Below are positions 1 to 32,224 of a stretch of 32,224 bases of DNA, one piece after another (the first letter of the stretch is position 1; the number at the start of each line of letters is the position of its first letter). The stretch comes from Thermodesulfobacteriota bacterium (GTDB lineage: Bacteria; Desulfobacterota; WTBG01; CAIYCZ01; CAIRTM01): positions 1 to 32,224 of the forward strand of contig JANQGV010000019.1 in assembly GCA_028282925.1 (NCBI GenBank). The letters run 5' to 3'. Below the pieces are notes generated by a model. The model was given only the letters and a program-made list of their open reading frames with translations, had not been told where the DNA came from and did no database searches. Made by a program: the position numbers and the translations under genes.

Positions 1-2
1 TC

Positions 3-1694
3 GCCTTCACCGAAGGCATCACGTTTGACTTCCCCGGAATTAAGGGCCCCCTGCTTTTTATCATTATGGACGGCGTGGGCATCTACCGCACCAAAAAAGA
101 CGGCTATCCCGGAAATGCGGTCGAGCTGGCCCAGCCGCCGACTCTCAACAAACTGCTTGCGGAACAAAAGATTGCAACAAAGCTTAAAGCCCACGGCACC
201 GCCGTAGGCCTGCCCAGCGACGACGACCAGGGCAACAGCGAAGTCGGCCACAATGCCTTCGGCGCCGGGCGGGTGTTTGCCCAGGGTGCCCGTCTGGTGG
301 ATGATGCCATCGACAGCGGCAAGCTGTTTAACTCACAGTTGTGGAAGGACGTGGTTGCCAATGCCCTGGAACACGGAACGCCGGTCCACTTCATCGGGCT
401 GCTCTCCGACGGCAACGTACACAGCCACATCAACCACCTCATGGCCCTGATCGGATCCTGCGATGAAGCCGGGGTGGAAGAGGTGTACGTGCATACCCTG
501 CTCGACGGCCGCGACGTTCCACCGCTCAGCGCCCTGCGCTACGTGGGCGAACTGGAAGACTACCTGTGGGCCTTGCGGGTACAGGGCCTTAAAAGCAACA
601 AGAAGCGCCGCTACTATATTGCATCCGGGGGCGGTCGCATGGTTACCACCATGGACCGCTATGAGGCCGACTGGAGCATTGTGGAGCGCGGTTATAACGC
701 CCACGTGCTGGGCGAGGGTCCGCTGTATCCCGACAGCTTCACGGCCATCAGTGCTCTCAGGCTGGAAAACAAGGTGGACGACCAGTACCTGCCCCACTGG
801 GTTGTGCACGACCCGGATGACGGCAGCAAGCCCATGACCGAAATGCAGGACCATCACAATGTCGTTTTCTTCAACTTCCGCGGGGACCGGGCTCTTGAAA
901 TCAGCCGGGCCTTTATCGAGGACGACTTTACGGGCTTCGAGCGTAAAAAACGGCCCGATGTGCTGTATGCCGGAATGCTTGAATATGACGGCGACACCCA
1001 CATACCGCCCAACTACCTGGTAACTCCCCCTGCAATAGACCGTACCGTTTCGGAGTATTTGGCCGACAACGGCATTACCCAGTTTGCCGTCAGCGAGACC
1101 CAGAAATTCGGCCATGTGACCTATTTCTGGAACGGCAACAACTCCTCCAAGTTTAACGACCGGACCGAGGAGTGGGTTGAAATCGAATCGGACAAAATTC
1201 CCTTTGACCAGGCCCCGCGCATGAAATCGAAGGAGATTGCCGAAAAAACAATCGAGGTGCTGCGCGAAGGCAACTTCAAATTCATACGGCTCAACTTTCC
1301 CAACGGTGACATGGTGGGACATACCGGCTCGCTGCCGGCCGCCATCGAAGCGGTTAAAGCGGTGGACGACGAGCTTGCAAACCTGCTGGCGGTGCTCGAC
1401 GAAATCGGCGGCACGGCCATTATCACAGCCGACCACGGCAACTGCGAACAGATGATAGCCGTTGATAAAAAGACCGGCAACCCCGCCATGGGTGCCGGAG
1501 GTAAATACAAACCCCTGACCAGCCATACTACCAACCCGGTGCCGTTCATCATCTACGGCCCCGACACGGATCGTTATGAGCTCAACACCGCCCTGGAAGA
1601 GCCGGGGCTGGGCAATATTGCGGCAACCGTTTTACTGCTGCTGGGGTTTGAAAAACCGGAAGAGTATTTTGATCCGATTATTACGGTTAAATAA
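3..1694 (+). CDS. gpmI: 2,3-bisphosphoglycerate-independent phosphoglycerate mutase (5' end outside window)
   Basis: The enzyme interconverts 3- and 2-phosphoglycerate in glycolysis and gluconeogenesis, in the cytoplasm, with two metal ions and a phosphoserine intermediate. The frame is open from the first bases of the window and encodes about 20 residues ahead of the first ATG at 66, so that ATG is internal: it lies in the metal-binding IIMDGVG segment. Other family signatures are QGNSEVGHNAFGAGR (phosphoserine site), HTLLDGRDVPP, the late metal-binding ITADHGN and the TSHTTNPVPFI segment near the C-terminus. About 563 residues are visible, so only a few N-terminal residues are missing. A receiver gene follows 26 bp downstream on the same strand and may be co-transcribed. 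Confidence 0.96.
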   Translation, partial: AFTEGITFDFPGIKGPLLFIIMDGVGIYRTKKDGYPGNAVELAQPPTLNKLLAEQKIATKLKAHGTAVGLPSDDDQGNSEVGHNAFGAGRVFAQGARLVDDAIDSGKLFNSQLWKDVVANALEHGTPVHFIGLLSDGNVHSHINHLMALIGSCDEAGVEEVYVHTLLDGRDVPPLSALRYVGELEDYLWALRVQGLKSNKKRRYYIASGGGRMVTTMDRYEADWSIVERGYNAHVLGEGPLYPDSFTAISALRLENKVDDQYLPHWVVHDPDDGSKPMTEMQDHHNVVFFNFRGDRALEISRAFIEDDFTGFERKKRPDVLYAGMLEYDGDTHIPPNYLVTPPAIDRTVSEYLADNGITQFAVSETQKFGHVTYFWNGNNSSKFNDRTEEWVEIESDKIPFDQAPRMKSKEIAEKTIEVLREGNFKFIRLNFPNGDMVGHTGSLPAAIEAVKAVDDELANLLAVLDEIGGTAIITADHGNCEQMIAVDKKTGNPAMGAGGKYKPLTSHTTNPVPFIIYGPDTDRYELNTALEEPGLGNIAATVLLLLGFEKPEEYFDPIITVK

Positions 1695-1697
1695 ACA

Positions 1698-1715
1698 CCT
1701 GTCAAACAGGAGAGG
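1698..1715 (+). promoter_or_regulatory. Hairpin overlapping the Shine-Dalgarno site of the receiver gene
   Basis: A perfect 5-bp inverted repeat (CCTGT, loop CAA, ACAGG; 1698-1710) runs into the ribosome-binding sequence AGGAGAGG (1708-1715) of the gene starting at 1721. Pairing would hide the first bases of the site. The stem is short, so it may only tune initiation. No T-run follows, so it is not an intrinsic terminator. Confidence 0.3.
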
Positions 1716-1720
1716 AACAT

Positions 1721-2155
1721 ATGAACATACTGATTGTTGACGACAGCCGCTCGGCCCGCACACATATATCAAACGTTCTGGTACGCTACGGAAACTGCGA
1801 CTTTGCCGTTAACGGTGCCGAGGCGGTTGAACGCTTTTCAGCCGCCCTTGAAAGCGGAACGCCGTACGACTTGATCATTATGGATATCGTTATGCCGGAA
1901 ATGGACGGTTTTGCAGCGGCCGAAAAGATCAACCGGATTCAGGAAGAAAAAAACATTGATGCCGCGCAGCTCTCGAAAATGATCATGCTTTCGGGACAGG
2001 ACGACCCCGAGCACATGCTCAAGGCCCATTTTGAGACCGGCGTGGAGCACTACATAACCAAGCCCTTTGAAGAAAAAACCCTGGTTGAAGCATTGACCAA
2101 TCTGGGCCTGATTGAAGCGCCCATTGACTTGGAAGAACCCCTATGCAAAACGTGA
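1721..2155 (+). CDS. CheY-like single-domain response regulator
   Basis: A stand-alone receiver domain of 144 residues with no output domain. It has the acidic pair in ILIVDDSRSART, the phospho-acceptor aspartate in LIIMDIVMPEMDGF, the conserved serine region IMLSGQDD and the KPF lysine motif (YITKPFEE). Such proteins act by phosphorylation-dependent binding to a partner, such as the flagellar switch, CheD or a phosphatase. The start has a strong AGGAGAGG site. The 3' end overlaps the following cheD start, so the two are translationally coupled. No chemotaxis kinase or receptor lies in the window, so the phosphodonor is unknown. Confidence 0.9.
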   Translation: MNILIVDDSRSARTHISNVLVRYGNCDFAVNGAEAVERFSAALESGTPYDLIIMDIVMPEMDGFAAAEKINRIQEEKNIDAAQLSKMIMLSGQDDPEHMLKAHFETGVEHYITKPFEEKTLVEALTNLGLIEAPIDLEEPLCKT

Positions 2156-2649
2156 TGCACAAGTACCCCGAAGTGCCCGCCTACTTTCTGAAAATCGGAG
2201 AGGGGGGCATATTCGACCAGCCGTCGGTTATTTCAACGGTTCTGGGTTCCTGTGTCACCGTGACCTTTCACTGTGCCCGCACAAAAACCGGGGCGCTGTT
2301 TCACGCAATACTTCCCAAATTACGCACCTATGAAAAAAAACCGGATGACGTAAATCCCTACAAGTATGTAGACTCGGCCATCATCTGCCTGCACCGGAGC
2401 TTGAAAGCCCGGGGTATTCGAATGGCCGATGTTGAAACCAAGGTGTTCGGGGGGGCCGGCATCCTGCTCGAAGGCCAACTCAGCAGCGGGCAAGCCAACG
2501 TGAAGGTCGCCTTTGAAACCCTGGCCGCATTGAAAATGAAGGTGCTGGCAACCGATGTGGGGGGCGACAGGGGCAGGCGGCTGGTGTTTATCTCCCATAC
2601 CGGCGAGGTGTACATCAGGACCCACAGTAAAAACCTCCAAAACACCTAA
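2143..2649 (+). CDS. cheD: CheD, chemoreceptor glutamine deamidase
   Basis: CheD deamidates glutamines on methyl-accepting chemotaxis proteins and in some species interacts with CheC/CheY-P. The 168-residue product has the catalytic Cys37 in VLGSCVTV and His54 in LFHAILPK, with the family's 17-residue spacing. The KVFGGAGILL segment matches the family's GGA motif, and the C-terminal DVGGDRGRRLVFISHTGEV corresponds to the GGNxGRxV region. The start at 2143 is preceded by GGAAG and overlaps the receiver gene by 13 bases. An alternative ATG at 2155 would form a TGATG junction but lacks a ribosome site. The pairing with a lone CheY suggests a receptor-modification module regulated by that receiver, which is an inference. 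Confidence 0.9.
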   Translation: MQNVMHKYPEVPAYFLKIGEGGIFDQPSVISTVLGSCVTVTFHCARTKTGALFHAILPKLRTYEKKPDDVNPYKYVDSAIICLHRSLKARGIRMADVETKVFGGAGILLEGQLSSGQANVKVAFETLAALKMKVLATDVGGDRGRRLVFISHTGEVYIRTHSKNLQNT

Positions 2650-2765
2650 ATAACCACTTTAACACTATCTGTTTTTCTAGCTGAGATAATTGTGCAGACT
2701 GCGTCCGCGGTTGCCCGGTTATACAATATAATTTGAAATGCTCTGGAAATCTGTCTGAACAACCT

Positions 2766-2998
2766 GAGACTGCTGGAGGATGTTCAGATTCAAGGCGCGC
2801 GAAACTCTGAGGTGGCAACATACAACCGCGTAGCGGTTGGTGATTTCCCTGAAAAAGGAAAACACCGAGCACGAATGTGCGTTGTTTCCTTCAACAGGAA
2901 AATCTTTTTTTCCTGTTGATCCTTTGGCGTACTTGCCTGTACGCTGCAGTGACGAAGGGTGAGCGCAACGAAGGAGATGAGCATTCTACGGCAGTCTC
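2766..2998. repeat. R1 repeat, copy A, interrupted by a palindrome-rich insert
   Basis: This is the first of several copies of an R1 element (others at 9518, 14178, 14328 and 21677). It opens with GAGACTG and ends with GGCAGTCTC, so the ends are inverted repeats, and it shares the core TTCAGATTCAAGGCGCGCGA and GCAGTGACGAAGGGTGAG. About 115 bp without counterpart in the other copies separates the two halves (about 2812-2926). That insert contains a perfect hairpin with arms CAACAGGAAAA and TTTTCCTGTTG separated by T-rich sequence. No transposase is encoded. Nothing else is recognised in the 386-bp gap after cheD. Confidence 0.75.
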
Positions 2999-3000
2999 AT

Positions 3001-3031
3001 AAAAAAAACGGCCCGAAGAGGTCGTTTTTTT
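3001..3031 (-). terminator. Bidirectional intrinsic terminator
   Basis: A tract of eight A (3001-3008) precedes the stem CGGCC/GGTCG (3009-3013 and 3020-3024), and seven T follow (3025-3031). Read on the minus strand it ends the ychJ-like gene 5 bp after its stop codon. Read on the plus strand it would stop anything coming through the cheD region. Confidence 0.75.
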
Positions 3032-3035
3032 GTTT

Positions 3036-3524
3036 CTATTTTCCGCAACACTTCTTGTATTTTTTCCCGCTGCCGCACGGGCAGGGTTCATTGCGCCCGA
3101 TTTTGGGCGTGGACCTGATGTACTGCTTGGGCTTGACCGGCTCTCCGTCGGTGAAATACCAGACATCGTCGTCTTTTACAAAATGGCCCAGTTCATGGTG
3201 GGTCTTTTTTTCGCCGTTCTCGCAAAAATGGGCGATGAATTCGACCTTGCCGGCATCATCCTCAGGTCCGCCTTCGATTGTGTCTACAATCTCAAGGCCG
3301 TGCCACTCAGAAGTCTCCGACCAGCTACGGATACTCTCATCATCCAGCTCTTTGCGCAGTTCCGGGTGAGTAGTATCAACAATATACTGAACGTTTGTCC
3401 TGGCATAGGCGGTGTAGCGCGAGCGCATCAGCGCTTCGGCGGTTTGGGCCGTCTTTTCTCCGTTAATAATCGGTTCACAGCACTGGTCAAATGCTTGTTC
3501 GGACCCGCACGGGCATAGTTCCAT
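3036..3524 (-). CDS. YchJ/UPF0225-family SEC-C protein
   Basis: A 162-residue protein with a zinc-binding SEC-C motif at each end: LCPCGS...QCC near the N-terminus and [15 protein letters not shown] at the C-terminus. The middle (MRSRYTAYA, then the NTF2-like YIVDTTHPE...FIAHFCENG) is the YchJ domain. Its molecular role is not established; the SEC-C motif elsewhere (SecA tail) binds zinc and helps protein-protein contacts. The start at 3524 is chosen because AGGAGG lies just upstream and the family begins at this CPCGS; the frame stays open 15 codons further without such support. It is a single gene with its own terminator. Confidence 0.88.
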
Positions 3525-3688
3525 GAGCAGCCTCCTGAGAGAGTCAATAGGTGATTCTTTGTGAGTCAACCAAGATATACAATACCTTCTTTCCTGTCAA
3601 TGAAAAATCGGATGCCCGGGCCGCCACCCCCTGCGTATCAGTTTTGTAAAGCTAAAACAAACAGTTAGAAAACATTTTATAAAATTAC

Positions 3689-3718
3689 TTAAAGTGTGTT
3701 ATACTATGTGGATATAAT
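3689..3718 (+). promoter_or_regulatory. Candidate sigma-70 promoter of the PanP-like gene
   Basis: TATAAT at 3713-3718 has a weak -35-like TTAAAG at 3689-3694 with an 18-bp spacer. A second -10-like TATACT lies at 3700-3705. A transcript from about 3725 would make the first in-frame ATG (3728) almost leaderless, which supports initiation at 3755. Confidence 0.4.
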
Positions 3719-3754
3719 TCGTTTTCTATGCAGACTCATATAAAGGCATACGGT

Positions 3755-5473
3755 ATGGAATCGCTGAAGCTTGTCGGAACTGAAAAGTCGAAAAGAATTG
3801 AAAACTCTCTTGAACATCTCAAAAAACTGTTTATCATGCCCGACTCCTCGGATAAATTCATGGAGTTCGGGGTACACCTGCTCGACCTGATTCATGACTT
3901 TTTCCAGAAACAGGGCGGTATCCATTCTTCCATTTCCATCGAAGAACTGCGCAAAATCTTCAGTGAAATCGATATTCCCGAACGTCCCGAGCTTATCAGG
4001 GATGTGCTTGATGAAATCAAGCACAACGTTATCAACCATTCGGTAAAGGTCTCCAACCCCTATTACATCGGACACATGACCTCTGCCATACCCTACTTTA
4101 TGATCCTGCTTGAAATGATTGCGGTCAGCCTGAACCAGAACCAGGTAAAAATTGAAACCGCCAAGGCCTCCTCCTTTGTGGAGCGCGAATTCCTGAGCTG
4201 GATCCACCGCCTGGTCTATCAGAAACATGAAGAATTTTACACCCGCAACATCCAGAACCATCGCATTTCCATGGGTGTCATCACCTCCGACGGCACCCTT
4301 GCCAACCTCACGGCCCTGAACCTCGCCCTGGCAAAAGCGTTTCCCCAGGACGGAAAACGGTTCAGCGGCGTACGCAAGGAGGGCTTGGTGCAGGCCCTGC
4401 AGCATTACGGTTACCGTCAGGCGGTGGTACTGGTTTCCACCCGCGGGCACTATTCGCTCCGCAAGGCCGGTACACTGCTGGGCATCGGGTCAAAGGCGGT
4501 CATCGGCATACCCGTACACCCCTGCTCCAACCAGATAAACATCAATAAGCTGTGGGAGACCGTTAACAAAATCCGCCAGAAGGACAAAGCCGTGGGCATG
4601 CCCACCAAATTCATGGCCGTGGTCGGCATAGCCGGCACAACCGAAACCGGCAATATCGACGACCTCGAAGAGCTTGCCCGCATAGCCCGCAAGCTCGGCG
4701 CCCACTACCATGTCGATGCGGCCTGGGGCGGTGGCGCATTGCTGATGGACGGCGGCAAAGCAATGCTGCGGGGTATTGCCAAGGCCGATTCAGTGACCCT
4801 CGACGCCCATAAGCTGCTGTACGCACCCAACTCCATGGGCGTGTGCCTGTTTAAAGAGCCGCACGATTCCAAGTTTCTGCACCATACCTCCAACTATATT
4901 ATTCGCAAAGGGTCGGTGGACCAGGGGCGTTTTACCCTGGAAGGCTCGCGCCCGTTTGCCTGCCTGAAACCCTGGGCCGCCATGAAAATCCTGGGCAGCA
5001 ATGGATACCGGTCCGTGTTTGAACATGCCCGCAATTTGCAAAACACCTTTATCCAGCTTGTAAAAGAGGACCCGCACCTTGAACTGCTCAACGATCCGGA
5101 GCTGTTTATCATCAACTACCGCTTTGTTCCCCTTGAGCTGGCCCGGCTCCTCGACCGCCTGATGCAGAAGCCCAAACGCAATGCAGCCGCCATTACCGAT
5201 GTCAACAAGATCATTAACAAGCTGAACATCGAACTGCACAAAACCATCCGCAAACACGATATGTCGTTCGTATCCCGGACCATTCTGGAATCAACGGGAT
5301 ACGCTCCGCGCCGAATCGTGGTGCTGCGGGCCATAACCGTCAACCCGCTTACCGAAACCTACATGCTGGAACAGATCCTGAGCGACCACCGCGAAATGGG
5401 CGTTGAACTCTGGAACCAGTTTAAAGCCGGCCGCAAACACACCCTGCCCCGCTCCATCCAGGGCGCTTTCTAA
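3755..5473 (+). CDS. panP: PLP-dependent group II decarboxylase, PanP-like (probable aspartate 1-decarboxylase)
   Basis: A 572-residue pyridoxal-phosphate enzyme of the glutamate/aspartate decarboxylase fold. Family features are NPYYIGHMTSAIPYF, SDGTLANLTAL, the cofactor aspartate in HVDAAWGGG (D321) and the Schiff-base lysine in SVTLDAHK (K353). The GHMTSA and AGTTETGNID stretches resemble PanP proteins, which make beta-alanine from aspartate for pantothenate synthesis in bacteria lacking PanD. A glutamate or aromatic amino acid decarboxylase role remains possible. ATG 3755 is chosen because TAAAGG lies upstream; an in-frame ATG at 3728 has no such site. The gene stands alone with its own candidate promoter. 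No pantothenate gene lies in the window, so the pathway assignment is by family resemblance only. Confidence 0.78.
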   Translation: MESLKLVGTEKSKRIENSLEHLKKLFIMPDSSDKFMEFGVHLLDLIHDFFQKQGGIHSSISIEELRKIFSEIDIPERPELIRDVLDEIKHNVINHSVKVSNPYYIGHMTSAIPYFMILLEMIAVSLNQNQVKIETAKASSFVEREFLSWIHRLVYQKHEEFYTRNIQNHRISMGVITSDGTLANLTALNLALAKAFPQDGKRFSGVRKEGLVQALQHYGYRQAVVLVSTRGHYSLRKAGTLLGIGSKAVIGIPVHPCSNQININKLWETVNKIRQKDKAVGMPTKFMAVVGIAGTTETGNIDDLEELARIARKLGAHYHVDAAWGGGALLMDGGKAMLRGIAKADSVTLDAHKLLYAPNSMGVCLFKEPHDSKFLHHTSNYIIRKGSVDQGRFTLEGSRPFACLKPWAAMKILGSNGYRSVFEHARNLQNTFIQLVKEDPHLELLNDPELFIINYRFVPLELARLLDRLMQKPKRNAAAITDVNKIINKLNIELHKTIRKHDMSFVSRTILESTGYAPRRIVVLRAITVNPLTETYMLEQILSDHREMGVELWNQFKAGRKHTLPRSIQGAF

Positions 5474-5862
5474 AGCCCACAAAGGGGCACAGCGCCGCAT
5501 CAGGCAAAGTCCGCCTTAATCAGCTTATTTTCGATAAAAAACGACTTATGAACAAAAGGTGTTTTTGCTTTTTCCCCCGGACGAACACCCCCAAATTCAG
5601 GACAGATGATCAACAGGGAAGGGTTACTATTTGCCTTTTTTTAAATATTTATGCATTTTCTTGAAAATTATTTCGATTTTTTCAAAAAATACCCCATTTA
5701 GGGTATTTACAAATGTTTTTTAATTTTTATATTAATAATAAATATACAGTCGTATAAAATAGGGCATCAACCAACAACTTTTTAGGTATTTCATTGGTTG
5801 CGCAGAGGTATTGAGAGCGCCTCTTTATACGATAATTATTACTTATTTCATCAGATAAAAAA
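5474..5862. other. AT-rich intergenic region with two inverted repeats
   Basis: No gene is seen in this 389-bp gap. It is AT-rich and holds a perfect 8-bp inverted repeat (AAATACCC at 5687-5694, GGGTATTT at 5701-5708). A 7-bp inverted repeat follows (CAACCAA at 5768-5774, TTGGTTG at 5794-5800). TTTACA at 5706-5711 followed by TA-rich DNA could be a promoter for the PilZ gene, which would make the first palindrome a candidate operator and the second a leader hairpin. This is inference. Confidence 0.35.
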
Positions 5863-6249
5863 ATGCGACTGGAACGCCGCGAGCACATCAGGTTTTTACC
5901 TGAGGATAATGCTTTTATTGCCCTGGGAACCGAAATTCCCAAGCTCGGCAGAATTGCAAATATCAGCATGGGCGGGGCCTCTTTCGAGTACATCTACCAT
6001 AAAAACCTGTCCCATGACAGTGGCTGCAATGCCGATATATTCATGTCCCCCAACTCGTTCCACCTGCCCGACATTCCCTGCAAAATCGTATACGACGTAC
6101 CGGTTTCGCCCGATGACTCCCCTTTTACCCTGGCCCGATCGGTGCCGACCAGGCGTTGCGGTATCGAATTTGAGCAACTCAACGATAACACCTCGACAGA
6201 TCTTCTGTATTTTCTTAAAAACTATACATCCGGCATACTGCTGTCCTAA
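5863..6249 (+). CDS. PilZ-domain protein (probable c-di-GMP receptor)
   Basis: A 128-residue single-domain protein. It has the PilZ RxxxR motif (R6-EHI-R10) and the second c-di-GMP motif N-x-S-x-x-G (N33 to G38, in ANISMGGASF). A C-terminal segment, RCGIEFEQLND, matches the usual last strand of the PilZ barrel. Both nucleotide-binding motifs are intact, so it should bind c-di-GMP, probably as an adaptor since no output domain is attached. No diguanylate cyclase or phosphodiesterase lies nearby. The start is the only plausible ATG, although the ribosome site is weak (A-rich stretch). Confidence 0.85.
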   Translation: MRLERREHIRFLPEDNAFIALGTEIPKLGRIANISMGGASFEYIYHKNLSHDSGCNADIFMSPNSFHLPDIPCKIVYDVPVSPDDSPFTLARSVPTRRCGIEFEQLNDNTSTDLLYFLKNYTSGILLS

Positions 6250-6344
6250 AAGGCACCCATAAACAACAGATCACATGTGCAGCCGTGCCTGTATGTTTTT
6301 GAAACTATTGGTGCCTGTTGCGGGTTAATACGTATATACTAAGA

Positions 6345-6480
6345 ATAGACAGGGGTGCATCAACTCCCGCGTTGAGCAACAGCATACGGGGCACATGGCT
6401 GACAGGTCTGATGCGGCATACCGTTACAGACCAGGCAAATATCCTACCGCAGAGCGGGAGGCATTAGATAACCCCTCAGA
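6345..6480 (+). ncRNA. Candidate structured RNA (family not recognised)
   Basis: Nested helices can be drawn by eye: AGGGGT 6351-6356 with ACCCCT 6471-6476; CTCCCGC 6364-6370 with GCGGGAG 6454-6460; and an inner arm GGTCTG 6405-6410 with CAGACC 6427-6432, capped by GCGG/CCGT. A -10-like TATACT lies at 6335-6340, so a transcript could begin near 6347. CCCTC-A-GAGGG at 6472-6482 could form instead of the outer helix, as in a switch. There is no open reading frame. I could not match it to GEMM, cobalamin, TPP, SRP or tmRNA signatures. 6S RNA is possible but unproven. Confidence 0.35.
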
Positions 6481-6520
6481 GGGAACTAAAAAGATTACAA
6501 AAAGTATTTACCTTTAATAA

Positions 6521-6770
6521 GTTACGGACTTTCTTAATCCCTTTGCAACGCAGCCGAGTGCAACGATTTCAGACGGGATAAGGGGCGACATGTTTGAGTC
6601 ACGGCCTGCCGGGACGAGTTTGTTGCCCCGCCGGATGAAATCGTGCCGCGAGGGCATCCCGACTTTCAGGAGGGACAAGTTGCAGGGCGCCCTTTCTTTT
6701 CCCCCTTTTCTTTGGAGCGAGCAAAGAAAAGGGGTTGAAGACGCGTAGCGTCTTATAAACGTATTCTTCC
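6521..6770. repeat. R2 repeat, copy 1 (long imperfect palindrome)
   Basis: This copy shares extended blocks with 9121-9440 and 30594-31010, including GCAACGCAGCCGAGTGCAAC, the GGGGCGACATGT block and AATCGTGCCGCGAGGG. Its left part is a large imperfect hairpin (GATTTCAGACGG and GGGGCGACA pairing with TGTTGCCCC and GATGAAATC). Its right part is a second hairpin (CCCCTTTTCTTTG with CAAAGAAAAGGGG) followed by GACGCGTAGCGTC. No protein is encoded. It lies between the candidate RNA and the beta-propeller gene. Confidence 0.75.
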
Positions 6771-6845
6771 CGGATCGGCAGAACCTCTCCGGGTCCACCG
6801 CCAGATGCGGGGGATTTATTAACATGTTAATCGAAGGAGCAAAAC

Positions 6846-9029
6846 ATGAAAAACCTGCTTCTCTCCGTTTCCTTAATGATACTCTGCGCGGGGGTTATAC
6901 TCACAACGGGACCGGGCTGCAACACGGACAACAACACCACGCTCGACCCGGGCACCCGGGTCAGGTCGTCGGCGAAGCTGAACGCCTTTGGCTCCTGCGG
7001 GGAACTCGAAGCCGCCCTCAAAAAACATGTCAAGGAAGAGATGCGCACACGCCTGCTCAGCCTGGACGATTATTATATTTTTGTCGAAGTCCCCGAAGTC
7101 GGTGATGACGGCGACACCGCTGCGGGGGGCACCGATAAAGGCCGCGAGGAAGGGGTCGACTATTCCGGTACAAACAACCAGGAAGCCGGTGTTGATGAAG
7201 CAGACATTGTCAAAACAGACGGATATGCAATATACGTGCTCAGCGGCAACCGGTTTATCACGCTTGAGGTACCCGAGTTCGGACTCCTGGACAACGGCAC
7301 GTCGCTTGAAATCGAAGGCTCCCCCGGCCAGATGCTTATTCGCAAACAGACCAGCGGGGGCCATGCCGTACAGGCGGTTGTTTTTTCCAGCATCTACGCC
7401 TGGAGCATGGCAAAAGACCACCCCCTGCATTCCCACATAGTGGCCGATAATGCCACATCATACCGCTGCTACGGACTGACTAAAATAACCGTTATAGATC
7501 TCTCCGATACGGCACATCCCGAGGTGGTGCGCGAACTGTACCTGGAAGGCTCCTACCAGACCGCCCGGCGGGTCGACAGTGCCGTGCATATGATAGCCTA
7601 CACGTCCATGGAAGTTCCGGGTCTCACATATTGGCCTGAGCTGCCTGACGAGTACTACCAGTTGCCCCATGAAAGCCCCCGGCGCCGGGAGCTCTGGGAC
7701 GAAGCCATCCAGAAAGCAATTGCCGAAAACAATCAAACCATCGACGCTCTGGAGTTGGCGGACCTGGTGCCCCTGCTCTACGAGGTGGGCGACGACAACA
7801 GCGTCACCCCCCATGACTTTACCACCGACGGCTGTTCCAACTTCATCACTGCCGCCGACGGCATGAGCCGCGGCTTCACCTCCATCCTCAGCCTGGACCT
7901 GCTGGATGAGGACCTGGCAGTTGAATCGGACCACATCGTCAGCAACCAGAGCATTGTGTACTCTTCCAGCGACACCCTTATCATTGCCGAGCCCGCCCAG
8001 GACTCATGGTGGTTCTGGGGGGTTGACGGCACCTTCGATGAGGCCACCAATATCCACCGGTTTGATATTTCCGAAACCGGCAAAGCCGCATACAGGGGCA
8101 GCGGGCGGGTGGACGGCACCGTGCTGAACCAGTTTGCCTTGTCCGAGTACAACGACTACATCAGGGTGGCCGCAACAACGGGCCGGTGGAGCCGCTGGTG
8201 GCTCGAAGAACCGGATGAGCCTGAAAACTTCGTGTACGTGCTGGAAGACAGCGACAACAACAGCCTTGACATTGCCGGCCAGACAGATGCCCTTGCAAAG
8301 GGAGAGCGCATCTGGTCGGCCCGATTCGTTGAAGACCGGGCCTACCTGGTTACCTTCCGCAATATCGACCCCCTCTGGACCATCGACCTCAGCGACCCCG
8401 GCCGGCCGGAGATAATGGGAGAACTGGAAGTGCCGGGGGTATCCACCTATATACACCCCCTGAACGACGACTTTCTGCTTACCATCGGATACGGCGGCGA
8501 TGACGAAGGCCTGGACTGGAGCGTACAGGTCTCTCTCTTTGACGTTTCAGACTTCGACAATGCGACCCTGGCGGACAGCCTTATCCTTGCACCACCTGCG
8601 GGCGATGGATGGGAGTCCTGGGCTTCGAGCGAGGCCCTCTACGAACACAAGGCCTTTCAGTACTGGGCCGCAAAAAAACTGCTGGCCGTACCCCTGAGTA
8701 CCTTCCGCTATCACTATGAGAGCGGACCGGGCTTTTATTCCTATTATTACGAATACCTCAGCAAACTGGAGTTGATATCGGTGGACACAGCCGCCGGGCT
8801 CTCCTTGTACGGCAGCATCGACCACTCCGGCTTTTACAATAAAGACAACGATGTCTATTGGTGCAACATGGACATTCGCCGCAGCATCTTTATGGGCGAC
8901 TATATTTATGCCATCGGCGACCGGGCCGTTACCGCCGGCAACCTCGACAACATGACCATTACCGGATCGGTGGAGCTGCCCGGCAGCGACTGCGGCTACT
9001 ACTACCTGGAAGGCAGCATTGCGGAATAA
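6846..9029 (+). CDS. Beta-propeller domain lipoprotein (PF09826-type)
   Basis: A 727-residue exported protein. Residues 1-25 form a signal peptide ending in TTGPGC, with Cys25 the probable lipid anchor, although the lipobox is not canonical. The hallmark of the beta-propeller family is SGTNNQEAGVDEADIVKTDG around residues 107-126, followed by repeated blade-like segments (for example DLSDTAHPEVVREL and DLSDPGRPEIMGEL). The family's function is unknown; the fold suggests extracytoplasmic binding or scaffolding. The start has an AAGGAG site. The gene stands alone and the next 700 bp contain only repeats. Acidic, Tyr- and Trp-rich composition is typical of secreted propellers. Confidence 0.85.
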   Translation: MKNLLLSVSLMILCAGVILTTGPGCNTDNNTTLDPGTRVRSSAKLNAFGSCGELEAALKKHVKEEMRTRLLSLDDYYIFVEVPEVGDDGDTAAGGTDKGREEGVDYSGTNNQEAGVDEADIVKTDGYAIYVLSGNRFITLEVPEFGLLDNGTSLEIEGSPGQMLIRKQTSGGHAVQAVVFSSIYAWSMAKDHPLHSHIVADNATSYRCYGLTKITVIDLSDTAHPEVVRELYLEGSYQTARRVDSAVHMIAYTSMEVPGLTYWPELPDEYYQLPHESPRRRELWDEAIQKAIAENNQTIDALELADLVPLLYEVGDDNSVTPHDFTTDGCSNFITAADGMSRGFTSILSLDLLDEDLAVESDHIVSNQSIVYSSSDTLIIAEPAQDSWWFWGVDGTFDEATNIHRFDISETGKAAYRGSGRVDGTVLNQFALSEYNDYIRVAATTGRWSRWWLEEPDEPENFVYVLEDSDNNSLDIAGQTDALAKGERIWSARFVEDRAYLVTFRNIDPLWTIDLSDPGRPEIMGELEVPGVSTYIHPLNDDFLLTIGYGGDDEGLDWSVQVSLFDVSDFDNATLADSLILAPPAGDGWESWASSEALYEHKAFQYWAAKKLLAVPLSTFRYHYESGPGFYSYYYEYLSKLELISVDTAAGLSLYGSIDHSGFYNKDNDVYWCNMDIRRSIFMGDYIYAIGDRAVTAGNLDNMTITGSVELPGSDCGYYYLEGSIAE

Positions 9030-9120
9030 GTATCTTTTGCCCCAAAAGGCAGGGATTCAGAAAGCCACCATACAATTAACATACAAACCTTCTGCAATTT
9101 ATATTGGCACAGTTCTTTTA

Positions 9121-9440
9121 GCTCTAAGTCCGGACGGGTTTTTATTCCCATTGCAACGCAGCCGAGTGCAACGGTTTCAGACGGAGAAAAGGGGCGACAT
9201 GTCTGAGTCCCGGCCTGCCCGGACGAGTTTGTTGCCCCGCCGGCTGAAATCGTGCCGCGAGGGTATCCCGCCGGTGGCGGGACACGTTGCAGGGTGCCTT
9301 TTCTTTTGCCTACTTTGAGTCAATCCGCCGGATTGACCGCTTGCAGCTCTTTGTCGCAAACAAAAAACAAAGTGCGTAGCTCTTGACACCGCAGGTGGCA
9401 AGACAAAGTAGGAGGAACAAGCTATAAACTACCCGTTCTT
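9121..9440. repeat. R2 repeat, copy 2, with extra hairpins
   Basis: The left two thirds match R2 copy 1 (GCAACGCAGCCGAGTGCAAC, the GGGGCGACATGT block, AATCGTGCCGCGAGGG). The right arm is diverged: CCTACTTTG and CAAAGTAGG are the stem ends, and about 80 bp lie between them. That interval holds three more small palindromes: GTCAATCCG-C-CGGATTGAC, an ACTTTG/CAAAGT type pair, and TCTTGACACC/GGTGGCAAGA. No protein is encoded. Confidence 0.7.
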
Positions 9441-9469
9441 CCCAAGGACAGCTAAAAGCCCTCATAGAC

Positions 9470-9642
9470 GTAATGAAAAACAACGCAGCAAATGAGCATT
9501 TTCCAACCATTCAATGGGAGGCTGTCGAAAAATATTCAGATTCAAGGCGTGCAAATGTTTAAGGAATGAGGCGTACTCAGTTGTACGCCGCAGTGACGAA
9601 GAGTGAGTGCAACGCAGTAGATGGGCGTTCTCCGACAGTCTC
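9470..9642. repeat. R1 repeat, copy B, preceded by the tail of another copy
   Basis: The complete copy is 9518-9642, starting GAGGCTGTCG and ending CGACAGTCTC (imperfect terminal inverted repeats), with the core TTCAGATTCAAGGCGTGC and CGCAGTGACGAAGAGTGAG. Bases about 9470-9517 (GCAGCAAATGAGCATTTTCC, then CCATTCAATGG) are the right end of a second, decayed copy. The same tandem junction occurs at 14320-14330. The gap 9030-9759 contains only R2 and R1 material plus the leader of the next gene. Confidence 0.7.
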
Positions 9643-9759
9643 GCCCCCTCTTGACATCTTTTCTTACATCCCGTACAGTATTCTGATATTTTTGCTTCTG
9701 ATCTGACCTGTATTGTGTGCAGGAGCTATGAGACACCCTTTGCAAGGAGAAAGACACCC

Positions 9760-10827
9760 ATGGAACACCACGATGTCATAATCATCGGCGGAGGACCGGC
9801 CGGGGCGGCCTGTGCCAGGGCCCTCACCGGTGAGGGCATGGATGTGCTTGTTATTGAGAAACAGGAAATGCCGCGCCACAAAACCTGCTCGGGCATACTG
9901 TTCGGCCAGACCCAGGTCCTGCTTGAAAAATATTTCGGCGGGTTCCCCCCCGAAGAAGTATATTGCCGGCCCCGCATTATCCCGGCGTCGGGGATTCATG
10001 AATGGAGCAGGAAGAAGGGCTTTGTTCCCTATGTATGGGAAATAGAAAAGGACGGCCGATCCTTTCCGGTGGAATACCACAATATCTGGCGCAATCTGTT
10101 CGATCACTGGCTGTTGGAACAGTCCGGGGCCCCCAGCCGCAGAAACTGCGTTCTTCGCGATTTTACAACCGGTGCGGATAAAACCGTTGTGACGGTTTTC
10201 GATAAAAATGAAAACGCAGAACAGCAGATGTCCTGCTCCTTCCTGATCGGGGCCGACGGTGTAAACTCACAGGTCCGCAAAATACTGGACCCCGGGTGGG
10301 TCGGCCGGTCAACCATAGTGCATATTTTCCAGGCTTACTATGAGTGTAAAGATGTGGGAGGCCTTGCGGACAGCCACTGGACCGTTTTTTTCGAGCCGTC
10401 CATCGGCGACATCATATCGTCTGCCCACTGCAAGGACAACTCCCTGACTCTGTGCGTAGGCGGATTCCAGGGTCGCAAACTGCGTCGAAGCATGAAAGAA
10501 TTTAAAGCCTTTCTGGCCGATATGTTCAATGTTGTGCTTGGAGACGAACTGCGGTCTGAAGGGTGTACAATGCGTGTGGCTCCACCCGACCTGGGCAGGG
10601 GCAACGTGCTGCTGACCGGCGATGCCGTGGGCCTGATGTATCTGAACGGCGAGGGTATCAGCGCCGCTATCGATTCCGGATTTCAGGCGGGCCTGACCGT
10701 TGCCGAAGCCATGCAATCAGGGGATGCCGTTCTGGATCTGTACGGTCAAAAAGCCGCCGATATCCTGAGACATATGGAAACCTGCCTGTCCAGAATTCAT
10801 TTTTTCACAACCAAACCCCCGGCATAA
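9760..10827 (+). CDS. FAD-dependent oxidoreductase, geranylgeranyl reductase-like
   Basis: A 355-residue flavoprotein of the geranylgeranyl reductase/PHBH fold. It has the N-terminal Rossmann motif GGGPAGAACARAL (from G10) followed by VIEKQEMPRHKTCSG, the mid-chain LIGADGVNSQVRK segment and the C-terminal FAD motif TGDAVGLMYLNGEGISAAID. Relatives saturate isoprenoid chains or act in cofactor and lipid biosynthesis; the substrate here cannot be told from sequence. ATG 9760 is chosen over an in-frame ATG 15 codons earlier because AAGGAGA lies 9 nt upstream. It is transcribed towards a convergent gene, with a hairpin between them. Confidence 0.85.
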   Translation: MEHHDVIIIGGGPAGAACARALTGEGMDVLVIEKQEMPRHKTCSGILFGQTQVLLEKYFGGFPPEEVYCRPRIIPASGIHEWSRKKGFVPYVWEIEKDGRSFPVEYHNIWRNLFDHWLLEQSGAPSRRNCVLRDFTTGADKTVVTVFDKNENAEQQMSCSFLIGADGVNSQVRKILDPGWVGRSTIVHIFQAYYECKDVGGLADSHWTVFFEPSIGDIISSAHCKDNSLTLCVGGFQGRKLRRSMKEFKAFLADMFNVVLGDELRSEGCTMRVAPPDLGRGNVLLTGDAVGLMYLNGEGISAAIDSGFQAGLTVAEAMQSGDAVLDLYGQKAADILRHMETCLSRIHFFTTKPPA

Positions 10828-10849
10828 AAAAAGCGGGCTGTAGGCCCGC
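10826..10849 (-). terminator. Intrinsic terminator between convergent genes
   Basis: The stem GCGGGC/GCCCGC (10833-10838 and 10844-10849) with a 5-nt loop is flanked on the left by seven A (10826-10832). Read on the minus strand this is a stem followed by seven T, so it terminates the TrmB-like gene. The A-run overlaps the stop codon of the flavoprotein gene. Confidence 0.8.
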
Positions 10850-10883
10850 CTTCCGTCATATCGTATCTTTCATTATGCTACTG

Positions 10884-11342
10884 TTACGGCTTGGAATTGC
10901 GCCACATGTCGTTGAACATGGCCTTCATGGTATGGGAGACCGGTGCCGATTGAAGTGAAAGCCCGTACAGTTCTTCTTCCTCTTTGACGAAAAACACAAC
11001 CCAGTCGTCGTGGACCATAACGGAATAGTCCATAACCACGTCATCCTGCAGGCAGCGGGTTTCGCGAACCTCTTCGGCATCGCTGGACTGATATTTGCGC
11101 ATAACCTCGCTGTCCGGCACCAGCATTTTTACCAGGATACCCAGTTTCATTCTGGTGGGGATATAATAGTCGTCTTCATAGGCCTGTTCATACGCCGCCA
11201 GCAGAAGATCGACACTGCCCAGGTAATATATGACTTTTTCCCTGCTATCAAGCGTTCTTTCGGCGAAGACCTTAAAGTCCTCCGGAGAACCACCGATCTC
11301 TATATCCGGCAGGTTTTTGACGTTCATCAACAGTTCACGCAT
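10884..11342 (-). CDS. TrmB-type sensor domain without DNA-binding domain
   Basis: A 152-residue protein resembling the C-terminal effector domain of bacterial TrmB-family regulators: REKVIYYLGSVDLLLAAYEQAYEDD, YIPTRMKLGILVKMLVPDSE, EVRETRCLQDD, then YGLSLQSAPVSHTMKAMFNDMW. In full-length regulators an N-terminal winged helix precedes this part. Here it is replaced by about 20 residues, MRELLMNVKNLPDIEIGG. The start at 11342 is chosen because AGGAG lies 8 nt upstream; the frame remains open 22 codons further but without a ribosome site. It may sense a ligand or modulate a partner. The family assignment is by pattern recall and less certain than for enzymes. Confidence 0.6.
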   Translation of the reverse strand: MRELLMNVKNLPDIEIGGSPEDFKVFAERTLDSREKVIYYLGSVDLLLAAYEQAYEDDYYIPTRMKLGILVKMLVPDSEVMRKYQSSDAEEVRETRCLQDDVVMDYSVMVHDDWVVFFVKEEEELYGLSLQSAPVSHTMKAMFNDMWRNSKP

Positions 11343-11611
11343 GCCTGCTGCTCCTTTCTTGTGTTTCCGTCTTAAATACCAGATTAGTTTAAACTTGAGA
11401 TAGTACACGTTTCCTTCATAAGAGTAAAGTTTTTATCATCCGCCCGGGTCTGAACCGTCGGCCCCACCGTCCCGGAAAGCAAAAAAATAAGAATATTCAA
11501 CATATTATGCGTTGTTGCAATAGGCCCGGTTTTCTGCTTGAATAGAACCCGTGCTGTTCATTAATAGAGGTGCTGTTTTTTCGCAATCACACATTGGGTC
11601 GACCGGGTTCT

Positions 11612-13807
11612 ATGAATCTTCAACATATTGTCCATTCCCATGTCGTATTGCTTTTGTTTGCCGTAGGCATATTCTTTATACTTCAAAGCATTCTGCTGCA
11701 TACAAAAGCCACCCGCTACTTCTACCTCTCCGTTGCCGTGTGCGGCCTCGGTCTGTATACCCTGTTCGCCATTGTGCTTTCCCTTGACGTGCCTCCGGAA
11801 AAAATTGTTTTCTACCATCGTTTCCGGGGTATCAGCCTCATTGTGGCTGCGTCGGCCTGGTTTTTCTATGTGTATGATATTTATTTCGGTATAAGCCGCA
11901 TACCGAAGCTGTTTCTTGGCATTTCATGTGCCGCCATCGCAACCTCTCCGTTCAACATTTTCATGTCGCAGCCGGTCAATTCGGTACAGGTGGATATCCT
12001 GCAGTCGACGTTCACCTATCATTTCGCCACCCCGGGCCCCGCCTATACACTCTATGTCATACTGGCAATGGGGTGTGCGGTAGCATGCATTGTACAGGTG
12101 TACCGCAACAGCAATCCCCCGGTGAAAAAAATATACAGCCTGCTGGCATGCCTGCCCCAGATCATAGCTGGTATTCACGACCTGTCCGTCATCAACGGCA
12201 TAGTACATAATATAACCATTTTCGAATATTTAACGACCCTGTTTGTCGTTTTTATTTTTATCCTCGAAATCGTACAGGAGCAGCAAAATCGCCGACAGGT
12301 GCAGGAACTTAATCAGAAGCTCGAAGAAAAGGTGCGTGAACGCACACGGGGGCTTGAACAAACAGAAGCACGATTCCGGACCATTGCCGAAACATCCCCG
12401 GAAGCAATACTGATAACCGATGCAAAGGGCACTATTATATTCTGCAACAAAGCGACAACCGACATCTTCGGCTACCGGGAAGATGAACTGATGCACAACC
12501 CGGTCGATATCCTGATGACCGAAACACAGCGCCGGGCCTACCTGACCGGTAAAACCGCCGGTTTTTTCGGCATTTACGGCCAGGGGCCGTTTGCAAGTGT
12601 TGCTAAAAGAAAAGACGGAACAGAGCTGCCTATTGAGCTGTCGCTGTCGCACTGGGCCGCCAATGAGCTTTCCTATTCAAGCCTGATCATCAGAGACATC
12701 TCCCGTCGGAAAGCCGCTGAAAAAGCGCTGCTGGAAAGCGAGGAACGCTTTCGCGCCATTGCTGAAACCACCCCCGATGCCGTGGTGACCGCAGACTGGC
12801 AGGGCAATATAAGCTTCTGGAACAAAGGTGCTGAAAACCTGTTCGGATACAGCAGAGAGGAGGCCCTGGGTCGACCGGCAAACATGCTTATACCCCCGCA
12901 AAACAACAGGGACATACCGTCTGAACTCAAAGCCATTGCCGATGACGAAAAGCTGGATGAAATTGAAAAAACCATTGAAGGTCCGGCAGTGAGGAAAGAC
13001 GGTACGATTATCCCCATTGAGATATCCCGTTCGTTATGGATAACCGATGAAAAAATAACCTTATGCGCAATCATGCGTAACATCAGTTCCGCCAAACAGA
13101 CCGAGGCTCAGCTTCAGTCGTATCAGCAGCAGTTGAGCTCTCTCACCTCTGAACTCCTGCTGACCGAAGAACGGGAACGTCGTAACATTTCCACCGAACT
13201 GCACGACCGCATCGGTCAGGTGCTTATTCTGGCTAAAATGAAAATGGGCGGCGTCATTCACACCGCCCCGGAGGAAAAGACCGGTGAACTCGGGTATGTG
13301 GATTCCATTCTCGAACAAACGATTGAGGATACACGGTCCCTCACTTTTGAGATCAGTCCGCCCATCCTCTACGACATGGGTCTTGAACCGGCCCTTGAAT
13401 GGCAGCTCGAACAGATCAAGGAGCACCAGGACATAGAGACCGTTTTTCAGAGCGACGACCGGGACAAACCACTGTCCGACACCTGCAAGATCGTCCTGTT
13501 CAAGGCCGCCCGGGAGCTGCTTTTTAACGTAATAAAACACGCCCGGGCCGATAAAGTGCTGCTGTCCGTTCTGCGTGTAGACAGCTGCATCCGCATTACC
13601 GTTTCAGACAACGGTGTCGGGTTTGACTCGGAATCACGGCCCAGCGCCGGGCCGGGCAACCTGACCTTCGGGCACTTCAGCATCCGTGAAAGAATGAGCC
13701 ACCTGGGCGGAACATTTCACTGCACATCAACCCCGGGCGAAGGCACCCAGATAGACCTTGTGGCCCCACTTGAGCTGACGGCAACCCCTTCGGCAGACAG
13801 TGCATGA
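11612..13807 (+). CDS. 7TM-PAS-PAS sensor histidine kinase, HisKA_3 (NarX/DegS) class
   Basis: A 731-residue membrane kinase. About seven hydrophobic segments occupy residues 8-240, followed by a coiled coil (EEKVRERTRGLEQTEARF), two PAS domains each opening with RFRxIAETxPxA (about 255-375 and 380-500), and a HisKA_3 domain with phospho-acceptor His531 in NISTELHDRIGQ. The HATPase domain has N-box ELLFNVIKHA and G-box DNGVGFD, with FGHFSIRERM typical of this class. ATG 11612 is chosen by alignment to the paralogue at 17164; a GTG at 11570 is in frame but lacks a usable ribosome site. Such kinases normally pair with LuxR/NarL-type regulators, and none is present. A 98-aa gene overlaps its stop codon. 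Confidence 0.92.
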   Translation: MNLQHIVHSHVVLLLFAVGIFFILQSILLHTKATRYFYLSVAVCGLGLYTLFAIVLSLDVPPEKIVFYHRFRGISLIVAASAWFFYVYDIYFGISRIPKLFLGISCAAIATSPFNIFMSQPVNSVQVDILQSTFTYHFATPGPAYTLYVILAMGCAVACIVQVYRNSNPPVKKIYSLLACLPQIIAGIHDLSVINGIVHNITIFEYLTTLFVVFIFILEIVQEQQNRRQVQELNQKLEEKVRERTRGLEQTEARFRTIAETSPEAILITDAKGTIIFCNKATTDIFGYREDELMHNPVDILMTETQRRAYLTGKTAGFFGIYGQGPFASVAKRKDGTELPIELSLSHWAANELSYSSLIIRDISRRKAAEKALLESEERFRAIAETTPDAVVTADWQGNISFWNKGAENLFGYSREEALGRPANMLIPPQNNRDIPSELKAIADDEKLDEIEKTIEGPAVRKDGTIIPIEISRSLWITDEKITLCAIMRNISSAKQTEAQLQSYQQQLSSLTSELLLTEERERRNISTELHDRIGQVLILAKMKMGGVIHTAPEEKTGELGYVDSILEQTIEDTRSLTFEISPPILYDMGLEPALEWQLEQIKEHQDIETVFQSDDRDKPLSDTCKIVLFKAARELLFNVIKHARADKVLLSVLRVDSCIRITVSDNGVGFDSESRPSAGPGNLTFGHFSIRERMSHLGGTFHCTSTPGEGTQIDLVAPLELTATPSADSA

Positions 13808-14100
13808 GGGTTACCGTGGAAACCCCTTCCGATCATACCCGCAAAATTATGGATGAGATCCTGCTGGTGCTTGAAGCAAGCGGAGTTGCCGTCAGGTGGG
13901 AGATACTGGGCGACAGCCCCGGCGGGCTGTGCACCGTTAAAGGAAACATGGTCCTGATTCTGAATCGCAGCGCTTTGCCGTCCGAACTTGCCCGGACCTG
14001 CGCCCGCGCCCTTGTAAAAGCCGCCGATATTGAAACCCTGTATCTCAGGCCCGACATCCGCCGCTTTGTGGAAGAGGTGGATTCAACCACAGAATCGTAG
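13804..14100 (+). CDS. Conserved small protein of unknown function, coupled to the kinase
   Basis: A 98-residue soluble protein that begins inside the kinase gene through an ATGA overlap, so it is probably translated by coupling. It contains EILLVLEASGVAVRWEI, a glycine turn DSPGGLC, VKGNMVLILNRSALPSEL and a C-terminal YLRPDIRRFVEEV. No catalytic motif is evident. I recall similar uncharacterised short proteins in other bacteria but cannot name a domain. The tight coupling suggests it modulates or stabilises the kinase, which is an inference. The second kinase at 17164 lacks such a partner. Confidence 0.75.
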   Translation: MRVTVETPSDHTRKIMDEILLVLEASGVAVRWEILGDSPGGLCTVKGNMVLILNRSALPSELARTCARALVKAADIETLYLRPDIRRFVEEVDSTTES

Positions 14101-14177
14101 CAACAGAATGCCACCCTCCTTCTCTTCCCTACACCTTACAACTTCTGTTCAACGGCAAAATCCCACAGGACTCTAAG

Positions 14178-14451
14178 AATGCCGAAGAATGTTCAGATAC
14201 AAGGCGCGCGAGACCCTGAGGAACGAGGCGCTTAGTCCCAAATCAAGCGAGGACTAACGAACAAGTACGCCGCAGTGACGAGGGGTGAATGCAGCAAAGG
14301 AAATCAGCATTTTCTGCCATTCAATGGAAGGCTGTCGGAAAATATTCAGATTCAAGGCGTGCGAATGTTTGAGGAATGAGGCGTACTCAGTTGTACACCG
14401 CAGTGACGAAACAGAGCACAACGCAGAAGATGGGTGTTTTCCGGCAGCCTC
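14178..14451. repeat. R1 repeats, copies C1 and C2 in tandem, with an R3 fragment
   Basis: C1 (about 14178-14320) is decayed and carries a 34-bp insertion at about 14230-14263 that starts TTAGTCCCAAATCAAGCGAG, like the left end of R3, and closes on itself (TTAGTCC/GGACTAA). C2 (14328-14451) is complete, from AAGGCTGTCGG to CCGGCAGCCTC. C2 ends three bases before the stop codon of the following minus-strand gene. The 354-bp gap between genes holds nothing else recognisable. Confidence 0.72.
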
Positions 14452-14454
14452 CCC

Positions 14455-14865
14455 CTATGGTTTTTGGTTGCACCTTTTGACCTCCTCCGCCAATGCCTTC
14501 ACCGAACGGCCCGTCCAAAGCCCGCCGCTTTTCTGATCGGCATTATACCAGTAGCGTCCGTCAAGGCTCCGGGCGTCGGCTGAAATGGTAAAATAGCCGC
14601 CGCCCTTCTTCCCGTCGGCCTGGGTCCAGGCATAGTCCAGACGGTTTCCGGTAATGGTCCCCTCAAACCGGCCCCCTTTGAAGTTATAAAAGCCCTTTAC
14701 CTTTGAACCGTCCTGCTCAATGTAGAGATCGACAAAACTGGTATGCCAGCAGCCGGACACCTTCGGTACTTTTGCAGTAACATCACACCGGGCGCTGCCG
14801 GCAAACAGCACTGTTACACATACCATTAAAACAACAGCGACACCTGTTCTTTTTGCAATAGCCAT
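14455..14865 (-). CDS. Small secreted protein of unknown function
   Basis: A 136-residue protein with a clear signal peptide (charged start, hydrophobic VAVVLMVCVTVLFAGSARC, cleavage expected near residue 27). The mature part is strand-rich with the pattern SGCWHTSFVDLYIEQDGSKV, GFYNFKGGRFEGTITGN, YAWTQ and GGGYFTISAD, which looks like a small beta-barrel or lipocalin-like repeat. A Cys in SGCW and one in the tail KRCNQ could form a disulphide. The start at 14865 has GGAGG upstream. Its stop codon lies directly against an R1 repeat. The location is probably the periplasm; the role is unknown. Confidence 0.7.
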   Translation of the reverse strand: MAIAKRTGVAVVLMVCVTVLFAGSARCDVTAKVPKVSGCWHTSFVDLYIEQDGSKVKGFYNFKGGRFEGTITGNRLDYAWTQADGKKGGGYFTISADARSLDGRYWYNADQKSGGLWTGRSVKALAEEVKRCNQKP

Positions 14866-14953
14866 CAATATTCCTCCCTGGGTGAGATCCGACAGTTAAA
14901 AACAGACCCGGCTATCATAGAAAAATATGGTTCCCTGCGCAAGAACAATCATG

Positions 14954-16909
14954 CTACTTTAACGCTCCCTGATTCTTCAGTTCATCACAGACAAAATCAA
15001 GCTTGAGATCTTCAAGCGTCTCTTTTTTCTGCAATCCACTGGAAACATCCCATCCCCGCAGGCGGTAGTAGTCGTCTTTCATCTGCTCAAAAGCCTGTCG
15101 GTCGATGATTGCGCCTTTGCGGGAAATAATCTCTTCCCCCCGCCCGGGCATTTCAAGGTCGGGATTGAACAGACCGAACATGCCCTCTTCGGTTTCAACG
15201 GGCTCGGTAAAATTAAATTCTCCGATGGTGTCATTCCCGCGACCTGCCCGGCCTTCACGGGCCATAATTGCCCGTTGCAGGTTGACCGAGCGCTCGCCGA
15301 TGCGGTAATAGTCGGCTTCCGGCAGGTCGGTACCCGTAACCGCACTGAATAGATCGGGCACCAGTGCCGGGTCGCCCAGGCGGCTGTCACGCTGGTCGGT
15401 ATCATGAATGGGGTAGTGCCGGTCGCAGGCCACCATGCTCTCCTTGGCATGCTGGCGATTTTGGATCCGAAAGGCTGCTTCCGCTTTTCCCTCGTAGGTT
15501 GAAAAGTCGACCGCCTTTTCACTACCCCAGACCCGTTCTGCAATCTTCCGCAGGGCTGGGGTATCCAGGGTGGACATAGCTCCGGAGGTGGTATGCCACA
15601 GGGCCCAGCGCAGCAACTCAAAACTGAACTCATGCAACTGAATAATAGGGTTGCGCGGTTCGGTTGCATAAAAAAGGGCATTGGTGATAAACAGCCGTGC
15701 GCCGTAGGCATCGTTTACATAGCCGGAAGGTGTAATGTGTTCCAGCGCCAGTTTTTCCGCATCGACTCCCTGCGATAGTGATGCCCGCCGAACCCCCTGG
15801 GCCAGCACCTCGCCGAATCCCTGCTTGTTCACGATGGCGGAGATCATGGCTTCAAAAAACTCCTGACTGCCCAGTTTTGACAGGGGCAGGCCGGTGGCCT
15901 CTTCGGTTAAAATGCCGCCTTTGATACATGCGTCGAGCCAGTACAGAATATTGCTCACCTCGGCGGTACACAGGCCGAGCTGGTCACACAGCGATGTGGC
16001 TACAAAAGGGTACTCTGTGGCTTCACCGTGATAGCGCTGGTCCCAGTTTGAATACAGAAAAGCCGCAGCACAGGTTTTACGCACCTCGGTCGACCCCGAG
16101 GTGTGTTTGAAAGTACCGCGCATACAGGCTGCCGGGCATCCGTAGCAGGGTGTTGCCTTTACAAACTCAATGCCCTGGATCATGGGCTCGGTCATATAGA
16201 GGCTTGCATGCTGGCCCTGCCGCAACGTGCGCACCATCCGGTTTACCTCTTTCAGTTTGTCGGGCCGTGCAACCGGTACTTTTGATGAACCCGCCACAAC
16301 AACGGCCTTAATGTTTTTCGAACCGAACACCGCGCCCATCCCGTTGGCGAACACACCCCCCTGCTCAGTATGGGCCGAAGCAAACCGCACCTGGTTTTCT
16401 CCGGCCGGCCCGATACAAACAACATGGGCTTTGGCCCCGTGCTGCTGCCGCAGTTTGGCAATGGTTTCCTCGGTAGCAAGCCCCTGCAGATCACCGGCAT
16501 CATGTATGGTCACGCTGCCGTTCTCTATAAAGACATACGACAGTGACGATGCCCTCCCGGTTATAATAATGCCGTCCAGCCCGGCGTGCTTTATTGCGGC
16601 ACCGAAAAATCCGCCCCCGTTACCGAATCCGTACTGATCCGGATAGGAATGGGGCGATTTGGCGCTGATCACCCAGCGCGAACAGGCTATCGCCGGGGTG
16701 CCGGCAAGGGGACCCGCCATGATCATAATAACATTACCGGGGTCAAGCGCCCCGGTTTCAGGGGAAACCTCGTCCCAGTACAGCCGGGAGGCCAGCAACC
16801 GGCCGCCGATAAAGTCCTCATAGTAGTCCTGCATCCCGGTTTCTTCGTGTTGCCCACTCGTCATGTCCAGGCGCAGTATTTTTCCCTGCCAGCCATACAT
16901 TTTTTCCAT
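14954..16909 (-). CDS. Aldehyde:ferredoxin oxidoreductase family protein (W/Mo-pterin enzyme)
   Basis: A 651-residue protein of the AOR family, which carries a tungsto- or molybdo-bispterin centre and one [4Fe-4S] cluster and oxidises aldehydes or catalyses related low-potential redox steps. The N-terminal AOR domain starts GWQGKILRLDMTSGQ and contains IGGRLLASRLYWDEV and GAVFGSKNIKAVVV. The cluster ligands are C255, C258 and C262 (CYGCPAAC) plus a distant C495 (VACDRH), the same 3+1 arrangement as in archaeal AOR. The substrate cannot be told; relatives include the benzoyl-CoA reductase subunit BamB. The start has AGGAGG 10 nt upstream. No ferredoxin, cofactor or partner gene is adjacent. 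Confidence 0.92.
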   Translation of the reverse strand: MEKMYGWQGKILRLDMTSGQHEETGMQDYYEDFIGGRLLASRLYWDEVSPETGALDPGNVIMIMAGPLAGTPAIACSRWVISAKSPHSYPDQYGFGNGGGFFGAAIKHAGLDGIIITGRASSLSYVFIENGSVTIHDAGDLQGLATEETIAKLRQQHGAKAHVVCIGPAGENQVRFASAHTEQGGVFANGMGAVFGSKNIKAVVVAGSSKVPVARPDKLKEVNRMVRTLRQGQHASLYMTEPMIQGIEFVKATPCYGCPAACMRGTFKHTSGSTEVRKTCAAAFLYSNWDQRYHGEATEYPFVATSLCDQLGLCTAEVSNILYWLDACIKGGILTEEATGLPLSKLGSQEFFEAMISAIVNKQGFGEVLAQGVRRASLSQGVDAEKLALEHITPSGYVNDAYGARLFITNALFYATEPRNPIIQLHEFSFELLRWALWHTTSGAMSTLDTPALRKIAERVWGSEKAVDFSTYEGKAEAAFRIQNRQHAKESMVACDRHYPIHDTDQRDSRLGDPALVPDLFSAVTGTDLPEADYYRIGERSVNLQRAIMAREGRAGRGNDTIGEFNFTEPVETEEGMFGLFNPDLEMPGRGEEIISRKGAIIDRQAFEQMKDDYYRLRGWDVSSGLQKKETLEDLKLDFVCDELKNQGALK

Positions 16910-17084
16910 AACAACACACCCTCCTTTGTGAGTACCGCACGCAACGGCTTCCTGCTGTTAATGACACAGTTGTTTTGCATAGAATCATGTATCATACTAT
17001 TTACCCTGAAAAAAGTGCATTTTCAATGCTAACCGGATTATTTCTGAATAAAACCGGGCAATAATCTGAAAAAAAATGTTTTTC

Positions 17085-17113
17085 TTGATCAGAACGCCGT
17101 AATTACATACTAT
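17085..17113 (+). promoter_or_regulatory. Candidate sigma-70 promoter of the second kinase
   Basis: TTGATC (17085-17090) and TACTAT (17108-17113) are separated by 17 bp, in AT-rich DNA of the gap between the divergent AOR and kinase genes. The expected transcript start near 17120 leaves a leader of about 44 nt before ATG 17164. Confidence 0.45.
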
Positions 17114-17163
17114 ATACAAATATTTAGGCCGTGCGCACGGCAGGCAAAAATCAACCGGCATAC

Positions 17164-19359
17164 ATGATGAGCATACAGCAGGCGTTATATTCATATGTTG
17201 TACTCCTTCTGGTATCCCTGAGCACCTTTTACCTGCTCAGGACCATCCTGGTACAAAAAAAACCGGAGCGGGATTTTTATATAGCCTTTACATCACTGAG
17301 CGGCTCCCTCTTCACCCTGTGCACCATCTTCCTGTCTACTACCGCCATGTCTCCCGAGATGGTCATGGTGTGTCACAGGTTCCGCGTGGTCTTTCTGATT
17401 ATCCTGGTTTCTTCCTGGTTCTTTTTTGTATTTGATGTCTGCTTAAAGGAAAGCCTCATACCGAGGCTGTTGTTCTGGCTGTCGCTGGTCCTGCTTGCCT
17501 GCGTGCCCTTTGATGTTTACCTTGCCCTGCCCATACAGCAGGTCCGGGCTACCGCCTTCGGTATTCATTTTATCTACTCCTTTGGAACACCGGGGCCTGC
17601 ATATGTATGCTATGCAATTATGGCTAATGTGTTTGTCGCTGCCGGCATCATCACCATAATGCGCAGCACTACCTCTCTTCTGAAAAAAACGTTTTGCATC
17701 ATTGCGTTTGTACCCCAAACCGTCGCCGGTTTGTACGACCAGGCGATCATCCTGGGCTTTTTCCCCGGTGTTATCATTTTTGAATTCATGGCCACGTTCT
17801 TTATCATCCTGATATGCATCTCAGAAATTATGCAGGAGCAGCAAATGCAGATACAGCTGCAGGAACTGAACCGCAGGCTTGAGGAAAAAGTCCGGCAGCG
17901 CACAGCCGTCCTGGAGCAAAGCAAGGAGCGCTTTCGCTCACTTACCGAGACAACCCCGGATGCCATCCTGATTACCGCTGAAAACGGCACCATTGTTTTC
18001 TGCAACAAAGCTTCCGAACACATCTTCGGCTACACCGAAAGCGAATTGATCGATGCATCGGCCGAAATTCTGATGGACACGCAGGACCGGCAGGCATACA
18101 GGGACACCAAAGCCGGCCTCAAACCTGCGGTACATTTCGGCGGAAAAGACGAACCGTTTGAAAGCGTTGCCCGGAAAAAAGACGGGCACCTTGTAGCGGT
18201 GGAACTGTCGTTGTCGCACTGGCAGATTGAAGAAAAAAAATATGCCAGCCTGGTCGCCAGGGACATCACCCTGCGAAAACGGGCCGAACAGGCCTTGAGT
18301 GAAAGCGAGGAACGCTTTCGGGCCATTGCGGAAACAACTCCCGATGCCGTTATTACCGCCGACTGGCGCGGTATAATCAGTTACTGGAACAAAGCCGCCG
18401 AAGCCGTTTTCGGCTACACAAGGAAAGAGGCCCTTGGGCAATGGGGGCATATGCTGCTCCCCCAAACGGACCAGGAGAAAGAAACCTCCGGCAAAACAAA
18501 AGGATTTCTTGGAAAAAACACCGTCGGTGGACTGAACGAAACAACTGAGACAACCGCCAGGTGTAGCGACGGCACCATAATACCGATTGAGGTCTCCCAA
18601 TCGACCTGGGAAACCGGCGGACAGACAACCTTCTGCGCCATTATTCGCGATATTTCATCCCGCAAGCAGGCAGAGCATAAGTTGCGGGACTATCAGCAAC
18701 AGCTCAGCACCCTTGCCTCGGAATTGCTGCTGACTGAAGAACGGGAACGCCGCAATATCGCAACAGAGCTGCACGACCGCATCGGCCAGTCACTGATCCT
18801 GGCAAAGATGAAGGTGAGCAGCTTAATGCACTCCCTGCCGGAAGGCGACCAAACCCATGCAGAGCTCGGCAGTGTCCGCTCGATCATCGAGCATACAATT
18901 GAAGACACACGCTCACTCACCTTTGAGCTCAGCCCTCCCATTCTGTATGACATGGGGCTGGAGCCGGCAATTGAATGGTTACTGGAAAAAAGCAAAGCAC
19001 ATCAGAATTTCGCCACCGATTTCACAAGCGATTCCAAAAACAAACCGTTGCACCATTCCTGTCGTATTTTTTTATTCCAGGCAACCCGGGAATTGTTGAC
19101 GAACATCACCAAGCACGCCCGGGCAAAAAAGGTTCAGATTGCTGTACGCAAAGAGAATGAAACCATACGCATCACCGTTACCGATGACGGCATAGGCTTT
19201 GATACGGCATCGCTGGCAACGCCGTCAAACGCCGGAACGTTCGGACACTTCAGCATTCGCGAGCGGATGAATCACCTGGGCGGATCATTCAGCTGCTCAT
19301 CTGTTCCGGGGCTGGGCACCAGGGTTGACCTGGTGGCGCCTCTGGAGAGCGGGGCATAA
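17164..19359 (+). CDS. 7TM-PAS-PAS sensor histidine kinase, paralogue of the kinase at 11612
   Basis: A 731-residue kinase collinear with the one at 11612. It has seven hydrophobic segments (from YVVLLLVSLSTFYLLRTILV to FEFMATFFIILICISEIM), coiled coil, PAS1 (RFRSLTETTPDAILIT), PAS2 (RFRAIAETTPDAVITADW) and HisKA_3 with His537 in NIATELHDRIGQ. The ATPase part has ELLTNITKHA and DDGIGFD. Near-identical stretches (LLLTEERERRNI, TELHDRIGQ, PPILYDMGLEPA) show a fairly old duplication, since the sensor part is much less alike. Starts at 17164 and 17167 are both possible and neither has a strong ribosome site. No response regulator gene is adjacent, so it is an orphan kinase. Confidence 0.92.
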   Translation: MMSIQQALYSYVVLLLVSLSTFYLLRTILVQKKPERDFYIAFTSLSGSLFTLCTIFLSTTAMSPEMVMVCHRFRVVFLIILVSSWFFFVFDVCLKESLIPRLLFWLSLVLLACVPFDVYLALPIQQVRATAFGIHFIYSFGTPGPAYVCYAIMANVFVAAGIITIMRSTTSLLKKTFCIIAFVPQTVAGLYDQAIILGFFPGVIIFEFMATFFIILICISEIMQEQQMQIQLQELNRRLEEKVRQRTAVLEQSKERFRSLTETTPDAILITAENGTIVFCNKASEHIFGYTESELIDASAEILMDTQDRQAYRDTKAGLKPAVHFGGKDEPFESVARKKDGHLVAVELSLSHWQIEEKKYASLVARDITLRKRAEQALSESEERFRAIAETTPDAVITADWRGIISYWNKAAEAVFGYTRKEALGQWGHMLLPQTDQEKETSGKTKGFLGKNTVGGLNETTETTARCSDGTIIPIEVSQSTWETGGQTTFCAIIRDISSRKQAEHKLRDYQQQLSTLASELLLTEERERRNIATELHDRIGQSLILAKMKVSSLMHSLPEGDQTHAELGSVRSIIEHTIEDTRSLTFELSPPILYDMGLEPAIEWLLEKSKAHQNFATDFTSDSKNKPLHHSCRIFLFQATRELLTNITKHARAKKVQIAVRKENETIRITVTDDGIGFDTASLATPSNAGTFGHFSIRERMNHLGGSFSCSSVPGLGTRVDLVAPLESGA

Positions 19360-19395
19360 AAAAACGGAACGTGCTTTTTCCTCAAGCGCATTCCG
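19358..19395 (-). terminator. Intrinsic terminator, mainly for the minus strand
   Basis: A stem CGGAA-c-GTGC (19365-19374) pairs with GCGC-a-TTCCG (19386-19395) with one mismatch; seven A lie at 19358-19364. On the minus strand this gives stem plus T-run about 80 nt after the stop of the coiled-coil gene. The A-run includes the kinase stop codon. Confidence 0.55.
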
Positions 19396-19472
19396 CTGAA
19401 TCGCTTCTTTCAACAGGCCGATCATCATCATCGAACCGAGCGTTGATCAGGTGCCTTTCTTTCACCTGCCGT

Positions 19473-19754
19473 TCAGGCGTGATGCATCTTTCTTTTCGTT
19501 TTTACCTGCTGGTATCCTTTGGCAAGCTCTTCCAGCAACGTTTCAATAACACCCAGTCTGTTGTCTACCTGTTCTTCGAGTCGCATTAATCGCTTCAGCG
19601 TATCTTCATGCAGATCAACAAGGTCCTGGATCACAGTGATAACACCGCTTTTGAACTCCTCGACCCCGACATCCGTAAGCGTTTCGATTTCTTCTCTGAA
19701 CTGTTCAAAGCTTTCAGAGAGATCATCGTATGCCCGATCTCTTGCTTCTGCCAT
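19473..19754 (-). CDS. Small coiled-coil protein of unknown function
   Basis: A 93-residue, highly charged protein without signal peptide or membrane segment. Heptad-like spacing (LSESFEQFREEIETL, IQDLVDLHEDTLKRLMRLEEQVDNRLGVIETLLEEL) predicts a long helical coiled coil over residues 10-80, followed by a basic tail KTKRKMHH. The start is supported by GGGGAG upstream. It is transcribed alone, with a terminator at 19358-19395. No domain is recognised; such proteins are often structural or adaptor-like. Confidence 0.65.
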   Translation of the reverse strand: MAEARDRAYDDLSESFEQFREEIETLTDVGVEEFKSGVITVIQDLVDLHEDTLKRLMRLEEQVDNRLGVIETLLEELAKGYQQVKTKRKMHHA

Positions 19755-19960
19755 AATGCTTATCTCCCCTGTGATGACAGATTATATGTGCCTGCCCTGT
19801 TCATCGATTGTAAGGGTACTCTGTACTCTATCTCTAACAATAGCACAGAGTACTTATAAAATAAATAAAAAATATTTTCGGGCTCGGCCCCGGGGCTGTC
19901 GTGCGGATTCCAATTTTACTTGACCCGTTACTGACGGTATGTTATGTGACGGCGGGCGCA

Positions 19961-21367
19961 TCAGCCGCGGGCTTTTTGCAGAACGCCCAAAAACAGATCG
20001 TATCCCTGGGGGGTTTTCAGCATATCCATAAGCACACCCAGGTGGCCCGTGCTCCAGGTTATAATATTTTCCTGCGGCAGTCGCCAGGCATCGGCGATTG
20101 CGGTTGCCGTTGCATAGGGGACAAGCGAATCATAGGCACCGAAAACCATGTTGACCCGCCGGGGGTCGATGGCCGGGGCCGGCGTGTCGAAGATGTTGTT
20201 CAGCATCATGATGGTCTGATCATTCCAGCCCGCATTCTGCAGTGCATCGGTAAGTCCGATCATATGGGACAATTCACTGTCTCTCACGATATGCTCGGCA
20301 TGGCTTGTTGCCGCACTCAACAGTGCGGCATCCGGACGCAGACGGGCCGGCCAGCCCCGACAACGACATACCAGTTGCTGCATGGCCATGCCGCCGAGGC
20401 TGATCCCCGCCACCGCTACGGCGGATGATCCGGAGGTTCTGGCCCAGTGCATAAGCACCGCTGTTTCCTGGACCTGGGCACTGACAAACTGAACACAACC
20501 AAGCGGAGCCGTGGACAGAAACGGCTCACCACTGGAAAAACCTTCGCTGATCCGCCGCCCGTGCCAGGGCGATTCGATAATGACGACCCGGTAGCCCAGG
20601 GCGGCAAGCGGTCGCCCGAGATTTGTCTCTTCGGGCCAGTATGTCAGCTGGTCATAGGCCATGCCGAACGCCCCGCTGTAAATAAGCGTCGGCTGCCCGT
20701 CCAGCGGCTTTCGGGGTTCAAAAATTCGTGCAAAAACCATATCCCCCATAAAACGCGAAGGAGACGGAAACCGTATGACATACTCCTGTCCCGAGGGACC
20801 CGGCACTTTATAGGATGTTTCAATGGGCGGCATGGTGTCCGGCGCCGCAAAAAGCTCCTCTGGATGCTGCAGGGAGTTTTCCAGCGCCGCCGGGATGTCA
20901 TCCGGCGATGGTATTGAAAACCGTACGGAAGGCACGAACGGTTTATCCAGCAGAAAACCCAGCTGCTGCAACGGACGCATGCGGGCTTCGGACTTGATAC
21001 GGCGCTCCCGGTGGATTGCCAGGCGGGCATCGTCGGGTCTCCATTCCTGCCGGGTATAGTTCCAGAACACCTCTTCGCATTGCCGGACAGAGGCGTCCCA
21101 ATCCTGCCAGACCCTTTCAAACTCATGCAGCCCCTGTTCTATACGGCGCCGCAGCTTCGCTGATATGCGGTCGGTAACGCCGAGCTCTTCAAGAAACGCG
21201 GAAGCATCTTTGCCGATGCACATACTCGCCGCGGCACTCAGCCTTCCGATCTTAAACTCCCGGGCAACCCTGCGGGTTTTAACGGTTTCAACAAGGCGGG
21301 GTATGTGTTTCTTTATCAGAGGCGATGAAAGTATCTGTTTTTCAGCAACCTTTTTAAGATAGTCCAT
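19961..21367 (-). CDS. Alpha/beta hydrolase, ABHD18/DUF2048-like
   Basis: A 468-residue protein. The first 200 residues are helical and charged, and a hydrolase core follows. The likely triad is Ser323 in the nucleophile elbow GISLGG, Asp413 in FGAYDSLVPY and His442 in STGHLGV. The ESPWHGRR segment with the following PFLSTAPLG resembles the eukaryotic ABHD18 family. There is no signal peptide, so it is probably cytoplasmic. Its substrate is unknown; esterase or lipase-type activity is the simplest guess. An AGGTGA site precedes ATG 21367. It is a single gene, flanked downstream by a 206-bp gap in which I see nothing else. Confidence 0.75.
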   Translation of the reverse strand: MDYLKKVAEKQILSSPLIKKHIPRLVETVKTRRVAREFKIGRLSAAASMCIGKDASAFLEELGVTDRISAKLRRRIEQGLHEFERVWQDWDASVRQCEEVFWNYTRQEWRPDDARLAIHRERRIKSEARMRPLQQLGFLLDKPFVPSVRFSIPSPDDIPAALENSLQHPEELFAAPDTMPPIETSYKVPGPSGQEYVIRFPSPSRFMGDMVFARIFEPRKPLDGQPTLIYSGAFGMAYDQLTYWPEETNLGRPLAALGYRVVIIESPWHGRRISEGFSSGEPFLSTAPLGCVQFVSAQVQETAVLMHWARTSGSSAVAVAGISLGGMAMQQLVCRCRGWPARLRPDAALLSAATSHAEHIVRDSELSHMIGLTDALQNAGWNDQTIMMLNNIFDTPAPAIDPRRVNMVFGAYDSLVPYATATAIADAWRLPQENIITWSTGHLGVLMDMLKTPQGYDLFLGVLQKARG

Positions 21368-21539
21368 TCTGCAGCTTCACCTGGAATCGCTTTCCGGATC
21401 ATGGGTCGGTTCAGGACTGAATTATATACGATTGCATAGACCGCTGCAATCAACAAAATGTAAGGGGAACATGCTGTACCCTCCCCGGCAGAACGTACTA
21501 AGCTCATTCAGTTCAAGACGGACGAAAGGCATCTGTGCT

Positions 21540-21801
21540 AAAGGAACGGATTAATGAGGATAAGTGTTTCCCGACAGTCTCCTAGACCCGAATCAAACGA
21601 ACATTCGTCGCGAGGATGTTGCAATGGCCGGAGATACCGGCTGCATGAACAAAAGCTTTTCATGTTGCCACAAGGAGAGACTGGTGGAAAATGTTCAGAT
21701 ACAAGGCGCGCGATATCCTGAGGAATAAGGCGTACTTGACTGTACGTCGCAGTGACGAAGGATGAGTGCAACGCAGGAGGTGGGCGTTTTCCGACAGTCT
21801 C
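21540..21801. repeat. R1 fragment, R3 fragment and R1 copy D
   Basis: Three pieces lie in the 434-bp gap downstream of the HDOD gene. The right end of an R1 copy (about 21540-21581, ending CCCGACAGTCTC) is followed by a left-end fragment of R3 (TAGACCCGAATCAAACGA, 21583 to about 21660). The complete R1 copy D (21677-21801) runs from GAGACTGGTGG to CCGACAGTCTC. Copy D ends at 21801, the base before the stop codon of the HDOD gene (21802-21804). Confidence 0.75.
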
Positions 21802-22839
21802 TTAAAAAGCGCTGGAGGTCTTTTCCACAAACTCCGCAGCATCAGCCATGAACATGCTGACCTCATCGCTTCCGAGTTCAAGGGCCTCCATTACTTTCTG
21901 ATCGATTTGATACATCATACCGTCAAAGCCGGCGCCGATTCCGCTCATCAAGGCGATTGCGTCCGCCGCATGAACAATAAAGGCAAGGTCGTTATGACCG
22001 GCTGAAGAGGGATTATGATGACACTCGATGGCACGGGTAATGTGCCGCGGTATCTGCCATTTTTCACACACTTCGGATGCTATCCGGGCGTGGTCAAAGC
22101 CGAGCACTTCATTCTCGGCCGCCAGAAAGGACTTGTTTCCGACGGCCAGATGGGATTCAAACTGATCTTTTCGTTCGGCAACGTATTTGTCGAGAATCAA
22201 CTTACCGCAATCGTGAATAAGACCGGCCGAAAATGCGTCGTCTGCCAGTTCCGGCTTTTTCTTGCTTGCTATGGTGCGGGCGCATCCGGCAGTTGCCAGT
22301 GAATGCTGCCAGAGATCGCCTGAACTCAGTCCGTATCCCTGCAGTTCGCGGCCCAGCAGGCTGCCGGCGCAGGCCAGTGTCAACAGTTCATTCAGGGTTT
22401 TCATACCCAGCACAACCGAGGCATGCTGTATTGAGGTTACTTTGCCCATTTGTCCGTAGTAGGATGAGTTCGACAGCTTCAAAACCCTGGCGGCGATTGC
22501 CTGGTCGGTTTCGATAATTTTTGCCAGATCCTGAAAACTTGAATTTTCGTCCGTGGTGAGTTGACGTGCTTTCTGGGCAACCTGGGGCATGGGCGGCAGG
22601 TCACTGACCGTCCGCAAAATCCTTTTCTTCAGCGTATCGCCGGTCGGCATGTCCTGCTGGGCGGCTTGAGCGGCTTCAGGTTGCTGTTGCCCGGCGGCCG
22701 GTGCTTCCGGGGCACCCAGATTAACCTCGATGGACCCCTTGCAGGACGGGCAGGGAAACCGGACATGATTTCCATGCTTGCGGATACGGTCTTCAGGGAT
22801 TTCGTAGACTTTTTTACACTGCTGGCATTGAATTTTCAT
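21802..22839 (-). CDS. HDOD-domain signalling protein with N-terminal zinc ribbon
   Basis: A 345-residue protein. Residues 1-35 form an MJ0042-type zinc ribbon with CxxC pairs C5/C8 and C30/C33. An Ala/Gln-rich linker follows, then an HDOD domain from about residue 75, with LPPMPQVAQKARQL, TDQAIAARVLKLSNSSYYG and the partly kept HD-like GLIHDCGKLILDKY. HDOD proteins have usually lost phosphodiesterase activity and act as scaffolds in signalling. The start has GAGG 6 nt upstream. It follows the inactive CheD-like gene by 72 bp on the same strand, so the two are probably one operon. Its stop codon abuts an R1 repeat. Confidence 0.88.
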   Translation of the reverse strand: MKIQCQQCKKVYEIPEDRIRKHGNHVRFPCPSCKGSIEVNLGAPEAPAAGQQQPEAAQAAQQDMPTGDTLKKRILRTVSDLPPMPQVAQKARQLTTDENSSFQDLAKIIETDQAIAARVLKLSNSSYYGQMGKVTSIQHASVVLGMKTLNELLTLACAGSLLGRELQGYGLSSGDLWQHSLATAGCARTIASKKKPELADDAFSAGLIHDCGKLILDKYVAERKDQFESHLAVGNKSFLAAENEVLGFDHARIASEVCEKWQIPRHITRAIECHHNPSSAGHNDLAFIVHAADAIALMSGIGAGFDGMMYQIDQKVMEALELGSDEVSMFMADAAEFVEKTSSAF

Positions 22840-22911
22840 TGATACCTCACCATTTTTTCAAACATTATCAGACGTGGTTTAACGTTGTCAACTCAATAGT
22901 GGATGCTGCTC

Positions 22912-23358
22912 TTACTTGCAAAAGTCTATTTTTATCTTGCCATCGTCTATATGAAGAATCATCCGGCGAACCCGGGCGCCGCCCGTCTCCTCAAGCTTTA
23001 TGGGAAGCCCTGCCTGCTGGAAGGACTCTTTTGCCGTTTTAATCAATTTGCTTCCGACATCGCCCATATCGGTCGGAAGCATCGAACCCGCACCTGCAAT
23101 GGCGATGGAATAGGGCCCTTGAATCCCCTGCTCTTTGAATGTATCCAGCACAAAAGGAATTGCGGTGGAAACACAGTAAACCGGATCCTGCACTGCAGAA
23201 CCGTCGCGAGGGAATGCCCTCAATATATGCATGCCGGCTGCAAGCTTCTCCGCCGGGCTGTAAATTATTATCCCGAGACCTGCGGCAATATTATCAATTA
23301 CCAGCATCCCGCTCTTGGCAAAAACGCACCTCATCGGCCGAACAATTGATTCCTGCAT
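22912..23358 (-). CDS. CheD-family protein lacking the catalytic cysteine
   Basis: A 148-residue protein that aligns along its whole length with CheD: the first strand, GIIIYSPAEKLAAGMHIL, IAGAGSM for the GGASMF loop and ETGGARVRRMILHIDDGKI for the GGNxGR segment. At the position of the nucleophile (Cys27 in Thermotoga CheD, as I recall it) this protein has Gly27, while His44 is kept. It cannot use the deamidase mechanism and is probably a binding or regulatory homologue. It precedes the HDOD gene by 72 bp on the same strand. An upstream GGGA gives modest support for the start at 23358; Met9 is an alternative. Confidence 0.72.
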   Translation of the reverse strand: MQESIVRPMRCVFAKSGMLVIDNIAAGLGIIIYSPAEKLAAGMHILRAFPRDGSAVQDPVYCVSTAIPFVLDTFKEQGIQGPYSIAIAGAGSMLPTDMGDVGSKLIKTAKESFQQAGLPIKLEETGGARVRRMILHIDDGKIKIDFCK

Positions 23359-23515
23359 GTGTTTTCCCGTAGTAGTTGGTATAGATACTGATTAACTATT
23401 TAATATACGTTAATAAATTACTGCTCTCTAGTGATATGTACCTATCGGATAAACAGGGGAAAAATTTAGAAAAAATTATATAAATGCATAAATAGATAAA
23501 AGCTACGGCACACAT

Positions 23516-23542
23516 AAAAGGGGCCCAATATGAGCCCGTTTT
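23516..23542 (-). terminator. Candidate terminator downstream of the J-domain gene
   Basis: AAAAGGGGC (23516-23524) pairs with GCCCGTTTT (23534-23542) with one mismatch and a 9-nt loop. A and T tracts form the outer stem, so it could act in both directions. On the minus strand it is the first hairpin after the J-domain gene, and an R3 repeat lies between them. The rest of 23359-23700 is AT-rich DNA in which I see no gene. Confidence 0.45.
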
Positions 23543-23706
23543 AGGTTATATCATCCCACTCGGCCGGCCGCAAGGAAGCCTGAAAATAGATAGATTTTAC
23601 AGAACATTATAGGCGATTTACCTTTTCACATGCCCTGTACTACAGATTCGGTACATATCGCGTATCGGATGCGAAAACCATACGAAAGGCCCATCAGGCA
23701 GGGGTC

Positions 23707-23809
23707 TAGCCCCAAATCAAGCGAGGATTCGTAGCGAGGGTGCTGAAATGCCTGTAGATTCGGACATTACGGCAGCCGCAGTAGAATTCTTCGCTTGTTT
23801 TGGGGCTGA
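23707..23809. repeat. R3 MITE-like element, short copy
   Basis: Inverted ends TAGCCCCAAATCAAGCGAGG and CGCTTGTTTTGGGGCTGA enclose about 65 bp. Compared with the copy at 30739 it lacks about 78 bp from the middle, while both shoulders (GATTCGTAGCGAGGG and ACGGCAGCCGCAGTAGAATT) are kept. It ends two bases before the stop codon of the J-domain gene. No protein is encoded. Confidence 0.75.
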
Positions 23810-23811
23810 CT

Positions 23812-25029
23812 TCATGCGGAGTTCCGGGCACCCCGCATGATGCGGGAAATGTGTTGTATTTCCTGTTGATGCCCGGCAACATACTTCCGTATCGTTCTGC
23901 TGGCCCCGGGCCGGAGATGACAGGCCTTTTCCAGATGCTTAACCTGCTTGAGATATCTTTTCTTGTACTCAAGTGAAGCGGTTTCGGCTTCACGCGCCTT
24001 TTCAGTGCAAAACTGCTGTGCGATTTTTTTCACATATCCCGACACAGCATAATCGCACAACACACCCGCGGCATGAACATCGCGCACAATCCGGGCGACC
24101 CGTGAAAAGGCGGCACCCCGGGCCTCCCGGAGTTTATGCCGGCACAAAATCGTCATGATTTCAGCAATGCTCCCTGAAACGTCAAAATTGTAGAGTTCCC
24201 CAAGACCGTGCATTTGCTGAAGGCACTGGACAACAACGGCATAAAAGCGTTGGCGAGCCGGACTTCTCCGGCCGTGGAGAAAAAAGGTCTCCTGTGCGTC
24301 CCGGGCGATCTCAGCCCGGGAGTAACCGGACCGCAACGCAAGGGCTGCTACATCGTGCAAAACAGAATCCACCAGTGCCGCCACATCTTTTCGCAACAGG
24401 GGCGGCCTGCTCTGCTTATGGGCCTCATTCCAGACTTCCCGCAACACATCGGCCTCGCTGCACCCTGCGTCCTGTGCTCCTTCAGAAAGACGCTGCAGCA
24501 GATCGGCAACCTCTATTTCAAGCTTTGCCCTTTTTACCTCCTGAACCTTTGTCCGGCAAAAACGGCTCACCAGTTCACGAACGTCCGGTGCCGCATTATA
24601 CTGCCCGGCACTGGCCAGTTGCAGTATATGCCTGATGTTTTCTTCCACCCCGGATCCGGTCCTTGAATCGTCCCCGGGGGAAAACATCCCCTTGAAGGCG
24701 TCCTTCTTAATATCGGCTATTCTGCGCTCGGCCGCTTTACCGGCCGGAATCATATGGAAGGGGACAAAACCCTCCGACCGGCTCTTCCTGGGGAAGTGCG
24801 CCGAAAGATCATCAGCGGTTCTAAAGCTCCGCGAATACAAAACAGCATAGGCTTCACAGACCTGTTTGAACTTCTCCTCGGCAGTTTTGTCGCCGGGATT
24901 TCTGTCGGGGTGATATCTCAGTGCGGCGGCATGGTAGGCGGCTTTTATTTCTTCGGCCGTTGCTCCGACAGGCACGCCCAGAACGGAATAGTAATCGGCA
25001 CAGGCCGCTATAATGTCATGGTAAAGCAT
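23812..25029 (-). CDS. J-domain (DnaJ-like) protein with novel helical C-terminal part
   Basis: A 405-residue protein. The J domain spans about residues 12-68 ([23 protein letters not shown] at 40-42 in [10 protein letters not shown]), so it should stimulate an Hsp70 ATPase. There is no Gly/Phe region, zinc-finger or substrate-binding DnaJ domain. Residues 100-405 are helical and charged, with loosely repeated Cys/Arg-rich helices of the form [24 protein letters not shown] and [12 protein letters not shown]. No ribosome site is obvious at the ATG. It lies 37 bp downstream of the selenoprotein gene on the same strand, so the two may be co-transcribed. The C-terminal function is unknown. Confidence 0.8.
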
Positions 25030-25066
25030 GGCTTGTTTTATTGTCGCAACTCTTTAGAGATCAGCC

Positions 25067-26167
25067 CTAAGGGGCCTGTTGTAAAAGCGCATCAATTTTG
25101 CTCTGCATTGCCGCTACATCAAGCCAGGTCTCTACGGTATCGACAATACCATCCTGCCTGATCAGATACGCGCAGTTAGGGCACGGGCCATACGTACACC
25201 ACACAGGATTATTGTCGTCGCCAGGCACAAGGTCGTCGATGAGTATCAACTGGTTTCCTTCCAGCAGCAATTTTGTATCCCGGGCTGCGGCAAGCCGTTC
25301 GGCATAGGTCAACGGCTGATGTTTGGAGCTGTATTCGCCCTCCCATACCGTGCCGGTATACGGACTGACATCCGGAGACTTGGGATGCGGCTCAATAACA
25401 TAGATATGCACGATGTGCACGCGGTCGGCATAGGTTTCCGATCCGGCGTAGGTCTTTTCGGCAAGCTCATTGAGAGCAGGCACGCTGCTCCGATAGGGCG
25501 GTCAGGTATAGGAACCGAATACCAGCAGCACCGGTTTTGTCTGAAGCAGGCCGGCCAGGCTGTATTCCTTTTGATCAGTGTCCTCCAGGCTGAATGCAAC
25601 GGCTTTTTCACCTTTGCTCAGCGCCGTTGTTAAAGACGCTTTGTTGCCGACGGTAAACTCCTTGTCCGGCCAGCCAAAACAGCCCGACTCCAGATCGTCG
25701 GACAGCTCGACATCATCCTCAATTTCAGTTTCATTGTCATCGTCGGTTTCGTTATCCGGGTCCGGATCCTCTGAAGAATTTTCACACATCCCGGTACCCT
25801 GCGAAGCAAAGTGACAGGCAACGCATTCCACGGCAGCGGTAAAGCCGTGTTTGTTTTGATGGCAGGCTATGCAGGCGTCTTCCCGGGAATGCGTGTGGGA
25901 GCCGTCGGTCTCACCGGGAACACAGGCACCGTTTGCCCCGTGGCAAACAACACATTCAGGGGGCGTATCGACGGTATGGTCTTCAACCGGAAGCACGTGA
26001 CAGGCACTGCAGTTTGGATTTTTCCAGCCCGGGTGTTCGGAATCAAGCACCTCGGGGTCGCCTCCATTCGGCAGATTACAGCCCGCAGCAACAAGTATCG
26101 CTGTGAGCAACGCCAAAAGCGCAAAAACAATTATACTCAATGCCTCTGCTTTTTTAAAAACATGCAT
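25067..26167 (-). CDS. Probable selenoprotein: tetrahaem cytochrome c lipoprotein fused to a deiodinase-like thioredoxin-fold domain
   Basis: One gene is proposed across an in-phase TGA at 25502-25504, read as selenocysteine (Sec222 of 366). Residues 1-30 are a lipoprotein signal ending VAAGC. Four CxxCH haem sites follow at 53-57, 72-76, 99-103 and 115-119, then an Asp/Glu-rich linker (about 130-165). The C-terminal half is a redoxin: VAFSLEDTDQKEYSLAGLL, PVLLVFGSYT-U-PPYRSSVPAL, then IVHIYVIEPHP and VWCTYGPCPNCAYLI. FGS-x-T-U-PP with a later Y-I-x-E-x-HP is the deiodinase signature. The start at 26167 has an AGGAGG site. The gene is exported and membrane-anchored, probably an electron-fed thiol/selenol reductase. 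If TGA were a true stop, the redoxin would lose its active site. The substrate is unknown. Confidence 0.75.
25473..25504 (-). promoter_or_regulatory. UGA codon and bacterial SECIS-like hairpin
   Basis: On the minus strand TGA (25504-25502) is followed after 10 nt by GGAGCAG (25491-25485), loop CGTGC and CTGCTCT (25479-25473). This gives a 7-bp stem with one G-U pair. The loop contains GU, and its G lies about 19 nt after the codon. This fits known bacterial SECIS elements, which sit just after the UGA inside the coding region and present a G/GU in a small apical loop to SelB. Confidence 0.65.
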
Positions 26168-26453
26168 ACCGCCCTCCCCTCCTGGTACCGCTCGGTTTTA
26201 AAATAGTCGGCAGACACTATTTGTATATAGCATCCCGACCGCCCCCGGGCAACCACCAAAGTTCCACCCCGTACACATTCACGGACACACCGCCTTATGA
26301 AAGCAAACGAAAACCTGAATATTCTGCACGTCTAAATACGCCAATGTGCTGTTTCCTTATGGGCAAAACTGTGCTACTATAGGTATGTTAAGGACAAAAT
26401 GCAAAACACCGTTCCAGTCCGGCTGGAGCACACTTGAACAAAAGGAGAACGTA
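26168..26453. other. Divergent intergenic region
   Basis: This 286-bp gap separates the divergent selenoprotein gene and the 123-aa gene. It contains no open frame of note. A weak -10-like TACTAT lies at 26375-26380 for the plus-strand gene. The minus strand has an AT-rich TGCTATATAC stretch that could serve the selenoprotein gene. No clear operator or riboswitch was found. Confidence 0.3.
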
Positions 26454-26825
26454 ATGGATACCAACAACCAGAATCCTGCTGCTGAAATTTCCTTCAACAA
26501 GGACAACCTGTACAAGGAGGAAACCTTTACGGATTTACAGTCCGGTTCGATCAAGCACCTTATACCTGTAAAAACAGACGGCTCCCCGGACGAAAGCCGC
26601 CCCCCCATGTTTATGGCCCAGGCCCAGATAATGTCGGCTGCCGGACCCCTGCCCATTCAGTGTGTTTTGGAAGCAAACAACCTCGAAGAAGCCATAGCTG
26701 CATTTCCAGGTGCGGTTAAGCAAACCGTTGATAAAATCATTGAAGAGGCCAAGCGGCTCCGGATGGAAGAAGCATCCAGGATCGTTGTACCGGACGCACA
26801 GACAACCAGTAAAATCATAACCTGA
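26454..26825 (+). CDS. Conserved cytoplasmic protein of unknown function
   Basis: A 123-residue acidic protein without signal peptide. The segment FTDLQSGSIKHLIPV, then SRPPMFMAQAQIM, LPIQCVLEANNLEEAIAAF and the helical EEAKRLRMEEASRIVVP form a strand-rich core followed by a long helix. I do not recognise a catalytic motif or a named domain. ATG 26454 is preceded by AAAGGAG. The frame extends upstream to 26346 but without support. It is 41 bp upstream of the next unknown gene and probably co-transcribed with it. Confidence 0.7.
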   Translation: MDTNNQNPAAEISFNKDNLYKEETFTDLQSGSIKHLIPVKTDGSPDESRPPMFMAQAQIMSAAGPLPIQCVLEANNLEEAIAAFPGAVKQTVDKIIEEAKRLRMEEASRIVVPDAQTTSKIIT

Positions 26826-26866
26826 CGGCAGATTCTTCTCGTTGCATGGCACCGGGGCGCACCACC

Positions 26867-27439
26867 ATGGAAAAAATTGTTCAACTCTGTGCGGATGCGC
26901 GGCAGTGTGGGTATATCCGCCTTTCCGCTCTCAGCGAAGTGCTGGCCGCGGACAACGGATACGCCCGGCAGGCCCTTGAACGCCTGTACTCAGACAGCGG
27001 CTGCTTTGAACTCAGCGGTAAATCGTTTGATGAAATCATCCAAAGCGTTCAGGGGGGTCAGAGCGAATCTCTCAGGCTTCTTATGCAGGGCCCTTCCCGG
27101 AAAAACAAAAAAAACGAGGTTGACCGGGAGCAACAGCTTTTGGAAGAGCTGCGTGCCATCGCTGCACAGGAAAAAGGAGAAGCTGAAACCGGACGGCCCG
27201 AAGACGTTTTCTGGCGTGCGGCCATATGGACATGGATATTAAGGTCATGGGGCGGTATAGAAAACACTACCGCCCCAACGCTTTCTCTCTACTACCGGAC
27301 ACCGTCCGGTGATTTTGCCCCCATCGGGTCGACCTTTCAGCCGAACTGGCACCACAATGTACGGCTGGACGATCTGCGGTCCCTTTTTTCACGCCATGGC
27401 ATACCCCTTCCGGGCCGACTCTTTTCCGACGGGCGGTGA
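26867..27439 (+). CDS. Protein of unknown function
   Basis: A 190-residue soluble protein. The N-terminal 60 residues look like a small winged-helix-type bundle (MEKIVQLCADARQCGYIRLSA, YARQALERLYSDSGCFEL). Residues 85-110 are a charged helix, and the C-terminal part contains FWRAAIWTWILRSWGG and DDLRSLFSRHGIPLPG. No named family is recognised. Two in-frame ATGs exist, 26846 and 26867; neither has a strong ribosome site, and 26867 is chosen because a G-rich stretch lies upstream. Codon usage is like that of its neighbours. Confidence 0.55.
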   Translation: MEKIVQLCADARQCGYIRLSALSEVLAADNGYARQALERLYSDSGCFELSGKSFDEIIQSVQGGQSESLRLLMQGPSRKNKKNEVDREQQLLEELRAIAAQEKGEAETGRPEDVFWRAAIWTWILRSWGGIENTTAPTLSLYYRTPSGDFAPIGSTFQPNWHHNVRLDDLRSLFSRHGIPLPGRLFSDGR

Positions 27440-27481
27440 AATGCCCATTCCGGCCGACCCAACACGGCCCCACACCTCTGC

Positions 27482-27583
27482 CTATTCAGTTTAACCTTTG
27501 ATGCCGCCGTCGGGACCGGGTTCAACAGCGAAATCACCAATTATGACTATTCGGGCACCCTCGGGTTTACTCTGCTGTTTTAA
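27482..27583 (+). pseudogene. Relic of an outer-membrane beta-barrel C-terminus
   Basis: The frame from about 27482 to the TAA at 27581-27583 reads LTFDAAVGTGFNSEITNYDY followed by SGTLGFTLLF. This looks like the last two strands of an outer-membrane barrel (as in MetA-pathway-type transporters), with the terminal phenylalanine needed for BAM-dependent insertion. No start codon, signal peptide or upstream barrel is present: the same frame is closed at 27437-27439 by the stop of the preceding unrelated gene. It is probably the 3' remnant of a deleted gene. Confidence 0.45.
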
Positions 27584-27604
27584 ACACCCCTGAACCAAAC
27601 CGCC

Positions 27605-28366
27605 TCAACCTTTTGTAAGCGTCGTATCCATGAGATAGCGCGGCTGCACATTGCCCAGTGCATGCAACAGGCTGGCCTTTATTTTTGGGTTCTCTTTTTC
27701 AAGGGTCGTGAGGAGCTTTTTCATGCGCTGCCGTTGCAGATCGCCGCTGCCGCAGACCGGGCAGGCACAGGATATGACCGGGAAATTGTTCTGCTTCGAA
27801 AAACGCCTGATGTCATCTTCCGGAACATACACCAGCGGCCTGATAACGGTGTGCAGCTTGTTGTCGGCCTGCATACACGGGCTCATGGCCGCCAGCTTGC
27901 CTGCAAAAAACTGGTTCAGCAGCAGCGTTTCAATAAAATCATCCAGGTGATGCCCCAGGGCGATTTTATTACACCCCATTTTTTCGGCCTCGGTATACAA
28001 CACCCCCCGGCGCAGCCGGGCGCAAAATGCGCAGTAGGACGTGCCGGGGTTGATCTTTTCCTCAACAATCCGGCTATACCCTGCCGTTACCAGGTTGAGG
28101 GTAAAACCATGGCTCCGCAGGTATTCCTCGACAATATCGGTACGATAGCCGGGATAGCCCGGGTCGACAGTCACGGCGGTTAGGCGAAATGAAACCGGTG
28201 CCCGCTGCCACAAAACCTCCAGCATATGCAGCAGGGCATAGGAATCTTTACCGCCGGAAACGGCCACGGCAATATGGTCGCCCTCTTCTATCAGGTTAAA
28301 ATCTCCGATAGCCTTGCCGGTCAGGCGCTTGATCTTGTTGAACAGTCTGTTTACGGTTAGTGCCAT
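27605..28366 (-). CDS. ttcA: tRNA 2-thiocytidine biosynthesis protein TtcA
   Basis: A 253-residue ATP-PPase that thiolates cytidine 32 in certain tRNAs using an Fe-S cluster. The PP-loop SGGKDS is at residues 37-42. The cluster cysteines lie in SYCAFCARLRRG and in SCACPVCGSGDLQ, and the family segment LGHHLDDFIETLLLNQFF is intact. The length is slightly below the E. coli protein but the domain is complete. ATG 28366 has an AGGA site 5 nt upstream. It is a single gene, convergent with the unknown genes on its 3' side. Confidence 0.93.
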   Translation of the reverse strand: MALTVNRLFNKIKRLTGKAIGDFNLIEEGDHIAVAVSGGKDSYALLHMLEVLWQRAPVSFRLTAVTVDPGYPGYRTDIVEEYLRSHGFTLNLVTAGYSRIVEEKINPGTSYCAFCARLRRGVLYTEAEKMGCNKIALGHHLDDFIETLLLNQFFAGKLAAMSPCMQADNKLHTVIRPLVYVPEDDIRRFSKQNNFPVISCACPVCGSGDLQRQRMKKLLTTLEKENPKIKASLLHALGNVQPRYLMDTTLTKG

Positions 28367-28625
28367 AATTTCCTGGTAAAAAACACCTAAACCAAAAAAA
28401 TCTCGTTATTACGAGTAAGTACAGAGTAATTTAGTCCTGTTTTCCAGTATATGCTAATGATCAGGGGTTTTCTTTCGATGATATATAGTATTAAACAAAA
28501 TTCCGGGTTTTGGTGCCCGGCAGATGTATTAGTATATAACGTTGGCAGGTTTTATCCAGCACTTTTAAGAAACAGCCTTCTTACAACCTTTTGCAAAGCC
28601 TGACGCATAAAGGACCTGTGTATCG
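28367..28625. other. Divergent intergenic region with inverted repeat
   Basis: This 259-bp gap between ttcA and the DUF4388 gene is AT-rich. It holds CCGGG (28503-28507) and CCCGG (28516-28520) as a small inverted repeat without a T-run. TA-rich stretches on either side (GATATATAGTATT, AGTATATAAC) could be promoters for the rightward gene. No gene is seen. Confidence 0.3.
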
Positions 28626-29789
28626 ATGATTGTACTGAAAGGCAATCTGGAGCATATCTATCTGGCCAGCATTCTACAGCTCCTCTGCAACGATAAAAAA
28701 AGCGGGATGCTGCGGGTCTGGAATGCTGAGGATGAAGTTCGGATTTTTCTGGATCACGGCACCATTGTGTACTCCATGGGGTCTCAGAAGGCGACCCGCC
28801 TGGGCTACCTGCTCAGGAGCGAAGGCCTGATTCCCCAGGACCAGCTCTGGCACTGCCTGCAAATGGCCCGCGAACGCAAAGAAGCCCTGGGGAAAATCCT
28901 CATCGAGCAGGGCCTCATCACCGAGGAAAAACTGGAAGAACTCAACAGTTGGAAAGTGGAGCAAACCCTCTACAGCCTCTTCCTGTGGAAAGAGGGTGAT
29001 TTTGAGTTTCTCGATAAAGAACTCGACCTCGAAGGGCACATCCTCACCCAGGTCGATACCATGGAAGTCATCCTGGAAGCCTCCCGTCGCGCCGATGAAA
29101 TGTCGGTAATCAGGGAAGAGCTTCCTAATGATACACTTATTCTTACCCTCACCGACAAAGCACATACACACCAGGAAACCTTTGACGATGACACCCGCAG
29201 CATCATAACCCTGATAGACGGAAACAAGTCGATTAAGGATATTATCAACTACAGCAAATGCGACAGCTTCACCGTTTTTAAAATCCTGGGCCACCTGACC
29301 GAATCGGGCCTGGTCGTCAAAACCAGGAAACAGGTTGAAAAGAATAGCGAGGCGCCCGCCATTCATTTCACCACAATTGTTCAGGTGTATTACGATGCCA
29401 TGACCACGGTCTGTGACAAGATAGGGGAGAAAGCCGCCGACCTGTCCGCCGACATATATGTCCAGTGCCTGGAGGAACTCGAGCCCCGGCAGCAGCAGAT
29501 CCTCAGCGATTTCAGCCTGATGTTCACGGCCGAAAAAAACATGCAGGAAATGGAAGAAAAAATGGCCGCATTCAAAAACCCTTCCGAGGGATGCCTGTTC
29601 CTCATCAGCACCTTCGACGACCTGCTGCTCAACCTCCTCAGCAGCCACAAAACCCTGGTGGGCGAAAAGGAAAACCGGGAGATTCTGCAGGAGGTGGAGA
29701 ACAAACTTTCCGTCCTGCACTACCTGCGTAAAGATTCTTCATGCGGTATTGAGATCATTTCCTCGGAAGCCAACCCCACCTATAAATAA
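28626..29789 (+). CDS. DUF4388 (PATAN-type) domain protein
   Basis: A 387-residue cytoplasmic protein. Residues 1-95 show the DUF4388 pattern: KGNLEHIYLASILQLLCNDK, SGMLRVWNAEDEVRIFLDHG, TIVYS and a LGYLLRSEGLIPQDQL helix pair. The second half (LGKILIEQGLITEEKLEEL, then LYSLFLWKEGDFEF) continues the same module, and a winged-helix-like region lies around SIKDIINYSKCDSFTVFKILGHL. Residues 240-387 are helical. DUF4388 proteins occur with gliding, chemotaxis-like and two-component systems, probably as adaptors. The gene starts at ATG 28626 with a weak ribosome site. It is followed by a cytochrome gene 107 bp on. Confidence 0.82.
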   Translation: MIVLKGNLEHIYLASILQLLCNDKKSGMLRVWNAEDEVRIFLDHGTIVYSMGSQKATRLGYLLRSEGLIPQDQLWHCLQMARERKEALGKILIEQGLITEEKLEELNSWKVEQTLYSLFLWKEGDFEFLDKELDLEGHILTQVDTMEVILEASRRADEMSVIREELPNDTLILTLTDKAHTHQETFDDDTRSIITLIDGNKSIKDIINYSKCDSFTVFKILGHLTESGLVVKTRKQVEKNSEAPAIHFTTIVQVYYDAMTTVCDKIGEKAADLSADIYVQCLEELEPRQQQILSDFSLMFTAEKNMQEMEEKMAAFKNPSEGCLFLISTFDDLLLNLLSSHKTLVGEKENREILQEVENKLSVLHYLRKDSSCGIEIISSEANPTYK

Positions 29790-29896
29790 TACAGGGTGGT
29801 GCACTGATCCCGACCCCCCTTTATAACTTGACACCCTGTTTTTATTTTCCTACACTTCACCCGGCATATAACCATATTTTACAGGGGGATAAAATC

Positions 29897-30475
29897 ATGG
29901 CACAAAAAATATGTACGCTTATCGTAACCACCACCAGTATTCTTCTCATAACGCTCTCTGCCTACGCCCAGCAGGGTGATGCCGAAAACGGGGAAACCCT
30001 CTATTCCCGGCAATGCGCTTCGTGCCACGGTGCCGAAGGCGGAGGCGGTATCGGTCCGTCCCTGGTCGGCTGCGGCACCTGCAACTCGGAAGAATCGCTC
30101 TTCGACAAAATCGACAAAGACATGCCCGTGGGAAATCCATCCGGCTGTACCGACTCCTGCGCCCGGGACATAGCCGCATATATCTTCCAGGTTTTCAACG
30201 GGGAACCCTCCACAACAACAACCACCGTCCCGGCTGAACCGCAATGCCCGGCAGAAGTTATTTACGGACCAGCTTCCGAAGAAGCGGAGCTGCTGCGCCG
30301 ATATCGCGACAGGGTGCTTGCCGTCGGTCCGTCCGGACAAAAGCTGATACGGATCTATTATACCCTGGAAGGCCCCTTGGTCCAGGCCATGCAAACAAAC
30401 GCCCGGTTCAAAGCGCTCTGCAAAAAACAGTGTGATGCACTGATACCCATTATAGAAATGCAGCTTAACAGGTAG
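29897..30475 (+). CDS. Periplasmic monohaem cytochrome c with CFI-box-like C-terminal domain
   Basis: A 192-residue exported protein. The signal peptide ends at AYA (residues 1-24). A class I cytochrome c follows, with the haem site CASCH (40-44) and a likely axial Met in DKDMPVG. A Thr-rich linker (STTTTTVPAEPQ) leads to a C-terminal domain from C117: CPAEVIYG, EAELLRRYRDRVLAVGPSGQ, IRIYYTLEGPLVQAM and ALIPII. This follows the CFI-box C-terminal pattern, but the usual CFIATAAYG start is changed to CPAEVIYG. ATG 29897 is chosen because the signal peptide begins there and a GGGG site lies upstream. It may carry electrons; the partner is unknown. Confidence 0.85.
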   Translation: MAQKICTLIVTTTSILLITLSAYAQQGDAENGETLYSRQCASCHGAEGGGGIGPSLVGCGTCNSEESLFDKIDKDMPVGNPSGCTDSCARDIAAYIFQVFNGEPSTTTTTVPAEPQCPAEVIYGPASEEAELLRRYRDRVLAVGPSGQKLIRIYYTLEGPLVQAMQTNARFKALCKKQCDALIPIIEMQLNR

Positions 30476-30593
30476 ACTGTCTGAGAACATGCACCCTCCG
30501 TAGCATGCTACTGCGGAGGACAGGCCCATCTACTGTGTTGCTCTCAACCCTGTGTCATTGCAGCATACAGCCAGGTTGGTTTAGCTTTGATTA

Positions 30594-31010
30594 GTTACGG
30601 GCTTTCTTGATTCCCATTGCAACGCAGCCGAGTGCAGCGATTTCAGGAGGAAATAAGGGTCGACATGTTTGAGCCCTGTTCTTCAGGGGCGAGTTTGTTG
30701 ACCCGCCGACTGAAATCGTGCCGCGAGGGTATCCCGCTTAGGCCCAAAACAAGCGAGGATTCGTAGCGAGGGGACTGAAATGCTCGGAGATACTGGCTGC
30801 ACGGACCGGAAGCCGAAGAATCGTACTCATCTGTACGTTGATGAGGCTGCAGGGAGTACAGACTGTAGATTTGGGCATTACGGCAGCCGCAGTAGAATTT
30901 TTCGCTTGATTTGGGCCTAGGGCGGGACACGTTGCAGGCGCCATTTCTTTCCCCCCTTTCTTTGAGGCGAACAAAGAAAGGGGGTAGAAGACGCGTAGCG
31001 TCTTATAATT
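30594..31010. repeat. R2 repeat, copy 3, split by an R3 element
   Basis: The left half (GTTACGGGCTTTCTTGATTC to GAGGGTATCCCGCT, 30594-30738) and the right half (GGGCGGGACACGTTGCAGG to GACGCGTAGCGTCTTATAA, 30920-31010) match R2 copies 1 and 2. Between them sits a complete R3 element. The end lies 40 bp from the stop codon of sfsA. The 574-bp gap between genes otherwise holds about 110 bp of unremarkable DNA. Confidence 0.8.
30739..30919. mobile_element. R3 MITE-like element, full-length copy, inserted in R2
   Basis: The 181-bp unit begins TAGGCCCAAAACAAGCGAGG and ends TCGCTTGATTTGGGCCTA, so it has inverted ends of about 16 bp and TA at both borders. This resembles non-autonomous elements mobilised by IS630/Tc1-type transposases, which duplicate TA. 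There is no coding capacity. Related copies lie at 23707-23809 and 21583-21660, and a 30-bp end fragment lies inside R1 near 14230. Confidence 0.65.
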
Positions 31011-31049
31011 ATAATAGTGAAGAAGAAGGATGTTTTCCAGCAGCCCTTG

Positions 31050-31769
31050 CTACAACTCTATAGGAATAGCTTCCTCTAAACTGACCGCCTCCGGCGTCAC
31101 TTCCGTCCGATACGCAACCGCCCGGACCCCATTCTGCAGAACCCTGCGCAGGGTTTCACCGTACAGCGGGTCTATGGAATCGGCCGGGCGCAGCACCCTG
31201 CCGTCTCCACGCTGAACAATATAGACCATCCAGGCCTCATTTCCTTCCCGAACAATTTCCGCCAGATGCTCCAGGTGCTTTGTGCCTCGGGAGGTGACGG
31301 CATCGGGAAACTCGGCAATGCCCTGCTGCACCATGGTGACGTTTTTCACCTCGATATAGCAGAGCCGCCCCATTCGCTCCAGCAACAGATCGATTCGGCT
31401 GTGCGGCCCGTAGGGGGCTTCGCGGCGCTGGAACGTCCACCCGTCAAACTCCGGCAAAGCCGACTCACGCACGGCTCTTTCCACCAGCCGGTTCGGCAAA
31501 ATCGTATTGATGCCGACCCACACCTTTCCGGCCTGCAACAGTTCCCACGACCAGCCCGTCTTGCGTTTCGGGTCTTTTGCTTTGGAAAGCAGCACCGGAC
31601 TGCCGGGATCGCTGCATGTCTTCATGGACCCGGAGTTGGGACAATGGGCGGTTACCGTTTCTCCGTCGGGAAGTTCAACATCAGCCAGAAAACGTTTGTA
31701 GCGCCTGACCAGCACACCCGGGTACAGGGGTTTCGGCAGGGCGATTGACACCTTTTTATTCAAAAGCAT
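31050..31769 (-). CDS. sfsA: SfsA family DNA/RNA nuclease
   Basis: A protein of about 239 residues of the SfsA family (sugar fermentation stimulation protein), with an N-terminal OB-fold and a PD-(D/E)XK-type nuclease core. Family signatures are RRYKRFLADVELPDGE, TAHCPNSGSM, SRIDLLLE and the catalytic CYIEVKNVTM, then FPDAVTSRGTKHLEHL. The start is uncertain. TTG 31784 is in frame but would be nearly leaderless if the TATAAT at 31797-31792 (minus) is the -10 box. ATG 31769 is preferred, although no ribosome site is clear. It is a single gene; its 3' side faces repeat R2. Confidence 0.92.
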   Translation of the reverse strand: MLLNKKVSIALPKPLYPGVLVRRYKRFLADVELPDGETVTAHCPNSGSMKTCSDPGSPVLLSKAKDPKRKTGWSWELLQAGKVWVGINTILPNRLVERAVRESALPEFDGWTFQRREAPYGPHSRIDLLLERMGRLCYIEVKNVTMVQQGIAEFPDAVTSRGTKHLEHLAEIVREGNEAWMVYIVQRGDGRVLRPADSIDPLYGETLRRVLQNGVRAVAYRTEVTPEAVSLEEAIPIEL

Positions 31770-32143
31770 TGGTTTTGGATGCAATGAGATAATTATATAT
31801 TCAGGTTAACCCACAGGCTCCGGTTGATTATATTGATTAATAAAATACATCCCCGCTTGACCGCATGTCAATACAAGTCTCTGAACAACGGTTTGCATGC
31901 TGTGTAAATAATAGTACTGCGATTTATGATACATACTTCCAGGACACAAAGAAAAAAACACTGCCTTCACGTCTGTTTTTTTCACTGCAAGCCTTGACAA
32001 TTATCTATCAGATATTACCTTTTCACATACCACCCAGGAACATCCTATGGAGAGACAAACACCAACTCCGTAACAACCTGGAAAAACTAAACAAAATAAA
32101 CATTAGAGCCTTAAAACACAGAAGCAACAAGGAGGAAGAGAGC
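31770..32143. other. Intergenic region upstream of sfsA and groES
   Basis: These 374 bp separate divergent genes. TATAAT (31797-31792, minus strand) may be the sfsA -10 box. TTGACA at 31994-31999 may be the -35 box of the groES operon, but no good -10 follows at the right distance. The CIRCE operator (TTAGCACTC and its inverted copy) was looked for and not found. No gene or RNA is seen. Confidence 0.35.
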
Positions 32144-32224
32144 ATGAAGATACGACCGCTACAGGACCGAATAATCGTAAAGCGCGTAGAGAGCGAGGAG
32201 AAGACCAAGGGAGGGATCATCATC
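32144..32224 (+). CDS. groES: Co-chaperonin GroES (3' end outside window)
   Basis: The 27 codons present read MKIRPLQDRIIVKRVESEE followed by KTKGGIII, the N-terminus of the 10-kDa chaperonin that caps GroEL in the cytoplasm. The AGGAGG site at 32130-32135 is well placed for ATG 32144. groEL is expected just beyond the window. The -35-like TTGACA about 145 bp upstream may drive the operon. Confidence 0.95.
   Translation, partial: MKIRPLQDRIIVKRVESEEKTKGGIII

Follow-up and report, generated by a model that had tools for sequence, protein, structure and literature searches.

A stretch of 32,224 nt from a Thermodesulfobacteriota bacterium (the window) encodes a protein that joins a tetrahaem c-type cytochrome to a deiodinase-like redoxin carrying selenocysteine (Sec), and we regard the reality of this selenoprotein fusion, as read from the sequence, as almost certain. 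Its architecture is well supported. For our best explanation as a whole, an exported, lipid-anchored and haem-fed selenoprotein with Se-S recycling, we see about an even chance, and the haem-to-selenium reductase mechanism within it, for which we infer both the direction of the electrons and the substrate, falls a little short of that.

Gene structure and export

The earlier note had placed a single frame, broken by one TGA, at 25067-26167. These coordinates are correct, with the gene on the minus strand (Table 1); the plus-strand reading of the same interval is junk. In the list of open reading frames made with translation table 11 the gene appears as two, of 221 aa (26167-25502) and 138 aa (25483-25067), and the joined 366-aa translation contains what the earlier note had described, namely a lipoprotein with four CxxCH motifs, an acidic linker and a redoxin with FGSYT-U-PPY.

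Table 1. Positions in the window of the fusion gene, its parts and the dispersed repeats.
Feature	Position	Strand	Remarks
Whole gene, tetrahaem cytochrome c / deiodinase-like selenoprotein	25067..26167	-	366 aa, TGA read as Sec
Start ATG; in-frame TGA; terminal TAG	26167-26165; 25504-25502; 25069-25067	-	
Shine-Dalgarno AGGAGG	26178..26183	-	10 nt ahead of ATG, read from sequence
Export leader, residues 1-30	26078..26167	-	ends in lipobox-like AAGC (C30)
Tetrahaem c-type cytochrome domain, residues 45-128	25784..26035	-	
Acidic linker, residues 129-162	25682..25783	-	length varies among homologues; conserved C128 and C163 on either side
Deiodinase-like thioredoxin-fold domain, residues 163-366	25070..25681	-	
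In-frame TGA = Sec222	25502..25504	-	same codon in L009, L013 and L010
Predicted bacterial SECIS hairpin	25473..25491	-	nt 11-29 after UGA; loop CGUGC at 25484-25480
CTYGPCPNC, residues 324-332	25172..25198	-	at site of deiodinase YGAxPERLY element
Dispersed repeats	2767-2996, 6532-6758, 9141-9642, 14176-14452, 21583-21801, 23706-23807, 30607-31008		

The hydrophobic leader of the fusion protein is likely that of a lipoprotein, and in two of the homologous fusions (L013 and L009) a Cys stands behind a hydrophobic leader at a position comparable to C30. Only in L013 does the protein end in an extra C-terminal tail (SGVFNELGLILIPVGAVIFLRILRRKR), which includes a hydrophobic stretch and RILRRKR; its likeness to a membrane-anchoring or surface-sorting signal supports an extracytoplasmic place for the fusion protein. 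The fusion gene of L009 (at about 4926; the same as L012 at 1474) apparently starts at an ATT behind AAGGAG, and no ATG, GTG or TTG lies in frame ahead of the leader in the stretch that was read.

Elsewhere in the window, between genes, several families of diverged dispersed repeats (55-131 nt, 70-91% identical), some in conserved pairs, resemble an intergenic element that is mobile or rich in repeats. Two PAS-domain histidine-kinase-like genes, at 17131-19359 and 11570-13807, share a 223-nt stretch with 72% identity and are probably the product of a gene duplication.

Reading of the in-frame TGA as selenocysteine

The reading of the TGA as Sec and not as a stop, proposed in the earlier note, is borne out by the homologues, by selection on the codons behind it and by the Sec machinery of the genome. 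Three independent homologous fusions and five haem-less relatives all have a TGA at this codon, and every homologue reads through it; no Cys form was found among them, nor a Cys or other sense codon at this position. Codons downstream of the TGA have a dN of 0.19-0.33 at a dS above 2 or saturated, which indicates strong purifying selection, and across the fusions conservation is higher behind the TGA than ahead of it. The host genome (G000, 96% complete) contains selA, selB, selD and tRNA-Sec (selC), all over their cut-offs, with the tRNA-Sec gene (C284:1752-1843) just upstream of selA (C284:1938-3269) and a Sec-containing formate dehydrogenase (HQARI-U-HS) adjoining selB. The selD gene of this genome (C9:6964-7887, L044) is itself interrupted by an in-frame TGA, in keeping with a Sec-containing SelD.

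The UGA is probably decoded by means of a SECIS hairpin on its 3' side, a reading supported by sequence and covariation. The candidate element, GGAGCAG-CGUGC-CUGCUCU, has a folding energy of -9.3 kcal/mol when 33-38 nt are folded. The bacterial SECIS model asks for a loop of 3-9 nt with a G in its first two positions, an upper stem of 4-16 bp, a distance of 16-37 nt from UGA to loop and an energy of -7.5 kcal/mol or lower (PMC13188914); here the loop has 5 nt with G second, the stem 7 bp, the distance is 17 nt and the energy lies below the limit. The corresponding stems read GCUCAG/CUGAGC in L009, GGGCAG/CUGCCC in L010 and, behind a 3-nt insertion, GGGCAG/CUGCCU in L013. Across these four sequences all 24 of 24 cells are paired, with two pairs altered on both sides, compared with 29-58% of cells in slid controls; the shuffle control for pairing (14/500) is modest because only four sequences enter it. 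Hairpins occupy this place in the haem-less relatives L058 and L059 as well. Taken alone the hairpin is weak evidence, since 8% of the TGAs in the window have one of equal length and folds of at least 46 nt favour a different structure.

That share of TGAs with an equal hairpin, and the fact that the case began with one TGA in a draft genome, are what speaks for regarding the TGA at 25502-25504 as a normal stop codon, a mistake in sequencing or the lesion of a pseudogene. The same TGA in independent genomes rules out a sequencing error, and its constancy there, with neither Cys nor a sense codon in its place, together with the downstream purifying selection, the covarying SECIS and the complete Sec machinery, makes this whole family of explanations hardly credible. 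Of the three findings named in the earlier note as fatal to the Sec reading (a genome without selB/selC, an error at this TGA, homologues that all end there), none was observed.

A selenium-dependent switch, with which our main explanation could be compatible, is another use that the cell might make of the UGA: when selenium is lacking, termination would release a 221-aa tetrahaem lipoprotein acting as a lone electron carrier, and when selenium is available the full enzyme would be made. The part before the TGA (ORF 25502-26167) is indeed a complete exported cytochrome domain, but such a short product would break off in the thioredoxin fold, within its central strand, and it is the part after the TGA that is better conserved, so that we consider such a switch very unlikely.

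The tetrahaem cytochrome domain

The claim of a tetrahaem c-type cytochrome domain behind an export leader stands. Its CxxCH motifs lie at C53-H57, C72-H76, C99-H103 and C115-H119, and all four fusion sequences share these four motifs and four invariant spare histidines (H45, H64, H93 and H107), an arrangement that would suit four bis-His haems with one spare His each. With several CxxCH motifs, enough distal ligands and a leader peptide, the domain has the features of multihaem c-type cytochromes, and cytochrome c assembly proteins are encoded in the host genome. Among solved structures, the closest in sequence is the multihaem cytochrome c 3ov0 (E 2.4e-4), a c7-type protein of Geobacter; the Pfam family Cytochrom_CIII scores below its cut-off.

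The deiodinase-like redoxin domain

The earlier note had called the redoxin deiodinase-like, and this holds for its motifs and its place in the tree, although not for membership of the curated families. The active site FGSYTUPPY and the element YVIEPHP fit the FGSxT-U-PP and Y-x-x-E-x-HP patterns of deiodinases; the YGAxPERLY-type element is absent, the aligned position reading YGPCPNCAYLI. Both family models fall below their cut-offs (NCBIfam deiodinase_rel NF038285, E 5.7e-18, 65.5 bits against 250; Pfam T4_deiodinase PF00837, E 5.6e-5, 23.0 bits against 27), and the domain is thus a divergent relative of these families and not a catalogued member.

A mixed profile of the four fusion domains and two haem-less relatives, searched against the PDB, ranks Dio3 (4.4e-15) and Dio2 (2.8e-10) above every thioredoxin. 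A profile built from the fusions only does not favour Dio over Trx, and the deiodinase link therefore rests on the intermediates, all of them haem-less Sec proteins of the same phylum: L059 (= L073), L074 (= L058), L075, L076 and L077, of which the last four are classical DIO-like proteins. L059 combines its Sec-containing deiodinase-like domain with a distinct N-terminal extracytoplasmic domain of unfamiliar type and carries WCTYGYLPNCAYFI; judged by its sequence, it is an intermediate between the classical DIO-like proteins and the haem fusions. Alignments of the fusion domains extend over 166 columns with L059 and L058 and over 56 with a TlpA-type protein. In the tree, where Trx is represented by two rows and one of these is long, the fusions and the DIO-like proteins are separated from Trx with support of 99/96, and the fusions are monophyletic with 78/95. 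Taken together, alignment and tree point to DIO-like proteins, and not Trx/TlpA, as those with which the redoxin shares its descent.

Two other assignments of the domain were rejected. In a typical peroxiredoxin (AhpC/TSA) the site would read PxxxTxxC/U, whereas LVFGSYTU has Ser and not Thr at -3; the PF00578 score is just under its cut-off. A TlpA/ResA thioredoxin would have CxxC, in place of which the fusion has U-PPY with no second Cys, and the tree disagrees with this assignment. Structural models made by AlphaFold from a three-sequence alignment (pLDDT 46 over the full length, 52 for the domain) are too poor to place C329 relative to Sec222 or the haems, and a fold search with these models put TlpA/ResA entries on top and Dio3 at rank 14.

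Conserved cysteines and a possible mechanism

Apart from the haem motifs and Sec, six cysteines are conserved (C82, C128, C163, C324, C329 and C332). C128 and C163 may form a disulfide across the variable linker and so hold the two domains together. The last three belong to the segment CTYGPCPNCAYLI, which sits at the position of the deiodinase YGAxPERLY element. Within it C329, ahead of the presumed cis-Pro330, is common to all the fusions and the G012 fragment described below and occurs in none of the haem-less relatives, where the aligned residue is Leu (L059) or Ile, Val, Leu or Lys (classical relatives). In thioredoxin folds the residue preceding the cis-proline adjoins the active-site residue, which makes C329 a candidate resolving Cys, and its restriction to the haem-fused clade suggests an extra redox residue tied to the presence of the haems.

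We propose that the selenolate of Sec222 would attack an electrophile, for which peroxides, activated disulfides and C-halogen compounds come into question, and that Cys329 would then displace the product and form a selenenylsulfide (Se-S bond) with Sec222. The haems, charged from the electron-transfer pool of the envelope, would reduce this bond with two electrons to selenolate and thiol, and the haem module would thereby take the role that a thiol or thioredoxin cofactor has in ordinary deiodinases and peroxiredoxins. The second half-reaction of Dio itself is thought to involve an external thiol as well as selenenylsulfide/disulfide steps (PMC11592359). A direct haem-to-selenium wire through Sec222-Cys329, which would bring respiratory instead of thiol electrons to reactions in the envelope, possibly including reductive dehalogenation of organics, is a tentative proposal, to be taken as a serious possibility.

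c-type haems pass electrons in both directions, and the CPNC cysteines together with Sec could make a disulfide-relay centre; the centre might then oxidise thiols, or else a compound of reduced sulfur or selenium, while the haems carry the electrons away. Deiodinases and Sec peroxidases, however, are reductases (PMC11592359), selenols are strong reductants, and no gene for a partner was found, so that this opposite flow seems rather unlikely to us.

The conserved cysteines also bear on a third proposal, in which Sec and the clustered Cys would bind metals or metalloids such as selenite, tellurite or mercury at the cell surface, or reduce them, with the haems as donor. It draws on analogy with ExtKL, a multihaem cytochrome with a proposed Sec and a role in selenite reduction (PMC5877670), and on the presence of six non-haem Cys. 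The ExtKL family model (NF040886) is unmatched by the fusion, however, and a thioredoxin-type site with a single Sec better suits small-molecule redox catalysis, which leaves the metalloid role unlikely.

Should the haem-to-selenium reading be true, a two-electron Se-S partner would be added to the one-electron toolbox of haems. A natural fusion of this kind suggests that a respiratory chain can power selenium chemistry outside the cytoplasm. It also bears on the function of bacterial deiodinase-like proteins in that it lets their electron donor be guessed, and substrates could therefore be screened by following haem oxidation.

Distribution and gene neighbourhood

The search for homologues with the same cytochrome fusion, suggested in the earlier note, yielded three other genomes (L009, the same gene as L012; L013; L010) and one C-terminal fragment at a contig edge (G012). 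The three fusions are 53-55% identical to the window protein, and the fragment 66%. The contig scan used one query sequence and may have missed more distant fusions. Across the phylum the distribution is patchy: the fusion gene or a fragment of it occurs in 4 of the 395 genomes sampled, the window's own counted. None of the eight other members of the window genome's family carries it, and the viral and plasmid collections contain no relatives.

No conserved operon was seen, the neighbours differ among the fusion genomes, and they give no hint of a donor or a substrate. The fusion has a J-domain gene close by both in the window and in L050, and an AOR-type gene is nearby in L052 as it is, at 8 kb, in the window; neither resemblance seemed strong enough to use. 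The host genome has no reductive dehalogenase (RdhA) over the cut-off, which leaves the idea of a halide substrate without genomic support. At 96% completeness it also shows no DsrA over the cut-off and hence no sign of dissimilatory sulfate reduction.

Comparison with known systems

The closest known proteins are the bacterial deiodinase-like selenoproteins (PF00837/NF038285; PMC1088965, PMC2398784, PMC13188914), known since 2005 (PMC1088965). They share with the fusion the thioredoxin-type domain, FGSxT-U-PP, YxxExHP and a SECIS located within the coding sequence, and form one tree group with it; the fusion differs in that PCPNCAYL with added cysteines replaces the PERLY element, in its tetrahaem cytochrome and lipoprotein leader, and in scores below the curated cut-offs. 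The five haem-less relatives lack both the haems and C329. Animal iodothyronine deiodinases (Dio2 9h48, Dio3 4tr3) have the same catalytic motif and align through the intermediates, but at an identity of 30-40% or lower, and they use an external thiol cofactor and have no haem. TlpA/ResA-type thioredoxins resemble the fusion as exported thioredoxin folds and differ from it in having CxxC rather than a single Sec, in the short alignment and in the tree split given above. Another protein of the same phylum (L057) has a multihaem region behind a thioredoxin-like domain of the Cys type (KFGSIYCSTC); with its haems on the C-terminal side and its CxxC it is apparently a separate redoxin-multihaem fusion of another arrangement.

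The literature searched, mostly papers available outside subscription, does not report a deiodinase-like domain combined with a multihaem cytochrome, in agreement with the earlier note, whose author knew of no described protein with both. Sec in multihaem cytochromes has been listed for ExtKL and others (PMC13188914; PMC5877670). ExtKL of Geobacter (NF040886; PMC5877670) is likewise a multihaem c-type cytochrome with a proposed Sec, but it has five haems, belongs to an ext cluster with a porin-like protein and has no match to the deiodinase-like domain; we rejected membership of the fusion in this family, as NF040886 gave no match up to E = 1. Since Sec multihaem cytochromes were already known, the new point of the fusion is its deiodinase-like partner and not the combination of Sec with haem.
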